Shown here: piece by piece, positions 1 through 64,000 of the stretch
Numbering within the stretch: position 1 is the first letter of the stretch
Layout of the letters: each line of letters opens with the position of its first letter
DNA from: Balneolaceae bacterium
Lineage (GTDB): Bacteria; Bacteroidota; Rhodothermia; Balneolales; Balneolaceae
Direction of reading: 5' to 3'
Assembly (NCBI GenBank): GCA_006969905.1
Contig: CP030887.1
Location: 992,001-1,056,000 of the forward strand
DNA length: 64,000 nucleotides
The notes under the pieces: model-generated
The model's input: the letters and a program-made list of their open reading frames with translations, nothing else
What the model was told of the DNA's origin: nothing
Database searches by the model: none
Program-made: the position numbers and the translations under genes

Positions 1-69
1 CAAGTTCGCCTGCCCCGCGTCCATAAACCTGTGGACAGGCGGGGAGTCCGCTTGAAACGCTTGTTATGT
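1..69 (-). repeat. attC site, truncated by the window edge
   Basis: This is the right-hand part of an integron attC site. It ends in the core GTTATGT at 63-69, preceded by the arm CCGCTTGAAACGC found in nearly every attC here. Its loop, with the inner hairpin around GTGGACAGGCGGGG, is the same type as in the attC sites ending at 3597 and 7383. The core matches ACATAAC at 1076-1082, so it is the attC of the 63-1082 cassette. Its left half lies outside the window, so the array extends further left. Confidence 0.9.
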
Positions 70-75
70 AACAAT

Positions 76-303
76 TTATTCGACTGGCACTGCCGATACC
101 ACTGAGTCTATAGGGAATTTCTCAGTAATTTTTTCACCTGATTCATTCTCATATTTTAATTGAAAAAAAATGTCTTTAGGTTTCTCAAATGACCCACATG
201 TTGGAATACCTATTAATTCTTCTCCAGTATTAAGAGTAATTTTGAATTCTCTTTTTGAAAGAACGTTTTTTAAAAAGAGCTCGTAATAATCAATTTCGGA
301 CAT
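76..303 (-). CDS. small hypothetical cassette protein (75 aa)
   Basis: This is the second gene of the two-gene cassette 63-1082. I chose the ATG at 301-303 over a TTG 12 bases upstream, because the ATG leaves a 4-nt gap to the preceding stop at 308 while the TTG would overlap it. The product is a soluble acidic protein with no signal peptide or membrane segment. Residues around TLNTGEELIGIPTCGSF look like a small beta-barrel segment, but I do not recognise a family. The stop lies 7 bases from the attC core, as is usual for cassettes. Confidence 0.65.
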   Translation of the reverse strand: MSEIDYYELFLKNVLSKREFKITLNTGEELIGIPTCGSFEKPKDIFFQLKYENESGEKITEKFPIDSVVSAVPVE

Positions 304-307
304 GTTA

Positions 308-1063
308 TTAATCAATTTTATGTAGGGGTAAATTTCTTAAATGCTTTTGCAATCTTTTAGCCATAGGACGTAAGGTTAAAAAAGTAATAGAACCAGAAAT
401 GAATCCTCCAAGAACCGGAATGGCTTTTCCAATTTGTTTTGCAAATGTTTCCTTAGTCAATTTTACGCCAATCCATTTTGCAATTTGTTTTGATATGTTA
501 TAGACAGCATATTTTGTTAAAGCATATTTGGGTAATCTTTTTACGACTTCTTTTGCAAACTCTTCAGCTAATTTTGCAACAGCTTTATTAGCTCCATTTG
601 CACCCATCATTACACCTAAAAATAGTGTGATCTTGAGTAGAGTTTCTTCATCCACACTATTTATTTCCTCATCATCAAATAAGTCAGGCCATCCATACAA
701 ATAGAGGAGTTTTTGACACAAAACTACTGTATGGAAAAAATATTGAGTAATATCTGCGGGTATAGTTCCCACTATCCACCAACTTCCCGGTAGCCCAGCA
801 GCAAAAGAAGTAGAAGTACAAATAGTTACATGAAAATTGATACTACCTTTTGCTACACGTTCAATAATTTTTGAATCGATTCCTGCCTTTTTGGGAGTAG
901 ATTCAACTGCTTCAATAATTACTTCTTCTTCCAAATGCGGTCGAAGAGTGTCTTTTAAAAATAAAGCACGGTTTACTCTTGCGCCTGGTATAGACAGAAC
1001 TTTTCTGACAATGTCGAACCATACATTTTCTTTTCCTTCAGGATTGTTTTGCCCCATAGCCAT
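308..1063 (-). CDS. EcsC-like cassette protein (251 aa)
   Basis: This is the first gene of the cassette bounded by the attC sites ending at 69 and starting at 1076. The central segment with GLPGSWWIVGTIPADITQYF followed by QKLLYLYGWPDL resembles the EcsC family, whose members carry a GlpG...PAD...YGw signature; their biochemical role is unclear. Helical, mildly hydrophobic stretches (about residues 85-120, 145-170 and 215-235, the last Gly-rich) suggest membrane association. It is too long to be a fragment. The family call rests on pattern recall only. It is co-directional with, and 4 nt from, the small gene after it. Confidence 0.6.
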   Translation of the reverse strand: MAMGQNNPEGKENVWFDIVRKVLSIPGARVNRALFLKDTLRPHLEEEVIIEAVESTPKKAGIDSKIIERVAKGSINFHVTICTSTSFAAGLPGSWWIVGTIPADITQYFFHTVVLCQKLLYLYGWPDLFDDEEINSVDEETLLKITLFLGVMMGANGANKAVAKLAEEFAKEVVKRLPKYALTKYAVYNISKQIAKWIGVKLTKETFAKQIGKAIPVLGGFISGSITFLTLRPMAKRLQKHLRNLPLHKID

Positions 1064-1075
1064 GATTTAATTGTT

Positions 1076-1208
1076 ACATAACGGCCTGCGGTTTAACCGG
1101 CTTGGCCTCTTTGACTGGGAATGTAATTAAAACTCTGAATTTCTTTTAACCACCGAATTTTTGAACCGGCAAACAGCGGCCAAGTCCGCGTTGAAACCGT
1201 TGTTAGGT
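1076..1208 (-). repeat. attC site, divergent type (133 bp)
   Basis: The ends are ACATAAC (1076-1082) and GTTAGGT (1202-1208). The inner arms GGCCTGCGGTTTAACCGGC and GCGTTGAAACCG are complementary in attC fashion, but they differ from the GGCGTTTAAGCGG / CCGCTTGAAACGC arms shared by all other sites in this array. The inner box CTTGGCC pairs with GGCCAAG. It belongs to the 1203-2828 cassette, because GTTAGGTTGCA at 1202 matches TGCAACCTAAC at 2818-2828. Confidence 0.88.
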
Positions 1209-1213
1209 TGCAT

Positions 1214-2431
1214 CTATTCTACTTTATCCGAATTGCCAAGGGATAGAAAATTCTTTAAAAAGCTAAATTGAGTTGTTAATGCGAGCTTTAGCAACTCAGT
1301 GAAATTAGTTTCTGAAAGTTCTCCAATCGATCTTAAGGTAAATGCGCCAATTATAACAAATAAAACTTCGATTGTTGTTATTGCTAGAATTACTTGCCAC
1401 CAGTTAAAGTCAGATGAAATAATTGCATATACAATTATAGCAATTATTATGAGCGCGAATAAGAAAAACCCACCACTCAACCAAAGTTTGACTGGTTTTT
1501 CAGAGGTTATGTCATGTTTAGCTTTCACTTCTTTATACCTCTCTAAATCTGCATTTTTCATTATGATTTTAACATATTCATCATTTTCAAAATAGAGATA
1601 TAGTTTATCCCAAAGAGAATGATTCTTTTTTAAAAAATCAGTTGCAATTTTTTCCATGTGTTCAGCACCCTCTTGATATTGTAGCCATTCTGGGTTTTTG
1701 TCAAATGCATCTCTTGATAACTTTGAAGCTTCCAAAGTATGTTTAATTAAAGTAATTGCTTCATTGTCCGATAGCTCAGTGACCCCAGCTCTTTTCTTTC
1801 CTCTCGATAATTGAAGCTTTGCCATAGATGAAGCGATATTCGCATTCATTCCAATATAATTTCCTAAAGCTATTCTCTCATAGATTGGTTTAAGGTTTTC
1901 AGCTTTTGATAATTCTATTGATTCTTTAAAAAATCTTGAAGCTTTTCTATAATAGTCGAGGGCTTCGATTGGCTTATCTTCATCCCAATATTCTCTTCCC
2001 TTAGCGCCTATTTTTTGGGCTTGAATAGACTTCTCCATGTAAATCCATTCATCTTTAAAGGACAATAAATAATTTATGACGTTATTTTTATCACAAAATT
2101 CTTCACGATTTTTTATTAGTTCTATTGCCTTGCTAATAGCAGCGAGCCCTTCATTGTAATATTTGATTGATTGATTCTGGTCTCTTTTTTCATACCAATA
2201 AATACCTTTGCAAATATTCTCTTCAAAAACATAGTAATATCTAAAAGTACTCAACTGTAATTCATTACATGAGTCATCCTCTTCATCTATCATTTCTTGT
2301 GACAGTTTTGCTGCTTCTTCGAAACGACTTGCAGCTTCCAGATATGCATCTGAATCTCGGGTAGATTTCCGAGCTTTTTCCTTTAGCTTATGCCCCTTAT
2401 CAATTTTTTCTTTAATCTTTTTATGTTTCAC
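1214..2431 (-). CDS. helical repeat protein with two C-terminal membrane segments (405 aa)
   Basis: This is the second gene of a two-gene cassette. The start is GTG at 2429-2431, overlapping the TAG stop of the upstream gene by one base, which suggests coupled translation. Residues 1-310 are strongly helical and charged, with TPR-like stretches such as YLEAASRFEEAAKL and PIEALDYYRKASRFFKESI. Two hydrophobic segments follow at about residues 318-340 and 346-368, then a short C-terminal tail. The layout suggests a membrane-anchored cytoplasmic scaffold. I recognise no specific family. The partner gene also has one membrane helix, so the two may form a complex. Confidence 0.75.
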   Translation of the reverse strand: MKHKKIKEKIDKGHKLKEKARKSTRDSDAYLEAASRFEEAAKLSQEMIDEEDDSCNELQLSTFRYYYVFEENICKGIYWYEKRDQNQSIKYYNEGLAAISKAIELIKNREEFCDKNNVINYLLSFKDEWIYMEKSIQAQKIGAKGREYWDEDKPIEALDYYRKASRFFKESIELSKAENLKPIYERIALGNYIGMNANIASSMAKLQLSRGKKRAGVTELSDNEAITLIKHTLEASKLSRDAFDKNPEWLQYQEGAEHMEKIATDFLKKNHSLWDKLYLYFENDEYVKIIMKNADLERYKEVKAKHDITSEKPVKLWLSGGFFLFALIIIAIIVYAIISSDFNWWQVILAITTIEVLFVIIGAFTLRSIGELSETNFTELLKLALTTQFSFLKNFLSLGNSDKVE

Positions 2432-2805
2432 TAAGCAATTTTATTTATTGGGTTTTTTGATATTAACCCCCAAACTTCATCACTATTTTGTTTTTCTTTT
2501 TCCGATGACCTTGCACCGGCTTCTATTAACAACCTTCTTGTTGTCTCTTCGTCTGCGCCGATGACTCTGCTCAAAGTTGATAAGTTTCTCCACTGTTTTG
2601 CTTCAAGCATATCTTTTAGAAGGCTTATTCTTTTTTTATCGAATGCTGAATCTTTTTTAGTTCTAAGCCAGTGGAGTATGATATTACCAATAATTGTTAT
2701 TGCTGAACCAACAATTGCACCAATTAGACCAATTATCGCAATCCAAAATTGATTGTCTCGAAGTACTTGTTCAGCAATTTGTTCTGCTAGTTCAGTTTCA
2801 TTCAT
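2431..2805 (-). CDS. small membrane protein (124 aa)
   Basis: This is the first gene of the cassette 1203-2828. A single hydrophobic segment (about residues 21-46, with IGLIGAIVGSAITIIGNII) is followed by a basic stretch (LRTKKDSAFDKKR) and a soluble helical C-terminus. That tail contains an HTH-like phrase, NLSTLSRVIGADEETTRRLLIEAGA, reminiscent of small winged-helix segments. The basic residues after the helix predict a cytoplasmic C-terminus. The gene ends one base inside the next start codon. No family is recognised. Confidence 0.7.
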   Translation of the reverse strand: MNETELAEQIAEQVLRDNQFWIAIIGLIGAIVGSAITIIGNIILHWLRTKKDSAFDKKRISLLKDMLEAKQWRNLSTLSRVIGADEETTRRLLIEAGARSSEKEKQNSDEVWGLISKNPINKIA

Positions 2806-2821
2806 GATAGTTGATTGTGCA

Positions 2822-2933
2822 ACCTAACGACCCAGCGTTTAAGCGGCACATTACAATTTAGGATTTTAGTTTAAGTTTCGAAATGAGCTTGCACTGAACT
2901 TGATTCAGTGTCCGCTTGAAACGCTTGTTATAA
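2822..2933 (-). repeat. attC site (112 bp)
   Basis: The ends are ACCTAAC (2822-2828) and GTTATAA (2927-2933), with inner arms CCAGCGTTTAAGCGG and CCGCTTGAAACGC. The loop, with a nested stem CACTGAA / TTCAGTG, is unlike the two common loop types of the array. The stop codon of the 2928-3458 gene lies inside the right core. Confidence 0.9.
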
Positions 2934-3458
2934 GTTGTCAATGGGGTCTAATTTTTTTGCTGATTTGATAATTAACAATACGATAATTGATAACCAAATT
3001 GCGATTCGAAGAATTTGAGTAAAAGGTAATTCTGTGATTGGAATACTAAGTTGGAGATAACTATTTATTGCTCCGGTAAGAAAGAGAATGCTAATTATGG
3101 CAGTGAAAACAAATGACTTTTGTTTTCTTCTGTGTAAAGATACTCCAGTAAGAAGAGTGATTAACCCAATTAACATGCCTAAGATTGAGCCTGCAATATC
3201 ATAGGAAAATTCTGCGAACAAAAGCTCTTGCAGTCCTAATACAATAAGTCTAATTCCAACAAAAATTATCCAACCTGCAGCAATAGAAAAAAACTTCCAA
3301 AAAAGATTACCCGTTTGATTGACTACTAGGTAAACGAGCAGACACAGGAAACATAACCAGCCGAGTATATTTGCTGGATTTTCTTCAGAGATACTTAAAA
3401 CACCGCTCGCAATAGCTAACAGGTAGGGAATTGTGAGTTTTAACTTTTCGATCATCAA
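2928..3458 (-). CDS. multi-pass membrane protein of unknown function (176 aa)
   Basis: This is the single gene of the cassette 2928-3475. It is hydrophobic throughout, with about five predicted membrane helices (roughly residues 8-22, 30-48, 55-75, 85-105, 115-135 and 145-165; the first may be short). There is no cleavable signal or recognisable catalytic motif. Its TAA stop (2928-2930) lies within the attC core GTTATAA, so the end of the coding region and the recombination site overlap. The function is unknown. Confidence 0.75.
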   Translation of the reverse strand: MMIEKLKLTIPYLLAIASGVLSISEENPANILGWLCFLCLLVYLVVNQTGNLFWKFFSIAAGWIIFVGIRLIVLGLQELLFAEFSYDIAGSILGMLIGLITLLTGVSLHRRKQKSFVFTAIISILFLTGAINSYLQLSIPITELPFTQILRIAIWLSIIVLLIIKSAKKLDPIDNL

Positions 3459-3468
3459 TTAAAGAAAC

Positions 3469-3597
3469 TTATAACGACCCGGCGTTTAAGCGGCGAGCCG
3501 TATTTGATTTATGTTAATGGCGCTGAGCCAAGTTCGCCTGCCCCGCGTCCATAAACCTGTGGACAGGCGGGGAGTCCGCTTGAAACGCTTGTTAGCA
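3469..3597 (-). repeat. attC site (129 bp)
   Basis: The ends are TTATAAC (3469-3475) and GTTAGCA (3591-3597), with standard inner arms. Its loop, with CCTGCCCCGCGTCC pairing GGACAGGCGGGG, is almost identical to those of the truncated attC at 1-69 and the attC at 7255-7383. Confidence 0.92.
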
Positions 3598-3604
3598 GTA
3601 CGGT

Positions 3605-4432
3605 TTATTGTTCGAAGTAAGTGTACTTTTTGCTCCATCGCAATTCATCTTTATGATTAAAAAGTTTTGATTCACTTTTTCTTCCAAGAGAATCAAATGC
3701 AACTTCATATCTATTATTGTTAACATTAAAAGCTACATTTTCAGCTAATTCTTCTGGCCCGGATTCGAGAGTTTTACTAAAAAGTTTTTCATCCTCGCTA
3801 TAGCGATGAGTGATAAACCTGTAATTATCTTCATGCCAGTATTCAATTTTTTCTAGTAAATCTCTTGAATTGTAAGAATAAGAGCCTGTCCAAATTGTGT
3901 CTTGATTCCTTGTTTGGTACTCCGTTTTAATTAAATCATTTTCATATTTATAATGGCTCCAATATTCAAAATCCTCACCATAAACATCTGTACCGCTATT
4001 CGTCATTTCACGAATGAGTTGATTAAAGGCGTTATAGAATTTGGTTTGAATAAAGCTGATCGTATCTATGTTTACAAGGCTATCATTGGTGGTGTATGAA
4101 CCAATATTGTTTCCAGAATTGTCGTAAATCAATAATTCTCTTATTCCAACTTCGCAGTTATACATCCTACAATGAAAAATTTCATTTAAAACACCAAGGG
4201 AATCGTATTTCAGTTTAGTTCGATACTCATGAGCTACTGACTCTATTAGTTTGTAATTATCATCGTAATATTCGTAAGAATCCCTAGAATGACCGTTTTC
4301 AAAAGTAGTTTCAATTTTAATACCGTGATCATATGCAATCCTTTGGCTTAAATCAGGTGTGGAAGAATCAGGCTCACAAAAAGTGCAGACAAGAAAAAGG
4401 GTAACTAATAGAAATGGAATGATGTATTTCAT
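3605..4432 (-). CDS. lipoprotein with YD-like repeats (275 aa)
   Basis: This is the single gene of the cassette 3592-4458. A hydrophobic N-terminus ending LVCTFC is a probable lipobox, which predicts an envelope lipoprotein. The body contains spaced repeats of the form Y/F-D-S-L-G or Y-N-S-R-D-L followed by a beta-strand pattern (YDSLGVLNEI, YNSRDLLEKIEYW, FDSLGRKSESKLF). These resemble degenerate YD/RHS-type repeats, which form beta-rich shells in larger proteins. No toxin or protease domain is visible. A role at the cell surface is inferred. Confidence 0.75.
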   Translation of the reverse strand: MKYIIPFLLVTLFLVCTFCEPDSSTPDLSQRIAYDHGIKIETTFENGHSRDSYEYYDDNYKLIESVAHEYRTKLKYDSLGVLNEIFHCRMYNCEVGIRELLIYDNSGNNIGSYTTNDSLVNIDTISFIQTKFYNAFNQLIREMTNSGTDVYGEDFEYWSHYKYENDLIKTEYQTRNQDTIWTGSYSYNSRDLLEKIEYWHEDNYRFITHRYSEDEKLFSKTLESGPEELAENVAFNVNNNRYEVAFDSLGRKSESKLFNHKDELRWSKKYTYFEQ

Positions 4433-4451
4433 TTTCCTTTACGAGTAGTAC

Positions 4452-4575
4452 TGCTAACGACCCAGCGTTTAAGCGGCGCAGGTTCTGGTTTTTTGTAGAA
4501 GTAACGGATTAATTTTATTGCCCACAAGCTTTCCATCGAACCCTACCTGCGTCCGACTTGAAACGCTTGTTATAC
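4452..4575 (-). repeat. attC site (124 bp)
   Basis: The ends are TGCTAAC (4452-4458) and GTTATAC (4569-4575). Its loop begins GCAGGT and ends ACCTGC, with the internal phrase ATTGCCCACAAGCTTTCC. The same loop recurs in the attC sites ending at 5042, 6819 and 7852. Confidence 0.92.
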
Positions 4576-4898
4576 TACCAGTTTTCTGTAATTGAAACCA
4601 AAGAGTCATTTTCAAACTCGAAGTAGATTCCTTCATAAATAACTTTGTTTTCTTCCTCGACTATAAATCCATCAGGATACTTTTGGCGGAGTAAAAAGAG
4701 AACATCTTTTTTTGAATAATCTTGAGCACCTTCAACAATTAAGTCACCAAGAATGCCAATTACTTGTTCCTGTTTTTCATATGAATCTTGCTGATAGGTC
4801 AGACTTACACCAGAATCAAGAGATTTATAAAGCCAGAAAAGATTGGTAACAACCAAAAGAACTAAAGAGGAGAAGAACAAAGTTTTCCAGTTTTTCAT
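4575..4898 (-). CDS. small anchored protein (107 aa)
   Basis: This is the single gene of the cassette 4570-4925. An N-terminal hydrophobic helix (residues about 7-25, LFFSSLVLLVVTNLFWLY) without a clear cleavage site suggests a membrane anchor with an external soluble domain of about 80 residues. Its TAG stop at 4575-4577 overlaps the attC core. The C-terminus ends in a beta-like pattern (VIYEGIYFEFENDSLVSI). No family is recognised. Confidence 0.7.
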   Translation of the reverse strand: MKNWKTLFFSSLVLLVVTNLFWLYKSLDSGVSLTYQQDSYEKQEQVIGILGDLIVEGAQDYSKKDVLFLLRQKYPDGFIVEEENKVIYEGIYFEFENDSLVSITENW

Positions 4899-4918
4899 GA
4901 GCTCTTTTTGGTTAGGTA

Positions 4919-5042
4919 GTATAACGACCCGGCGTTTAAGCGGCGCAGGTTCTCGGTTTTAATTGAAGTAACTGAATATTTTTATTGCCCACAAGCTTTC
5001 CTACAAACCCTACCCGCGTCCGACTTGAAACGCTTGTTATGT
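4919..5042 (-). repeat. attC site (124 bp)
   Basis: The ends are GTATAAC (4919-4925) and GTTATGT (5036-5042), with standard inner arms. The loop is of the GCAGGT...CCCACAAGCTTTCC type but has drifted: the end of its loop reads ACCCGC where its relatives read ACCTGC. Confidence 0.92.
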
Positions 5043-5049
5043 TTAATAT

Positions 5050-5958
5050 TTACTTGTTTGTGGCGTATCTTTTTAATAGTTCTTCTGAACTTGAAAATAT
5101 CTGTTCAAGAGAAAATGAGATCAACTTTTGATTGTAATCTTCAACATCTTCTTCCGAAAGTTCTATAGAAGAGTCTTTAACATCTTGTGAAACCAAAATT
5201 GCTAGTTTAGGAGAAATGGGGTAGTAAAACTCTAATTTTTCCGGTGCTTGATTTGTGGGAGTATTGTGCGCCTGAATATTGATAATTGGTTGATCTGATG
5301 TTAAAAACTCTAAATCGGTATTATTTTCAAGAAATGTAATAGTTCTAAAGTCAGGGCTTGCAAACATGTTGAATGCTATGGTTGTAGTTGAAATGTGGAT
5401 TAAAGCACCAATGCAATTCTCCACATTAATACTTTTGGTAGAGCCTGCATTATTCAAAAGTCTTTCCCTCATACTTTTTGTTCGAAGGTATTGAGCAACC
5501 AAATAGACTAAAAATTTGCCTCGATCTTCCTCATTTTCGAAAAATGAAGAATCTTTCTCTAGTAATTTTTCAATGTAATCAATTGATTGATTTTCGATGA
5601 AATTATGGGAATCCTCATTTAAGTTTTTGACTAGTTGATTAATGTTTTCTTCTAATTTTTCAGTCAAGCTTCCTTCCTTTTTTACCATTTTCTCAAACCT
5701 GTGAACAAACGAAAATAAATCTACCCATTTGAGGTTTGCTTCACGAATTATGCCTGACGAGATGGATTCCACAAAATTCTGCAAAAAGAGGATATCATTC
5801 TTTGATAGCTTTTTGATCTCATAAAAATACTTTTCTTGGGCAATATTCATTAGACCTGTATTGAATATTTTACCCTCTCTAAGACACCATATTTTGTTCT
5901 CTGTTGTCCAAGGAGTAAGATATTTTCTCCAAACGTAATGCTGTCTTTTTTTAATCAC
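5050..5958 (-). CDS. DUF4238-like protein (302 aa)
   Basis: This is the single gene of the cassette 5037-5987. The N-terminus RQHYVWRKYLTPWT matches the opening signature of DUF4238 (a His-Tyr-Val motif near residue 7, followed by a hydrophobic Leu-containing helix). The later phrase DLEFLTSDQPIINI also fits that family's conserved SDxP segment. DUF4238 proteins are soluble, of unknown activity, and are often found in accessory regions. The start is GTG at 5956-5958. No signal peptide is seen. The family call is from memory of the signature; the function is not known. Confidence 0.75.
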   Translation of the reverse strand: MIKKRQHYVWRKYLTPWTTENKIWCLREGKIFNTGLMNIAQEKYFYEIKKLSKNDILFLQNFVESISSGIIREANLKWVDLFSFVHRFEKMVKKEGSLTEKLEENINQLVKNLNEDSHNFIENQSIDYIEKLLEKDSSFFENEEDRGKFLVYLVAQYLRTKSMRERLLNNAGSTKSINVENCIGALIHISTTTIAFNMFASPDFRTITFLENNTDLEFLTSDQPIINIQAHNTPTNQAPEKLEFYYPISPKLAILVSQDVKDSSIELSEEDVEDYNQKLISFSLEQIFSSSEELLKRYATNK

Positions 5959-5980
5959 TTTAGAGGCATTTAAGAATTAA

Positions 5981-6070
5981 ACATAACGACCCGGCGTTTA
6001 AGCGGCGAGTCTGGGGTTTGAAATTAAAGACCCGAACCGCGTTCGAGTCCGCTTGAAACGCTTGTTATGC
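5981..6070 (-). repeat. attC site, short (90 bp)
   Basis: The ends are ACATAAC (5981-5987) and GTTATGC (6064-6070). The inner arms are the common type, but the loop is short (GAGTCTGGGG...CGCGTTCGAGTCC) and unlike the other loops. Confidence 0.92.
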
Positions 6071-6083
6071 AAACGATACATGG

Positions 6084-6674
6084 TTACTTGATCCCTAAGT
6101 CTTTTCTCATTTGCAGTTCAAGTTCATTTTTAGTTTGAATTAAGTTTTCACCCACTGATACTAACCTTTGATTTTGTGATGCATCAAAATTCTGGAAATT
6201 TTGAATATCTATCGTTTCAAAAACTTCACTCAATAGGTCTATTTGTGATTTTGCAAGATCACGATATTTGTCAAGAATCATCAACGTTTTTTCCGAAGCG
6301 ATGAATCTAAGTTTTTGGAGCTCTTGTTCAGATTGTGATATTGTTTTGGAGGCTTTTATAGTTACTTCACTTGTAGCTTTTTGAAGCTCAATGATTAGTT
6401 GATCAGAAGATTCTGGATCTCGTAAAACCTGTATCAAAAAATTTGTAATTGTTGGTCCAATAAATTCCTGAAAATCTATCATTAACCTCTCATTTATATC
6501 ATCTATTTTTTGAAAATAATCATTGTATATCTGTAATCTGTTTTCAAAAACTACGCTCTTCTTTTTTTGTTTAAAGGCAACAATTGATTGCCAAATGGCA
6601 ATAACCCAACCTAGAAATGCCAAAGCAATTGTGATTTGATAATCAGTTTGAAGTGAATTCCAAAAATCAATCAT
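6084..6674 (-). CDS. membrane-anchored coiled-coil protein (196 aa)
   Basis: This is the single gene of the cassette 6065-6702. One hydrophobic helix at about residues 14-32 (ITIALAFLGWVIAIWQSIVAF) is followed by a basic KQKKK, which predicts an inside C-terminus. A long helical domain (about 35-196) follows, with heptad-like spacing and two clusters of Gln/Glu/Leu. The layout resembles small phage- or cassette-borne membrane proteins of unknown function. No enzymatic motif is seen. Confidence 0.72.
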   Translation of the reverse strand: MIDFWNSLQTDYQITIALAFLGWVIAIWQSIVAFKQKKKSVVFENRLQIYNDYFQKIDDINERLMIDFQEFIGPTITNFLIQVLRDPESSDQLIIELQKATSEVTIKASKTISQSEQELQKLRFIASEKTLMILDKYRDLAKSQIDLLSEVFETIDIQNFQNFDASQNQRLVSVGENLIQTKNELELQMRKDLGIK

Positions 6675-6695
6675 CTAAGTTTTGGTTATTAGTTT

Positions 6696-6819
6696 GCATA
6701 ACGACCCAGCGTTTAAGCGGCGCAGGTCTTCGGTTTTTGTTGAAGTAACGGATTAATTTTATTGCTCACAAGCTTTCCAGCGAACCCTACCTGCGTCCGA
6801 CTTGAAACGCTTGTTATAC
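6696..6819 (-). repeat. attC site (124 bp)
   Basis: The ends are GCATAAC (6696-6702) and GTTATAC (6813-6819). The loop is nearly the same as that of the attC at 4452-4575 (GCAGGT...GAAGTAACGGATTAATTTT). Confidence 0.92.
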
Positions 6820-6823
6820 CACA

Positions 6824-7237
6824 CTAGTCGAGTTGAATTGTACAGGGACTGAGAGTGATTACTACGCTATCAATTTTATTGCTATCTCGAAAATAATATT
6901 GATTATCAAAACCGATATAAGTTAAAAGTACAGTATCCATTTTTGTGCTATTTATCCAAAAATTGCCATTTGAATCCGTTCTACCAGAAGTGATTTCAGG
7001 ATTTTTACCGTACCTAATTACTGTATTTGGTAAGAAAATTTGATCAGATGAATCGATAACAGTAACCCAGAATCCAGTTGGGTTATTTGATTCAAAGGTT
7101 TTGTATGAGTCTTGGGGGCTAATGTAATCAAAAGAACAATCAGTCCATGAACCACCAAAATTCTTAGGTTCCTTATTCAGTACCCAGCTACATCCATAGG
7201 AAAAGAACAAAAGAATTATGAGTGATTTATATTTCAA
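6824..7237 (-). CDS. lipoprotein with carboxypeptidase-regulatory-like fold (137 aa)
   Basis: This is the single gene of the cassette 6814-7261. The N-terminus LIILLFFSYGCSW carries a lipobox with Cys at residue 16. The segment from about residue 55 onwards (VTVIDSSDQIFLPNTVIRYG, then SGRTDSNGNFWI) has the pattern of a CarboxypepD regulatory-like beta-sandwich: a variable strand, then TDsnGnF, then hydrophobic strands ending LTYIGFDNQ. Such domains are common in Bacteroidota envelope proteins. It is probably anchored in the outer membrane. The precise role is unknown. Confidence 0.72.
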   Translation of the reverse strand: MKYKSLIILLFFSYGCSWVLNKEPKNFGGSWTDCSFDYISPQDSYKTFESNNPTGFWVTVIDSSDQIFLPNTVIRYGKNPEITSGRTDSNGNFWINSTKMDTVLLTYIGFDNQYYFRDSNKIDSVVITLSPCTIQLD

Positions 7238-7254
7238 TATCCTAGTGTTGTGTG

Positions 7255-7383
7255 GTATAACGACCCGGCGTTTAAGCGGCGAGCCGTGGTTGATTTATAT
7301 TAAAGGCGCGTAGCCAAGTTCGCCTGCCCCGCGTCCATAAACCTGTGGACAGGCGGGGAGTCCGCTTAAAACGCTTGTTAGGT
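7255..7383 (-). repeat. attC site (129 bp)
   Basis: The ends are GTATAAC (7255-7261) and GTTAGGT (7377-7383). The right arm carries one change (CCGCTTAAAACGC). The loop is the GTGGACAGGCGGGG type shared with the attC sites at 1-69 and 3469-3597. Confidence 0.92.
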
Positions 7384-7394
7384 TGGTAAAGCTT

Positions 7395-7685
7395 TTATTC
7401 TCGATCTACTTTTTCGCAACCTGGACAAGTTGTTCCATAGTCTTCTACAACTCTTTTTATCGTGTCGGTTAATTCATTTCTGTTTTTAAAAATCTCAGTT
7501 CTTGGATCGTTATTTGAATACATTGTATTAGCATATTTATAAGCTGATGTAAAATCTACTTCTCCTGTACTTATAGTATAACCATGAGCTTCGCATTCAT
7601 AAAGTAAGTCTGTTTTTTTAGCTATTTCGACTACTACGTGATGCATCTGTTCTTGTCTTTCTGCTTCTCTTTTTGCTTGTCCCAT
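7395..7685 (-). CDS. small soluble protein with CxxC motif (96 aa)
   Basis: This is the single gene of the cassette 7378-7735. It is hydrophilic, with no signal or membrane helix. The N-terminus MGQAKREAERQEQM is a charged helix. The C-terminus ends TTCPGCEKVDRE, where the CxxC pair with a third Cys near residue 31 could bind a metal. I do not recognise the family. It is one of the few cytoplasmic-looking products in this array. Confidence 0.7.
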   Translation of the reverse strand: MGQAKREAERQEQMHHVVVEIAKKTDLLYECEAHGYTISTGEVDFTSAYKYANTMYSNNDPRTEIFKNRNELTDTIKRVVEDYGTTCPGCEKVDRE

Positions 7686-7728
7686 TTTTCACCATTTAAG
7701 AATTGAGATTTAATTAAGAAATATTGCA

Positions 7729-7852
7729 ACCTAACGACCCGGCGTTTAAGCGGCGCAGGTTATCGATTTTAATTGAAGTAACTGAATTATTTTATTGCCC
7801 ACAAGCTTTCCAGCGAACCCTACCTGCGTCCGGCTTGAAACGCTTGTTATGT
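7729..7852 (-). repeat. attC site (124 bp), nearest to attI
   Basis: The ends are ACCTAAC (7729-7735) and GTTATGT (7846-7852). The loop is of the GCAGGT...CCCACAAGCTTTCC type. The core GTTATGTTGCAT matches ATGCAACATAAC at 8366-8377, which sets the first cassette of the array as 7847-8377. Confidence 0.92.
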
Positions 7853-7856
7853 TGCA

Positions 7857-8360
7857 TTAAGGTTTCGGTTTTAAACCTGACTCCCAAAGTGCAGGCATTA
7901 TTGTTCTACTTTTTAAATTACTAGGCATATTACAGCTGTCATCCGAATACATTTCAACAATAATTTGACTACTTCCTTGCCATATAAATTCCATATTGGT
8001 TACAGCACTGCATCCACCAACCTTTGTATTAAACTCCCTGTAATAATTAATTAGGCTATCAATGGGAGTTACAAAACTGCTATTAATTAAAGATGAATCT
8101 AAAATTGAACTTTGAGGAAGCTCCGTATATGGATCAAGTCTGAAGATTTTGAATGTGCTATCGCTTTCTTTAATAAACTGGTAAGCACCACCAAGATTTG
8201 ATCTTTCACCAACTGAAAGCGGAATGTGACCTCCATAATCTAAAAAAGTTAGAGATTCACCAACTTCCATTTTAGCAATACTTGGCAGTGAATAATCTGT
8301 CTCGTTTTCACTACAGCTGACAATCGAATACAGAAGTAATATGGTTAAGACAAGTCTCAT
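7857..8360 (-). CDS. lipoprotein of the first cassette (167 aa)
   Basis: This is the first cassette after attI and so the one most exposed to an array promoter. The N-terminus LTILLLYSIVSCSEN gives a lipobox with Cys at residue 16. The rest is a soluble domain with three further Cys residues, two of which (GGCSAV, DDSCNM) may form a disulfide. No family is recognised. The ATG at 8358-8360 lies 11 bases from the recombination core, so little 5' untranslated sequence belongs to the cassette. Confidence 0.75.
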   Translation of the reverse strand: MRLVLTILLLYSIVSCSENETDYSLPSIAKMEVGESLTFLDYGGHIPLSVGERSNLGGAYQFIKESDSTFKIFRLDPYTELPQSSILDSSLINSSFVTPIDSLINYYREFNTKVGGCSAVTNMEFIWQGSSQIIVEMYSDDSCNMPSNLKSRTIMPALWESGLKPKP

Positions 8361-8412
8361 TTAGCATGCAACATAACATATTATTATACAATTAAGGTTT
8401 TGCTCATCTACA

Positions 8413-8425
8413 TTCAATAAAATCC
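8413..8425. repeat. direct repeat TTCAATAAAATCC, copy 1
   Basis: This is an exact 13-bp copy of 8497-8509, in the same orientation and 84 bp away, within the attI region. It may be an integrase or regulator binding site; that role is inferred from position only. Confidence 0.6.
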
Positions 8426-8496
8426 GGTAAACAAATTATTCAGCCTGATAACAAAGAATTCAGAATGTTATTGAAAGTAAATCGACGATTTCTAGT

Positions 8497-8509
8497 TTCA
8501 ATAAAATCC
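8497..8509. repeat. direct repeat TTCAATAAAATCC, copy 2
   Basis: This is an exact 13-bp copy of 8413-8425. It lies 72 bases upstream of the intI start codon, so binding here could also affect intI transcription. Confidence 0.6.
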
Positions 8510-8580
8510 TAAAAATTGTAAGGACTTCACCTGTAACTGATCTGACAATATACTCAACGGGTAAACAAAAACAAGAGCCA

Positions 8581-9543
8581 ATGGGTAAACCTAAACTACT
8601 GGAAAGTATTCGATCAGAAATCAGAAGGAGAAATTATAGCTACAGAACCGAGCAGGCTTATATTGGCTGGGTGGTCAGATATGTTCGTTATCACGGAACA
8701 AAACACCCAAATGAACTTGGGGATAGGCAGGTGGAAAAGTTTTTAAATCACCTGGCCAACGAACGGAATGTATCGGCATCCACACAAAATCAGGCGTTAT
8801 CAGCTCTGGTATTCTTATATAAGGATGTGCTGCAGCGTAAAGAGCTACGCCTCCACAACCTGGAGAGAGCAAAAAAGCCAAAACACTTGCCGGTCGTCCT
8901 CTCGATCGAAGAAGCCAAACAATTATTCAATCATCTTGACGGTCTATCCAAAACCACCGCACAGTTACTATATGGCGCCGGACTCAGACTTTCAGAATGC
9001 CTTAGACTAAGGGTCCAGGATATAGATTTCGAATACAAACAGCTTTGGGTACGTTCGGGTAAGGGGCAAAAGGATAGAATTTCACTCCTGCCAAATGCTT
9101 CTATAGAAGAATTAAAGAAACAAATTGAGAAAGTAAACAGGCTGCACCAGGGAGACCTTAAAAAAGGTATGGGGAAAGCGATACTGCCCAAATCACTGGC
9201 AATTAAATACAAAAATGAAGCGTCTGAACTCAGATGGCAATATGTGTTCCCGTCTCTCAGGTATTCGAAAGATCCGCGATCCGGGCGGTATCATAGATAT
9301 CACATTTCCACCCAATGGATCAATTCAAAAATTAAAAAAGCGGCTAAAAAGGCAAAGATATCAAAAAAAGTATCAGCGCATACGCTGCGGCACAGTTTCG
9401 CAACCCACCTTCTGCAAAACGGATATGACATCAGAACAGTTCAGGAGCTGTTGGGGCATAAAAACCTGAAGACGACAATGATTTATACCCATGTACTCAA
9501 CAAGGGCGGCAATTACATCAAAAGCCCAGTGGATGTGTTATAA
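8581..9543 (+). CDS. intI: integron integrase IntI
   Basis: A tyrosine recombinase of 320 aa that recombines attC sites with attI to insert or excise gene cassettes. The catalytic set is visible: Arg136 (GAGLRLSE), Lys161 or 164, His267 and Arg270 (AHTLRHS), His293 (LGHKN) and Tyr302 (IYTHV). Each of these is offset by ten from IntI1 numbering. The IntI-specific insert that separates integron integrases from XerC/D is present at about 195-240 ([35 protein letters not shown]). It is divergent from the cassettes, the classical layout. The gene is full length with no disruptions, so it is probably functional. No LexA-type box was recognised upstream. Confidence 0.96.
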
Positions 9544-9620
9544 CCCTTTGCGAGGAGCGTATGCGACGAAGCAATCTCCTAGTGTAGATCAAGGAGATCA
9601 CTTCGCTTCGCTCGTGAATG
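9544..9620. repeat. palindromic ~80-bp repeat, copy 1
   Basis: It shares most of its sequence with 9942-10027: TTTGCGAGGA, GACGAAGCAATCTCCTAGTG, GGAGATCACTTCGCT and CTCGTGAATG in the same order. CGAAGCAATCTCCT can pair with AGGAGATCACTTCG within the copy, so each copy can form a hairpin. It begins just after the intI stop codon and precedes the broken GIY-YIG gene. Confidence 0.8.
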
Positions 9621-9635
9621 AAAATCAAAAAAACA

Positions 9636-9936
9636 ATGGAACTTGATAAAGCATATCATACCTATCTGATGGCCAATAAACACTGAACAGTTATTTACAT
9701 CGGAAAACATCGGATTTATTGAAAAGAGTGACTGAGCACAAAAAGAAGCTAAAACCAAAAAGTTTTACGGCACGATATAATGTAGATCGGTTGGTTTACT
9801 TTGAAGGGTTTTCTACGATAGAAGAAGCCAGCCAGAACACCGGATAAAAGCGGGTTCCAGGCAAAAGAAAATTGAATTGATAGAAAAGAATAATCCTGAA
9901 TGGAAAGATTTGAGTGAAGGCCGGGATTTATTGTAG
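9636..9936 (+). pseudogene. decayed GIY-YIG nuclease gene
   Basis: Reading three frames in turn restores a ~95-aa GIY-YIG (UPF0213/YhbQ-like) protein. ATG at 9636 opens MELDKAYHTYLMANKH, followed by an in-frame TGA and then TVIYIGK. A frame shift gives SDLLKRVTEHKKK and RYNVDRLVYFEGFSTIEEAS. A second shift gives HRIKAGSRQKKIELIEKNNP and an end at TAG 9934-9936. At least one stop and two frameshifts mean no intact product. Intact relatives are small single-domain nucleases; one is present at 58836-59096. It is flanked by two copies of a palindromic repeat in the same orientation. Confidence 0.85.
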
Positions 9937-9941
9937 TCGCC

Positions 9942-10027
9942 CCCTTTGCGAGGATCCCGATACTTCGGGAGACGAAGCAATCTCCTAGTGTCGATCACGG
10001 AGATCACTTCGCTAACGCTCGTGAATG
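9942..10027. repeat. palindromic ~80-bp repeat, copy 2
   Basis: This is the second copy of the 9544-9620 repeat, in the same orientation. It has a small insertion that forms its own hairpin (ATCCCGATACTTCGGGA). Together the copies bracket the decayed GIY-YIG gene. The copy ends a few bases before the end of metK on the other strand. Confidence 0.8.
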
Positions 10028-10029
10028 TG

Positions 10030-11154
10030 TTACCCCAACCTATCCACAAAATCGAGCTTCTCCCAGGGGAATTCCTCTCGACCAAAGTGGCCATACGCTG
10101 CCGTTGGTTGGTAAATAGGCCGCTTTAGATCAAAGCGCTCAATAATGCCTTTCGGCGTACAATCAAAGGTCTTTTCTACCAGGTGAGCCAGCTCTATATC
10201 GCTCATTTTCCCGGTGCCATAGCTGTTTACATTTATAGATACGGGATCAACCACCCCAATTGCATAGGCTAGCTGTATAAGACATTCATCAGCTAAACCA
10301 GCAGCGACAATATTTTTTGCTATGTGCCGGGCGGCATAAGCGGCACTTCGATCCACCTTAGAAGGATCCTTACCTGAAAAGGCACCACCGCCATGAGCAC
10401 CAAATCCACCATAAGTATCCACAATAATTTTACGCCCGGTCAGCCCGGTGTCTCCATGAGGCCCGCCAATTACGAACTTCCCCGTGGGATTTATATGGTA
10501 GAGCGTTTCCTCATCAATCAGCTCAGCAGGGATTACATTTTTGATAAGGTGATTTTTGATATCGGCATGAATTTGTTTTTGCTCTATCCCATCATCATGT
10601 TGGGTGGAGAGAACAATGGTATGAATGCGTTTCGGGTTCCCGGCCTCATCATACTCAATGGTAACCTGGCTTTTATTATCGGGCCCAAGGTACGGCATGA
10701 GATCAGTCTCCTTACGGATTCGCGCCAACTCTTTTAACAGGTTATGTGAAAACTGAAGGGGCATAGGCATAAACTCGGGGGTTTGCCGGGTTGCAAAACC
10801 GAACATCATTCCCTGGTCTCCCGCGCCCTCACGGTCTACCCCCATGGCTATATCCGGGCTTTGGGTATGGATGGTGGAAAGCACCCCACAACTTTCCGAA
10901 TCAAAACGATACGAAGCTTTCGTGTAACCAATCTTTTTGATGACCTCACGGACAATTTCCTGTACATCTACATACGCTTCGGTGGTTACTTCCCCGGAAA
11001 CAACAGCAAGACCGGTGGTTACAAGTGTTTCAACGGCCACCCTTGATTCCGGGTCCTGGCTAAGCATAGCGTCAAGAATAGCGTCTGATATTTGATCGGC
11101 CACTTTATCCGGATGGCCTTCGGATACTGATTCGGAAGTAAATAGTTTTTTCAT
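10030..11154 (-). CDS. metK: S-adenosylmethionine synthetase
   Basis: Makes S-adenosylmethionine from ATP and methionine in the cytoplasm. Diagnostic motifs are visible: the N-terminal [20 protein letters not shown], the hexapeptide GAGDQG at about residue 117 and the phosphate loop [19 protein letters not shown] at about 255. The 374-aa length is normal for the family. The start at 11154 precedes the canonical [13 protein letters not shown] opening. The 78-bp gap to ruvB holds no SAM riboswitch that I can recognise. The gene is on the same strand as ruvB and could be cotranscribed with it. Confidence 0.97.
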
Positions 11155-11232
11155 TCGGAAATAAGTTCTTAGTAAGGTACTTTCGGTTACGAAAAGAGCG
11201 CTAAAGGTAAGAAGTTTTGAAAAGAAAATGGA

Positions 11233-12249
11233 CTATGAATTGAATAAATCGGAAGCTTCTCCGGCTTTTGAAATTCCCAAATACTGGTAAGCCTTTTCTG
11301 TAGCAACGCGGCCCTTAGGTGTGCGATGAAGAAACCCTTCTTTAATCAAATAAGGCTCATATACTTCTTCAATGGTACCCTTGTCTTCGCCAACAGCCAC
11401 GGCAAGTGTTCCCAACCCAACAGGCCCGCCACTGTAGTTCTCAATGATAGCGCGGAGCATACGCGCATCCATTTCATCCAGACCATTAGAATCAACATCT
11501 AAAGCATTGAGGGCTTTGTCGGCGATGTCTTTATCAATGGAGGTAAGGCCGTCAACCTGGGCAAAATCGCGAGTTCGGCGAAGGAGTTTATTTACAATCC
11601 GTGGCGTTCCCCGGCTTCGGCTGGCAATCTCATGAGCTCCTGTTTCTGTAATGCCAAAGTTCATGATATCGGCAGAGCGCAAAGCAATTCGCTGGAGCAA
11701 TTCTACATCGTAATAATCCAGTCGCATGTCAATCCCAAAACGCGCTCTTAACGGGGCGGTGAGCATTCCTTTTCGGGTTGTTGCGCCTACAAGGGTAAAC
11801 CGGTTCAGGTCAATCTGGATACTCCTCGCATTGGGGCCGGAGTCAATCACAATATCGAGCCGAAAGTCTTCCATAGCAGAATACAGGTATTCTTCAATAA
11901 CCGGGTTAAGCCGGTGTATCTCGTCAATAAAAAGCACATCCCCTTCTTCCAGGTTGGTAAGCATTCCCGCAAGGTCGCCCGGCTTTTCCAATACCGGGCC
12001 GGTTGTAGGGCGAATATTAACACCCATCTCGTGTGCAATGATGTAAGAAAGTGTGGTTTTTCCTAATCCCGGAGGGCCGGATAAAATAACATGATCCAGG
12101 GCGTCTCTTCTTTGTTTAGCCGCTTTAATAAACACACCCAGGTTGGAAATAGCTTTGTATTGCCCGATAAACTCCTCGAGAGAAGAAGGACGAACGGATT
12201 GCTCAAAAGCGTCTTCTTTTTGCGATGGATTTAAGAGAGGATTATGCAC
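11233..12249 (-). CDS. ruvB: Holliday junction DNA helicase RuvB
   Basis: The AAA+ motor of the RuvABC branch-migration complex, acting in homologous recombination repair. Walker A is [10 protein letters not shown] at about residue 60 and Walker B is LFIDEIHR at about 110. Sensor 1 is LVGATTRKG, and the arginine-finger region is [17 protein letters not shown]-terminal winged-helix domain (about 260-330, [17 protein letters not shown]) binds DNA. The 338-aa length is typical. It is divergent from ppk with a ~90-bp gap. ruvA and ruvC are not in the window, which is common in this lineage. Confidence 0.97.
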
Positions 12250-12341
12250 AGTTTTTTGTGATGGATATGTTTACACTAATTTTATAGAATTATACTTAGT
12301 TTTCACACGAAATGCGTATGCAACTTTAACCCCGCTCTTTA

Positions 12342-14597
12342 ATGAACAAGCAATCATTTTCTCCGGACGAACTGGAATACGACCCCATAGAGGAACAGAA
12401 AAAAATCCGGGGCAAAAAAGTGGCTAACAAAAAGATGAATGAAATTCTTAAAGAGAAAGGAATGCATAAAGATTTAAGTTCCAGCGAACTCAAGATATTC
12501 GGGCCGGATTACTTTTTTAACTATGAGCTTAGTTGGCTTAAGTTTAATGAACGCGTTCTGGCAGAAGCACAAAGTGAAAAAAACAAGCTGTTGGAGCGGG
12601 TTAAGTTTATAGGTATTGTTTGCTCAAATCTGGATGAGTTTTTTCAAAAAAGAGTTGGGGGCCTGAAAAGACAACAGGCTGCAGGGGTTAACAAGCTTTC
12701 TGTTGACGGGATGTCTCCCTCTGATCAGCTAAAAGCGATCCGGGTTGAGGTTCTTAAAATGATTGAGGCCTACAGGGGGTGTTTCTTTGATGACTTAGTT
12801 CCTGCAATGGAAGAAAGGGGAATTATTATAAGGAGTTATGATGAGCTTACAGCCTACCAAAAGAAAGTCAGTGACCGGTATTTTACAAAGCAGATATACC
12901 CGATTATTACCCCACTTGCAGTAGATGAGTCACACCCATTCCCATTTATTTCAAACCAGAGCTTGTCTTTTGCCGTTGAGTTGCAAAACCCGAAGACAAA
13001 AGAAAAACTATTTGCAAGGATCAAAATTCCGGCAAATCGCCCGAGGCTTATTCAGGTGCAGCGCAGAGGAAATAAAGTAACTCTCATCCCCATTGAGGAT
13101 TTAATACACCATAAAGTAGAAGAGTTTTTCCGGGGAATGAATGTGCTCTCATGCCATCTCTTCAGGGTTACCAGGAACGCATCCATAGAGCGCAATGAAG
13201 AGGAAGCAGATGACTTGCTTGAGATAATTGAGGATGAACTAAAAGAGAGAAAATTTGCTCAAATAGTTCGCCTGGAGCTTGATGAAACAATGCCGAGGCA
13301 CATTAAGAAATACCTTATCAAAAACCTGAATATCAATTGGAATGATGTATATGAAATGAATGGCACCATTGGTTTGGTAGATGCTCTTCAGATTTCTTCA
13401 CTGCCAGGATTTCCAAAACTAAAATCCGAAAACTGGATTCCTGTGCTTCACCCCTCTATGAAGCACGAGCTGGATGAAGATATGCCAAGTATATTTGAAA
13501 CCATAAGAACGGGAGATTTTATGGTTCATCACCCATATCATAGTTTTGAGCTTACCACACAGCGATTTGTTGAAGAAGCAGCCAAAGACCCGAATGTTCT
13601 TGCTATAAAGCAAACACTCTATCGCACATCAAAAGATTCACCCTTAATGCATTCTTTAATGACAGCCGCAGAAGAGGGCAAGCAGGTAGCAGTTCTTGTG
13701 GAGATAAAAGCCCGGTTTGATGAGGAGAGGAATATTAGCTGGGCGCAAAGACTTGAAGATTTCGGAGTGCATGTTTCTTATGGAATACCAGGGTTAAAAA
13801 TTCATACCAAGCTTACCATGGTTGTTCGCGAAGAAGCGGAGGGATTAAAAACCTATTGTCACATTGGTACAGGAAATTACCATCCGGATACGGCGCAATT
13901 ATATGAAGACCTTGGGTATTTTACCTGTAACGAAACCCTGACTTCTGATGTAACAGATGTATTTAATTTACTTACAGGGTATGCTCCTGATCAAACTTTT
14001 GAAAAATTGATTGTAGCACCGAACCATATGCGGAAGCAAATGACGGACTACATAGAGTTTGAAACACAAGAAGCTTTAGAGGGGCGTTCAGCACGAATTA
14101 TTGCGAAGATGAACAGTCTGGAAGACCCGCTAATTATCCAGCGGTTATATGAAGCCTCCCAGGCAGGTGTAAAAATTGATTTAATTGTACGCGGGGTTTG
14201 CCGCCTTATCCCGGGAAAAGAGGGCTTAAGCGAAAATATCAAAGTTCATTCTGTTATAGGTCGCTTTTTGGAACACTCCAGAATCTACTATTTCGAAAAC
14301 GGCGGGAACCACATATATACCATTGGCTCAGCTGATTGGATGCACAGGAATCTGGATTCAAGAGTAGAAGCTATCACCCCAATAGATCCGCCGGAACTAA
14401 AAAAATACCTTCAGTTTTTGCTGAATGTATATTTAAGAGATAATGGACAGCGATGGACATTAAATGAAGACGGAAGCTATACCAAAATACAGCGCACAAA
14501 AGGTGAGACTAAAGTTGCTACACACAAAGTGCTTATGAATCATATGAAGGAGTCTCTTGATCCTATACCAATGGTTGAGGCACTAAAAAAAAGTTAA
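12342..14597 (+). CDS. ppk1: polyphosphate kinase 1
   Basis: Reversibly transfers the gamma-phosphate of ATP to polyphosphate. The N-terminal helical domain includes FNYELSWLKFNERVLAEA and CSNLDEFFQKRVGGLKRQ. The two PLD-like catalytic domains contain GLKIHTKLTM (with the His expected to be phosphorylated), CHIGTGNYHPDTAQLYEDLG and YTIGSADWMHRNLDSRVE. An unusual ~50-residue charged extension precedes the usual start, so the true start may be the ATG at residue 31. The 751-aa length is slightly long for the family. The 3' end overlaps the convergent TPR gene by four bases. Confidence 0.95.
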   Translation: MNKQSFSPDELEYDPIEEQKKIRGKKVANKKMNEILKEKGMHKDLSSSELKIFGPDYFFNYELSWLKFNERVLAEAQSEKNKLLERVKFIGIVCSNLDEFFQKRVGGLKRQQAAGVNKLSVDGMSPSDQLKAIRVEVLKMIEAYRGCFFDDLVPAMEERGIIIRSYDELTAYQKKVSDRYFTKQIYPIITPLAVDESHPFPFISNQSLSFAVELQNPKTKEKLFARIKIPANRPRLIQVQRRGNKVTLIPIEDLIHHKVEEFFRGMNVLSCHLFRVTRNASIERNEEEADDLLEIIEDELKERKFAQIVRLELDETMPRHIKKYLIKNLNINWNDVYEMNGTIGLVDALQISSLPGFPKLKSENWIPVLHPSMKHELDEDMPSIFETIRTGDFMVHHPYHSFELTTQRFVEEAAKDPNVLAIKQTLYRTSKDSPLMHSLMTAAEEGKQVAVLVEIKARFDEERNISWAQRLEDFGVHVSYGIPGLKIHTKLTMVVREEAEGLKTYCHIGTGNYHPDTAQLYEDLGYFTCNETLTSDVTDVFNLLTGYAPDQTFEKLIVAPNHMRKQMTDYIEFETQEALEGRSARIIAKMNSLEDPLIIQRLYEASQAGVKIDLIVRGVCRLIPGKEGLSENIKVHSVIGRFLEHSRIYYFENGGNHIYTIGSADWMHRNLDSRVEAITPIDPPELKKYLQFLLNVYLRDNGQRWTLNEDGSYTKIQRTKGETKVATHKVLMNHMKESLDPIPMVEALKKS

Positions 14598-15391
14598 TTA
14601 TCTGTTTGTGAGTCAAAATCTTCGAAATCTACTTTACCAAGATCATAGCTTAGTTTTTGGTAAAGCTTGAACGCAGCTGACCTAAAAACACCATCTTTAG
14701 AGTAAGCCTGCCCAACAGCTTCTAAGGCTTTTTCCAGCTGATCCGTATTGACGTATGCATTTCCAAGAAACCAATATGCTTTTTCTGAAATCATGCGATT
14801 ATCGGAGGCACGATCAAGAGACTGTAGAAAGGCATCAATTGCTTCTTGATATGCGCCATCGTTATAGTACAATATCCCTTTGTTTAAAAATGCTTTTGAG
14901 CCATAAGGTTCTACGTCATAATTTGTGATAATCTCATCAAAGAGTTCCATGGCCTGGTTATTATTTCCGGATAAAGCCGCTTTAAAACCCAGGTTCAATA
15001 AAGAGTCGGGAATAGTCACAACCATATCTTTAGAGCGGATCCCCTCCGAAGACTCAATTTGGTCGGCTTTTATAGAGCTGATTATAAACTGGTTTAATTC
15101 TGTTGGGGGTTCCACTTTAAATAGCTGAACCAATGCAACCAATACAATTACAGCTGCGGCAGAAGCATGCCAAGCCCAATTCGGGAATTGCCGAATAAAA
15201 AACCTTTTTTGTTTTACTTCCTTTTTAAGGAGCTCCCTTACTCCTATTTCAATCTCAAGGTCTTCCAGTAAAGAAGGTTCTTTTGCAATTTCCTGCCATA
15301 AAGCTTCAATCTCATCTTTTTTAAGCTTACCCTTTATATAGGCATCAATTTGTTTGCGGATATGTTGATCTCCTAAACTTTCCATATTCAT
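14594..15391 (-). CDS. membrane-anchored TPR protein, probable sigma-factor partner (265 aa)
   Basis: The N-terminal ~65 residues (IDAYIKGKLKKDEIEALWQE, LEDLEIEIGVRELLKKE) resemble the cytoplasmic part of an anti-sigma factor. They are followed by one membrane helix at about 70-90 (WHASAAAVIVLVALVQLF). The periplasmic part carries tetratricopeptide repeats (ALSGNNNQAMELFDEII, AFLNKGILYYNDGAYQEAID, AYWFLGNAYVNTDQLEKAL). It lies directly downstream of an ECF-like sigma gene on the same strand, so an anti-sigma or signal-transducing role is inferred. It lacks a clear zinc-binding HxxxCxxC motif. Confidence 0.8.
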   Translation of the reverse strand: MNMESLGDQHIRKQIDAYIKGKLKKDEIEALWQEIAKEPSLLEDLEIEIGVRELLKKEVKQKRFFIRQFPNWAWHASAAAVIVLVALVQLFKVEPPTELNQFIISSIKADQIESSEGIRSKDMVVTIPDSLLNLGFKAALSGNNNQAMELFDEIITNYDVEPYGSKAFLNKGILYYNDGAYQEAIDAFLQSLDRASDNRMISEKAYWFLGNAYVNTDQLEKALEAVGQAYSKDGVFRSAAFKLYQKLSYDLGKVDFEDFDSQTDN

Positions 15392-15402
15392 AATTTAGAT
15401 TC

Positions 15403-15426
15403 AGAATGTATTGTCAAATACATTCT
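15403..15426 (-). promoter_or_regulatory. perfect hairpin 12 nt upstream of the TPR gene
   Basis: AGAATGTATT (15403-15412) and AATACATTCT (15417-15426) form a perfect 10-bp stem around a 4-base loop, between the sigma gene and its partner. On the minus strand it ends 11 bases before the start codon. It could mask ribosome access, stabilise a processed mRNA or serve as an operator. No T-run follows, so it is not a terminator. Confidence 0.55.
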
Positions 15427-15464
15427 GTTTTCCTGTAAGACCGTTTCATAGACCATTCCTTACA

Positions 15465-16010
15465 CTATAAAGCAATATTTTTGTTGATACATTCTTTTAA
15501 AAGCTGAATAATTCGGTGCTTCTTTGTCCATGCATTGTTTACGCTAATACCAAACCGCCCGGCTACGTCGGCAGCTTCATCTTCCGGGTTTTCAAGCCAA
15601 TAACAAATATATGCCTTATGGTCTTTCTTTAGTTTGCTTAAACAGTACTGTAGAATTTTTTGGCGCTCATCATCCAATAAACGCTCAAGCTGATCCCCAT
15701 TTTCGAAATGGACATCGGGTACATCATCGTAAACAGGTTCTCTTTTTTTGCCAAGCTGTTTTAAGTAGTCATTCTTAGCAGTAGTAAACATGTAATAAAT
15801 AATGGTATCGGGATTTTTAAGCTTATCATTTTTGATTTTTTGTATTGTCAAAAGAAGCGTGTTTTGTACAGAATCTTCTGCATCAAGCTGATCGGCCCCC
15901 ATCCTTACCATTAGGAACTTAATTAATACCCGGGATATAACAGGAGAGATCGTATTCAGGGCATCCTGATCTTCTTCTAGTATAGCAGTTACAAATTTTG
16001 AATAATCCAT
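15465..16010 (-). CDS. ECF-like sigma-70 family RNA polymerase sigma factor
   Basis: This 181-aa protein has region 2-like sequence (VRMGADQLDAEDSVQNTLLLTIQKI, then YYMFTTAKNDYLKQ) and a C-terminal region 4-like helix-turn-helix (DEAADVAGRFGISVNNAWTKKHRIIQLL). It redirects RNA polymerase to a target promoter set. The gene downstream encodes a membrane TPR protein that may hold it inactive. Similar sigma/TPR pairs in FCB genomes often lie near CHAT-domain genes, and one is found here at 18485-21424. The targets cannot be told from the sequence. Confidence 0.85.
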   Translation of the reverse strand: MDYSKFVTAILEEDQDALNTISPVISRVLIKFLMVRMGADQLDAEDSVQNTLLLTIQKIKNDKLKNPDTIIYYMFTTAKNDYLKQLGKKREPVYDDVPDVHFENGDQLERLLDDERQKILQYCLSKLKKDHKAYICYWLENPEDEAADVAGRFGISVNNAWTKKHRIIQLLKECINKNIAL

Positions 16011-16096
16011 AGGGCATTAATTGCTTAGAACTAAAATAAGGCAGTCTGGCAAAAAGAAAATTAAGAATTTTTGATTTCTAGGGGTTAGATTTAGAC

Positions 16097-16837
16097 ATGT
16101 ATCGCGTTCAGCTTAATAACTTTGAAGGCCCCCTGGACCTCTTGCTTTTCTTCATAAAGAGAGACGAACTGGATATCTATGACATCCCCATATCATATAT
16201 TACAGAACAATACCTGGAATACATTCATTTAATGGAAGAACTGGACCTGGATGTGGCCAGTGAGTTCATCCTTATGGCAAGTATGCTTATGTCAATAAAG
16301 GCCAAGATGATGTTGCCCAGGGAAGATTCTGATTTAGGAGATATTGACGAGAACGACCCAAGATACGAACTGGTACAAAGGCTTCTGGAATATAAAAGGT
16401 ACAAAGAGATGTCAATAAAAATGGCCGATTTAGATGAGGAGGCCAGAAAGCGATATTTAAGAGGATATCCGGAAGCAGATGATGTACAACAACAGGCCTC
16501 AGGAGAGGCACTTAAAGATGTGACACTTTTTGACCTTATTTCTGCATTCAGAAAAGTACTTACAGATATAGAACGGCAACGAATAGTCCATAAGGTTGAA
16601 AAAGTTGAAACCACGGTAGAAAAGCAATCGGAGTTTGTAATTCATGCTTTATCAAAAAAAGGGAGACAATCATTTGGTGCTTTATGTAAATCAATAACAA
16701 ACAGGATAGTTTTAGCTATTACCTTTTTGGCGATATTAGAAATGATAAAAGAGCAACAAATAAATTTATTTCTCGAAGAAGACCCGATGGAGTTTTATTT
16801 AGATTTAAAACCGGTAGATGAAATAATAGGAGCATAG
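16097..16837 (+). CDS. scpA: segregation and condensation protein A
   Basis: The kleisin subunit of the bacterial SMC-ScpAB condensin. The N-terminus MYRVQLNNFEGPLDLLLFFI is diagnostic, as is the following DIPISYITEQYLEYI and ILMASMLMSIKAKMMLPR. The C-terminal winged helix ends with VLAITFLAILEMIKEQQINLF. The 246-aa length is typical. It is followed eight bases later by an M28 peptidase gene, so the two may be cotranscribed. scpB is not in the window. Confidence 0.95.
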   Translation: MYRVQLNNFEGPLDLLLFFIKRDELDIYDIPISYITEQYLEYIHLMEELDLDVASEFILMASMLMSIKAKMMLPREDSDLGDIDENDPRYELVQRLLEYKRYKEMSIKMADLDEEARKRYLRGYPEADDVQQQASGEALKDVTLFDLISAFRKVLTDIERQRIVHKVEKVETTVEKQSEFVIHALSKKGRQSFGALCKSITNRIVLAITFLAILEMIKEQQINLFLEEDPMEFYLDLKPVDEIIGA

Positions 16838-16844
16838 AGAAAAC

Positions 16845-18473
16845 ATGTTGAAGAGATTAACTTTGGGGCTGGCAATTATTGCCACCGCTTGTACAGGAGT
16901 AAAGAAAGGGGCTGATGTACCAACCGCAGTCATTTCAGATTTTATGGAAACCATAAATGAAGAAGGGCTTAGGGTCGACTTATCCATAATAGCCCACGAT
17001 TCCCTATCAGGAAGAGATACAGGTTCTGAGGGATTAAAAAAAGCTGCCATTTACCTTTCAAAAAGATATGAAGGGTTGGGAGTTTTGCCAGTTGGAGATG
17101 GGGGGACTTACGAACAGTTTTATGATGTTATAAGCCCTGTAACCCAAGGTTATTCCTATACGGTCACAGATGAAAATGGGAATACTGTGGATAAATCCAC
17201 TTTATCAAAAAAGGAAACAGCAAATTTTGTAACGGTATTTGGGGGCAGTAAGCTACAAGCCGGAAAAATAGTTTTTATTGGGAATGGAGTTATAAATGAA
17301 GACGAAGGAATAAATCATTTCCCTGAAAACATTAAGGGAAAATGGATACTTGTCTTTTTTGAACAAAATATTACTGACGTTGCTACAATTCAGCAAAGAG
17401 TAAACCAGGGCGGTGGTTCTGGGGTATTATTACTGCCTGTTCCATTAGATATAGAAGTATTTGAAGATAGAAGCAGAAGAACTCAGGCGACACTGGGGGC
17501 AAGTAATAGAATGTCTTTGGCGTACTTGCAGGAGAATGATCGGGCCGTTCCAGCCTGGAACAGGATTCACCCTGAACTGGCAGCCAAGCTTCTCAATATA
17601 GATGGTCTTGACGCTCTTTTAGATCTACACCAGAGTATTAAAGAAAACCCTCAAGCATTTGATGCAAGAGAGTTAGGGTTCAGCTTAAAACATGAGCCAA
17701 AAATTGATCAAAGAACAATTAATACCAGTAATGTAGTAGCTTTTTTGGAAGGGAGTGATCCGGCGTTAAAAGAAGAAGTAGTTGTTTTGAGTTCTCATTA
17801 TGACCATGTAGGAATTGGAACACCGGACTCAACAGGTGACAATATTTATAATGGGGCTGATGATGATGGCAGCGGAACGGTAGCTATGTTGAGCATTGCC
17901 CAGGCTATGGTTGCGGCTAAGAATGCTGGCGCAGGTCCCCAAAGAAGTATTCTGTTTTTGCATGTATCGGGAGAAGAGAAGGGTTTATTAGGCTCACGCT
18001 ATTATTCTGATCATCCTATTTACCCTATTAAAAATACGGTTGCAAACATCAACATGGATATGATTGGTAGGGTAGACAAAGAAAATGAAGAGACCAAGGA
18101 TTATATATATGTAATCGGGGGTAGCATTATCTCATCCGGATTAGACAGCCTGCTCAATGTAGCAAATATTGAAAGCGTAAACTTAGACTTGAATCCCCGC
18201 TATAATGACCTTAACGACCCTAATCGGTTTTATCGTAGAAGCGATCATTGGAATTTTGGGCGTTTAGGTGTTCCATTTGTGTTTTTCTTTAATGGAGTAC
18301 ATGCAGACTATCATCGGCCATCTGACGAAATAGAAAAAATAGAATGGGAAGCATTAACAAAACGGACACAGCTTGTTTTTATGTTAACTGCGAAAGTTGC
18401 TAATGCTGAACAAAGGCCAAAAGTAGATAATCAGGAATTTATCAGGGTTACCCAGGTTACATCCGTAAACTGA
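16845..18473 (+). CDS. M28 family metallopeptidase lipoprotein
   Basis: A 542-aa secreted zinc aminopeptidase-type enzyme. The N-terminus LGLAIIATACTG gives a lipobox with Cys at residue 16. Residues about 130-260 form an inserted PA-like domain. The M28 zinc site is complete: SSHYDHVG at about 315, NGADDDGSGT at about 335, SGEEKGLLGS at about 375 (catalytic Glu), NMDMIGR and the C-terminal HADYHRPSDE. It probably degrades peptides in the periplasm or at the outer membrane. It is convergent with the CHAT gene, with only 11 bases between them. Confidence 0.94.
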   Translation: MLKRLTLGLAIIATACTGVKKGADVPTAVISDFMETINEEGLRVDLSIIAHDSLSGRDTGSEGLKKAAIYLSKRYEGLGVLPVGDGGTYEQFYDVISPVTQGYSYTVTDENGNTVDKSTLSKKETANFVTVFGGSKLQAGKIVFIGNGVINEDEGINHFPENIKGKWILVFFEQNITDVATIQQRVNQGGGSGVLLLPVPLDIEVFEDRSRRTQATLGASNRMSLAYLQENDRAVPAWNRIHPELAAKLLNIDGLDALLDLHQSIKENPQAFDARELGFSLKHEPKIDQRTINTSNVVAFLEGSDPALKEEVVVLSSHYDHVGIGTPDSTGDNIYNGADDDGSGTVAMLSIAQAMVAAKNAGAGPQRSILFLHVSGEEKGLLGSRYYSDHPIYPIKNTVANINMDMIGRVDKENEETKDYIYVIGGSIISSGLDSLLNVANIESVNLDLNPRYNDLNDPNRFYRRSDHWNFGRLGVPFVFFFNGVHADYHRPSDEIEKIEWEALTKRTQLVFMLTAKVANAEQRPKVDNQEFIRVTQVTSVN

Positions 18474-18484
18474 GTGGTTAAAAA

Positions 18485-21424
18485 TCACTTTCCCACATAA
18501 ATAAAGGGAGCCCAGTGGATGGGATGATTGTAATATGGATGGTCAATCATAGAAAGCTTGGCATCTCTAAGGGCAATTGATTTATAGTCAAAGATCGGGG
18601 GCTCATACAAATCGAAAAAACGAAGCGTTGAATTCCAGATTCCAAACTCATCTTTTTCATAAGATGTAAGGTTCTCATAAAATGTACTCATAAAAATCGC
18701 GGTGCTTCGATCAAAAACACTCCAGAGACTCACTACTACTGAAGATGCTCCGGCTTTTAGGAAAGAGCGCTGCAGCCCAAGCAAACCCTCTCCCACAACG
18801 TTACGGCCATAGCCGGTGTTGCAGGCACTCAGCACAACCATATCAGCGTTCAAATTGAGTAACCCGATTTCTGAACTATTTAACAAACCATCTTCCCCAA
18901 AAAGGCCCTCCAGGTTGTTTTTCTTCGAAAGAATAAGCCCACTCTGTGCAGGATTGTCTTCATTTACAATACCATGAGTGGCAAAATGTAAATACCTGTA
19001 GGAACCTAAGTCTACACTTTTAATGCCAGCCTCAGAAACATCTTCGTTTTTCAGCAATGTGTAGGTTGCAAATTTTGAGGAAATAGAATCAACTTCCATC
19101 AAAGTTGAAGGAAGTGAAGCAAAGTCAGCCTGTGAACGGGAAGGATTAAACTCAGTGCCGCTTTCGAAGCCCGAGCCAGCTACAGCAAATAGCTCTTTAG
19201 TGGTATTTCTATGGGGGCTTGGAATATATTTTATAAGAGAGGCAGAAGGTAAATACTTAATGTTATATTCTTCAACCAGGTATTTATTATCCGGTGTAAC
19301 CAGCGCTTCGAATGGAAGGTACCCCAAAGAAACATCAGGAATAATAACCATGTTTTTGACTTCGGGAAAACTTTCTGATAATGGTTTTACAAGCAAATCA
19401 AAAAGCTGCTGTGAATACAAGCGGATTGAATCATAAGGAGCTGTATTTTGAATAGAGGCTCGAAACTTTCCTACTAAGGAGCTCAAATATTGTCGGGAGT
19501 AACGAACATCAGGTATTTCCCGAACAAAAGCTTTTGCATCGTTATGGCTGGCAATAATGGTAAGAAGTTTATTGTCAAAGGTAGCAAGTTCAACAAGAGC
19601 TGTTTCAGAATCCAGCTTATCCTGAAGTTCATGAAGAGACAAAACGGGCCCCGATTCTAGTTTCCTGAAATCAGGATTACTAATTCTGGCCTCATTAAGA
19701 ATTACTTCATATCCGAGCCGGGCATCCGAGATGGCAGCCTCAAGGTCTTTTTTTATGGTTGGATCTGTTGCAGTCTCTAGTTCTCGATATAGACGGTCAA
19801 TTTCTTTGCCCTTTTGCCGTATTCTTAAAGAGGTTCCCTCATCAACAAATGATTCCAGAGATATCGAGGCAGAAATTTGATCTAAAAGAGACCGGGACTT
19901 TCCTTTTTCTACTATATTGAATGCCGAAGCCACATCGTTCTCATTTTCAATATACCATGACGCTACCCGGAAAAAAAAAGTGGCATAAAACCGGAAAACT
20001 TCAGTTTGGAGATGATCTCCATAGATGTTCCCTCTTAACCATTCAATTTCATCAAAAGCTAAATCTGCATAATAAAAAGCGCTGTCGGAACCGGTATTCT
20101 GAAAAGCCTGAGCAAAGTTGATTAAAGACATTGTCCGGTTAAACCCCCTGGCGTCTTTAGTGCTTTTAAGTGACTTCCTATAAAAAGTAAGCGCTACATC
20201 ATGAGAGCCCAGTCGAGTGTGTATACGGGCTAAAACAAGATATGATGAAGCTTGTAAAGTAGCATTTTCATTAAGCTTTGCTTCTTCAACAGCCTGTTCG
20301 GCATATTTAAGGCCCTGTTCAAGTCGATTCCAGTCTAGGTGCAAATCTGCAAGGTGCTCTAAAGTTTTAGGGATCCAGTACCTATTATCATGCGTTTCAA
20401 AAATAGAAAGAGCTTGCGCAAAAAGGTCATAAGCAAGGGTGTATTCATTCAAACTATGATAGACTAACGCAATATTAGAAAGGACAACCGGATTGGCTTC
20501 AATACCCGCTTTTTTCCGGTAATCCATGCTCCTGTTATAGAATTTTAAAGCGCTTGCCCCATCTCCCAAATAAGAATAAACAGCACCAATATCGTTATAT
20601 GCATTAGAAATTTTGAGTGCCGACCCCTGATTTTCAACAAGCTTAAGCCGTTTATTAAAATAAAGAATGGCTTTGTCATACTTACCGGAAACCTTAAATA
20701 GTTCTCCAAGTTGATCGTATAAGTCCTCCAGAAGGTAAACGTTTTTGATAGAGTTACTTATAGAAACAGCTTCCAAAAGCAAATCTTCAGATTCTTTGTA
20801 GTTGGTTAAGTACTGATTAGATATTGCAGCACTTAATAAAGATTGTACAAGAAAGTAATAGTCTCTGGTTTTTCGGAAACCGGATACGGCCTGATTGGCA
20901 TAGGAAAGTGCCTCACTATTTTTTCCGCTACTTCTCAGGGCATAAGACAAACCCAGGCTTAGCAGGGCAATGCGCTGATTATCATTTGCATTCTGGGCAA
21001 TTTCCAACCCCTCCTCATAACTTCGCATCCTTTTTTGTTGATCACCTTGAACTGAATATCCCCAGGCTTGATAGAACTTCAGATAAGCAACGGCTTCAGG
21101 CGGAAGATTTTTGGCTTCCATTAAGCCTTTGTCAAAAAGGACTTCAATCCCGGTATTATCATCAACACTAAGTAAAGAAGCCCCAAGTCCGACCTTGGAA
21201 ATAGCCCAATCTAATGAGCCATATTCAAGGTTCTTGCTAACCAAAGCCTGTTTGTAAGTATCAATTGCTTTCTCAAATTGTCCGGCCCTATAAAGTTCAT
21301 CCCCTTTATCAATTATATGGTTTCCCGTTGGTTTACCATATTGTCCATAAGCAGGGAGCAAAAAAAGTGCCCAGAGGAGCAGTAAAAGAAGCCGGTTTAC
21401 TTGCAGATTCACCTTGATCATCAA
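18485..21424 (-). CDS. CHAT-domain protein with N-terminal TPR array (979 aa)
   Basis: A signal peptide (LLLLLLWALFLLPAYGQYG) leads into about ten TPR-type repeats across residues 30-500. A linker coiled coil (about 520-600) and a C-terminal CHAT domain (caspase-like, clan CD) follow. The catalytic pair is present: His in YLHFATHGI at about 813 and Cys in VVLSACNTGYG at about 866. The Gly-rich GEGLLGLQRSFLKAGASSVV is also typical. CHAT proteins act as proteases, in some cases regulated by TPR-bound partners. Export is predicted, so its substrates would be in the periplasm. The adjacent small peptide gene is divergent from it. Confidence 0.93.
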   Translation of the reverse strand: MMIKVNLQVNRLLLLLLWALFLLPAYGQYGKPTGNHIIDKGDELYRAGQFEKAIDTYKQALVSKNLEYGSLDWAISKVGLGASLLSVDDNTGIEVLFDKGLMEAKNLPPEAVAYLKFYQAWGYSVQGDQQKRMRSYEEGLEIAQNANDNQRIALLSLGLSYALRSSGKNSEALSYANQAVSGFRKTRDYYFLVQSLLSAAISNQYLTNYKESEDLLLEAVSISNSIKNVYLLEDLYDQLGELFKVSGKYDKAILYFNKRLKLVENQGSALKISNAYNDIGAVYSYLGDGASALKFYNRSMDYRKKAGIEANPVVLSNIALVYHSLNEYTLAYDLFAQALSIFETHDNRYWIPKTLEHLADLHLDWNRLEQGLKYAEQAVEEAKLNENATLQASSYLVLARIHTRLGSHDVALTFYRKSLKSTKDARGFNRTMSLINFAQAFQNTGSDSAFYYADLAFDEIEWLRGNIYGDHLQTEVFRFYATFFFRVASWYIENENDVASAFNIVEKGKSRSLLDQISASISLESFVDEGTSLRIRQKGKEIDRLYRELETATDPTIKKDLEAAISDARLGYEVILNEARISNPDFRKLESGPVLSLHELQDKLDSETALVELATFDNKLLTIIASHNDAKAFVREIPDVRYSRQYLSSLVGKFRASIQNTAPYDSIRLYSQQLFDLLVKPLSESFPEVKNMVIIPDVSLGYLPFEALVTPDNKYLVEEYNIKYLPSASLIKYIPSPHRNTTKELFAVAGSGFESGTEFNPSRSQADFASLPSTLMEVDSISSKFATYTLLKNEDVSEAGIKSVDLGSYRYLHFATHGIVNEDNPAQSGLILSKKNNLEGLFGEDGLLNSSEIGLLNLNADMVVLSACNTGYGRNVVGEGLLGLQRSFLKAGASSVVVSLWSVFDRSTAIFMSTFYENLTSYEKDEFGIWNSTLRFFDLYEPPIFDYKSIALRDAKLSMIDHPYYNHPIHWAPFIYVGK

Positions 21425-21507
21425 CTAATTTTTATAGAAAATAATAGTTTATATACATTTTATTTTGTTTTTTATCGCAAACAGTAACAATTAGAAGGAT
21501 ATTTATT

Positions 21508-21636
21508 ATGGCACTTTCGGGTGAATTTAACAAAAAGAGGCTTTTAAATAACCATCCAGACGATGAGGTTAATGGAAATGGTTCAGGTGGGAGTGGAGGT
21601 GATGGTGGCACAAAACCACCAGGTACTGGTGGATAG
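21508..21636 (+). CDS. small Gly-rich peptide (42 aa)
   Basis: ATG at 21508 is preceded by AGAAGGA at a good distance for ribosome binding, one of the clearest such sites in the window. It encodes MALSGEFNKKRLLNNHPDDE followed by a tail made mostly of Gly, Ser, Asn and Asp with two Pro, ending GTGG. It is followed by a hairpin terminator at 21659-21687. There is no signal peptide or Cys. The leader-like charged N-terminus and low-complexity tail resemble a modified or secreted peptide precursor, but no maturation enzyme is seen. It is divergent from the CHAT gene. Confidence 0.6.
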   Translation: MALSGEFNKKRLLNNHPDDEVNGNGSGGSGGDGGTKPPGTGG

Positions 21637-21658
21637 AATAGTTCTAAAAAACTAGTTA

Positions 21659-21687
21659 CCTGGTCAGATTTCTGACCGGGGTTTTTA
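21659..21687 (+). terminator. rho-independent terminator, bidirectional
   Basis: CCTGGTCAG (21659-21667) pairs with CTGACCGGG (21672-21680), followed by GTTTTTA. It follows the small peptide gene. On the other strand the same stem is followed by a T-rich run, so it may also end ftsY transcripts. Confidence 0.75.
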
Positions 21688-22638
21688 TTCTCCAAAAAGG
21701 GCGCTTACAAAACCACCCCGATCAAAAACCTGTAGGTCAGCAATCTGCTCACCGAGACCAATATATTTTACAGGGACACTTAACTCGTTTGATATACCAA
21801 TTACAATTCCACCTTTGGCAGTACCATCCAGTTTGGTTAAAGCAAGCCCTGTTATATCTACAGCTTCTGTAAATGCTTTTGCTTGTTGCATGGCATTTTG
21901 TCCTGTTGATGCATCCAATACAAGAATTACCTCATGGGGCGCTCCATCTACCACCTTACCCATAACCCGCTTAATTTTGGCGAGCTCTTCCATTAAGGCC
22001 TTTTTATTATGGAGTCGCCCCGCAGTATCAATGAGCGCTATATCTGCTCCTCGGGCTTTTGCTGCAGAAACTGTATCGAATGCTACGGAAGCAGGATCAG
22101 CATTTTGTCCTTGCTGAACGATAGGAACGTCAGCCCGCTCACTCCAGATGATAAGCTGATCAACCGCAGCAGCACGAAATGTATCTGCAGCACCAAGTAT
22201 CACGTTTTTTCCTGCCTGTTTATACATATGGGCAAGTTTTCCAATTGTAGTGGTTTTGCCAACACCATTAACTCCCACCACCAAAACTATATGAGGTTTT
22301 ATTTTAAAATCAGCATCAAATTCCGCAGGCTTATCTTCCGCATTATCCTGAAGCAGGTCAACAATTTCTTCCCTGAGCATCGATTGAAGTTCCTGTTGGG
22401 TTACAAATTTGTCTTTTGCAACACGAGCCTCAATTCTATCGATAATTTCTAAAGTGGTATTTACCCCAACATCAGAAGTGATCAGAATTTGTTCAAGTTC
22501 ATCCAGGGTTTCATCGTCTACACGGTCTTTGCCTGCAAAGGCTTTCCCTAACTTATTGAGTATGCCTTCGCGACTTTTTTCTACTCCTTTATCAAGAGTT
22601 TCTTTTTTTTTGAAACCCAGCTTATCAAATAAACCCAT
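21685..22638 (-). CDS. ftsY: signal recognition particle receptor FtsY
   Basis: A GTPase that docks SRP-ribosome complexes at the membrane. The NG domain is complete: G1 GVNGVGKTTTIGKLA at about residue 120, ILGAADTFRAAAVDQL, G3 DTAGRLHNK, LDASTGQNA, G4 TKLDGTAKGG and the C-terminal GEQIADLQVFD. The 317-aa length lacks the long acidic A domain of E. coli, as in many Gram-negative lineages. It lies 14 bases downstream of the phosphatidyltransferase gene on the same strand, so the two probably form an operon. Confidence 0.97.
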   Translation of the reverse strand: MGLFDKLGFKKKETLDKGVEKSREGILNKLGKAFAGKDRVDDETLDELEQILITSDVGVNTTLEIIDRIEARVAKDKFVTQQELQSMLREEIVDLLQDNAEDKPAEFDADFKIKPHIVLVVGVNGVGKTTTIGKLAHMYKQAGKNVILGAADTFRAAAVDQLIIWSERADVPIVQQGQNADPASVAFDTVSAAKARGADIALIDTAGRLHNKKALMEELAKIKRVMGKVVDGAPHEVILVLDASTGQNAMQQAKAFTEAVDITGLALTKLDGTAKGGIVIGISNELSVPVKYIGLGEQIADLQVFDRGGFVSALFGE

Positions 22639-22652
22639 ATTCTTATAAATAG

Positions 22653-23243
22653 TTAATTGAATTGTGCGCCATGCATAATTTTTCGGTAGCGGTTAAAATA
22701 ATCAAAAAAGGAAATGATCATTATTGTGGTACTTGCAGCAAGTAAAAAGGTATGTACTTGTGGTGCCTCCCTGAAAAAGAATACGGAAATCCAGTAAAGT
22801 GCCAGCACGTTAACCGCAATTTTTCCGCTCATAGTTGACATTGCCACTTTCCCATATTTCCATTTTATGAATGAGGATCCCAACATAATTAAGGAGTCGC
22901 GGATCACATTTATGATCATGAACCACAAGGGCACCCAACCCAACCAAACGGTATATAAAAAAAGAACAGCTGCGCAAAGTTTGTCCGAAATTGGATCGAT
23001 CATTTTTCCCATTTCAGAAACCGTATTGGTTTTACGAGCTACAAGGCCATCCAGATAGTCCGAAATAATTCCATAGATAAATAGTGATATAATTACTGCA
23101 TCGTAATTTTTCCCGTTATGGTAATGCAGGTAAACAATAGGAAACGCAATTAAAATCCGCGAAAAAGAAATAAGATTCGAAAAGGTTAAAACCCTACCGG
23201 AAACGTTTATTGCTTTGCCATCGATATTTTGAATGTTATTCAA
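22653..23243 (-). CDS. pgsA: CDP-alcohol phosphatidyltransferase
   Basis: An integral membrane enzyme of phospholipid synthesis, 196 aa. The CDP-alcohol phosphatidyltransferase signature is intact: SDYLDGLVAR followed eight residues later by G-KMI-D-PIS-D (about residues 62-84). Four or five membrane helices surround it. Phosphatidylglycerophosphate synthase is the most likely activity given its length and its place next to ftsY, but the motif alone does not fix the acceptor alcohol. The symbol is therefore provisional. Confidence 0.88.
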   Translation of the reverse strand: MNNIQNIDGKAINVSGRVLTFSNLISFSRILIAFPIVYLHYHNGKNYDAVIISLFIYGIISDYLDGLVARKTNTVSEMGKMIDPISDKLCAAVLFLYTVWLGWVPLWFMIINVIRDSLIMLGSSFIKWKYGKVAMSTMSGKIAVNVLALYWISVFFFREAPQVHTFLLAASTTIMIISFFDYFNRYRKIMHGAQFN

Positions 23244-23304
23244 TCGGTTAGATTAATTGCGATATTGATCGTAAAGTTACGGGCATTGTAAACATAAAGC
23301 TACC

Positions 23305-23862
23305 ATGATTAAGACTTCAGCACTTATAGAAACAACAAAAGCATCAAAAGAGGTTTATAAAGGAAAATTGCTCCATGTGTTTTATGATGAGGCAATATTA
23401 CCAGATGGAGAAGTTTCGGGTCGTGAATGGATAAAACATCCCGGCGCATGTGCAATAGTCCCTGTTTTCGAAAACGGGGATATCATGATGATAAACCAGT
23501 TCCGGTATCCCATGAAGCAGATATTTTTGGAAGTGCCTGCAGGAAAAATTGATCCGAATGAAAATCCATTCGATACAGCAAAAAGAGAGCTGGTTGAAGA
23601 GACGGGCATTAGCGCAAAAGAATTTCATTATGTTGGCCACTTTTATCCGGCAATTGGTTATGCAGATGAAATCATACATATTTTTGCAGCTACCGGCCTT
23701 TTAGAGGGCGTTAAAGAAGTTGATAAGGATGAGTTTTTGATGAATGAACGAATTTCTTTCAATCATGCAATAGAACTTATACACAAAGGAGAGATAACGG
23801 ATGGTAAAACAATTAGCAGTCTTACCAGGGTGTATAATTGGTACAGAAAGGAATGGGCTTAA
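23305..23862 (+). CDS. Nudix hydrolase, ADP-ribose pyrophosphatase type
   Basis: The Nudix box is complete at about residues 78-100: G-KIDPN-E-NPFDTAK-RELVEETGI. Upstream IMMINQFRYPMKQIFLEVPAG and downstream GHFYPAIGYADEIIHIF are typical of the ADP-ribose/NUDT5 branch, which cleaves nucleoside diphosphate sugars. The 185-aa length is normal. Its stop overlaps by four bases the end of a convergent gene. A housekeeping clean-up role is inferred. Confidence 0.93.
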   Translation: MIKTSALIETTKASKEVYKGKLLHVFYDEAILPDGEVSGREWIKHPGACAIVPVFENGDIMMINQFRYPMKQIFLEVPAGKIDPNENPFDTAKRELVEETGISAKEFHYVGHFYPAIGYADEIIHIFAATGLLEGVKEVDKDEFLMNERISFNHAIELIHKGEITDGKTISSLTRVYNWYRKEWA

Positions 23863-24152
23863 AGTAATCCTTCCGCTTTAGCCAGGTTAAACAAACTTTC
23901 ATGGAGAGATTCGGTATTAACCTCTCCTCTCCTGGACAATTCATTAATCTCATCCAGGTTAAGCATTATAATACACCCGGAAGCTTTTAGTGCAGCATCA
24001 AAATTTCTTGGGTCCGAAGCTGCAAGTTTTTTGATATCTATTCCTTCAGGGCTTACCCTTTTATCAACAAGGATATAAAAAATGTCTTCGGAAAGATCAC
24101 CAAAGCGAAACTCTTCAAGCCCTGTTTGCTCAAACTTCAGCATGTTGCTCAA
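23859..24152 (-). CDS. hypothetical protein (97 aa)
   Basis: A small acidic soluble protein, translated after a helix-turn-helix gene whose 3' end overlaps it by 23 bases. It has a possible beta-strand opening (FEQTGLEEFRFGDLSEDIFYILVDKR) and a helical C-terminus. I do not recognise a family. The shared strand and tight overlap suggest translational coupling with the DNA-binding protein upstream, perhaps as its partner. Confidence 0.6.
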   Translation of the reverse strand: MSNMLKFEQTGLEEFRFGDLSEDIFYILVDKRVSPEGIDIKKLAASDPRNFDAALKASGCIIMLNLDEINELSRRGEVNTESLHESLFNLAKAEGLL

Positions 24153-24567
24153 TAAACTCCCGCGCGGTTATTACTTCTAAAATTTCCTGTGTGTTTTTGT
24201 CTATCACTTTTACCTGGAAAAGGCTGATAATAGCTTGTTCGCTTAAAACCTGAAGCGCCTCTTCTATGGTATCACATTCTTCTGATTCGCTTACAAGGTC
24301 ATTAATTCCCTGGACAATATACCGTTGAGATTTTACAGCAGGCTTTCGATCTGAGACAGGTGCTTGGGGCTCTTCAAAGTACTCTTTGATTGCGCCCTCA
24401 GTTACAAACCAACTTACACCCAATTTGCGCCCACGAATTTTACCATCACGAAGGTATGCGCGCAAAGTCATTTTAGAGATCCCAAGCATTTCATGCAGAT
24501 CATCAATAGAATAAAGGGTTAAATTGCCAACCTTTCGAGGCATTACCTGATTCCTTTTACTTGTCAT
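24130..24567 (-). CDS. helix-turn-helix protein of the MerR/excisionase type (145 aa)
   Basis: Residues about 18-60 (YSIDDLHEMLGISKMTLRAY, then LRDGKIRGRKLGVSWFVTEG) match the winged HTH of the excisionase/HTH_17 group: a first helix, a TLRAYLRDGKI recognition helix and a wing with Gly-Arg-Lys. The C-terminal half (GINDLVSESEECDTIEEALQ onwards) is a separate helical domain. An internal ATG at 24541-24543 could also start the gene. It may regulate transcription; no targets are visible. Confidence 0.75.
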   Translation of the reverse strand: MTSKRNQVMPRKVGNLTLYSIDDLHEMLGISKMTLRAYLRDGKIRGRKLGVSWFVTEGAIKEYFEEPQAPVSDRKPAVKSQRYIVQGINDLVSESEECDTIEEALQVLSEQAIISLFQVKVIDKNTQEILEVITAREFIEQHAEV

Positions 24568-24618
24568 TATTAAATATTAAGAGCTAATAATAAAATATTA
24601 ATGCAACATAAACTAACA

Positions 24619-24645
24619 TTGGTTATACAATAAAAATTATATTTG
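24619..24645 (+). promoter_or_regulatory. Bacteroidota-type promoter (TTG / TATATTTG)
   Basis: TTG at 24619-24621 and TATATTTG at 24638-24645 fit the -33 and TAnnTTTG -7 elements of Bacteroidota sigma-A promoters, with 16 bases between them. The predicted start is about 24650, exactly at the first hairpin of the candidate RNA. The same TATATTTG box precedes the tRNA-Arg. Confidence 0.6.
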
Positions 24646-24649
24646 GTTA

Positions 24650-24726
24650 GCGGGGGTTCCCCGCCTTATATTGGTAACAGTTGATTGAAAATCAAAGTAA
24701 CCCAGCCAAAGCGGCAGGGTTTTTTT
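24650..24726 (+). ncRNA. candidate small RNA or leader attenuator
   Basis: This segment starts just after a good promoter and ends in a terminator. It contains three stems: GCGGGG/CCCCGC (24650-24664), TTGATT/AATCAA around GAA (24681-24695) with a possible GGTAAC/GTAACC extension, and the terminator stem. The extension shares bases with the 5' arm of the terminator, so the two would be mutually exclusive. It is either a 75-nt small RNA or an attenuator for the phosphoesterase gene that starts at 24799. The ligand or partner is unknown. Confidence 0.45.
24699..24726 (+). terminator. rho-independent terminator
   Basis: CCCAGCC (24701-24707) pairs with GGCAGGG (24713-24719) with one A-A mismatch, followed by TTTTTTTAT. 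It stands alone between a divergent gene and a downstream gene start, so it must end a short upstream transcript. Confidence 0.75.
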
Positions 24727-24798
24727 ATGCCCGTTTGTTAAGGGTTTTTTGCTTTCTCTGCCGTATGTTTAGCCGTTGAACATCTTAGCCCTTTCAGT

Positions 24799-27700
24799 TT
24801 GTTGCAGCCTAGGCTTAAATCGTTACTCGTCACCTCTGTTATAATTCTTATATCATGCTCGGGGTCAAAAGTTTTTATATCTGAAGAGGGAGCAGATTGG
24901 CAAAAAAGACAAAGCCCGGAAAAAGAAGAACTCATCTATCAGATTTTTTTGATTGGGGATGCCGGTGCGGCAACATTAGATAAACAAGAACCAACACTTA
25001 AACTATTTCAAAAATCAGTAGAAGCGGGTGGAGAAAAAAGTGCGGCCGTTTTTTTAGGAGACAATATCTATTCATATGGACTTCCTGAACCTACAGCTCC
25101 TGATAGGGATTTTGCCGAAGCTCGATTAACAGAGCAACTCAAAACCGTTCAAAATTATGAAGGCAGAGTAATATTTGTTCCGGGTAATCACGATTGGGAT
25201 GATGGGAGAGCGGGTGGGCTTGAAGCAGTAAAAAGGCAGGAAGAATTTGTTGAGGCATACCTGAACAGAGGGAATACTTTTTTACCTGATGAGGGCTTTC
25301 CTGGGCCTACAGATATAGAACTGATGGACGATGATGAGCATCCGGCACTTCGAAAAGATATTAGGCTTATAGTTTTAGATACCCAATGGTGGCTTCATAA
25401 ACATAAAAAACCTTATGGGGATACCGGGGAATATGAATTATTTGATGGAGGGGATTTTTTAAATGAAATGGAAGATGTTCTCAAAAAAAGACAAAAGGAT
25501 TTTTTAGTAGTAGCAGCACATCACCCGTTAATTACCTTGGGGCCACATGGAGGGTATGTTCCCCCTTCAAGACATTTAAAGCCGCCAATTTTTGGAAGCC
25601 TGTATGCTTTTTACCGAAGAGCATTTGGATTGGAACAGGATGTAACTCACCATAAATACAAACAGCTTTCCAGGACATTGCAGAATATGTTTCTTGGAAA
25701 TGATCACCTGGTATATGCCTCAGGGCATTCTCATAACCTTCAATACATCAAAAAGCAGGGAAAAAGAGAAACACAACATTATATAGTATCGGGTTCAGGC
25801 ACAAAAAAAAACTATGTTGCAAAAGGCCGGGGGTCAGAGTTTTCATACCAGGGAGAAGGTTTTGTTACGCTGAAGTATTATGAAAATGGTTCTGTCTGGA
25901 TGGAAGCCTGGGCTCCAATCGGCGATGGGACAAATGGTAAACTTTTATACAAAACCGAGCTTAAACCACCGTATAGTGATCCCTTGTTAGGTGAAAAAGA
26001 AAACCAAATGCAAGATATTGACTACACAGATAGTTTAATCACCTTAGCCCCTAATCCTTCATACGATGAAAAAGGAAAAGCTTTTAGAGCTTTGGCGGGA
26101 AACCATAACAGAGAGCTATGGTCTATCAAATCAGAATATCCGGTTTTTGATGTTACAGAAATCAAAGGAGGGTTAATTCCTGTACGCATGGGAGGAAAGG
26201 GCCAATCAAACACTTTGCACCTTGAAGACAAGCAGGGTAACGAGTACGTTCTTCGATCCGTTGATAAACAAGCTGGAAAGATTTGGGACGAAAATCTTAA
26301 AAAGACATTTGCTCTTGATTTAGCACAGGATCAGTTTTCTATTCTTAATCCATATGGAGCCTTACTTATACCCACATTGGCTAAGGCTATAAACGTTTAC
26401 CATACTAACCCGGCACTTTATTATGTGCCGGATGACCCGATGCTTGGGGAATATGCAGATCAAATTAGCGGGCAGCTTGCTCTGTTTGAAGAGAAGCCGG
26501 ATGGAGATATGAGCCATGTTGCAAGTGCGGGCAATTCGGAAGAGGTAGTGGCTTATCGTGATATGATCCGGGAAATTGATGGCGATATTGACCACCGGGT
26601 AGACCAGGAAATGTTTGCCCGGGCAAGATTATTAGATATGCTACTCGGAGACTGGGACAGGCATAGCGATCAATGGCGATGGGCAACTTTTGAGCCCGAT
26701 GATCGGCAAGGCAAAATATATCGCCCCATCCCCAGGGACCGGGATGTGGCCTTTATGAAAATGAATGGCTTGATACCGGTTGTTGCAAAAACAGGCCCCT
26801 TTTTTCAGTACCAAAATTTCGGGGAGAACTATGGAAACCTGGCGGGATTAAATTATAACTCACTTGCTCAAACCAGAAGGTTTACTAACCAGCTTACCAG
26901 AGAAGACTGGTTGGAAATAGCCAAAAAAATTCAGAACCAATTAACGAATGAGGTTCTTCAGCAGGCGGTAAATCAGTATCCACCAGAGGTGAAAAGCACT
27001 AGGGGAGAGGAAACATACCAGTTACTAAAAGCCCGAAGAGACAAGCTTCTTTCTGTCGCGGAAAAATATTACAAAATGATCTCGGGAGTAGTTTCAATAC
27101 CTGGCAGCCATAAAAGGGAGCTTTTTATAGTAGAGGCTCTAAATGATGACAAAATCCGCATCCAGGTTTTTAAACTATCCGGAAAAGGGAAACTAAGAGA
27201 AAAATACTATGAGAGAACCCTGGACCGGAGTGAGACAAGAGAAATCCGGTTATATGGCATGGGAGATGATGACGAGTTTATGTTTCGGGGAAATAATAAA
27301 AGCAATATCAAAATTTTGGTTTCAGGCGGGCCGGGAGATGATTTTTATGTGGATGAATCAACAAATCAGGAATTCAGCAAGAGCATTGACGTTTTTGATA
27401 CCGAACGGGGTAATGCATACAACCTATCAGGCAAAACGCATATCCATCATACAAAAAACCCGATTGAAAATAATTACAACTATGAAAAAGACTTCAGATG
27501 GAACAGGGTGCATCCCGGATACTTTTTCTCATACAATGATGATGACGGTATATTTGTTGGGGGCGGTCCAAGAATTATAAGAAACGGGTTTAGAAAGTTT
27601 CCGGCAGTCAGGCACTATTTCAGGGTGAATTATGCCCCAAGAACCGGTGCTGCCAATATTAAATATTCAGGAACATGGTATGAACTGATTGGGGATTGGG

Positions 27701-28542
27701 ACTTAAATCTTGAGTCAGCGATTCTTTTTCCCAAAAGTTACCGTAACTTTTTCGGGCTTGGCAATGAAACCACCATTGAAGAAAGGGACAGAAACTTTTA
27801 CAGGGCTCGCCTCACCCGATATGAGATTAAGCCAGGTATTTCTCTCAGGCTAAACGAATTCCTTTCAATACATACAGGAAACAGGTTGAGTGTTACGCAG
27901 GCAGATGATAATAGAGACGAAGACAACGTAGTTAGCGAAAGGGATGTAGGAATTAGCCCAAATACTTTTAAAGACCAATGGTTTAACACACCGTACGTAA
28001 ACCTGGCGCTCTCTGATGTAGACAATGCAATAAATCCCACGATGGGTTATCGGTTAATGCTCGAGTCCGATATTAATATCGGGATACGAAATACCACACA
28101 AACATTTTCAAGATTTGCAGGGCAACTTCAAATGTACTTCCCGGTTCGTTTTACACCACAAATCACCTTGGCAAACAGGATGGGTGGAGCACATAATATT
28201 GGCTCATTTCCTTTTTATGAGTCAAATACGATTGGGGGCACAACTAATTTGAGAGGGTTCAGGGGAAATCGCTTTTCAGGCAGGAGTACTTTTTATAATA
28301 ATTTTGAACTTCGAGCGGAGTTATTCGACTTCTATAGATACTTGTTGGGAGGAAAAGTAGGCCTTTCCGGATTTTTTGATATAGGCCGCGTTTGGACGGA
28401 TAGTGAAAGTTCAACGATATGGCATAGAGGATACGGAGGGGGAATCTGGTTCAATCTTTTTGATTCCATGCTGCTAAATTCTTCTGTTGGAAGGTCAAAT
28501 GAAGACGTTCTGCTCGAAATAAAAGCAGGCTTTTTCTTCTGA
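24799..28542 (+). CDS. calcineurin-like phosphoesterase fused to an Omp85-type barrel (1247 aa)
   Basis: The start is TTG at 24799, giving a lipoprotein signal ending LISCSGS. Residues about 45-350 form a metallophosphoesterase: IGDAGAA, GDNIYSYG, GNHDWDD (about 130), AAHHPL and ASGHSHNLQ supply the metal ligands. A central region (about 440-800) includes PVRMGGKGQSNTLHLEDKQG and a DWDRHSDQWRWATFE segment. The C-terminal ~350 residues are a bacterial surface antigen (Omp85/TamA) barrel with GGTTNLRGFRGNRFSG and a final aromatic F. This suggests an outer-membrane-anchored phosphatase facing outwards or into the periplasm. Confidence 0.9.
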   Translation: MLQPRLKSLLVTSVIILISCSGSKVFISEEGADWQKRQSPEKEELIYQIFLIGDAGAATLDKQEPTLKLFQKSVEAGGEKSAAVFLGDNIYSYGLPEPTAPDRDFAEARLTEQLKTVQNYEGRVIFVPGNHDWDDGRAGGLEAVKRQEEFVEAYLNRGNTFLPDEGFPGPTDIELMDDDEHPALRKDIRLIVLDTQWWLHKHKKPYGDTGEYELFDGGDFLNEMEDVLKKRQKDFLVVAAHHPLITLGPHGGYVPPSRHLKPPIFGSLYAFYRRAFGLEQDVTHHKYKQLSRTLQNMFLGNDHLVYASGHSHNLQYIKKQGKRETQHYIVSGSGTKKNYVAKGRGSEFSYQGEGFVTLKYYENGSVWMEAWAPIGDGTNGKLLYKTELKPPYSDPLLGEKENQMQDIDYTDSLITLAPNPSYDEKGKAFRALAGNHNRELWSIKSEYPVFDVTEIKGGLIPVRMGGKGQSNTLHLEDKQGNEYVLRSVDKQAGKIWDENLKKTFALDLAQDQFSILNPYGALLIPTLAKAINVYHTNPALYYVPDDPMLGEYADQISGQLALFEEKPDGDMSHVASAGNSEEVVAYRDMIREIDGDIDHRVDQEMFARARLLDMLLGDWDRHSDQWRWATFEPDDRQGKIYRPIPRDRDVAFMKMNGLIPVVAKTGPFFQYQNFGENYGNLAGLNYNSLAQTRRFTNQLTREDWLEIAKKIQNQLTNEVLQQAVNQYPPEVKSTRGEETYQLLKARRDKLLSVAEKYYKMISGVVSIPGSHKRELFIVEALNDDKIRIQVFKLSGKGKLREKYYERTLDRSETREIRLYGMGDDDEFMFRGNNKSNIKILVSGGPGDDFYVDESTNQEFSKSIDVFDTERGNAYNLSGKTHIHHTKNPIENNYNYEKDFRWNRVHPGYFFSYNDDDGIFVGGGPRIIRNGFRKFPAVRHYFRVNYAPRTGAANIKYSGTWYELIGDWDLNLESAILFPKSYRNFFGLGNETTIEERDRNFYRARLTRYEIKPGISLRLNEFLSIHTGNRLSVTQADDNRDEDNVVSERDVGISPNTFKDQWFNTPYVNLALSDVDNAINPTMGYRLMLESDINIGIRNTTQTFSRFAGQLQMYFPVRFTPQITLANRMGGAHNIGSFPFYESNTIGGTTNLRGFRGNRFSGRSTFYNNFELRAELFDFYRYLLGGKVGLSGFFDIGRVWTDSESSTIWHRGYGGGIWFNLFDSMLLNSSVGRSNEDVLLEIKAGFFF

Positions 28543-28611
28543 CAGCGTAAAGTGTGGCTCGATTATTGATATATTGAGTCAATAAGATTTTAATTCGCTT
28601 AATAAAGCTGA

Positions 28612-30570
28612 ATGTCAGAGATATCAAACATAAGATTACTTGCGGCCGTCATGTTTGCTGATATGGTTGGGTACACCAAGCTGATGCAAGAGGACGAACA
28701 GCAAGCAAAAAAACTGAGAGACAGGCAAAGAGAAGTGATTGAGGGATGTATTTTACAACACCGGGGCCAGATCATGCAGTACTATGGAGATGGCACATTA
28801 AGTATGTTTGGAAGCGCCCTGGATGGGGTAAACTGTGCCAGGGAAATACAACTTCTGCTTAAAGAAGAGCCCAAAGTACCCCTTCGCATTGGTATACACA
28901 TTGGTGATGTTGTATATGATGATGAAGGAATTTACGGGGATGCGGTGAATATTGCGGCTAGGGTTCAGGGGTTGGGGACACCGGGTTCCGTTATGATATC
29001 AGGCAAAGTATTTGATGAAATTAAAAACCACCCGGGAGTTCGGGTAGAGGCCTTTGGAGAACATGAGCTTAAAAATGTATCCAGCCCGGTAGGAATTTAT
29101 GCTATTGCAAACGAAGGTATAGAAGTCCCGCCCCAGGGTCATATACGGGATATTACCGGGAGTAATCAAAACAGCGTAGCGGTATTGCCATTCATGAATT
29201 TCAGTTCAAATGAAGACAATGAGTATTTTAGCGATGGGATTACGGAAGAAATAATTAATTCGTTAGTAAAAGTAAAAGGCTTACAGGTAGCATCCCGCAC
29301 ATCCGTTTTTGCTTTTAAAAATACACCAAAAGATGTACGAGCTATCGGTAAAGAATTAAACGTAGCTACGGTACTGGAAGGGAGCGTAAGGGTGGCAGCG
29401 AATAGAGTACGGGTTACCGCCCAGCTTATAAAAACAAATGATGGTTTTCATATCTGGTCTGAAAACTATGACCGGGAAATGAAAGATATTTTTGGGGTTC
29501 AGGACGAGATAGCTCAGAAAATAGCCGACAAACTGGAAACTAATTTTACTTTTGATACATCTCGTAGACTTTATGAGGCATCGACAGATAGCGTTGTGGC
29601 ATATAACAACTACTTGCAGGGCTTGTTTTATTGGAATAAGCGAACGCCTGAAGGAGCTAAAAAAGCGATAGAATACTTTGAAAAGGCACTTAAGAAATGC
29701 TCCACGTATACAAATGCATATTCCGGTTTAGCCAATTGCTATACTTTTTTAGGGACCATTGGGCATTTGCAGGCAAAAGATGCTTTTATTAAGGCAGAAG
29801 ATCTTGCAAATAAAGCTATTGAATTAAACAATACCCGCGCTGACTCTTACATTTCATTGGGCTATGTAAACCTATTATATAAATGGGATTTTGAGGCTGC
29901 AGATTCAAATTTCAGAAAAGCAATTACATTAGAACCCGAAAACGAAGATGCCAGGCTTGCGTTCTCATTCTATAATCGCGTAATGGGAAGAATGGATAAA
30001 ATGCTTGATCAGGCAAGGGCGGCTGTCAAAATCGCTCCTGTTTCGCTTCCAGCGTTAAGTGATTTAGCAAGAGGCCTTACTATTGTTGAGGAATATGCTG
30101 AAGCCCTTGAGATATATGACAAAATTATTGACCTGGACCCTAACTTCAGGGCAGCTTATGAGGGAAAAGCTTTGATTTATGTATTTAAAAAAGACTTTAA
30201 AAATGCAATGAAGCAGCTCAGGAAATACATTAAACTGATGAAGGGGCCAAACAAAGGGGGCACACAGTTAGGATATCTTGCGGCATTAATGGGGGACACT
30301 AAGGAAGCGAACAAAAATCTTGAGCTCATGCAACGTAGACAAGAGGAGGAGCCGGATCTTAACCTGTCTTTGGATTTTGCTGTGGTTTATGCAGGATTAG
30401 GAGAAGTTGATAAAGCGTTTGAGTATTTATTTAAAGCGGTTGAAGAAAAATTGGGATCAGTTGTTCTATTAAACTCTATTCCCCCATTCAATACATTAAA
30501 ATCAGATTTAAGATATAATGAGCTATTGGATAAAATCGGGCTTCCAAAACAAGCGGTAGTAGTTGCATGA
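28612..30570 (+). CDS. class III adenylate/guanylate cyclase with TolB-like and TPR domains (652 aa)
   Basis: Residues 1-165 are a class III cyclase domain: metal-binding AVMFADMVGYTKLM, YYGDGTLSMFGSALDG and YGDAVNIAARVQ. Residues about 190-305 match the TolB-like segment usual in these proteins (SVAVLPFMNFSSNEDNEYFS, GLQVASRTSVFAFK, VLEGSVRVAANRVRVTAQLI). About seven TPR repeats run from 330 to 640. There is no membrane helix, so it is cytoplasmic. It makes a cyclic nucleotide, probably cAMP. The downstream MarR gene overlaps its stop by four bases, so they are cotranscribed. Confidence 0.92.
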   Translation: MSEISNIRLLAAVMFADMVGYTKLMQEDEQQAKKLRDRQREVIEGCILQHRGQIMQYYGDGTLSMFGSALDGVNCAREIQLLLKEEPKVPLRIGIHIGDVVYDDEGIYGDAVNIAARVQGLGTPGSVMISGKVFDEIKNHPGVRVEAFGEHELKNVSSPVGIYAIANEGIEVPPQGHIRDITGSNQNSVAVLPFMNFSSNEDNEYFSDGITEEIINSLVKVKGLQVASRTSVFAFKNTPKDVRAIGKELNVATVLEGSVRVAANRVRVTAQLIKTNDGFHIWSENYDREMKDIFGVQDEIAQKIADKLETNFTFDTSRRLYEASTDSVVAYNNYLQGLFYWNKRTPEGAKKAIEYFEKALKKCSTYTNAYSGLANCYTFLGTIGHLQAKDAFIKAEDLANKAIELNNTRADSYISLGYVNLLYKWDFEAADSNFRKAITLEPENEDARLAFSFYNRVMGRMDKMLDQARAAVKIAPVSLPALSDLARGLTIVEEYAEALEIYDKIIDLDPNFRAAYEGKALIYVFKKDFKNAMKQLRKYIKLMKGPNKGGTQLGYLAALMGDTKEANKNLELMQRRQEEEPDLNLSLDFAVVYAGLGEVDKAFEYLFKAVEEKLGSVVLLNSIPPFNTLKSDLRYNELLDKIGLPKQAVVVA

Positions 30571-30989
30571 AGAAAAAAGAAATCGGGGTTTATATAGACA
30601 GAACGTACAAGGTTGTCCGTCAGGATTTAATTAATCGATTTAAAAAAGCCAGGATTGACCTGACACCCGAACAATGGGTGATTTTATCCAAGCTGGAAAA
30701 TGGTAGAACAAGCCAAACAGAATTAGCCAGTGATAGCTTTAAAGATAAGCCTACTGTTTCAAGGATTATTGATCTATTGGTTAAAAAAAATTTTGTAAGA
30801 AAAGAGCAAGACCCTGATGATGGAAGAAGATCTTTCATAGTACTTACCAATGCGGGAAAAAGCATACTGGAAGATGCGAAAGCGCACGTGTATGCTTCCC
30901 GTGAAAAGGGCTGGGAAAACCTCACTATTGAGGAATATGAACAACTGAAAGGGGTTCTTGATAAAATATTCGAAAACTATACCAAATAA
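30567..30989 (+). CDS. MarR family transcriptional regulator (140 aa)
   Basis: A winged helix-turn-helix of the MarR type: LTPEQWVILSKLENGRTSQT, ELASDSFKDKPTVSRIIDLL (recognition helix), then the wing KEQDPDDGRRSFIVLTNAGK with the characteristic D-x-R-[S]-F loop. MarR dimers bind palindromes of ~16-20 bp, usually near their own or adjacent genes. It is convergent with hppD, 11 bases away. Palindromes upstream of hppD and hmgA are good candidate sites, which would make it a regulator of tyrosine catabolism. Confidence 0.9.
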   Translation: MKKKEIGVYIDRTYKVVRQDLINRFKKARIDLTPEQWVILSKLENGRTSQTELASDSFKDKPTVSRIIDLLVKKNFVRKEQDPDDGRRSFIVLTNAGKSILEDAKAHVYASREKGWENLTIEEYEQLKGVLDKIFENYTK

Positions 30990-30999
30990 GGTATCACAG

Positions 31000-32124
31000 T
31001 TATAGCGTACCTCTCAACTCCTGTTCTCTTTCGATAGCCTCAAAAAGAGCTTTAAAGTTTCCTTTTCCAAAAGAAGTGGCTCCTTTTCTTTGAATGATTT
31101 CAAAGAACATAGTTGGGCGGGCTTGTAGAGTTCGTGTAAATATCTGAAGGAGATAGCCTTCATCGTCTCTGTCAACAAGGATTCCAAGCTCTTTTAACTT
31201 GTCGATTGGCTCATCAATTTTGCCTACTCGTTCTTCCAGTACATCATAGTAGGTAGTTGGAACGGTAATAAACTCAATCCCTCGATTTCTTAGCTCAGTT
31301 ACCGTATGTACAATATCATCGGTAGCAACGGCAACATGCTGAACGCCGGCACCCTCATAAAAATCGATATACTCATCAATCTGAGATTTCTTTAAACCAG
31401 CAGCAGGCTCATTAATCGGAAACTTTATACGTCCGTTTCCATTACTCATCACCTTACTCATCAGTGCGGTGTACTCAGTTGAAATGTCTTTATCGTCGAA
31501 AGAGAGGATTTGTTTGAAACCCAAAACATCTTCGTACCACTTTACCCACTTGTTCATGGCTCCCAGTTCAACATTACCCACCATGTGATCTACATATTTT
31601 AAACCAACAGGAGTAGGATTATATCTTGTTTCCCAGGCTCTGTATCCCGGCAGGAATACTCCATTGTAGTTTTTTCTCTCTACAAAAATATGAACTGTGT
31701 CGCCATAAGTGTGAATGCCGGAACGAACTACTTCGCCGGAGTCGTCTTTTTCGGTTCTTGGCTCGAAGTAAGATGTAGCACCTCTCTTTACAGCTTCATT
31801 GTAAGCATAGGTAGCATCTTCAACCCAAAGAGCAATCACTTTTACTCCATCGCCATGTCTGTCGATGTGCGCTCCGATTTCAGTACCACTGTGAAGAGGA
31901 GACGTGAGGACTAACCGGATTTTATCCTGAACAACTACATACGATTCCCGGTCACGAAGTCCGGTTTCCAGCCCTGCATAAGCCAGCGATTTAAAACCAA
32001 AAGCAGACTTATAAAAATGAGCGGCCTGCTTAGCATTACTTACATAAAATTCTACATAATCAGTACCCATAATAGGCATAAAATCTTTCGTTTCGGCAGC
32101 ATTGGTTGAAGTAAGGATTTCCAT
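31000..32124 (-). CDS. hppD: 4-hydroxyphenylpyruvate dioxygenase
   Basis: Converts 4-hydroxyphenylpyruvate to homogentisate, using Fe(II) and O2. The vicinal oxygen chelate repeats are visible, with iron ligands in YVDHMVGNVELG (about residue 185), GVQHVAVATDDI (about 265) and FFEIIQRKG (about 345). The C-terminal RKGATSFGKGNFKALFEAIE is a strong family signature. The 374-aa length is normal. It has its own promoter region with a 24-bp palindrome nine bases upstream of the start codon. It is the first committed enzyme of the pathway whose later steps are at 34219-37661. Confidence 0.96.
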   Translation of the reverse strand: MEILTSTNAAETKDFMPIMGTDYVEFYVSNAKQAAHFYKSAFGFKSLAYAGLETGLRDRESYVVVQDKIRLVLTSPLHSGTEIGAHIDRHGDGVKVIALWVEDATYAYNEAVKRGATSYFEPRTEKDDSGEVVRSGIHTYGDTVHIFVERKNYNGVFLPGYRAWETRYNPTPVGLKYVDHMVGNVELGAMNKWVKWYEDVLGFKQILSFDDKDISTEYTALMSKVMSNGNGRIKFPINEPAAGLKKSQIDEYIDFYEGAGVQHVAVATDDIVHTVTELRNRGIEFITVPTTYYDVLEERVGKIDEPIDKLKELGILVDRDDEGYLLQIFTRTLQARPTMFFEIIQRKGATSFGKGNFKALFEAIEREQELRGTL

Positions 32125-32132
32125 AACACATT

Positions 32133-32156
32133 ATTTAGTTGTTATAACAACTAAAT
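32133..32156. promoter_or_regulatory. 24-bp palindromic operator upstream of hppD
   Basis: A perfect palindrome centred between 32144 and 32145, with core AGTTGTTATAACAACT identical to 37721-37736. It ends nine bases before the hppD start codon, just after a possible -7 box (TACATTTA on the minus strand). This is a position suited to repression. Confidence 0.75.
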
Positions 32157-32227
32157 GTACATGATCTGAAGCAATCAGAAAAGCACTTTTATATTAAGAT
32201 TTAGAAAGTCTGATACCCTCAATTGTT

Positions 32228-32254
32228 GTCACGCTGAATCAAGTTCAGCATGAC
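32228..32254. repeat. intergenic palindromic repeat
   Basis: GTCAcGCTGAA and TTCAGCaTGAC pair with one mismatch around TCAAG. Similar GTCATGCTGAA / TTCAG units occur at 61278-61304 and 61362-61385. It lies 17 bases past the end of the acetoacetyl-CoA synthetase gene and may stop transcription from that operon. On the plus strand it runs into GAAAAAAGTTTT. Confidence 0.65.
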
Positions 32255-32270
32255 GAAAAAAGTTTTATGG

Positions 32271-34226
32271 TTAAACTTTCCCTGCCATCTTTACAAAAAC
32301 ATCCATTGCCTGGGGATTTCGGCTGGCATCGCGGTTCATGTGTTTGGAAACATCCAATCCAAGGAGCGCTTTTTTTACGGGAACCTCCATTTTCTTACCA
32401 CTGAGTGTATAGGGAATATCTTCCACTTGTATGATTGCATCCGGAACATGCCGGGGCGAGCATTCTTCTTTTAATTGTTGTTTGATGGTTTCTGAGATTT
32501 CAGAGAAATCAAACCCATCTTCAATTACCACAAACAAAGGCATGATATCAGAGCCGTCTTTCTTTTCCAGGTTCACAATCAATGAATCAACCAGGCCCGG
32601 AATGCGATCCAGCACGGAATAAATCTCAGCAGTTCCGATACGGATTCCTTTTCGGTTCAAGGTGGCATCCGAGCGCCCCATTATTTGCAGGCTGCCATCT
32701 TCAAAAAGCTCAATCCAGTCACCATGACACCACTTTCCCGGGAACTTCTCAAAATAGCTGGAGATATATCGTTCATTATTTTCATCCCCCCAGAAATAAA
32801 CCGGCATGGAAGGCATTGGATTGGAAATAACCATTTCCCCAAGTGAACCTGTGATTTCATTTCCTTCTTCATCCATACTTATTAAATCACAGCCGAGTGT
32901 CCGTCCCTGGATATTTCCCCTGCGAACCGATTTATAAGGAATGCCCCCTACAAATGCTGTGCAAACATCGGTGCCACCACTCATACTGCAAAGCCACACA
33001 TCTTTCTTCACGTGATTATAGACCCAATCAAAGGCTTCATCTGGAAGTGGGGCTCCTGTGGAGCCAATAGACCGAAGAGGAGAGAGATCAAAATCTTTTC
33101 TAGGTGTAAGGCCCCTCTTCATGCAGGCAGTCAAAAAAGGAGCACTGGTTCCAAAATGGTGGATGGGTAATTCTTCTGTAAGTTTCCAGAGGGCATTTAA
33201 ATCGGGAAATCCGGGACTTCCGTCAAACAGCACAGGAACAGCTCCTGCCAGCATCGAAGCCTGCAGGAAATTCCACATCATCCATCCGGTGGTTGTAAAC
33301 CAGAAGAAGTTTTCGCCGGATTTAACATCATTATGGAAGTGCATGTATTTGAGATGCTCCAGCAACACTCCACCATGCGAATGTGTTATGGCCTTGGGTT
33401 TTCCGGTGGTTCCTGAAGAGTAAAGCACCCAGATGGGATGGTTAAAATCAACAGCTTCGAAAGAAAGCCCTGCAGGTTCCGTTGAAATTACATCCTGCCA
33501 GTGAATGGAGTTTTTTAGTTCTGCATAAGTATGTAGAGCAGGAATAAAAACCACCGTTTCTATAGAGGAAATAGATTCTGCAATTTGTTGAGCTTCTTGC
33601 ACTCGATTGGTTTGCTTTCCTCCATACCGGTAGCCATCACAAGCGAAAAAAAATTTTGGTTTGATTTGAGAAAACCGGTCAATGACGGTGTTAATCCCAA
33701 AATCAGGAGAACAGCACGACCACACTGCACCTATTGAATTAACTGCCAAAAAGCAGATGATAGCTTCAGGTGTGTTGGGTAAATATCCGGCCACCCGGTC
33801 ACCTTTTTGGATTCCTTTGCCTTTCAAAAACCCCTGGAGGGAAGCAACCTGGATTTCCAGCTCTTGCCAGGATAATTGTTTTCGGTCTCCCGATTCATTT
33901 GCAAAAATCAGAGCCGGCCGATGATCTGATCTCATTCTAAAAATGTGCTCTGCATAATTCAGAGTAACACCATTAAACCATCTTGAGCCAGGCATTCTGT
34001 GGGTATCAATTACTGATGTATAATCCGAATGCGAAATGATTTCAAAATATTTCCAAAGAGATTCCCAGAAATCCTCAAAGTGATTATTTGACCATTTCCA
34101 AAACTGCTCATAATCATTGAATTCCAGTCCAAATTGCTCGCCAAGCCAGTGTTCATATTTTTTTAAGCCGCTTTTTTGAATGAACTGTTCTGAAGGTCTC
34201 CAAAGAATGTCTGTTTGATCATTCAT
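32271..34226 (-). CDS. acetoacetyl-CoA synthetase
   Basis: An ANL-superfamily acyl-CoA ligase that activates acetoacetate with ATP and CoA. The AMP-binding P-loop is YSSGTTGKPKAI at about residue 268. The acetoacetyl-CoA synthetase branch is indicated by FFWFTTTGWMMWNFLQA and the SMSGGTDVCTAFVGG segment. The C-terminal catalytic Lys is in PYTLSGKKMEVPVK at about 620. The 651-aa length fits. In this locus it would consume acetoacetate, one of the two products of fumarylacetoacetase. It overlaps the flavin reductase-like gene by eight bases, so translation is probably coupled. Confidence 0.93.
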   Translation of the reverse strand: MNDQTDILWRPSEQFIQKSGLKKYEHWLGEQFGLEFNDYEQFWKWSNNHFEDFWESLWKYFEIISHSDYTSVIDTHRMPGSRWFNGVTLNYAEHIFRMRSDHRPALIFANESGDRKQLSWQELEIQVASLQGFLKGKGIQKGDRVAGYLPNTPEAIICFLAVNSIGAVWSCCSPDFGINTVIDRFSQIKPKFFFACDGYRYGGKQTNRVQEAQQIAESISSIETVVFIPALHTYAELKNSIHWQDVISTEPAGLSFEAVDFNHPIWVLYSSGTTGKPKAITHSHGGVLLEHLKYMHFHNDVKSGENFFWFTTTGWMMWNFLQASMLAGAVPVLFDGSPGFPDLNALWKLTEELPIHHFGTSAPFLTACMKRGLTPRKDFDLSPLRSIGSTGAPLPDEAFDWVYNHVKKDVWLCSMSGGTDVCTAFVGGIPYKSVRRGNIQGRTLGCDLISMDEEGNEITGSLGEMVISNPMPSMPVYFWGDENNERYISSYFEKFPGKWCHGDWIELFEDGSLQIMGRSDATLNRKGIRIGTAEIYSVLDRIPGLVDSLIVNLEKKDGSDIMPLFVVIEDGFDFSEISETIKQQLKEECSPRHVPDAIIQVEDIPYTLSGKKMEVPVKKALLGLDVSKHMNRDASRNPQAMDVFVKMAGKV

Positions 34227-35118
34227 TGTATGTACACAAAATAGTTAAGGCTTTTTCTGCATTTTTTGCCTCTAACTCAATGGCAGCAAGGCGGTGTATT
34301 TCGTTTACCAATTCTTTTCCATCAAAACGGGAATAAGCATTTGCTACAGTTGTGAAACTTCGGGCCTTTTCAATTTGATCCTTGGAAGGGAGTTGTTCTA
34401 CATTTCCAAGCCGTCCCAGGTTATTGGCGGTTAGAATATCACTATGTAAAACGTGCCCGGGAAGCTGATCAACCCCTATTCCCTTAGTTTGTAAAGGTTT
34501 TGGAATCTCAAATAACGAATCCATATTTGCCCGGGTGTACCAATTAGCCCCCATACGGCCTACCAGGTCAAGTTTAGTATTATCCAGTTTTCCATATTCA
34601 TTCAGAAACCTTGTATCCAAATGAATGCGTTGGATGCGTGCCAACACTAAATTTCCTGCCCCGCCTTCTGTTCCCAGTTCTATAACCTGGTCAACGGTAC
34701 ACTCGAAAGAAACCGGGCTTTCTTTCACACGGGGGGGCTGGATCGTTTCAGATGGTATTTCCGTAAACCCTGCTTTCACAAACTCGTTCACGCCTTTTTC
34801 ATATTCCGTACTGGCCAACGACATCTGTTCCACCATTGGGTAATTCACAATGTTGATGCACACTTCCGGCACTTCCTTAATATTTTCGTAAGTATGCTTG
34901 GTGGTGTTATCACGTCCACGGCGAGATGGAGAGAAAATGAGAATCGGGGGATTGTTAGAGAACACATTAAAAAAACTGTATGGGCTCAAATTAACCTTTC
35001 CTTCCTTATCCACAGTACTTGCAAAACAGATAGGGCGAGGCCCGATGGCTGCGGTTAAAATTCCCTGTCGCTCAGGAATAGAAATATCGTAGGGATCAAA
35101 AGATTTTATATTGTTCAT
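34219..35118 (-). CDS. flavin reductase-like FMN-binding protein (299 aa)
   Basis: The N-terminal ~200 residues have the flavin reductase (DIM6/NTAB) split-barrel pattern: GPRPICFASTVDKEGKVNLS, PYSFFNVFSNNPPILIFSPS and SFECTVDQVIELG. The C-terminal ~80 residues are helical. It sits between fahA and the acetoacetyl-CoA synthetase with overlapping ends, so it belongs to the tyrosine operon. Its role there is not established. No maleylacetoacetate isomerase gene of the usual GST-like type is found in the window, so this gene is a candidate for that step, by position alone. Confidence 0.88.
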   Translation of the reverse strand: MNNIKSFDPYDISIPERQGILTAAIGPRPICFASTVDKEGKVNLSPYSFFNVFSNNPPILIFSPSRRGRDNTTKHTYENIKEVPEVCINIVNYPMVEQMSLASTEYEKGVNEFVKAGFTEIPSETIQPPRVKESPVSFECTVDQVIELGTEGGAGNLVLARIQRIHLDTRFLNEYGKLDNTKLDLVGRMGANWYTRANMDSLFEIPKPLQTKGIGVDQLPGHVLHSDILTANNLGRLGNVEQLPSKDQIEKARSFTTVANAYSRFDGKELVNEIHRLAAIELEAKNAEKALTILCTYNE

Positions 35119-36359
35119 TTTGCAGGGAGTAATTTTGACCGGACTTCTCCGAATCCTACTCTAATTCCGTTTTTTTCGCAATACCCTTTCATAATTACGG
35201 TATCACCATCATCAAGAAATTTACGTTCTGAGCCATCATTCAATTTAACCGGATTTTTCCCAGCCCAGGAAAGCTCCAACATCGAACCGTAAGAATCAGG
35301 TTCTTTTCCTGAGATAGTTCCGGAAGCCATCATATCTCCCACATTTATATTACAGCCGTTTACGGTATGGTGAGCCAACTGCTGCGCCATATTCCAGTAC
35401 ATGTATTTGAAATTCGATTTCGAAACTGTTGTTGTACTGTTGGTGGTTTTCGGCTCAATTTGAACCTCAAGATTAATGTCGTAATTCTTTAATCCTGAAT
35501 ATTCCAGGTAAGGGAGTACTTTTGGATTTTGATTTGGCCCCTCCACCCTGAATGGCTCCAAAGCTTCTAATGTAACCACCCAAGGGGAGATAGAAGAAGC
35601 AAAGCTTTTTCCAAGAAATGGCCCTAATGGAACATATTCCCATTTTTGGATATCACGGGCTGACCAATCGTTAAAAAGTACCATTCCAAAAATGTAATCC
35701 TCTGCATTTTCAGTAGAAACGGGATCTCCAAGCTGTGATTCTTTTCCGATGATAAATCCCATTTCCAGTTCAAAATCCATGCGTTGTGATGGCCCGAATA
35801 CAGGTGGGCCGTCATTGGGTTTTGTTTGCCCTTTTGGCCGATGAATATCCTGCCCGGAAACGATGATGGAAGATGCCCGCCCATGATAACCCACCGGCAG
35901 ATGCTTCCAGTTTGGAAGTAAAGCATTATCGGGATCGCGAAACATCTTACCCACATTGGTAGCATGCTCGATGCTGGAGTAGAAATCAGTATAGTCTCCC
36001 ACTTTCACAGGCAGGTGCATGGTTGCGTCATCCATATGTACAAGAGGGTTAAATTCTTTTAAAGGGGAACTTTCATCACATAGTTGTTTCTGCAACCGCT
36101 CTCTTACAGCACTGGTTGTTTGCTTTCCAAGAGCAATAAAGCTGTTTAAAAACTCATTGGCGAAAACGTTCGAGTCAATCATCATGTTTGAAAAAACCCC
36201 AACTGATTGAGCTTGTTTCAAATCAATTATGAACTCCCCAATAGCCACGCCAGCTCTTTTGGATTTTCCGGGAGTTGAAAAAATTCCAAAAGGAAGATTA
36301 TGAATCGAAAAGTCAGAGTTTTCCTGAATTTTAATCCAGGTATTTAATTTATCAGACAT
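35115..36359 (-). CDS. fahA: fumarylacetoacetase
   Basis: Hydrolyses fumarylacetoacetate to fumarate and acetoacetate, the last step of tyrosine degradation. The family's catalytic and metal residues are visible in DYTDFYSSIEHATNVGKMFR (about residue 130) and LPVGYHGRASSI. The acid ligands are in DFELEMGFIIGKESQLGDPV and FNDWSARDIQKWEYVPLGPF. The C-terminal GDMMASGTISGKEPDSYGSM is a further signature. The 414-aa length is typical. It overlaps the downstream flavin reductase-like gene by four bases and is 132 bases from hmgA. Confidence 0.97.
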   Translation of the reverse strand: MSDKLNTWIKIQENSDFSIHNLPFGIFSTPGKSKRAGVAIGEFIIDLKQAQSVGVFSNMMIDSNVFANEFLNSFIALGKQTTSAVRERLQKQLCDESSPLKEFNPLVHMDDATMHLPVKVGDYTDFYSSIEHATNVGKMFRDPDNALLPNWKHLPVGYHGRASSIIVSGQDIHRPKGQTKPNDGPPVFGPSQRMDFELEMGFIIGKESQLGDPVSTENAEDYIFGMVLFNDWSARDIQKWEYVPLGPFLGKSFASSISPWVVTLEALEPFRVEGPNQNPKVLPYLEYSGLKNYDINLEVQIEPKTTNSTTTVSKSNFKYMYWNMAQQLAHHTVNGCNINVGDMMASGTISGKEPDSYGSMLELSWAGKNPVKLNDGSERKFLDDGDTVIMKGYCEKNGIRVGFGEVRSKLLPAK

Positions 36360-36389
36360 AAATTTTCTGAATTTATATTAGCCTTTTTA

Positions 36390-36474
36390 CCCACCCCTAA
36401 ATCCCCTCCGGGGAGGGGAAGCTTAAAAAATCAGAACATTGAGTTCCCCTCTTGAGAGGGGAAAGGGGTGTGTC
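36390..36474. repeat. paired GC-rich palindromes between hmgA and fahA
   Basis: Two perfect 16-base palindromes, CCCCTCCGGGGAGGGG (36403-36418) and CCCCTCTTGAGAGGGG (36446-36461), are embedded in outer arms ACACCCC-like at both ends. The pattern (a matched pair of small hairpins with A/T-rich spacing) resembles REP-type intergenic elements common in Bacteroidota. It could modulate the hmgA-fahA transcript. Confidence 0.65.
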
Positions 36475-36491
36475 TACCATTATTATATTTA

Positions 36492-37661
36492 CTATTTACC
36501 TTCCAGCCAGGATTGATAATAGGTGCCATCATCAATCTTAAGTGCATTTTCCGTTACCTTCAGAGGCTTAAATGTATCCACCATTACTGCCCACTCTTTA
36601 GTCTCCTTCTTGCCAATACTTCCCTCATAAGCACCGGGATGCGGTCCGTGAGGAATCCCTGCCGGGTGCAACGAAATGTATCCCTGCTCCACATGATTCC
36701 TGCTCATAAAATCTCCATCCACATAATAAATCACTTCATCAGAATCGATGTTGGAATGATGATATGGAGAAGGAATAGCCTGGGGGTGATAATCGTACAA
36801 GCGGGGAACAAACGAACAAACCACGAATGCTGAGGTCTCAAATGTTTGATGTACCGGTGGCGGTTGATGTACCCGTCCTGTTATTGGCTCAAAATTCTTG
36901 ATCGAAAATCCGTATGGGAAATTAAAGCCGTCCCATCCTATCACATCAAAAGGATGTGAATCATAGGTTAACTCATGGATCATCCCTTCTTTCTTCAGCT
37001 TCATCAGGAACTCTCCTTTCTCATCATAGGTCTCAAGTTCTGTTGGCAGCTTTAAGTCGCGCTCGCAATAAGGCGAATGCTCCAGGTACTGTCCAAACCA
37101 GTTTCGATAGCGCTTTGGGGAATAAATGGGTACATACGATTCTGTGATGAAATGCCTGTTATCTTCATCATCAAACCGGATTTGATAAATAATACCTCTG
37201 GGGATCAGTAAATAGTCACCAGGCTCAAAATCAATATTCCCGATAAATGTGCGAAGAGTCCCACTGCCTTTATGAATGAAAATCAGTTCATCGGCATCCG
37301 TATTTTTGTAGAAATAATCTGTCAGCGACTTCTTTGGCGCGGCAAGGTGAAGGGTTATATCGCTATTGGTAAGAATGGGTTCACGGGCTTCCAGATAATC
37401 ATCTTTAGGCTTGATGTCCAACCCCTTCAACATCATGGATTTGATATTATTTGCAACAGCTATTTTCGGAGAAACATCCACAGGCTTACCAACTTCTTTA
37501 ATCATTGTAGGTCGATGGATGTGATATGAAAGCATGGACATTCCATCAAAACCGATGGTTCCGAATAATTGCTCGTAGTATAGGTTGCCATCCGGCTTTC
37601 TAAACTGGGTATGCCTTTTGGGCGGGATTTTTCCTAAACGATGATAAATAGGCATGATCAA
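36492..37661 (-). CDS. hmgA: homogentisate 1,2-dioxygenase
   Basis: Opens the aromatic ring of homogentisate to give maleylacetoacetate, using Fe(II). Its cupin-like metal site lies in SLHPAGIPHGPHPGAYEGSI (about residues 325-345). Upstream WDGFNFPYGFSIKNFEPITG and GDYLLIPRGIIYQI fit the family. The 389-aa length matches the shorter bacterial form. It opens the operon hmgA-fahA-flavin reductase-like-acetoacetyl-CoA synthetase. A 16-bp palindrome matching the one at hppD lies 60 bases upstream. Confidence 0.96.
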   Translation of the reverse strand: MIMPIYHRLGKIPPKRHTQFRKPDGNLYYEQLFGTIGFDGMSMLSYHIHRPTMIKEVGKPVDVSPKIAVANNIKSMMLKGLDIKPKDDYLEAREPILTNSDITLHLAAPKKSLTDYFYKNTDADELIFIHKGSGTLRTFIGNIDFEPGDYLLIPRGIIYQIRFDDEDNRHFITESYVPIYSPKRYRNWFGQYLEHSPYCERDLKLPTELETYDEKGEFLMKLKKEGMIHELTYDSHPFDVIGWDGFNFPYGFSIKNFEPITGRVHQPPPVHQTFETSAFVVCSFVPRLYDYHPQAIPSPYHHSNIDSDEVIYYVDGDFMSRNHVEQGYISLHPAGIPHGPHPGAYEGSIGKKETKEWAVMVDTFKPLKVTENALKIDDGTYYQSWLEGK

Positions 37662-37720
37662 ATATGTTGGTTAAGCGATAGTTTGATTATAGATAATTCT
37701 GAGCTCTGTCGCAGATAAAA

Positions 37721-37736
37721 AGTTGTTATAACAACT
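37721..37736. promoter_or_regulatory. 16-bp palindromic operator upstream of hmgA
   Basis: AGTTGTTATAACAACT is a perfect palindrome, identical to the core of the hppD palindrome at 32133-32156. It is 60 bases from the hmgA start and 66 bases from the divergent gene at 37802. Confidence 0.75.
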
Positions 37737-37801
37737 AATTTAACGTGAAAACATAGTTTCATTAAATCTCTATATTCTCACAATTCAAATTTCATTGACT
37801 G

Positions 37802-38371
37802 ATGAGCGAAGATATCCCAAAGAAGAAAAAGCTAGGCTCCGTAAAGCGAGGTGTGTCCGATATGTTCCGGACTTCCTATCGTACGCATATTGAGCTGAGT
37901 GCCATTGCCGATAATAAATCGAACATCATGATTTCCATAAACGGGATCATCATTTCGATTATTATAGCTTCAATTTCTCCAAAAATTGATTCGAATCCAT
38001 GGCTGTTAATTCCAACGGCTGTATTGCTTCTTACCTGCCTTGGGTCGATGATTTACGCAGTTCTTTCTGCCCGGCCACGAGTGAGCAAAGAGTTGGTAAC
38101 TTTGAAAGACGTTCGTGCAAATCGTGCAAACATCTTATTCTTTGGCAATTTTCACACTATGCCACGTGAGGATTATGTGGAAGGTCTGGAAGAACTGATG
38201 CAGGATAGTGAAAGGCTTTATGATAACATGGCGAGGGATCTCCATGGGCTGGGTGTGGTTCTGGCTAAGAAATACAAGCTGCTGAGAGTTTCTTACAACA
38301 TTTTTATGGTGGGCCTGGTGCTATCTGTACTGAGCTTTATTGTAGTTTTTGTAATGATTTCGGGGGTATAA
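37802..38371 (+). CDS. PycTM-like membrane protein (DUF5706, 189 aa)
   Basis: The N-terminal region has the motif RTSYRTHIELSAIADNKSN followed by a membrane helix pair (about residues 45-60 and 68-88) and a third helix at about 165-188. The ADNKSN...INGIIIS pattern is that of the Pycsar effector membrane domain (PycTM, formerly DUF5706). In Pycsar defence, PycTM is activated by cCMP or cUMP made by a neighbouring cyclase and damages the membrane. No cyclase gene adjoins this one; the nearest class III cyclase is 7 kb away. It may be an orphan effector or serve another role. Confidence 0.8.
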   Translation: MSEDIPKKKKLGSVKRGVSDMFRTSYRTHIELSAIADNKSNIMISINGIIISIIIASISPKIDSNPWLLIPTAVLLLTCLGSMIYAVLSARPRVSKELVTLKDVRANRANILFFGNFHTMPREDYVEGLEELMQDSERLYDNMARDLHGLGVVLAKKYKLLRVSYNIFMVGLVLSVLSFIVVFVMISGV

Positions 38372-38578
38372 TTAATCTTCTTCCGATTCTCCGGAAAAGG
38401 CACGCGTAATTTTCTGATTCATAAGCCGGCGGTAGTTTTGAAACTCGTATTCGCTAACGGTGAATTCTGACTTAAACTCACCATCAAAACACGAGATAAG
38501 TAAACGATTAGGCTTTTCAGTTTTAGAGACGGTTACCTGGATTTTACCAAGTTTATATGATTCGATAGTTTCAGACAT
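38372..38578 (-). CDS. small hypothetical protein (68 aa)
   Basis: Its stop codon directly abuts that of the convergent PycTM-like gene. It is a compact, charged protein with a beta-like opening (YKLGKIQVTVSKTEKPNRLL) and an acidic C-terminus (SGESEED). The codon pattern is plausible, and the next gene on this strand starts 34 bases away. No family is recognised. Abutting stops argue that both reading frames are used. Confidence 0.5.
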   Translation of the reverse strand: MSETIESYKLGKIQVTVSKTEKPNRLLISCFDGEFKSEFTVSEYEFQNYRRLMNQKITRAFSGESEED

Positions 38579-38611
38579 TAAGAGCTAAAAATTTATATAA
38601 AAATACAAAAC

Positions 38612-39634
38612 TCATTGTTTGCAGCCCCAACCTGAATGTTTTGCTTTGCCTGAATTTCTACCGAACATAGTTGAGCTGTAATAAGATATAACCCCTCTCA
38701 TGTTTATGACAGTTTGATATGTATCTATATCGTTACAATCTAAATTGTCTTTCCCATAAGAATTTAAAGAAAGAGAGTTCATTTTTTGATGATAAAGGGC
38801 ACTAAACTCATCAATATAAGCTGAGGTAGTGTTAAGGTCATAAACAGACACCGTTATCTCCGTTTCAACAAAAGCATCAAGTTCTTTGAAAGAATTAATG
38901 GCAATAGAGTCTGCCAGTGCAATCGGTGAAATCGATGGATCTTCTTCTTGAAGCAAAACCTTATTTGAATTCAAATATGAAAGATGAAGATTTTGGGGAG
39001 AAGCCACCAGAACATCTGCTTTACCAGAGAGCTTATCAACAACTTCCGGAGTACCATTATTACAGGTAGATAGAACGATAAGGTCTAATGGGGTGGGAAG
39101 ATCATTTAAGCTCTCAGAAAAGATATCCATATCAAAACCATTTTTAGGCTGAGATTTATGATACCGGACATCATTCTGAGTTGGGATTTCATGGCCGAAA
39201 TAAAAAAGTGAAGTTCTTTGAAATTCTGAAGAAGTATTACTTTTTAATAACTCAAACTCTTTTTTAAAACCCCCATCAATCGGGGAGTAATCTTGTTTCT
39301 TAATCAACCTTCCATTTTTGTAATGGTAAAAAACCCGATCTTTTTTAGGGAATAAAAGAAAAGCTCTTTTTTCAGGTTTTTGATGAAATATAAACACCTC
39401 TCCGGTGGTTGCCTGCGAAGCAATTTCCAAAGCTTCTTTTAATGCTTCTTTATCTGCATGAAAGGCATCACCGTTTTTGTGAAAAAGGTAGTTTGAATCC
39501 CCATGAATCAAGTAAATTAAAGCATAATTAGGGTTTTTTGGGGGGGCATCATGCTTGATTGACGTATGTTTAGCGCCTGAGCAAGCCCACCCAAAAAATA
39601 AAAACCCAAATAAAACAAACTTGGTAAATTTCAA
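38612..39634 (-). CDS. clan CD (clostripain-like) protease lipoprotein (340 aa)
   Basis: The N-terminus FVLFGFLFFGWACSG gives a lipobox with Cys at 18. The segments LIYLIHGDSNYLF, LFYFGHEIPTQND and LDLIVLSTCNNGTPEVVDKL, followed by VLVASPQNLHLSYL, fit the clan CD fold. A His in the GHE segment and a Cys in STCNNG would form the catalytic dyad, as in C11 peptidases. It is probably exported and lipid-anchored. The downstream limit is clear, and the upstream gene at 39637-40074 ends two bases away, so the pair may be cotranscribed. Confidence 0.75.
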   Translation of the reverse strand: MKFTKFVLFGFLFFGWACSGAKHTSIKHDAPPKNPNYALIYLIHGDSNYLFHKNGDAFHADKEALKEALEIASQATTGEVFIFHQKPEKRAFLLFPKKDRVFYHYKNGRLIKKQDYSPIDGGFKKEFELLKSNTSSEFQRTSLFYFGHEIPTQNDVRYHKSQPKNGFDMDIFSESLNDLPTPLDLIVLSTCNNGTPEVVDKLSGKADVLVASPQNLHLSYLNSNKVLLQEEDPSISPIALADSIAINSFKELDAFVETEITVSVYDLNTTSAYIDEFSALYHQKMNSLSLNSYGKDNLDCNDIDTYQTVINMRGVISYYSSTMFGRNSGKAKHSGWGCKQ

Positions 39635-39636
39635 AC

Positions 39637-40074
39637 TTAGAGCAGGAGCAAAATAATTATAATTAGTAATGCTGTAGTAAGGCTAATTGTTATTACCCTG
39701 TCAGCTTGTTCAAAATCCTGCTGGATGAAATTTGCAAAATTATTAAGCTGGCTGTTCTTAACCCGGGTAAAATCCCCATAGCCATTTAACTCATTATGCT
39801 TCTCTTGCAGGCTTGATTTAAACTCAGCTAATCCGGTTTTGTCTTCAGAGGAAATACCATTCATTGACTCAACTCGCTCAACGGCAGTAATTAAATCATC
39901 TAAGGAGTTATTAAGTATTTTCCTTTTTTCATTAGGGTCATCAACAGTCTCTACTTTTTGTACCATGTTATTGATATGCTTTTTTAAAGTAGTATGTGCA
40001 TCTTTAGTTTGTGCAGTTAAAGATGTTGAAAGGGCCAGAAGAGTAATGATAAAAAAGGTAGTTAGTTTCCTCAT
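39637..40074 (-). CDS. secreted helical protein with C-terminal anchor (145 aa)
   Basis: The signal peptide (LTTFFIITLLALSTSLTAQT) predicts cleavage near residue 22. The mature part is a two- or three-helix bundle with heptad spacing (TLKKHINNMVQKVETVDDPN, LNNSLDDLITAVERVE). It ends in a strongly hydrophobic tail, SLTTALLIIIILLLL, which would anchor it. It precedes a clan CD protease-like lipoprotein gene on the same strand. No family is recognised; a role as that protease's partner is an inference from position. Confidence 0.72.
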   Translation of the reverse strand: MRKLTTFFIITLLALSTSLTAQTKDAHTTLKKHINNMVQKVETVDDPNEKRKILNNSLDDLITAVERVESMNGISSEDKTGLAEFKSSLQEKHNELNGYGDFTRVKNSQLNNFANFIQQDFEQADRVITISLTTALLIIIILLLL

Positions 40075-40182
40075 GGTATAGTAATTTTGTTAACATTTAG
40101 TATGCTTGCGCATTATATCTAATTAAAATCAAAGCAAGCAAGTTCCTTTTTGGGGAATATTATGATATTTGAGTAAACACTT

Positions 40183-40662
40183 TTGAAAAGCAAAATGAAC
40201 AGAAAAACAATCATACTTATAACTCTCGGGTTTTTTATTGCCTTCTTCATGTATCATTCATTACAGGAAACCAAACCCATAGAAATAGAGAACTCTCCTG
40301 ATTGGGTTAGCTTAGAAGAAGCCCAGGTTCAGTCAGCATCAACCGGCAAACTAATCATGGTGGATGTATTCGAGATTGGCTGCAAATATTGCCGGGCAAT
40401 GGAACGGGAGGTTTATCCTGATTCAACCGTGCGCCTGGTTATTGATCAGGGCTATATACCCGTGAAACTGGATGGCAACTCAGAAGAATCTATTACTATA
40501 AATGGGGAGCAAATGAGCTCCAGAGAATTTGCCCAAAGCAAAGGGGCTTTTGTTTTTCCAACGGTTTTAATACTAGATTCACAGGGTGAACTCATTAAGA
40601 AAAGAACGGGTTATATGGGCATAGATGAACTAAGACAATTCTTGTATAGGAAAGAATCGTAA
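40183..40662 (+). CDS. thioredoxin-like protein with CxxC (159 aa)
   Basis: A membrane anchor or signal at residues about 8-25 is followed by a thioredoxin fold. DVFEIGCKYCRAMEREVYPD carries the redox-active CKYC, and FPTVLILDSQGELIKKRTGY supplies the cis-Pro and a later strand. It belongs to the thioredoxin_7/DUF255-like group, which reduces or forms disulfides in the periplasm. A PQQ-type dehydrogenase gene follows after 13 bases, so a shared transcript is likely. Confidence 0.86.
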   Translation: MKSKMNRKTIILITLGFFIAFFMYHSLQETKPIEIENSPDWVSLEEAQVQSASTGKLIMVDVFEIGCKYCRAMEREVYPDSTVRLVIDQGYIPVKLDGNSEESITINGEQMSSREFAQSKGAFVFPTVLILDSQGELIKKRTGYMGIDELRQFLYRKES

Positions 40663-40675
40663 TAATTACAGTGCC

Positions 40676-41806
40676 ATGAAATCATTTTTTCTAAACCTTC
40701 TTGTATTACCATTAGTTGCCATGTTAACCGTTGCCTGCTCTAATAAGGAGGCAGAAACAAGGGCGCAAATGCCAGAGTTGCAAGCCGATGTTACTCCGGA
40801 ACTTATTTTCTCAGATGTAAGGATTCCCTGGTCAATGGCGTGGTTACCAAATGGAGACATGTTAGTAGCCGAACGTGGAGGTTCTTTGCTTAGGGTAAGG
40901 GACGGTGAATTGATTTCAAAAATTGAGGGTGTTCCTGAAGTATTTGCACGAGGGCAAGGAGGCTTATTAGACGTTGTACTCCACCCTGATTACGAGGAGA
41001 ATGGCTGGATATACATTTCTTATTCATCTCCCGAGGGTGAGGAGCAAGGTGCAAATACCTCAATAATAAGAGCAAAACTAACTGGCAACGCACTTACAGA
41101 TAAAGAGATTATTTATGAGGCCACGCCGAATACAACCCGGGGAGTTCATTATGGAAGCAGGATAGCCTTTGATAGTGATAACTACCTGTATTTTTCAATT
41201 GGTGATCGTGGAAAAAGAGATGTTTACCCCCAGGATTTGACTGCCGATGCAGGAAAAATCTACAGGTTACATGATGATGGTTCCATTCCGGCCGATAATC
41301 CGTTTGTGAATCAAGAAGGTGCAGTGGCTGCTATTTTTTCTTATGGGCATAGAAACCCACAGGGAATGGCCATTCACCCTGAAACAGGTGCAATTTGGGC
41401 GCATGAACACGGCCCGCAAGGAGGAGACGAACTGAACCTGGTGGAGGCCGGTAAAAATTATGGATGGCCTGTAATTAGTTATGGCATAAATTACAATGGT
41501 ACCTCCTTTACTGATTTAACAGAAAAGGAAGGCATGGAACAGCCTAAAACATATTGGATCCCTTCTATTGCCCCTTCGGGTCTTACATTTGTTACCAGTG
41601 ATAAATATCCCGAATGGCAGGGCAAGGCGCTGGTTGGTTCATTGAAATTCGGGTACCTGGTGCTGGTTTCTTTTGATGGGGATGAAGTAACAAAGCGCGA
41701 AATAGTACTGGATGGTATTGGACGAACCCGCGATGTCCGCCAAGGTCCGGATGGATATATTTATGTAGCCGTTGACGGTGACGGTATTTATCGTATTAAT
41801 CCCTGA
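40676..41806 (+). CDS. PQQ-dependent sugar dehydrogenase lipoprotein (376 aa)
   Basis: A GSDH-type six-bladed beta-propeller. The lipobox is VAMLTVACSNK. Family signatures include IPWSMAWLPNGDMLVAERGG, GQGGLLDVVLHPDYEENGWI, YFSIGDRG, YSYGHRNPQGMAIHP, WAHEHGPQGGDELNLVEAGK, NYGWPVISYG and GRTRDVRQGPDGYIYVA. It probably oxidises aldoses in the periplasm, using PQQ. Many propeller relatives bind no PQQ, so the substrate is uncertain. Confidence 0.92.
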   Translation: MKSFFLNLLVLPLVAMLTVACSNKEAETRAQMPELQADVTPELIFSDVRIPWSMAWLPNGDMLVAERGGSLLRVRDGELISKIEGVPEVFARGQGGLLDVVLHPDYEENGWIYISYSSPEGEEQGANTSIIRAKLTGNALTDKEIIYEATPNTTRGVHYGSRIAFDSDNYLYFSIGDRGKRDVYPQDLTADAGKIYRLHDDGSIPADNPFVNQEGAVAAIFSYGHRNPQGMAIHPETGAIWAHEHGPQGGDELNLVEAGKNYGWPVISYGINYNGTSFTDLTEKEGMEQPKTYWIPSIAPSGLTFVTSDKYPEWQGKALVGSLKFGYLVLVSFDGDEVTKREIVLDGIGRTRDVRQGPDGYIYVAVDGDGIYRINP

Positions 41807-41846
41807 TATTTATGTAAGGATTTAATTTCATAAAGGTCTAACCTGT

Positions 41847-44249
41847 GTGAAATTAAATCTTTCATATCGTTTTCCTTTCCCTCAGTACCCGGCGGTAAGG
41901 CTGGTACTTCTGTTTATAGGCGGAATTATAACCGCCTGGGCTCTGGATTTTAGCCTCTTTCTCTTTCCAATTATCACGATTCTTGCGGCTGCATTACTGG
42001 TCATTGAATTAAGAAATACCAGAAAAGCCTCATTAACTAATAAATGGGTTTCTACCCTTCTCTTTTTTGTGCTGGTATTAAGCTCAGGGGCGTTGAGGTT
42101 TTACCAGGCATCTGCATCACAAAAAACCGTAACTGAAAACATAATCAGCCTTTCTGAATGGGAAAAGATTGAACTGAAGGGGCAGGTGGTGTCCATTTCA
42201 AAGAACAGCAAAGGCAAAACGAGGTTGGATGTTCAAGTTGCTTCTACAAAGATAGATAATCAACTGCGCTCAGAAGGGAAATATAAGACGAGAATACTTT
42301 GGGATTTGCCTAAAACAATTGAATTAGGTGCTGAAATAATTATGATCGGAACCATAGTTCCAGTTTCCGAACCCAGAAACCCGTTAGCATTCAATTATCC
42401 TGAGTACTTATCAAGGAGGGGAATTTATACCCAGGTAAAAGCAGACAGCATACTTGGTTATTCTGAGACAGAGAATAGTTTAAGTTGGCTTTCAGTTAGA
42501 AAGAAAGCCTTACAAATAGTAGATCAGATTTTTACGGAAGAAACAGCACCCATTGCCAAAGCATTACTGCTTGGGTACAAGAATGAGCTGGAAGGTGAAA
42601 CCCGGATGGCATTTGCACGGGCAGGGCTTTCACATATTATGGCGGTTTCCGGATTACACGTTGGTTTGGTCGTAGCCCCTTTCTGGATGATAATTCCCTT
42701 GTTCTGGACAAAGAAATGGGGAAGTGAAATTGGATTGGCAGCGTTAATTCTTTTACTGTTTTTATATGCAGGTATTACCGGATTCTCCACATCTGTAATA
42801 CGCGCATCAGTTATGGCTGTTTTTCTTACTTACGGCAAGCTGTTCTCAAAAAGAAGTAATTCAATAAACCTGACAGCAGTGGCGGCATTGCTGATATTGA
42901 TTGTTGATCCGAAACAGCTTTTCGAAATTGGCTTTCAATTATCTTTCAGTGCTGTACTCATCATTTTATTAGTTATGCCGGTTATCCAGGCAAAATTACC
43001 CTACCCTATTCGCACAAAATGGTATGGAACTCCTGTTATGGTTATGATTATTTCAGTAGTTGTACAGGTGGGGCTTTATCCTTTACAAGTCTATTATTTT
43101 GGAGAAGTTTCTGTGATAAGCCCAATAGCAAATGCATTATTTGTTCCCTTTTTGGGACTTATAGTTCCGCTCTCTTTGGCCGCAATATTACTTTCAGTTC
43201 TTTTCCCTTATTTAGGGGTGATCATTAATTATCCCTCAGAGCTATTTCTTCAATTAATGAGCGGCTTTGTAAATCGAATCTCAGATTTTGAATGGGCATG
43301 GTTCGCAGCAAGCCTTTCTTCGGAATTCTTTTTCATTTTCTGGGTAGCCTTGGTGTTAACTGCGGCAAGCTGGAGAACTCCCAAGTTACGATGGCGGATG
43401 TTAGCTATCACACTATCATTTATTGTAGTTTTGCAGGGAATAACTCTCAAACAGAAATTAGATCCTGGAAAACTGAATCTTATTGTTTTTGATGTCGGCC
43501 AGGGTGATGCCAGCCTGGTTCAAACCCCAAAAGGTAAAAATGTTTTGGTTGATACGGGTATTTGGCATCCGGGCGGTAACTCAGGAGAGCAGGTTATTCT
43601 TCCGTACCTGAAAGCAGCAGGGATAAATAAACTGGACGCAGTTATTCTAAGTCATCCTCATGCTGATCATATTGGAGGGATTATTTCAATTATGGATGAG
43701 ATTGAAGTAGATCATATCTACAACTCAGGCTATGCATATGATTCAAAGCTCTATCAGTCATATCAAAAAAGAGCAAAAGAACTGAATATTCCGGTTACCT
43801 CAGTATCAGCGGGAGATAAATTAGAAATTGATAATGCTGTTTTGATGCTGGTTCTCGGACCCGAAGGTTCTCCAAAAGGAAGCGACCCCAACCAGCATTC
43901 TGTGGTAATAAACATGATTTATGGTGAATCAGAGTTTCTTTTTACCGGAGATGCGGGGGAAGATCAGGAAGAAAGACTGATTGAAAACTATGGATCACTA
44001 TTGGACACTGATTTTTTAAAGGTGGGACATCATGGAAGCAAAACCAGCTCGGAAAGCTTTTTCCTGGAACAGGTTACGCCGGAGATTGCTACTGTTTCCC
44101 TTGGGAGAAATAATCGGTTTCGTCATCCGCACAAAGAAGCTGTAGTAAGATTAAGTCAGACCAAAGCCGATGTATATTACACAAGTCGGGAAAAGGCGTT
44201 GGTTTTCGAATCAGATGGCAAAAGCATTCAAAGGGTAACCTGGGAGTAA
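41847..44249 (+). CDS. comEC: ComEC/Rec2 DNA uptake protein (800 aa)
   Basis: An inner-membrane channel that takes single-stranded DNA into the cytoplasm during natural transformation. The N-terminal DUF4131 region (to about 190) is followed by the competence domain with many helices (GLSHIMAVSGLHVGLV, GFSTSVIRASVMAVF). The C-terminal metallo-beta-lactamase-like domain has DVGQGDASLVQTPKGKNVLV and SHPHADHIGG. The start is GTG at 41847. All three parts are present, so the gene looks complete. It fits with an integron that takes up cassettes from outside, though they are not adjacent. Confidence 0.95.
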   Translation: MKLNLSYRFPFPQYPAVRLVLLFIGGIITAWALDFSLFLFPIITILAAALLVIELRNTRKASLTNKWVSTLLFFVLVLSSGALRFYQASASQKTVTENIISLSEWEKIELKGQVVSISKNSKGKTRLDVQVASTKIDNQLRSEGKYKTRILWDLPKTIELGAEIIMIGTIVPVSEPRNPLAFNYPEYLSRRGIYTQVKADSILGYSETENSLSWLSVRKKALQIVDQIFTEETAPIAKALLLGYKNELEGETRMAFARAGLSHIMAVSGLHVGLVVAPFWMIIPLFWTKKWGSEIGLAALILLLFLYAGITGFSTSVIRASVMAVFLTYGKLFSKRSNSINLTAVAALLILIVDPKQLFEIGFQLSFSAVLIILLVMPVIQAKLPYPIRTKWYGTPVMVMIISVVVQVGLYPLQVYYFGEVSVISPIANALFVPFLGLIVPLSLAAILLSVLFPYLGVIINYPSELFLQLMSGFVNRISDFEWAWFAASLSSEFFFIFWVALVLTAASWRTPKLRWRMLAITLSFIVVLQGITLKQKLDPGKLNLIVFDVGQGDASLVQTPKGKNVLVDTGIWHPGGNSGEQVILPYLKAAGINKLDAVILSHPHADHIGGIISIMDEIEVDHIYNSGYAYDSKLYQSYQKRAKELNIPVTSVSAGDKLEIDNAVLMLVLGPEGSPKGSDPNQHSVVINMIYGESEFLFTGDAGEDQEERLIENYGSLLDTDFLKVGHHGSKTSSESFFLEQVTPEIATVSLGRNNRFRHPHKEAVVRLSQTKADVYYTSREKALVFESDGKSIQRVTWE

Positions 44250-44319
44250 GGCTTTTACATAAGAAACCCGTATTTTAGGGAACTTTCTCAGTAATAAACA
44301 GATACATCCCTAAGATTTA

Positions 44320-44523
44320 ATGGAGCAAAAGGAACGGCCAAGCTTTGAAGAAGCTTTAAAGGAACTGGAATCAATCGTATCTAAGTTAGAAGATGATTCC
44401 ATTACATTGGAAGAATCTGTAAAGCTTTATGAAGACGGCATAAAGTTATCCAGATTTTGTTCAGAAATTTTAAACCAGGCTGAGCTCCGTATTGAACAGG
44501 TAAACGAAGCAGAAACCCAATAA
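44320..44523 (+). CDS. xseB: exodeoxyribonuclease VII small subunit
   Basis: A 67-aa protein with the family signature FEEALKELESIVSKLEDDSI, then LEESVKLYEDGIKLSRFCSE. It forms a complex with XseA, which cleaves single-stranded DNA. The xseA gene is not in the window. It is 12 bases from dxs, so it is cotranscribed with an isoprenoid gene, a common arrangement (xseB-ispA-dxs in other bacteria). Confidence 0.93.
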   Translation: MEQKERPSFEEALKELESIVSKLEDDSITLEESVKLYEDGIKLSRFCSEILNQAELRIEQVNEAETQ

Positions 44524-44535
44524 AGATCTACAAGT

Positions 44536-46449
44536 ATGGAATTTCAACCTCCAAAACCGGGAGCACTGTTAGCGACTATAGACTCCCCGGAAGATTTAAG
44601 GAAGCTGAATCCTGATCAGTTACAGGATGTTTGCGATGAGTTAAGGGATTATATCATTGATATGGTTTCGGTTTACGGGGGGCATTTTGGAGCCAGTTTG
44701 GGCGTAGTAGAACTCACCACAGCTATACACTATGTATATAATACCCCGGAAGATCGGTTGGTTTGGGATGTAGGACACCAGGCCTATGGCCATAAGATTT
44801 TAACCGGGCGCAGGGATCAGTTTCACACCAACCGTCTATATGGTGGGCTGTCCGGATTTCCGAAGCGATCAGAAAGTGAGTATGATACATTTGGAGTAGG
44901 ACATTCAAGCACTTCGATTTCAGCTGCACTGGGTATGGCGGTCGCTAATGATTTGGATAAAGGCAATCGAAAAGTAGTTGCCGTTATTGGTGATGGTGCT
45001 ATGACAGCGGGAATGGCATTTGAGGCTTTGAATAATGCCGGGTCAATGAACAGCGATATACTGGTGATACTAAATGACAATTGCATGTCTATTGACCCAA
45101 ATGTTGGAGCCCTGAAAGAGTATCTAACCGACATCACCACCAGCAAGACATTCAATAAAATGCGTGATGATATCTATGATATGCTTGGGCATTTTAAATC
45201 TGCAGGTGAGAAGATGAGAAAAATTGCATCCCGCCTTGAAAATGCAGTTACTGCAGCAATCACACCCGGTTCTTTGTTCAGGTCATTGGGATTCAAATAT
45301 TATGGTCCAACGGACGGTCACGATGTGGATGGTTTGCGAAAAACACTCGAAGACCTTAAAACTGTAAAGGGGCCTAAACTACTTCATATAGTTACGGTAA
45401 AAGGAAAAGGATTTGCCCCGGCTGAAAGAGAGCAAACCAAATGGCATGCATCCAGCAGTCCATTTGATAAAATTACCGGCAAGGCGTTAAATCCGGCACC
45501 GAAAACAAAAGGGGCACCAAAGTACCAGGATGTATTTGGCGAAGCTTTAGTAGAGCTGGCAGCTAAAGATGAACGTATAGTTAGCATGACTCCTGCCATG
45601 CCTAGTGGCTCTAGCCTGTGGCCAATGATGAACACATTTCCTGAGCGGGCGTTTGATGTGGGAATAGCAGAGCAACATGCCGTTACTTTTGCAGCCGGAC
45701 TAGCAACAGAAGGAAAAAAGGCTTTCTGTGCTATTTATTCTTCTTTTCTCCAAAGAGGATATGACCAGTTGGTGCATGATGTAGCAATTCAAAAACTGCC
45801 GGTTGTTTTTTGTATAGACCGGGCAGGCTTTGCCGGCGCTGACGGCCCTACCCACCATGGGGCATACGATGTGGCTTATATGAGAGCCATTCCAAATATG
45901 GTTATTTCTTCTCCTTTGAATGAACAGGATTTAAGGGATATGATGTTTACTGCTTCAACCTTTGAAGAGGCATCTTGGGCGATTCGTTACCCCAGGGGAG
46001 GGGCTACAGGGATGCAGGTAAGAGAAGGTTTCCAATTACTGGAAATAGGAAAAGGAATCGCACTTCGTGAAGGGGAAAATGTTGCAGTATTAAGCTTTGG
46101 CCCTATTGGAAAGTATGCAATAACTGCGGCAGATCAGCTTGCAGAAGAAGGAATTCATATTGGTCACTACGACATGCGCTTTGCCAAACCTATTGATGAA
46201 GAACTGATCGATGAAATCTGCCGGCAATATGATCATATTATCACCCTCGAGGATGGATCCCGCCTGGGTGGATTTGGAAGTGCTGTTGCAGAATACATCG
46301 GTGAAAAGCAGGAAAGGCCGACTCTAAAAATTATGGGAATCCCTGATCGTATTGTGGAACATGGTACCCAGGAAGAACTTCATAATGAAGTTGGAATTGG
46401 GGTTGAGGGAATTAAAAGCAATGTGGTTAAATGTTTAGAAAAAATTTAA
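44536..46449 (+). CDS. dxs: 1-deoxy-D-xylulose-5-phosphate synthase
   Basis: The thiamine-dependent enzyme that starts the MEP isoprenoid pathway from pyruvate and glyceraldehyde 3-phosphate. Motifs: DVGHQAYGHKILTGRRDQF (about residue 76), the thiamine site GDGAMTAGMAFEALNNAGS with ILNDN, KYYGPTDGHDV, GIAEQHAVTFAAGLA and DRAGFAGADGPTHHGAYD. The C-terminal FGPIGKYAITAADQLAEEGI domain is complete. The 637-aa length is normal. Its last 19 bases are shared with the start of the next gene. Confidence 0.97.
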   Translation: MEFQPPKPGALLATIDSPEDLRKLNPDQLQDVCDELRDYIIDMVSVYGGHFGASLGVVELTTAIHYVYNTPEDRLVWDVGHQAYGHKILTGRRDQFHTNRLYGGLSGFPKRSESEYDTFGVGHSSTSISAALGMAVANDLDKGNRKVVAVIGDGAMTAGMAFEALNNAGSMNSDILVILNDNCMSIDPNVGALKEYLTDITTSKTFNKMRDDIYDMLGHFKSAGEKMRKIASRLENAVTAAITPGSLFRSLGFKYYGPTDGHDVDGLRKTLEDLKTVKGPKLLHIVTVKGKGFAPAEREQTKWHASSSPFDKITGKALNPAPKTKGAPKYQDVFGEALVELAAKDERIVSMTPAMPSGSSLWPMMNTFPERAFDVGIAEQHAVTFAAGLATEGKKAFCAIYSSFLQRGYDQLVHDVAIQKLPVVFCIDRAGFAGADGPTHHGAYDVAYMRAIPNMVISSPLNEQDLRDMMFTASTFEEASWAIRYPRGGATGMQVREGFQLLEIGKGIALREGENVAVLSFGPIGKYAITAADQLAEEGIHIGHYDMRFAKPIDEELIDEICRQYDHIITLEDGSRLGGFGSAVAEYIGEKQERPTLKIMGIPDRIVEHGTQEELHNEVGIGVEGIKSNVVKCLEKI

Positions 46450-47084
46450 AAACGAACACATATTTTAGTTTTTTACTCCCTTTCTTCTTTTTCTCTTGCT
46501 CAAGTCAAAACGATGCAATCATTGTTGGAAAAGTCGTTACTTCGAATGGCGAACCCGTAAAAGATGCAGGAATTCATATTGAGTATCTCAATCTTGAAAA
46601 TTTAATTACGTATTTTCAAAAGCCGGAGATTGTTTTGGTTTTTGAACTTCAAGAAAAGCAGGAAGTGAAAATTGATATTTACCGCCATTCAAGTGGTTCT
46701 ACCTTGCTTAATATTGTAGATACAACATTAAATTCAGGCCAATATGTTTTTAGAACTCCAAGAAATTCAATTACAAATGGGATTTATGATGTCGATTTTG
46801 AATCAAAAGTAAATCAAAATAAGTCTTCACTTTTAGTACAAGCGGATTCATTGGAAATGTTATTAAGTGTAGATCCATTAGCAACAACTGGATTAAATGG
46901 CAGCTTCATACTTGACACAGATATTTTAGGAATCGGCCAGTCTATATCTGCATCACCAGAAAGATTTATTATTCCAAATGGAATTAGATTTATTGCTATT
47001 AAGGACAGTAAAATCTTAGGAGTATCTGAAGATATATTCCTTGATCTTGAAAAAGAGAACAATATAGATATTGTAATACAGTAG
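46431..47084 (+). CDS. lipoprotein with carboxypeptidase-regulatory-like start (217 aa)
   Basis: It begins inside the dxs coding sequence, overlapping by 19 bases, and ends at the first base of queA. The N-terminal SFLLPFFFFSCSSQ is a lipobox with Cys near residue 23. VGKVVTSNGEPVKDAGIHIE is the opening strand of a carboxypeptidase-regulatory-like fold. The middle (VLVFELQEKQEVKIDIYRHS) has T9SS-like or fibronectin-like beta patterns. It is co-operonic with dxs and queA, but its function is unknown. An envelope protein wedged between two housekeeping genes is unusual. Confidence 0.75.
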   Translation: MFRKNLKTNTYFSFLLPFFFFSCSSQNDAIIVGKVVTSNGEPVKDAGIHIEYLNLENLITYFQKPEIVLVFELQEKQEVKIDIYRHSSGSTLLNIVDTTLNSGQYVFRTPRNSITNGIYDVDFESKVNQNKSSLLVQADSLEMLLSVDPLATTGLNGSFILDTDILGIGQSISASPERFIIPNGIRFIAIKDSKILGVSEDIFLDLEKENNIDIVIQ

Positions 47085-48085
47085 TGACTTTCTCACTTTC
47101 CGATTTCGATTACAAGCTCCCCGAAGAATTAATCGCCCAATCTCCTGCCCACCCCCGAGACCATGCGCGATTGTTGGTTTATAACCGGGAAAGTCAGCAA
47201 ATTGTTGATGACTTTTTCTATAATCTTGGAAACCATCTCCATCCAAACACTACCCTGGTTGTTAATAACAGCAAAGTAGAGAAATGCCGCCTGATGTTTG
47301 ACGGAGGGAAAAAAGAATTGTTTGTTACCTCTGTGAGAAATAACAACACAATAGAAGCCCTTGTAAGGCCAGGTAAAAAATTCAAGAACGGAAAAGAAAT
47401 TGAACTGGCAAACGGCATAACCGCAAAAGTTACTCATGTTGCAGATGACGGTATTCGTACGCTCGTTCTTCCTTGTGATTTAGATGATCCAAAATTAGAG
47501 CCCTTCAAATATACCCCGTTTCCACCTTACATAGCCCAGGATGAATCACTGGCAGATGAGTACCAAACAGTTTACGCAAAAGATTCGGGTAGCAAAGCTG
47601 CTCCAACGGCAGGCCTTCATTTCACCGATGAGCTTTTGAAAAAACTTGCCGGGCAGAGAATCAAAAAATCCGAAGTAACCCTGCATGTAGGCTTAGGAAC
47701 CTTCGCCCCGGTAAAGACAGAAAAAATTGAAGAGCATGACATGCACAGCGAATGGTTTCAGCTTAATAAAAAGACGGCTAAAGAACTTTCGGGGGCTAAA
47801 CATATTACCGCAGTAGGAACTACTTCCGTTCGGGTTTTAGAATCTCTGGCCTCAATGGATCGAGAGTTCAAGCCTCAATCCGGGGAAACCAATATTTATA
47901 TTACGCCGGGCTATACATTCAAGGCGGTGGATTCCTTAATTACTAATTTTCATCTGCCTAAAAGCACGTTGCTAATGTTGGTATCCGCACTTATGGGCTT
48001 TGAAGAAATGCACAGGGTTTATCAGCATGCTATAAAAGAAAAGTACAGGTTCTATTCTTTTGGGGATGCAATGCTGATTATTTAA
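47084..48085 (+). CDS. queA: tRNA preQ1(34) S-adenosylmethionine ribosyltransferase-isomerase
   Basis: Makes epoxyqueuosine in tRNA from preQ1 and S-adenosylmethionine. Signature stretches are FDYKLPEELIAQSPAHPRDH near the start, SGSKAAPTAGLHFTDELL (about residue 168), VTLHVGLGTFAPVKTE, ITAVGTTSVRVLES and TNFHLPKSTLLMLVSALMG. The start is GTG at 47084, sharing a base with the preceding stop. The 333-aa length is normal. It is convergent with the next gene; the two overlap by eight bases. Confidence 0.96.
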   Translation: MTFSLSDFDYKLPEELIAQSPAHPRDHARLLVYNRESQQIVDDFFYNLGNHLHPNTTLVVNNSKVEKCRLMFDGGKKELFVTSVRNNNTIEALVRPGKKFKNGKEIELANGITAKVTHVADDGIRTLVLPCDLDDPKLEPFKYTPFPPYIAQDESLADEYQTVYAKDSGSKAAPTAGLHFTDELLKKLAGQRIKKSEVTLHVGLGTFAPVKTEKIEEHDMHSEWFQLNKKTAKELSGAKHITAVGTTSVRVLESLASMDREFKPQSGETNIYITPGYTFKAVDSLITNFHLPKSTLLMLVSALMGFEEMHRVYQHAIKEKYRFYSFGDAMLII

Positions 48086-48959
48086 AGGTCTTAATCGTCC
48101 AGCCTAAACTGGTAGTTATAAAGAGTCCTTCAAGCGGCCTCTGTCCAAACTCTATTCGATAAAGCAGGTTCCCAAAGAAGCCGATTTTACGATCAAAATT
48201 CTGAGCTTTTGTAATGGGGTTCATTTGCCACGTTAAACCGGTTCTCCAGCCCAGGCTTTCTTTAACAGTTATTGTGTTTCCACCAGAGGTAACATCGACA
48301 GAAGTAGGCAAGATTAAAAGATCAAAAAATGGACGAACTTGCCGTGCATAAGCAAATTTATAACCATCGCTATCCATTACATGCATATAAAGCTTTCTGG
48401 TCAACCCAATACCCGCATACACTCCAGCGTGGAATATGTTGGTAACATCAAAAAAAGTGCCATTACTTTCATACTCAAAGGCGCTATTTCTCAAATAAAG
48501 TCCACCTCGTGCTGTAATATCACGGGTAACATCTCCCGGTAGGGTAACAGAACTCCACGTTTGAATTTCTTTTTTATTCAGATAATCTTTTTCATAGCTG
48601 AAAGCAAGCAGCACGGGCACCTTTTTCTTCTTGGTTTTTGATGAAAGGGTATATTCTGCTCCCCCGCTAAAAAGAAAAGCCGGGCCGTCTTTTTCTAAAG
48701 AAAATAAAGAATATAGAAAAACTCCCTCAGCTCGTAACTTATCAGTTATTGGATAGAGTGTTTCTGCACCAACGCTCCAGATAGAAGCTCCTGAGGTATT
48801 ATCGAAACCTGCATCCACCCCAAAATAGTGGAGAGAGAAATAGCCTTTCTGTACCTGGGCCGGCTCACTAAGGACCTGCTGGTAAGTAAGTTGGGCACTA
48901 AGATTTTCGGAACTAATTGCTAAAAAGATAGCTACTGGTATGACACATAAAATTTTCAT
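48078..48959 (-). CDS. predicted outer-membrane protein (293 aa)
   Basis: A signal peptide (IPVAIFLAISSENLSAQLTY) cleaves near residue 22. The mature part consists of alternating hydrophobic strands with aromatic residues at their ends (GVDAGFDNTSGASIWSVGAE, LRAEGVFLYSLFSLE, KVPVLLAFSYEKDY), and it ends in SLGWTIKTFK. This is the pattern of a small beta-barrel. No family is recognised. It is convergent with queA, and its start is followed by a tRNA gene on the other strand. Confidence 0.72.
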   Translation of the reverse strand: MKILCVIPVAIFLAISSENLSAQLTYQQVLSEPAQVQKGYFSLHYFGVDAGFDNTSGASIWSVGAETLYPITDKLRAEGVFLYSLFSLEKDGPAFLFSGGAEYTLSSKTKKKKVPVLLAFSYEKDYLNKKEIQTWSSVTLPGDVTRDITARGGLYLRNSAFEYESNGTFFDVTNIFHAGVYAGIGLTRKLYMHVMDSDGYKFAYARQVRPFFDLLILPTSVDVTSGGNTITVKESLGWRTGLTWQMNPITKAQNFDRKIGFFGNLLYRIEFGQRPLEGLFITTSLGWTIKTFK

Positions 48960-49078
48960 AGTGATGAATATGATGCTGGGTTTAGTACCAAGCTAAAAAC
49001 TCAACAAAAGATCATCTATCACCCGAAATAGGTATTTTCATTTGAAGGATTTTCTGTGTAAAAAAGTATAAGGTTAAC

Positions 49079-49086
49079 TATATTTG
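49079..49086 (+). promoter_or_regulatory. -7 promoter box (TATATTTG) of the tRNA gene
   Basis: TATATTTG matches the TAnnTTTG consensus of Bacteroidota and lies 11 bases before the mature tRNA end. No clear TTG box at the usual distance is seen, so the -33 element may be weak. Confidence 0.5.
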
Positions 49087-49097
49087 TCGCTCTGGAT

Positions 49098-49171
49098 GCG
49101 CCCGTAGCTCAACTGGATAGAGTACCAGATTTCGGCTCTGGGGGTTGGGGGTTCGAACCCTCCCGGGCGTA
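49098..49171 (+). tRNA. tRNA-Arg (anticodon TCG)
   Basis: A 74-nt cloverleaf. The acceptor stem GCGCCCG (49098-49104) pairs with CGGGCGT (49164-49170) with one G-T pair. The D-arm contains GCTCAACTGGATAGAGT. The anticodon stem CCAGA/TCTGG flanks loop TTTCGGC with anticodon TCG, which reads CGA arginine codons. The T-arm is GGGGGTTCGAACCCTCC. CCA is not encoded. A terminator follows at once, so it is a single-gene transcript. Confidence 0.96.
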
Positions 49172-49174
49172 CTT

Positions 49175-49210
49175 AAAGCCTCTTCAGTTTCTAATTGAAG
49201 AGGCTTTTTT
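49175..49210 (+). terminator. rho-independent terminator after tRNA-Arg
   Basis: A 12-bp stem (49175-49186 with 49196-49207; AAAGCCTCTTCA / TGAAGAGGCTTT) with a run of T to 49210. It lies between two converging genes and may serve both. Confidence 0.9.
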
Positions 49211-49214
49211 ATAC

Positions 49215-49883
49215 TTAGCTAAAAACTTTGTTGAAATCTTTTTTATACGCTTTTCCTATGGGGATCATCTTTTCTGAGATCGAAATCAAATTTCCTTCTA
49301 CGTAATCAATATTTCTCAAAGAAACGATGAATGATTTATGAACCCGGATAAATTCGTTTTCAGGGAGCTGTTTTAAGAACGATTTAAGGCTTTGATTAAA
49401 AGTGAGTTTATTGTTTATGGTAACCAGTGTGATATAGTCGCCAAGTGATTCGGCATAAAGAATATCCGAAATTGATATCCTGTAAGTTTTACCATTTGCT
49501 TTTACAGTAAGATCATCAATTATCGAAGTATTTCCTGATATTGGAAACTTACTTACTGCTTTTAAAAAACGCTCAAAAGAAAAAGGCTTCAGAAGGTAGT
49601 CCAAAACATCCAGTTCATAGCTTTCAAGTGCATATTCAGAATAAGCCGTAGTAAGAATTATTTCAGGGGGATTTCGCAAGCTTTTAATGAAATCAATTCC
49701 TGATAGCTTTGGCATATTAATATCCAGAAAAATCAGGTCAACCTTTTGTGAATTAAGAAAATCGAGTGCGGTCAAAGCATTGTCACATTCTCCCTCAAGA
49801 TTGAGATTAGGTGTATCAATTATATATTGACGAAGAATGTCACGAGCAACAGGCTCATCTTCTACGATTAAACAACGGATCAT
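49215..49883 (-). CDS. LytTR response regulator
   Basis: The N-terminal receiver domain has IVEDEPVARDILRQYI, the phosphoacceptor Asp in VDLIFLDINMPKLSGIDFIK (about residue 54), the conserved Thr in PEIILTTAYSEYAL and Lys in DYLLKPFSFERF. The C-terminal LytTR domain (about 125-222) includes DILYAESLGDYITLVTINNK and EFIRVHKSFIVSL. It binds DNA through the LytTR fold. It overlaps the upstream sensor kinase gene by four bases, so the two form a two-component system. Confidence 0.94.
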   Translation of the reverse strand: MIRCLIVEDEPVARDILRQYIIDTPNLNLEGECDNALTALDFLNSQKVDLIFLDINMPKLSGIDFIKSLRNPPEIILTTAYSEYALESYELDVLDYLLKPFSFERFLKAVSKFPISGNTSIIDDLTVKANGKTYRISISDILYAESLGDYITLVTINNKLTFNQSLKSFLKQLPENEFIRVHKSFIVSLRNIDYVEGNLISISEKMIPIGKAYKKDFNKVFS

Positions 49884-50917
49884 GATAAATCGATAGTTAA
49901 TTCTGATTTATAGTATTCTTTTTGATCGGTAATTGTTAGCGAATAATTGTGTTTATACAGAAAATCCAGCCTTTTTTTAGTGTTCTCAAGACCTGTTCCG
50001 CTATTTTTATTTTCTTCTATAGCTTCAATTAAGTTCTTGGGGTTTTCACAAACCAGAGAAATGTTAGTCTTTGAAATTTTAATATGGATTTTTATCTGTT
50101 CGTCTAAACCAGATACAGAACCGTGTTTAAAAGCGTTTTCGATATAGGTGATTAACAATAATGGAGAGATTTCCAGGTTTTCAGCGCTACCCTCAATTGT
50201 AAGAAGCACACGCTCCGGGTGAGAAAGCCTCTTTTTCTGCAGGCTTACAAATTTTTTTATATACTCGATTTCCGACTTAAGGGACACACGTTCTTTATTC
50301 ATATGATCAACTACATACCGGAGAATATCCGATAATTCAAGAATCATTAAGGGGGCTTTATCAGATTTCCTTATAGCTTCTCCGTAAATTGTATTAAGGC
50401 TGTTAAACAGAAAGTGGGGATTAATCTGAGCCTGAAGAGCTTTTAACTCACTTTTCGTTTTTTCTTCTTCCAAGCGGGAGATTTCAAGCTGAGCCTCTTT
50501 TCTGTTGAACCATGCTTTTGAAAGTTCAATAAGAGTAGAGATGATCACATATATACCCATAATGCCTAAAAGCTCAAATGGTGTGTATACGCCTACAAAA
50601 TAGTAGCTCGGAAACACTAAGTTCGAGAACCATCCATAAGAAAGAGAGTAAAGAGAAACGGTTAAAGCAGAGCCAATTACAAGAACAGTTAGCAGATAAA
50701 ACCAAATATTATATCGATACAGAATGTTTGGTATTCCCTGGTAAATATTCAGAGTAACTACTATAAAAAATGGAATATTAAAAAGGAGTGTGTAAATCCA
50801 GTCAAGAGTGGTTATTTCATCTCCTCTCGAAAATAGGTTAAGTGTGATTGCAAAAGAAATTGCCCAAAAAAGAACATTTTGGGCAATTGCATATAATAAA
50901 TCTTTATTGAAGCTCAT
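49880..50917 (-). CDS. LytS-type sensor histidine kinase (345 aa)
   Basis: About four membrane helices in residues 1-140 (AISFAITLNLF, IPFFIVVTLNIY, LLTVLVIGSALTVSLYSLSY, LLGIMGIYVIISTLIELSKA) are followed by a dimerisation helix and a His_kinase domain. The phosphoacceptor His is in LQAQINPHFLFNSLNTIYGE (about residue 168). The ATP site begins LLITYIENAFKHGSV and continues with GTGLENTKKRLDFLY. It phosphorylates the LytTR partner encoded directly after it. No periplasmic sensor domain is visible, so the signal probably acts on the membrane part. Confidence 0.93.
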   Translation of the reverse strand: MSFNKDLLYAIAQNVLFWAISFAITLNLFSRGDEITTLDWIYTLLFNIPFFIVVTLNIYQGIPNILYRYNIWFYLLTVLVIGSALTVSLYSLSYGWFSNLVFPSYYFVGVYTPFELLGIMGIYVIISTLIELSKAWFNRKEAQLEISRLEEEKTKSELKALQAQINPHFLFNSLNTIYGEAIRKSDKAPLMILELSDILRYVVDHMNKERVSLKSEIEYIKKFVSLQKKRLSHPERVLLTIEGSAENLEISPLLLITYIENAFKHGSVSGLDEQIKIHIKISKTNISLVCENPKNLIEAIEENKNSGTGLENTKKRLDFLYKHNYSLTITDQKEYYKSELTIDLS

Positions 50918-51572
50918 TAGTAATTCTTTTCAGCCCTATTGGATCATCAAAGGCCTGGTCATCATTTCCATACTTGGTGATAAAATTTTGCAGCTCATTT
51001 GTTGATGCAGTAATAAGAATTTCGCTACTGCCGGCAGCAAGCTGATTAGTGGTACGCTCATGTTTAATTCTAACCCGATTAGACATGATAAGCTCTTTAA
51101 CCCATGAATCTTCAAAGAAATTTACTGTTAGTAACTGATCAGTTACACGGATTTTTGAAAAAGTATGTATCGGAAATAAATGAGCAGCTTTAAACGAATT
51201 CCCTTCTTCATAATCAAAAAGAGATAAGTCGAGAAAATGATTTTCGCCGAACTTTTTTACGGTGGCCAAAAAATATACTGTATCAGAGCTTAGATCTTGT
51301 AAGTTTTCAAATAAAAGAAAATAGATTTTGTCCTCTAAAACCTCATTGTCCTCAAAGTCGTAACCTTCTGAAAAAGATTCGAAATCGGGAAAATTTCTGG
51401 GGTCATGGATAAAGGTCCAGCGCTGATCTTCAGTTTCCCATCTCCCCTCAAGCCCCTCAAGAAGCTCCGCTTGATCAACAGGCACCAATGGGTGAACTGA
51501 GTTTAAATAACAGCCCGAAAAGAGAATGCCAGTAAATAATAAGGTAGTTATGGTTTTCAAATAAGATTTCAT
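50904..51572 (-). CDS. lipoprotein (about 222 aa)
   Basis: I chose the ATG at 51570-51572 over one 45 bases upstream. From it the sequence runs MKSYLKTITTLLFTGILFSG with a lipobox Cys next, while the longer version adds a second hydrophobic segment. The body is a mixed alpha/beta domain (RWTFIHDPRNFPDFESFSEG, TVYFLATVKKFGENHFLDLS). No family is recognised. Its 3' end overlaps the start of the sensor kinase gene by 14 bases. It may therefore sense or modify the signal for that system. Confidence 0.72.
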   Translation of the reverse strand: MKSYLKTITTLLFTGILFSGCYLNSVHPLVPVDQAELLEGLEGRWETEDQRWTFIHDPRNFPDFESFSEGYDFEDNEVLEDKIYFLLFENLQDLSSDTVYFLATVKKFGENHFLDLSLFDYEEGNSFKAAHLFPIHTFSKIRVTDQLLTVNFFEDSWVKELIMSNRVRIKHERTTNQLAAGSSEILITASTNELQNFITKYGNDDQAFDDPIGLKRITNELQ

Positions 51573-51812
51573 AAGAAAGGTTTTTAATTGTGATTGTAGC
51601 ACAAAGAAAAGCACCAAATAAAGGTAACTGAAATCAATTCGATGAACGAGCCTTTTTTCTCGATAAAAAGATTACATAATCCACATTAAGTTGAATGAGC
51701 AGAAGTATCATAAATTATAAGACGGCATACAATTTTCCGGATGCAAGAGATATAAAGGCTCTGGCTAAATAAGAGAAGCTTAAGTATTATGTTTGCAACT
51801 AATCACAAGGCC

Positions 51813-52808
51813 ATGAAAACAATATTGTCTTTTTTACTTCTTATTTTTACTGCAACACTTAGTACGGATATACAGGCACAGCCTGATAAAAAAGAGTGGG
51901 CCATTGCACTTCACGGAGGGGCAGGTTTTGTATCAAAGGATATGCCTGAAGAACGCAAAAAGGCCTATTATGCGGCCCTTGAAGAAGCGCTGGCGATTGG
52001 TGAAGAAATCCTTAAAAATGGCGGCTCTGCCCTGGATGCAGTTGAACAAACTATTAAGTATTTAGAAGACAATGAACTTTTTAATGCAGGAAGGGGGTCT
52101 GTATTTACGGCTGAGGGAAAGAACGAGTTAGATGCGGCAATTATGGATGGCAAAGCATTAAATGCAGGTGCTATTACGGGTGTTACTACGGTAAAAAACC
52201 CGATATCATTAGCGAGAAAGGTAATGGAGGAATCAAGGCATGTATTTTTTGCAGGTAACGGGGCTGAGAAATTCGCAGACGAAACCGATGTAGAGCGGGT
52301 TGATACTGAGTATTTCAAAATACAGCGCAGGTACGATGAGTGGAAACGGGCAAACAAGCAAACGGGATACAACCTGGAGAAACTGGAGAACAATAGCTGG
52401 AAAATGGGTACGGTAGGTTGTGTTGCTCTTGATAAAGATGGGAACCTGATAGCAGGCACATCAACAGGCGGGATGACGAACAAAAAGTACGGACGTGTTG
52501 GTGATGTTCCTATAATTGGCTCGGGAACCTATGCTAATGATATGGTGGCGGTATCTGCAACCGGCTGGGGAGAGCGGATTATGCTGAATGTATCAGCTCA
52601 TACACTTGCGGCATATATGAAATACACTAATTCAGATCTTAAAAGCTCAATGGACTATTTGGTAGATGAAGTATTAAATCCTAAAGAAGCGGGCTTCATC
52701 GCAGTTGATAAGCATGGTAACTTCTCAATGAGAACCAATACGGGTTCTATGTTCAGGGCAGCCAGCAATTCGAATGGAAAAAGAGTGGTTGCAATCTGGG
52801 AGGATTAG
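51813..52808 (+). CDS. isoaspartyl peptidase / L-asparaginase, Ntn type
   Basis: A precursor of the N-terminal nucleophile family with an export signal (MKTILSFLLLIFTATLSTDI). I chose the ATG at 51813, nearest to the signal peptide, over one eight codons upstream. The alpha-chain start is ALHGGAGFV, and the autocleavage site with nucleophile Thr is in WKMGTVGCVALDKDGNLIAG (about residue 200). The substrate loop is TSTGGMTNKKYGRVGDVPII. It removes isoaspartyl residues from peptides and hydrolyses asparagine. It appears periplasmic, unlike most relatives. Confidence 0.92.
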   Translation: MKTILSFLLLIFTATLSTDIQAQPDKKEWAIALHGGAGFVSKDMPEERKKAYYAALEEALAIGEEILKNGGSALDAVEQTIKYLEDNELFNAGRGSVFTAEGKNELDAAIMDGKALNAGAITGVTTVKNPISLARKVMEESRHVFFAGNGAEKFADETDVERVDTEYFKIQRRYDEWKRANKQTGYNLEKLENNSWKMGTVGCVALDKDGNLIAGTSTGGMTNKKYGRVGDVPIIGSGTYANDMVAVSATGWGERIMLNVSAHTLAAYMKYTNSDLKSSMDYLVDEVLNPKEAGFIAVDKHGNFSMRTNTGSMFRAASNSNGKRVVAIWED

Positions 52809-52815
52809 ACCAGGA

Positions 52816-53571
52816 TTAGTCTATTCTTCCATAAAAACGGTCTCTTAAGGTTTGAACGTAAATGCCAATGTCATTTCTAAGCTCAAAAAGCCGACCGTTT
52901 AGTTCGGCATACTGTTGCTTATTGAACAAGAGTTCTGTTTTTAATTCCTGCATCAACTCTAAAGACTGATTAGCAAAGGACAACGCTTTTTTAGTATAGG
53001 CAATATTTGCACCAAGATATTCGGGCTCAAAACCAAAAGAATATCCTCCGGCTAGCTTGGCGGCAATTTTGAGGCTATCGCTTACAAATTCAAAAAAACT
53101 GGCCTCCTGCTTTTTCGAGGGTATGCTTTCTGACCATTTCAGTATATCAACAGCAAAAAGACGTGCATCATTGAAAAGGGTAAGATTATCAAGCGAGCCG
53201 TAATCTGAAAGGGCAAAATCTTCACTCAGGCTTTTCCATTCTTCACCTGAGTCTAAATCATCTTCGTCACCAAAGTCTTCAGTGCTACCAAAAAGAAAGT
53301 CTTCATCATCAAACTCATCCTCATCATCCCAGTCGTCATCGTCTTCAGGAAAATAGGCCTCATCAAGTAAGAGTTCTTCTTCAACAAAGGCTTCGAAAGC
53401 ATCATCTTCGCTCAGGCTTTCTTTTAGTAAAGTAATCCAGCGGGGAACGGTACCCTTATAATCTGATGAAATAAATTTGCGGAGTTGTTCACTCTTTTTT
53501 TCTACTTCATTAAGGTGAGCTTCCCATTTGTGTTCGTCCCAAAGCTCATCGTCAAATCCGTCAAAACTCAT
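52816..53571 (-). CDS. acidic protein of unknown function (251 aa)
   Basis: A soluble protein with an Asp/Glu-rich middle (about residues 74-115, with DDDDWDDEDEFDDED) between two helical regions. The N-terminal DDELWDEHKWEAHLNEVEKK and the C-terminal helices (LSFANQSLELMQELKTELLF) look well ordered. No signal peptide, membrane helix or catalytic motif is seen. It is convergent with the peptidase gene, eight bases away. No family is recognised. Confidence 0.75.
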   Translation of the reverse strand: MSFDGFDDELWDEHKWEAHLNEVEKKSEQLRKFISSDYKGTVPRWITLLKESLSEDDAFEAFVEEELLLDEAYFPEDDDDWDDEDEFDDEDFLFGSTEDFGDEDDLDSGEEWKSLSEDFALSDYGSLDNLTLFNDARLFAVDILKWSESIPSKKQEASFFEFVSDSLKIAAKLAGGYSFGFEPEYLGANIAYTKKALSFANQSLELMQELKTELLFNKQQYAELNGRLFELRNDIGIYVQTLRDRFYGRID

Positions 53572-53676
53572 AGGCAGAGGTGCTGTCTGTTGATTTAGTT
53601 AACCATAGAAAAGAAAATTTCTACCTTCACGCAATAGCGCGTGGAAAAATAACGCTTTTTGTGGATAAAAAGTTGT

Positions 53677-54513
53677 TTAAAGTCGTTCAAGTACACTGAT
53701 GATTACCCGGGTCATTTTTGGTTCTGCCATAGCAGCGCCTTCAAGTACATGCTCCATATTAACGGGTTCTAAAGCATCAGGGAAACACTCATCAGTAATT
53801 ACAGATATACCCATTACATCCATACCCATATGAACGGCAGCAATTACTTCAGGAACGGTACTCATTCCCACAACATCTGCTCCAAGCCGCCTCATATACC
53901 GGTACTCAGCTTTTGTTTCCAGGGTAGGGCCGGAAACGGCAAGATAAACTCCCTGGTGCATTTTAATTGCATGTTCCAATGCTACAGTCTCAGCAATTTC
54001 AACAAGGCGCGTAGTATAAGGTTCGCTCATATCAGGAAAGCGGGGGCCAAGTTCATCATCATTAGGCCCTATCAGTGGGTTATCTGCCAGGAAATTTATA
54101 TGGTCGTTTATAAGCATAATATCTCCCCGGCGAAAATTGGGATTGAGGCCACCACAGGCATTACTAACAAAAAGGCTCTGGGCCCCTAATGCTCTAGCAA
54201 CACGAACCGGAAAAGCAATTTGCTGCATTGTATAACCCTCATAATAATGGAACCGGCCCTGCATTGCTACAACATTTTTTCCGCCCAATACTCCAAATAT
54301 TAATCTGCCGGCATGGCTTTCTACCGTAGAAGTTGGAAAATGAGGGATCTCTTCATAATCAATTGAAGTGGCAGTTTCTATTTCATCAGCCAGTTGCCCT
54401 AGGCCTGTACCCAGAATTAACAGATAGTCGGGTATAAAATCTGTTTGGCTTTGTATAAACTGAACAGCATCATTGCGTTTGGCACGAAATTCGGCCACGG
54501 TATCAAAAACCAT
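53677..54513 (-). CDS. purine nucleoside phosphorylase
   Basis: Phosphorolysis of purine ribonucleosides in the salvage pathway. The phosphate site LILGTGLGQLAD (about residue 33) is followed by GRFHYYEGY and FVSNACGGLNPNFRRGD. The purine site is GPTLETKAEYRYMRRLGADV, then GMSTVPEVIAAVHMGM. These fit the trimeric PNP I family. The 278-aa length is normal. The neighbouring downstream gene on this strand is unrelated. Confidence 0.95.
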   Translation of the reverse strand: MVFDTVAEFRAKRNDAVQFIQSQTDFIPDYLLILGTGLGQLADEIETATSIDYEEIPHFPTSTVESHAGRLIFGVLGGKNVVAMQGRFHYYEGYTMQQIAFPVRVARALGAQSLFVSNACGGLNPNFRRGDIMLINDHINFLADNPLIGPNDDELGPRFPDMSEPYTTRLVEIAETVALEHAIKMHQGVYLAVSGPTLETKAEYRYMRRLGADVVGMSTVPEVIAAVHMGMDVMGISVITDECFPDALEPVNMEHVLEGAAMAEPKMTRVIISVLERL

Positions 54514-54553
54514 GTTGGAAAATTAGTAGGATAAAAGTTTAAGGGAAGGAAGG

Positions 54554-55201
54554 TTAGTCAATTTCGTCAAGAATGTCATCAAGCCGATCGCTTCCGGGAG
54601 GATACGCATGATCTTTATTTTCGTCTTCATTCAGAATATCTGTTCCGGATTCTTCTTCTATATCAAGTTGAAAGCGTGTTTTAATGCCGGAAGAATCTTC
54701 CTCAGTTGAGTCTTGTATTTCTTCTTCTTTCGGTAGAGAGAAAGTATTGAAATCATCTTTTGAAAACTGATCAAGGGAATTCTTTGCATTGTCTAAGTAA
54801 GCACCAATTCCCGCCATTATTTCTTCCCGCTTATCAAGCAGCCGGAGTATATTTTGGCGAATCTGCTGGCGTTGGAAATTAGCCTCTTTTATAATTGCTT
54901 CGGCCTCCATTTCAGCTTTATCAAGTTTATTCTGCGCTTCTAACTTTGCATTATCAATTTTTTGAGCAACCGATTCTTTTGTTGTTTGCAGGGTTTCATG
55001 AAGGGCTTCTTCTACCCGTTCATAATGTTTTACCCTGTCGCCAAGTTTTTCAATTTGATCTTCAAGTTCTTTGTTCTTCGTAAGTAAATGTTCTACTTCG
55101 TTTGAAACGAGGGTGAGAAAGGATTGTACTTCTGCAACATCAAAACCCCGCAAGGTTTTCTCAAATTGTTGTTGCTTAATTTCTAATGGTGTGAGTTTCA
55201 T
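54554..55201 (-). CDS. DivIVA-domain protein (215 aa)
   Basis: The N-terminal LTPLEIKQQQFEKTLRGFDV followed by AEVQSFLTLVSNEVEHLL is the DivIVA membrane-binding signature. A long coiled coil (about 30-140) follows, then an acidic tail. Such proteins mark curved membrane at poles or division sites, or organise the cell wall machinery. Two small membrane proteins with coiled coils are encoded upstream on the same strand (55245-55900), so they could be linked in one envelope module. Confidence 0.88.
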   Translation of the reverse strand: MKLTPLEIKQQQFEKTLRGFDVAEVQSFLTLVSNEVEHLLTKNKELEDQIEKLGDRVKHYERVEEALHETLQTTKESVAQKIDNAKLEAQNKLDKAEMEAEAIIKEANFQRQQIRQNILRLLDKREEIMAGIGAYLDNAKNSLDQFSKDDFNTFSLPKEEEIQDSTEEDSSGIKTRFQLDIEEESGTDILNEDENKDHAYPPGSDRLDDILDEID

Positions 55202-55244
55202 AATTAAGTGCCGTTTAAAACCTAAGCTTTATTGAAAGTAACAC

Positions 55245-55589
55245 TTATTCATTTAACATGTTCCTGAGATTGCTATCCCCTTTATCTGAATCCTTTTTTG
55301 GGGACCGAATACTTTCAGGTTCAATTTCTATTTCTCCGGGAGAATCCGGAATCCGGATTCTTTCTTCTTCAAGGTCAGAAACAATAGCTTCCAGATTTGT
55401 TAACCGGCGTTCTGTGGTTTTTTTGAAGTCGCCAAGAGCTTTAAAAAACTGAGGGTTAATATTTCCAGAACCTTCCTTTCGACCTTGTTTAGCCTTAATA
55501 ATGTCAAAAATATTTTTGACTATAAAGATTACAAGGCCACTCCCAAAAACGATGGAAGCCAGTGCCAGCACAAAAATTTCTTCAGGCAT
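55245..55589 (-). CDS. small membrane protein with coiled coil (114 aa)
   Basis: One hydrophobic helix at about 5-25 (VLALASIVFGSGLVIFIVKN) is followed by a charged helix with a heptad pattern (LGDFKKTTERRLTNLEAIVS) and an acidic, probably disordered tail with Pro-Asp. It shares the phrase NLEAI with the gene upstream of it, eight bases away, and both have the same order of parts. The pair are probably duplicates. Resemblance to PspB-like proteins is only in layout. Confidence 0.75.
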   Translation of the reverse strand: MPEEIFVLALASIVFGSGLVIFIVKNIFDIIKAKQGRKEGSGNINPQFFKALGDFKKTTERRLTNLEAIVSDLEEERIRIPDSPGEIEIEPESIRSPKKDSDKGDSNLRNMLNE

Positions 55590-55597
55590 AACTTTTC

Positions 55598-55900
55598 CTA
55601 ATTCCTAATTTTGTTCTTTTTTTCTGTATTACCTTCTTCTGACGGATAGTAATCATCTTTTATCTCTATATCACCCATTTGAGCATCTTTTTTAGTTGTT
55701 GCTTCCTCGGTGGCAATAGCTTCCAGGTTTTCTATTCGCCCCTTTAGATTATGGATCATTTTACGAAGCTCCTGTACTTCTTGCGAGCTGGTTCTTGCTT
55801 TTAGTTCGTACTTAAGTTCCTGTTCACGGTATCTGAGGATCATTCCTCCAACAATTGCTACGATGGGAATAATAGCCCACCAAGGTAATCCGAAAATCAT
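55598..55900 (-). CDS. small PspB-like membrane protein (100 aa)
   Basis: An N-terminal helix (FGLPWWAIIPIVAIVGGMIL) is followed by a basic turn and a coiled coil with VQELRKMIHNLKGRIENLEA. This is the layout of PspB, which stabilises membranes in the phage-shock response. However, no pspA or pspC gene is nearby, and the identity is low by eye. It is followed by a gene of the same layout. Confidence 0.72.
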   Translation of the reverse strand: MIFGLPWWAIIPIVAIVGGMILRYREQELKYELKARTSSQEVQELRKMIHNLKGRIENLEAIATEEATTKKDAQMGDIEIKDDYYPSEEGNTEKKNKIRN

Positions 55901-55947
55901 ATCTGCCCTTTTTGTTTCAAGTTAGCTGGTGTCAATTACGCATGCTT

Positions 55948-56652
55948 TTATGGATAGTTTCGGGCACCAAAGATATCACTACCAATGCGAACCATGGTTG
56001 AGCCTTCTTCGATAGCAACTTCCATATCGTTACTCATCCCCATAGAGAGGTGTTCTAATCTAATATTTTCTTCATTAAATGACTGATGCTGATCAAAAAG
56101 CTGCTTTAATAATTGGAACTCTCTACGTACTTCTTCGGGGTCATCTGCAAAAGTAGCCATGCCCATTAAACCCTTGATAGCAACATTTTCTAATCCTTGG
56201 GCTGAGTTAAGAATGCTTTTTAAATCATCAGGTTTACAGCCGCCCTTTTGTGATTCACCACTAATATTAACCTGTATTAAAGTATTAATAATGCGTTTGT
56301 GCTCTTTAGCGCGCTTATTGATTTCTTTCAGATATTTTGATTTTTCCACTGAATGTATCCAGTTTACACGGCTGGCTATAAACCTGATTTTATTGGTTTG
56401 AAGATTACCAATCATGTGCCAGTCAATGTCCGGATTATCCAGAGATAGCATCTTATCTTCAAGCTCTTTCATCCGGTTTTCACCAAAGCTGAGTTGGCCG
56501 CGTGCAATAGCCTTAAGAATATCTGCATTGGGCTTTGTTTTACTAACTGCAACGAGCATAACCTCGTCAGGATTTCTTCCAACTCTTTCACACGTTAGCT
56601 TTATTCTTTGCCGGACTTTTTCAAGATTATGATCAATATGTACTTTACTCAT
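55948..56652 (-). CDS. YggS family pyridoxal phosphate-binding protein (234 aa)
   Basis: A PLP homeostasis protein, with the PLP-binding Lys in [18 protein letters not shown] (about residue 37). Further signatures are [62 protein letters not shown] and [20 protein letters not shown]. It binds PLP without known enzymatic activity. The 234-aa length is normal. Confidence 0.95.
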
Positions 56653-56856
56653 TACCTAAAAACTGCAAATTTGGATTAATTCTTAGTAAATAAAGGAAAG
56701 ATATTCTTTTATCATTCATCTTTTAACCGTATTTTTGGGAGCTCAAGAAAAAGTACAAGTATCAACATTTGTCGACACTGATTTTCTACACATACATAGT
56801 TCCTCCGTCGGGTCATTTTATCGAACAGAAATCGAAAGGTAACAGATAAGATAAAA

Positions 56857-57909
56857 ATGGCAACCCAAATCCGACATATCTCTACCTTTTTAAATCAGTG
56901 GGCGCCTCCGGGCACTAAAATGGATTACGATAATGTCGGCTTACTGGTGGGAGACCCCGAAGCAGAAGTTAAAAAGGTCATTACTTGTTTGGATGTTACA
57001 GATCAGGTAGTTGAAGAAGCCATTCAAAACAACTGTGAGTTAATAGTCGCCCATCACCCACTTATTTTCAACAAAATTGGCAGCATAAATCCGACTAACG
57101 AGCAAGGTAAAATTATTTACAAGCTGGTTAAAAATGATATTGGTTTACTGGTAGCCCATACCAATCTGGATGCTGCGTTGGATGGTGTTTCTTTTGTATT
57201 GGCAAATATGTTAGGGTTGGATGATTTGCGATTCTTAAACACTGATTACGCCATTAGCAAGAAAATTCGCCTGGTTACCGACCACGGAGACAGCACTTCC
57301 GTTCTGAAATTGCTTAACTATTATTCAGCAGAAGAAGCCCATTATTACAACGTAGAGAATAGAGAAAGCAATCTTAAATGCTATGAAGCAATTATTGATA
57401 AGCATCATCTTCTGGAACTAAAAGCGGGCCTTAAGAAGGAGGGTTTATTAAGAGAAGGGGGCTTACAGGTAACTGACCTAGCTTCACCGTCAAAGAACTT
57501 TGGATTAGGTGTAGTAGGTGAATACCCGGATGAAGGAATAGGCCAGAATGAGTTTTTGCATCTTGTTTCACAGTCATTAAATGTTCGGGCAGTTCGGTAT
57601 TCGGGAAGTGTAGAAAAAATCAAAACGGTAGCAGTATGTGGTGGTGCCGGCGTATTTTTAAAAAAGAAAGCAATTTCTGCAGGAGCCGATGCTTTTGTAA
57701 CAGCCGATATCAAGTATCATGATTACTTTACTGAGCAGGACAATTTTTTATTGTTGGATGTAGGCCATTATGAGAGCGAATATCCGGTAGCGGAAGCCAT
57801 AAAAAATGAATTATCCGGAGCTTTTGAAGACCTTAGCGTTTCTGCCACAACTGTAGTTACCAATCCCGTTCGAACCTATGTTTCGGAATATAAACCACAA
57901 TCTATTTAA
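56857..57909 (+). CDS. Nif3-like dinuclear metal centre protein (350 aa)
   Basis: Metal ligands typical of Nif3/YbgI are visible in CELIVAHHPLIFNKIGSINP (about residue 63) and LLVAHTNLDAALDG (about 100). The C-terminal metal-binding pair is in LLLDVGHYESEYPVAE (about 305). The central insert (about 130-225) is the usual second domain. These proteins are hexameric and bind two metals. Their substrate is unknown; a GTP cyclohydrolase-like role has been proposed for relatives. A zinc-ribbon-family gene follows 22 bases later, its normal neighbour. Confidence 0.94.
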   Translation: MATQIRHISTFLNQWAPPGTKMDYDNVGLLVGDPEAEVKKVITCLDVTDQVVEEAIQNNCELIVAHHPLIFNKIGSINPTNEQGKIIYKLVKNDIGLLVAHTNLDAALDGVSFVLANMLGLDDLRFLNTDYAISKKIRLVTDHGDSTSVLKLLNYYSAEEAHYYNVENRESNLKCYEAIIDKHHLLELKAGLKKEGLLREGGLQVTDLASPSKNFGLGVVGEYPDEGIGQNEFLHLVSQSLNVRAVRYSGSVEKIKTVAVCGGAGVFLKKKAISAGADAFVTADIKYHDYFTEQDNFLLLDVGHYESEYPVAEAIKNELSGAFEDLSVSATTVVTNPVRTYVSEYKPQSI

Positions 57910-57931
57910 TCAAGCTGATTAACACCCACTC

Positions 57932-58666
57932 ATGAAAGAAGCACTTCAACAACTCGCAAATCTGCAATACATCGATAGCCGTATTGATGAGCTTAAGCAG
58001 CTTCGTGGCGATTTACCAGAGGAAATTTTGGATATCGAAACGGATATTGCCCGTTCAGAGGCCAGGCTTAATAAGCTGGAACAAGAAGAAAAAGACCTGA
58101 TTGTAGAATTTGATAAGCTTAAACTGGACATAAAATCTTCTGAAGAAAAAACCCAGAAGTATGAGGATCAACAACTGGCGGTTCGCAATAACCGGGAGTA
58201 TGATGCTTTGACCAAAGAAATTGAAGCACAGAAACAGGTTATAGAAACAGCTACCGAGCGCCTCGCAGAAATAGAAAAACGCCAGGAAAGTATAGGCCCT
58301 GAAATTGAAGAGGCACGTGAAGCCCTGACCACATCAAAGGCTGAATTAGAAGAGAAAAGCAGCAGCCTTGATAGTGTAGTTGCCTCTACTAAAGAAGAAG
58401 AAAAAATACTTCTCAAAAAAAGAGAAGAAGTAGAGAAGGCAGTAGATCAGCGGTATTTACGCAATTACAATCGTCTCAGAAATGGATTGAATAACGGTAT
58501 TGCGGTTGTAGCCATGGATCGTGGAGCTGCTTTTGGAATGGCACTCCCCCCACAAACCCAGGTAGAAGTTCGCCGGATGAATAAAGTTATTATAGATGAA
58601 AACAGCGGACGTATTGTAGTCGATCAGTCCTTTTTTGACGAAGCAAAGAAACAGCTTACGATTTAA
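57932..58666 (+). CDS. zinc-ribbon-family coiled-coil protein without its cysteines (244 aa)
   Basis: A long coiled coil (about 1-180) with the family phrase NNREYDALTKEIEAQKQ, followed by the C-terminal domain that in relatives is a four-Cys zinc ribbon. Here the expected CGGC position reads AAFGM and the expected CEHCGR reads DENSGR. All four Cys are therefore missing, although the surrounding PPQTQVEVRRMNKVIID matches. It follows nif3 as in many bacteria. The gene is full length with no frameshift, so the change is not decay. Confidence 0.88.
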   Translation: MKEALQQLANLQYIDSRIDELKQLRGDLPEEILDIETDIARSEARLNKLEQEEKDLIVEFDKLKLDIKSSEEKTQKYEDQQLAVRNNREYDALTKEIEAQKQVIETATERLAEIEKRQESIGPEIEEAREALTTSKAELEEKSSSLDSVVASTKEEEKILLKKREEVEKAVDQRYLRNYNRLRNGLNNGIAVVAMDRGAAFGMALPPQTQVEVRRMNKVIIDENSGRIVVDQSFFDEAKKQLTI

Positions 58667-58695
58667 TATTCCTGCAGATCAGCACACATAGATTG

Positions 58696-58723
58696 AAGGG
58701 AAGCCAGAGAGCTTCCCTTTTTT
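58696..58723 (+). terminator. rho-independent terminator
   Basis: GGGAAGC (58698-58704) pairs with GCTTCCC (58711-58717), with AA/TT flanks and a run of six T to 58723. It separates the nif3 operon from rnpB. Confidence 0.92.
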
Positions 58724-58807
58724 GTTTATATAAAACCTGGAATCGTGACAGGTTTTCAATAAATGCTCTCAAACCTGTATCTTAAGCATGGGAAAGCCGG
58801 GTAATCG

Positions 58808-58831
58808 CCCAGCACATAACGTTCATTGTTC
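58808..58831 (+). repeat. 24-bp inverted repeat, left arm (P3 stem)
   Basis: The exact reverse complement of 59088-59111 (it starts CCCAGCACATAACG and ends TTCATTGTTC). As RNA, the two arms would form a perfect extended P3 helix closing the nuclease insert. Confidence 0.95.
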
Positions 58832-58835
58832 TTTT

Positions 58836-59096
58836 ATGTATTACTATGTGTACTTATTACAAAGCAGAAAGACAAACAAGTTTTACATTGGATATACCAA
58901 TAGTTTAAAACGAAGATTAGGACAACATAACAATGGCGAAGTACTGTCTACAAAAAGCAGTATTCCGTATGAGCTAGTCTATTTTGAAGGATTCAAAAGC
59001 AAGAAGGATGCGCTAGCCAGAGAAAAAAAGCTAAAGCATCACGGACAAGGTCTCCGAAGACTGAAAGAGAGGCTTGGGAATAGTATTGAACAATGA
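58836..59096 (+). CDS. GIY-YIG nuclease encoded in the rnpB P3 loop (86 aa)
   Basis: A small single-domain GIY-YIG protein. YYVYLLQSRKTNKFYIGYTN carries the GIY and YIG motifs (YVY and YIG), followed by the catalytic Arg in SLKRRLGQHN and the Glu in ELVYFEGFKSKKDALAREKK. The ATG at 58836 is chosen over one at 58788, which would start inside the rnpB 5' end and add an odd 16-residue leader made of RNase P sequence. The stop (59094-59096) lies within the right arm of the inverted repeat. The gene is in the rnpB sense direction, so it could be read from the same transcript. Confidence 0.92.
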   Translation: MYYYVYLLQSRKTNKFYIGYTNSLKRRLGQHNNGEVLSTKSSIPYELVYFEGFKSKKDALAREKKLKHHGQGLRRLKERLGNSIEQ

Positions 59097-59111
59097 ACGT
59101 TATGTGCTGGG
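59088..59111 (+). repeat. 24-bp inverted repeat, right arm (P3 stem)
   Basis: The perfect partner of 58808-58831. It includes the stop codon of the nuclease gene and leads directly into the conserved GAGGAAAGTCC of RNase P RNA. Confidence 0.95.
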
Positions 59112-59443
59112 AGGAAAGTCCGGACACCAACAAGCACCGCGCTTTGCGATCCTTCGGGCGAAGCAGAGGCCTGGTAATGGTGACGTTACCGGGATAGAAA
59201 GTGCAACAGAAAACAAACCGCTCGGCACATAACCTATGTGCCGAGTAAGGGTGAAAAGGTGAGGTAAGAGCTCACCGCCCCAAGGGTAACCAAGGGGGCA
59301 CGGTAAACCTCGCGGGGTGCAAGTTCATGTAAGGTAGTGTGCCGCTTGTCACAATACTACCGGGTGGAATGCACCAGATAAATGATTACCAAACCACGCC
59401 CAGGCGTGGGGAACAGAATCCGGCTTACAGGCTTTCCTGCTAT

Positions 59444-59482
59444 AAAACAAAACCCCGCCCCAAAAGGGCGGGGTTTTGTTTT
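59444..59482 (+). terminator. rho-independent terminator of rnpB
   Basis: AACCCCGCCC pairs with GGGCGGGGTT around an AAAA loop, with A- and T-rich flanks (AAAACAA/TTGTTTT). It begins soon after the 3' strand of P1. Confidence 0.93.
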
Positions 59483-59541
59483 AATGGGAGTTGCCCTTTT
59501 CATTCATGAAATGTATAATTCTTTAAACTTAAGTTGATGTA

Positions 59542-59802
59542 ATGAAAAAGCAATATTTAATCCTATTAATGGCCTGGCTTCTAATTATGGCTTTTGAAAA
59601 AGAAGAAAATAAAAAAAAGTTTTGCGACCCATGGTCTGGATATTGTTTTACAAATTCGTGTATAATGGATTTTGCTCAGAATTACGGATACTTTGTTGTT
59701 TGGGTGGATTGTGGAATGAATAGGTACAGGTATGAAGCATCAGGTTGTATAGGCCCCTCAATGTATGATTATTGTACCTCGCCAATATTCAGTGAGAATT
59801 AA
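59542..59802 (+). CDS. small Cys-rich secreted protein (86 aa)
   Basis: An N-terminal hydrophobic stretch (YLILLMAWLLIMAF) is followed by KEEN-KKK, so this is either a cleaved signal or an anchor. The mature part has six Cys (FCDPWSGYC, TNSCIMDF, VDCGMN, SGCIGPS, DYCTS) and many Tyr/Asp. It may be a disulfide-bonded peptide. No family is recognised. It is 12 bases from the next gene. Confidence 0.68.
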   Translation: MKKQYLILLMAWLLIMAFEKEENKKKFCDPWSGYCFTNSCIMDFAQNYGYFVVWVDCGMNRYRYEASGCIGPSMYDYCTSPIFSEN

Positions 59803-59814
59803 AAAAGTAGTGTT

Positions 59815-60540
59815 ATGAATAAGTATTACCTTTTAGTTTTTCTAATTTTGGTGTCATGTGGATCTGACAATCCAAAGGATATTCACACAATTAGCTACTT
59901 AGAAAGTGTAAATCAGTTATCCTCGTTCGATAGCAGGAATTATAGAATGGATGGAAAATCTTCAAGTTTTGTTGCTTTTGGAACTCCTAATGATGATAAA
60001 GCCTTGGAAAACTTTGAGTTTATAATGAGCAATAGAGAAGAAGCACACTACTGGATAAAAAAAAGAAGAACTCATTCTGCACAAAGTGACAGTATTCTAA
60101 ATATATTGCACCAGGAAAAAACTTTAGAGGGAGTTAGAAGTTTATATATCGATAACTTAAAACTGATTCAAGAAAACCTTTTTTCATCGAGAATTGAGCA
60201 AGAAACTTCAATAGTAATTATAAATCGCTTGCTTGAAGAATCCAAAAAAAAGGATTTGAGCACACACGAATTTGTAATGTTAAGAGATCACATTTTAGTT
60301 CTAGACAAGAATAATTTTCCTGATATAATATTTATGTCAAAAGCATTATGGTTAGCTAAGGAGGAATTCTCAGACTCTGAGTTAGAAAGCATCGTATCAA
60401 ACTTAAAGAATAATGCAGAATCTAGTCTAATAAACTGCATAGAATGCTTCAGTACTACAAATAAAAGACAAGATGAGTATGAGTACTCTAGGGAAAAATA
60501 CTTCACTAATATTAAAAAGGGATTGTCACTATTTAATTGA
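59815..60540 (+). CDS. lipoprotein (241 aa)
   Basis: YYLLVFLILVSCGSDN gives a lipobox with Cys at 15. The rest is mostly helical and charged, with a Lys-rich linker (ESKKKDLSTHEFVMLRDHIL). No family is recognised. It follows a small Cys-rich secreted protein gene with a 12-base gap, so both may act outside the cell. Confidence 0.72.
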   Translation: MNKYYLLVFLILVSCGSDNPKDIHTISYLESVNQLSSFDSRNYRMDGKSSSFVAFGTPNDDKALENFEFIMSNREEAHYWIKKRRTHSAQSDSILNILHQEKTLEGVRSLYIDNLKLIQENLFSSRIEQETSIVIINRLLEESKKKDLSTHEFVMLRDHILVLDKNNFPDIIFMSKALWLAKEEFSDSELESIVSNLKNNAESSLINCIECFSTTNKRQDEYEYSREKYFTNIKKGLSLFN

Positions 60541-60787
60541 GATGATCAAGTAGCTTATTTTCTAGATCAACTTTAACTTGGGTTCCCCACCATACAGGCT
60601 TATCGTTTATATTTATGCTTTTGCTCAAAGGAGGTAGTATGTTTATCTCTTTATGGGGCAGGGTTATATAAGCCATAGAATTCTTCGGGCTTTAGAGGAA
60701 GTGTTTCTTGCAGAGCGATGGGGAAGTCGTTCAGTAAAATACCACATCTCCGGGATCAGTAACCAATTTTACAGAATGGATACAACA
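60533..60787 (-). pseudogene. possible decayed gene remnant
   Basis: On the minus strand, three frames each hold a protein-like stretch with no continuous frame: KLVTDPGDVVFY then a stop, then LNDFPIALQETLPLKPEEFY and GLYNPAP, then MAYITLPHKEINILPPLSKS with WWGTQVKVDLENKLL and a stop at 60533-60535. The first two pieces could be one protein split by a frameshift. I cannot name a family. It could also be a chance pattern between the lipoprotein and smpB genes. Confidence 0.3.
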
Positions 60788-61264
60788 CTAAATATTAAGT
60801 TTAAAACTTCCCTTCAGGTTACGCTCCATCTCCCGCTTGGTGTCTTTTTCCTTAATACTGTCCCGCTTATCAAAACGCTTTTTACCCCTGGCCACTCCGA
60901 TCTGGACCTTGGCATATCCCTTTTTAAAGTAAAGCTTAAGAGGAATCAGGGTATATCCTTTTTGCTGCACGTATTTATCGAGTTCCCGGATTTCCTTTTT
61001 GCTCAGCAGTAACTTTCTCTGTCTTCTAGGATCGTGATTTGCGTACGAACCGAATTTATAAGGCGAAATGTGAAACTCCCTAAGCCACACCTCCTGGTCT
61101 TGGATAAAAGCAAAGGCATCAGTGAAATTAGCCTTCCCAGCACGTAATGATTTTACCTCCGTTCCCTGGAGTACAATCCCTGCTTCATAAGTTTCATCGA
61201 TTTGATAATCGTGAAATGCCTTACGGTTCTGGATGGTCGGTGTGTTAGCTTTTTCGCTGCTCAT
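60788..61264 (-). CDS. smpB: SsrA-binding protein SmpB
   Basis: Partner of tmRNA in rescuing stalled ribosomes. Signatures: NRKAFHDYQIDETYEAGIVL, QGTEVKSLRAGKANFTDAF, KKGYAKVQIGVARGKKRFDK and the C-terminal KEKDTKREMERNLKG. I chose the ATG at 61264 (MSSEKAN) over one at 61282, because the longer form would be translated from an intergenic repeat. The tmRNA gene is not in the window. Confidence 0.94.
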   Translation of the reverse strand: MSSEKANTPTIQNRKAFHDYQIDETYEAGIVLQGTEVKSLRAGKANFTDAFAFIQDQEVWLREFHISPYKFGSYANHDPRRQRKLLLSKKEIRELDKYVQQKGYTLIPLKLYFKKGYAKVQIGVARGKKRFDKRDSIKEKDTKREMERNLKGSFKLNI

Positions 61265-61277
61265 GGTTATTTGTGTT

Positions 61278-61386
61278 GTCATGCTGAACTCGATTCAGCA
61301 TCTGTGGAGAACCCGTCATTATTAAAGAAATTATTTAATTAATGGCTCAATATCCTTACAGATCCTGAAACAAGTTCAGGATGACG
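61278..61386. repeat. pair of intergenic palindromic repeats upstream of smpB
   Basis: GTCATGCTGAACTCGATTCAGCATC (first unit 61278-61302, partly palindromic) and a second unit ATCCTGAAACAAGTTCAGGATGAC (about 61361-61384) can pair within themselves and, in part, with each other. A similar unit lies at 32228-32254. They resemble repeats dispersed in many Bacteroidota genomes. Confidence 0.65.
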
Positions 61387-61397
61387 CCTAAAAGGTG

Positions 61398-61820
61398 TTA
61401 AACATCAAATCCGAGTTCTTTCAGATCGGTAAGTACATCTTCTTCAGGCTGGCGGTTTGGAAAGGTAGAATAAATGTCCAAAATCTGTTCTATTTCGGAT
61501 ATGGCTTTTTCGTTGTCAGCATTAATTTTAAGCACTTCTATAAACTGTCGTAATGCCGCATTCATTTTATCACGCATACTTGTTATATCTGCATCTTTAT
61601 ACACAAGGAAAAGCCCATAATTCAGGTGGGTTTTTTCTCTAAGCCGTAATACCTGTTCATTTTCATCTTGTTTTTGGAGCAGTACAAAAGCATCATCATA
61701 TTCGTCTGCCTGAATAAATGCAGTAATTTGCTCATCCAGTGATTTAGGCTGGGGTGTGGATTGTTTCTTGCCGCAGGCAACAAATCCTGCAAGCAGAAAA
61801 AGTAAGGTCAGTTTTTTCAT
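61398..61820 (-). CDS. lipoprotein with short TPR-like helices (140 aa)
   Basis: LTLLFLLAGFVACGKK has a lipobox Cys at 16. The body (about 30-120) holds helical pairs resembling TPRs (QADEYDDAFVLLQKQDE, KMNAALRQFIEVLKINADNE). No family is recognised. It is six bases from the M50 protease gene upstream on the same strand and may be cotranscribed with it. Confidence 0.74.
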   Translation of the reverse strand: MKKLTLLFLLAGFVACGKKQSTPQPKSLDEQITAFIQADEYDDAFVLLQKQDENEQVLRLREKTHLNYGLFLVYKDADITSMRDKMNAALRQFIEVLKINADNEKAISEIEQILDIYSTFPNRQPEEDVLTDLKELGFDV

Positions 61821-61826
61821 GGGGTG

Positions 61827-63053
61827 TTACTGTAGAGATAATGGATTCAAACTTATACAAAGTATAAATATAAGCATACTTACCCACCCGAGCACTTTTC
61901 TTCCCGTAGAAAGTGGTTTATAAAAGGTAACCGGTGGATGATCTACTTTCACCAAAAAAGTGATGAAGAGAATCCAGAATGCCCACATAATATTTTGCAC
62001 CAAATTTTCAGGCCCGATAATTACATAAATATATATTCCGGCTGATATGAGTGATGCAGGAAGCATAATATAAATCCAGTTCATAGCTCCTTTATAAGCA
62101 ATACTCATCAAATTAAAGAGAATGATTCCCCATATTATCCAGGAGAGGGCGCCAAAATCTGTATCATATTCACGGAGGAGATCATGCAAAAAAGGAACAA
62201 CCTCAATGCCCGCCAGTATGGATACAAAAGCATAAAAAACCCGGGCAAAATCACGATGCTTCTTGTACCCTAACAGAGAGTACATGATGTGGCCTCCATC
62301 CAGCTGGCCAACAGGCATTAGGTTTAGTGCGGTAAAAAACAGCCCAAGCCAACCGGCAAATAAAAACGGGTAATGATACATTTCCCACATGGGAGGGACA
62401 TTGTCGAAAAAGGAAGCAATAAATGAGTACAAAATGGTTTCGCCCACAACCAGTGTATTTCCTGTGCCCGCATCCGTTTGGTAGTCGGGGAATTCCCCAT
62501 ACGTCTCTACATAGATCTTCAGTTCTTCATGTCCTGCAAAGTTTTGAACATGAGAAGGTTCAGGAAGGGTAGCAAAACCAATCAGCAATACAACTAAAGC
62601 AACAATAAAACCGGCAACAGGCCCGGCCACACCAACATCAAAAAGCTGTTTTGTTTGGTGAATTTTTTCTTTGATCCGGATTACAGCCCCAAGGGTTCCT
62701 ATGCCAACAGGTAACGGGATGTAGTAGGGAAGAGACACTTTTATGTTGTGGTAAACCGCTGCAAAATAGTGCCCGAATTCATGGAAGGTTAGAAAACTAA
62801 GCAAGAGACAGGCGAACAACATGCCACGATATAAATCTTCTCCTGCAGGTAAACCAATCGGCCCTATAAAAATGGGTTCTCCGCCAAAGCCCACAAATAC
62901 AGCACCGATAACACTAACAGAAATGAAAGTGAGAACAAACAACCCTAAGTGTTTAAGGATTGTTTTTAGATCGGGCCGGTTTTTAGGAGGTTCATTTCCC
63001 GAAATCACTTCGTAATCAGTTTCAGTAAAAGGGGTATTTGGTTCGAAACTCAA
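61827..63053 (-). CDS. M50 family site-2-type protease (408 aa)
   Basis: A zinc intramembrane protease. The HExxH motif is in LTFHEFGHYFAAVYHNIKVS (about residue 88), and the third ligand is in LNLMPVGQLDGGHIMYSLLG (about 245). About seven membrane helices surround them. It lacks a PDZ domain, so it belongs to the short bacterial group related to chloroplast EGY proteins. Its substrates are unknown; regulated cleavage of membrane proteins is the family role. Confidence 0.93.
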   Translation of the reverse strand: MSFEPNTPFTETDYEVISGNEPPKNRPDLKTILKHLGLFVLTFISVSVIGAVFVGFGGEPIFIGPIGLPAGEDLYRGMLFACLLLSFLTFHEFGHYFAAVYHNIKVSLPYYIPLPVGIGTLGAVIRIKEKIHQTKQLFDVGVAGPVAGFIVALVVLLIGFATLPEPSHVQNFAGHEELKIYVETYGEFPDYQTDAGTGNTLVVGETILYSFIASFFDNVPPMWEMYHYPFLFAGWLGLFFTALNLMPVGQLDGGHIMYSLLGYKKHRDFARVFYAFVSILAGIEVVPFLHDLLREYDTDFGALSWIIWGIILFNLMSIAYKGAMNWIYIMLPASLISAGIYIYVIIGPENLVQNIMWAFWILFITFLVKVDHPPVTFYKPLSTGRKVLGWVSMLIFILCISLNPLSLQ

Positions 63054-63062
63054 ATCAGCAGC

Positions 63063-64000
63063 TTAGTTGGTTAGTGGTGCCCTGGAAATTGGCATTGTCA
63101 TACAACGAGCCCCGCCTCGCCCCCTGCAAAGTTCACGCCCCTGGAAACTGACCGCTATTTTTTGTTCGAGAGATGGATCCAGGCCTTTTTCTCCATATTC
63201 TTCAATAAACTCAAACTGGTCCATATAGGCATATCCGTGGTCAACTAATGTATTGAAGGTTTTAGTATTGCGTTCATATCCAACAATTACTCCGGGGGCT
63301 AAGGCAAAAACATTGGCTCCGTCCGTCCATTGTTCACGGTACTGACTGGTTTTATCCTCGCCACCACACTTTATGAAGGTGTAATCAACACCGGAAAATT
63401 CATTCAGCGTGCTGTGAAGTGAGCTTCTGGATTCAGCTTTTATGTTATCTCCTGCTTTTTGTAGAACAACGACATTGTCTTGTTGATCGATAATGGGCGG
63501 AGGGAAAACGATACACTCATTCCTGCTTGCAAAAGTAAAGATGGTGTCTAAATGCATGGAGGCACGTTGTTTGGGAATATCTATCGCAACCACGGTTTTT
63601 ACCCCATGATCCAAAAGGCCTTCGGTTGCTTTCATCAGGCCTGTAAACGAGGTGCGCTCACTCATACCAATAAGCACTAAATCTTTTGATGCTACCAAAA
63701 CATCCCCTCCCTCAATAGACTGATGTCCCGAAATACGAATAGCACTTTGCTTTGCTCCGCTAAAGAGAGGGTGATATTCAACTAAGGTTTCCATTATAAG
63801 TGACTCGCGAAGCCTAGCCTTTTTTGCTGCGCGTGAAATCAGAATGGAATCATTAACCACGGCAGCAAGATCCCTGGTAAAAAGAAGGTTTGGAGAAGGG
63901 TGAAGGTTAAAACTTTTGGACCGGGCCAAAGTACCTTGAATAGTAAATTCAAGGATCTTTTCGGGTTCCAGTTCTTTTAATTCGCGCTCAATAATAGTAA
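63063..64000 (-). CDS. arcA: arginine deiminase, N-terminus outside the window
   Basis: Hydrolyses arginine to citrulline and ammonia. Visible family features are NLLFTRDLAAVVNDSIL, IEGGDVLVASKDLVLIGMSE, ASMHLDTIFTF and the C-terminal LCRGRGGARCMTMPISR with the catalytic Cys. The open frame runs unbroken to position 64000. The TTG at 63927-63929 is therefore only an internal codon, and the true start lies beyond the edge. The visible part is 312 residues. Confidence 0.92.
   Translation of the reverse strand, partial: TIIERELKELEPEKILEFTIQGTLARSKSFNLHPSPNLLFTRDLAAVVNDSILISRAAKKARLRESLIMETLVEYHPLFSGAKQSAIRISGHQSIEGGDVLVASKDLVLIGMSERTSFTGLMKATEGLLDHGVKTVVAIDIPKQRASMHLDTIFTFASRNECIVFPPPIIDQQDNVVVLQKAGDNIKAESRSSLHSTLNEFSGVDYTFIKCGGEDKTSQYREQWTDGANVFALAPGVIVGYERNTKTFNTLVDHGYAYMDQFEFIEEYGEKGLDPSLEQKIAVSFQGRELCRGRGGARCMTMPISRAPLTN

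Follow-up and report, generated by a model that had tools for sequence, protein, structure and literature searches.

A GIY-YIG nuclease gene bounded by perfect inverted repeats lies in helix P3 of RNase P RNA and is probably a minimal mobile element

Introduction

The intervening sequences of bacterial 23S rRNA are helix extensions that are cut by RNase III, and some of them contain S23 ORFs. Rickettsia palindromic elements are known as palindromic insertions in a peripheral helix of rnpB, and to our knowledge those residing in rnpB carry no nuclease gene. Slx1, a branched-DNA nuclease, is a larger eukaryotic protein with Slx4 as its partner. Group I introns can encode GIY-YIG proteins (PMC3984707), and GIY-YIG ORFs have also been described in insertions of CPR 16S and 23S rRNA that resemble no intron, are found mainly at the apex or base of stem-loops, and were judged to lie outside homing (Tsurumaki et al. 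2024, PMC11270868). Inverted repeats, palindromes, RNase P and tRNA are not mentioned in the text of that paper.

Here we describe an insertion found in 64,000 nucleotides of a Balneolaceae genome (GCA_006969905.1, contig CP030887.1, positions 992,001 to 1,056,000; hereafter the window). As in the CPR rRNA inserts, a GIY-YIG ORF lies in a structural RNA gene with no intron fold; the host RNA, however, is RNase P RNA, and relatives occur outside CPR too. The element shares with I-TevI-type homing endonucleases the GIY-YIG domain, same-site lineages in distant hosts, and the coexistence of occupied and empty alleles, but its protein has 86 amino acids and no DNA-binding domain recognized by Pfam, and it is bounded by inverted repeats rather than housed in an intron. 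Its helix-tip location and long paired ends recall 23S rRNA intervening sequences, from which it differs in encoding a GIY-YIG nuclease, in residing in rnpB, and in having relatives in protein genes. The likeness to Rickettsia palindromic elements, as a palindromic insertion in a peripheral helix of rnpB, is one of description. Fold and conserved residues are common to the window protein and Slx1/UPF0213, although compared with Slx1 it is little more than a bare domain. With DNA transposons the element has in common its terminal inverted repeats, perfect over 24 bp, and, at the family level, several unrelated targets. A literature search on GIY-YIG genes residing in RNase P RNA, lying near tRNA or bounded by terminal inverted repeats, with most subscription journals outside its scope, returned no relevant report other than PMC11270868. 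While GIY-YIG inserts in rRNA were already known, residence in RNase P RNA and inverted repeats were thus not found in earlier reports.

Results and discussion

The element lies in helix P3 of rnpB

The interrupted type A RNase P RNA gene was located at 58787-59441 on the forward strand, with approximate outer ends, from a match to the Rfam model RF00010, from the predicted fold and from alignment with relatives. The match scores 196.9 bits over 59065-59443 (gathering score 100), and the 5′ strand was placed by P1/P2 pairing in the fold together with the alignment. Conserved region I (AGGAAAGTCCGG, 59112-59123) is intact, and from there to its 3′ end the gene aligns with uninserted relatives, which bears out an earlier note, made from the window sequence, that had recognized rnpB with its conserved regions. 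An inverted repeat with a T-rich tail (59443-59483, forward strand) follows and is a probable terminator. The source genome, complete on a single 3.49-Mb contig, contains one copy of rnpB and one of rnpA; a second intact rnpB, raised in the earlier note as a possible objection, is absent, and a backup copy is thus excluded.

The 304-bp element (58808-59111, forward strand) consists of two 24-bp inverted repeats and a 256-nt interior. The left repeat (CCCAGCACATAACGTTCATTGTTC, 58808-58831) is the 5′ arm of the P3 stem and the right repeat (59088-59111) is the 3′ arm, the two being 100% complementary over their 24 nt. Of all 24-nt words in the 64-kb window, this arm alone is followed 20-400 nt downstream by its inverted copy. 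In the Rfam consensus, the hairpin that separates P2 from GAGGAAAGUCC corresponds to P3, and at this position of rnpB relatives have a short P3, confirming the proposed insertion site. When the 660-nt RNA is folded uncut by minimum free energy (MFE), P1 (58790-58798 with 59430-59438), P2 (58800-58807 with 59383-59390) and 24 of 24 P3 pairs form, although MFE folds cannot display the P4 pseudoknot. The fold agrees with the earlier proposals of a perfect 24-bp stem and of an RNA still able to fold with the insert as a loop.

The insert encodes a compact, Slx1-like protein

The nuclease ORF (58836-59096, forward strand) comprises 86 codons and a stop, beginning 4 nt into the loop and ending 9 nt into the 3′ arm. 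Its TGA stop codon (59094-59096) falls within the P3 3′ arm, as had been noted. The ORF is complete, as claimed, but slightly exceeds the 256-nt loop that had been said to encode it. Judged from the gene layout, rnpB and the ORF are likely co-transcribed.

The predicted 86-residue protein (MYYYVYLLQS...NSIEQ) matches the Pfam GIY-YIG domain PF01541 with 61.7 bits (cut-off 22.6), and no separate DNA-binding domain was recognized by Pfam. Residues Y6, Y17, G19, R27, H31 and E63 are invariant among 13 relatives, and E63 aligns with a glutamate of Slx1. The best structural matches of an AlphaFold2 model (pLDDT 87.3, pTM 0.71) are Slx1 (7cq3, rmsd 1.4 over 77 columns, TM 0.72) and UPF0213, while I-TevI is a weak match (E about 1). 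Domain match, motif and predicted fold together place the protein in the GIY-YIG nuclease family, and the model resembles Slx1. That a nuclease of the Slx1 type might work on the palindromic ends of the element is an attractive idea.

P3 is occupied, empty or decayed among Balneolaceae

The P3 insertion is present in five Balneolaceae genomes, always with the ORF on the rnpB strand, and the window protein is 77-78% identical to proteins in the rnpB P3 of other members of the order. Besides the source genome, the occupied genomes are those of Balneola sp. EhC07 (an isolate, G007), Balneola sp. HXMU1428-10 (G006), a Gracilimonas MAG (G075), and a Balneolales MAG in which a contig end truncates the left arm (G077). 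P3 is short in G001-G005, which belong to the same genus, and in many other Balneolaceae. The rnpB bodies of G001-G003, with AGTTATAGCAATATAGTTG as P3, are 96-98% identical to those of the occupied G006 and G007, so that the two states differ between close relatives.

The inserts of G006 and G007 are identical at 304 of 304 positions, while identity is 91.5% over 6 kb of upstream flank, 97% over the rnpB body, and about 92-98% across flank measures. As a divergence of 2% would already give six differences and none is seen, recent transfer or conversion of the insert appears likely. Flank identity is only slightly raised near the insert, and the flank comparison revealed no wide co-conversion tract, which leaves homing a proposed route. 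The two genomes group as sisters over the closest 2.5 kb of flank (support 94/96), which makes a single gain in their common ancestor possible. In both, the P3 tip has been replaced without a clean split, and no target-site duplication is seen at the rnpB insertion.

In a sixth Balneolaceae genome (G009), a decayed copy has a 153-nt loop and a broken frame, while its 19-bp stem is perfect. Loss of the frame with retention of the stem had been named in the earlier note as a sign against a selected element; it is found in G009 only, purifying selection being evident in the other copies. Pairwise comparisons of P3-resident ORFs gave pN values of 0.14-0.35 with saturated pS, the identical G006/G007 pair excepted, and by this measure the ORF is under purifying selection. 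Across ten P3 copies, the arm pairs comprise 200 Watson-Crick and 8 G-U pairs, and among seven of the ten, 12 of 19 arm positions differ with pairing kept. A comparison that set G-U against A-C mismatches in the arms is suggestive only, as it applied unlike penalties to the two sets. Taken together, the pN/pS values and the arm pairing indicate that both protein and stem are kept, whereas G009 kept the stem only, a pattern consistent with a mobile gene that degenerates once it has invaded, the helix being retained by the RNA.

Related genes occupy the same helix in other phyla, and other sites

The same P3 arrangement was found in two genomes of the phylum WOR-3 (L108, L208) and in four Patescibacteria (L114, L182, L183, L196), and insertions lie in further rnpB helices, namely P16/17 (L120, L124) and P9 (L209). 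Across phyla, the rnpB-resident ORFs are on the rnpB strand in every case. In a protein tree of 49 rows, built like the other protein trees on 83 columns, the Balneolaceae and WOR-3 residents form one clade (99/92), which the Patescibacteria protein of L182 joins at 91/94. The tree thus shows one protein lineage at the same rnpB site in Balneolaceae and WOR-3, and probably in one Patescibacterium; the data are compatible with a single origin of all P3 copies but do not establish it (p-AU 0.298). Residence in rnpB is clustered on the tree, with 6 changes as compared to a mean of 12.4 on shuffling, and 0 of 500 shuffles were as low. A wider Bacteroidota sample of 394 genomes yielded just one extra match, below the P3 lineage and in another context.

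Other family members lie inside or beside 16S rRNA, 23S rRNA and tRNA genes, and four loci (L125, L198, L199, L203) are probably inserts of the CPR-rRNA type. The known targets therefore include rnpB P3, P9 and P16/17, 16S, 23S, tRNA and protein genes, a range that belongs to the family and not to the window copy. Next to tRNA genes, the GIY-YIG gene is preceded by a duplicated part of the tRNA, in many cases its 5′ half to the anticodon, and followed by the full tRNA; these loci involve tRNA-Glu (L116, L117, L122, L130, L191), tRNA-Arg (L134, L145, L150), tRNA-Asp (L131) and tRNA-Ser (L137). Several tRNA-Glu residents form a target-specific clade of their own, spanning Patescibacteria and Bacteroidales. 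Most tRNA-associated relatives have no flanking inverted repeats, and several have a duplicated tRNA 5′ half of 35-43 nt; the family as a whole may therefore follow more than one route. A phage or plasmid vehicle was rejected: a pattern scan of IMG/VR returned no relatives, none were found on plasmids, and the single phage match was weak (36%).

In three loci (L055, L057, L059), a GIY-YIG gene follows the GGAGFI motif at the start of an epimerase-like gene, and this start is repeated downstream. The source genome itself contains two more small GIY-YIG genes, each flanked by GTCATGCTGAACTTGTTTCAGCATCTGT-type palindromic repeats (G000:C1:1534842-1535066, L002; 1105837-1106061, L005).

Inverted repeats probably mark the ends of the element

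A flanking inverted repeat scoring at least 12 was found in 69 of 147 loci with related GIY-YIG genes, as compared to a 99th percentile of 11 in 526 displaced control windows; since the loci were gathered by similarity to the window protein, such counts are not unbiased frequencies. The ends are alike among loci (CCCCGCAC, CCCAGCAC, CCCCCACAC, CCCCGTTAGA), and elements with such ends in protein genes measure 281-300 bp. The interrupted protein genes, named from their translated flanks, include three tyrosine recombinase (integrase) genes, entered at GH|KSV or GHK(S/N)V|KTT, and the starts of pgk, xseB and a response-regulator gene. At the pgk and xseB starts, a possible short TGA/ATGA repeat is a candidate target-site duplication. 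As protein genes need no RNA helix, these comparisons argue that the inverted repeats belong to the element, and the P3 stem of the window is best read as its own terminal inverted repeats. The earlier description of the stem as an extended P3 accordingly stands insofar as the repeats form a peripheral helix, but similar repeats bound the relatives in protein genes.

The same evidence bears on the strongest competing explanation, in which the insert is purely a homing endonuclease gene that spreads solely between rnpB alleles and the repeats merely result from selection for pairing in P3. A single lineage that occupies the same site in distant phyla is what such a gene would produce, the tRNA-Glu residents likewise form target-specific clades, and the P3 arms retain pairing through G-U pairs and double changes. 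The similar inverted repeats of relatives in protein genes, together with solo or ORF-less palindromes of the ends in other helices of the same rnpB, nevertheless lead us to regard this explanation as unlikely. The ends recur in another helix of the same rnpB as a 15-mer in L108, an 11-mer in L208, and 17-mers of both arms in L182, while L120 and L124 have an ORF-less P3 insert with the same arms as their P16/17 element. In the window, a P12-region hairpin (CTCGGCACATAACCTATGTGCCGAG, 59221-59245, forward strand) has GCACATAAC in common with the P3 arm; the overlap is weak by shuffling (p 0.03), and the hairpin is a possible solo copy of the element end.

A minimal element that may combine homing with its own terminal repeats

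We consider it quite probable, from comparisons of sequence, that the insert is a minimal mobile GIY-YIG element, homing-like at rnpB and tolerated there since its inverted repeats form a peripheral helix. The mobility proposed in the earlier note gains from the empty and occupied states among close relatives, the identity of the insert despite diverged flanks, the occurrence at the same site in three phyla, and the related elements in other genes. In the mechanism that we propose, the nuclease would cut an rnpB allele that lacks the insert, at or near P3, and the break would be repaired via the highly conserved flanks GGGTAATCGC and GGAGGAAAGTCCGG, with an occupied allele, which could be a distant one, as the template. 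Such repair would copy the element in and replace P3, as in homing. The family could reach new sites perhaps through Slx1-like action of the nuclease on hairpins or cruciforms of the palindromic ends, and its colonization of sites bounded by inverted repeats looks, at the family level, like transposition. In the RNA, the paired ends would amount to a longer P3, a peripheral helix with which RNase P could still fold; an insert that forms a long loop on such a helix would explain its tolerance by an essential RNA. The loop would double as the nuclease mRNA. RNase III may cut the 24-bp helix, leaving RNase P RNA in two pieces joined by P1 and P2.

Such cleavage raises the comparison with 23S rRNA intervening sequences, according to which the insert would be a helix extension excised by RNase III with no ligation, its ORF being unimportant. 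The helix-tip position, the long perfect stem and the G009 copy, with its decayed ORF and intact stem, are consistent with this. In contrast, the ORF fills the loop and shows purifying selection, and related elements lie in protein genes; RNase III processing is itself compatible with a mobile element and not an alternative to it, so that an intervening sequence in this sense is improbable. Purifying selection and the likely co-transcription with rnpB could also be expected of a domesticated nuclease serving the host, for example in RNase P RNA maturation or regulation. As five genomes of the same genus (G001-G005) lack the gene, the copy in G009 is decayed, and unrelated phyla have the gene as well, we view domestication as very improbable. 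A self-splicing intron with a reduced ribozyme, suggested by the GIY-YIG proteins that group I introns can encode (PMC3984707), has next to no likelihood, and we reject group I and II introns: the window has no Rfam intron match, the ORF takes up 261 of 304 nt and leaves no space for a ribozyme, and the ends pair with each other.

RNase P RNA is essential, and in the source genome single-copy, yet in three phyla it houses a selfish-looking gene, and the insert offers a case of a protein gene encoded within a ribozyme gene. The inverted repeats are suggested to make insertion into a structured RNA harmless, a possible link between homing genes, rRNA intervening sequences and palindromic repeats. 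More tentatively, and with something short of even confidence, we propose that the family is an undescribed class of autonomous DNA transposon of ~300 bp, consisting of two palindromic ends and a bare Slx1-like GIY-YIG nuclease acting on their hairpins or cruciforms. Such a class would be preadapted to RNA genes, with RNase P RNA, tRNA, 16S and 23S as regular homes and ORF-less palindromes spreading to other helices of the same RNA. If autonomous, these would be among the smallest known mobile elements.

Palindromes and irregular copies

Dispersed solo copies in the source genome were considered and rejected, as the pattern GCACATAA...TTATGTGC occurs there only twice, both times in a terminator-like hairpin. 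These two hairpins (L154 and L155; G000:C1:2145843 and 2305632) have the tip CCCCGCACATAATTATGTGCGGGG in common with the P3 arms of relatives. The P12 region of rnpB contains an AT-rich insert of roughly 120-150 nt with no evident ORF in G001, G002, G003, G006 and G007 (L076-L078, L081, L082). The rnpB P3 of G017 (L083) is a 19-bp imperfect palindrome, AAAGCTT-rich, with a 46-nt loop too short for a nuclease gene. The P16/17 ORF of L124 has an internal TGA and is probably decaying. In the rnpB of G707 (L219), sequence from beyond P12 begins immediately after the element's right arm, which could reflect a deletion, decay of the copy or faulty assembly.
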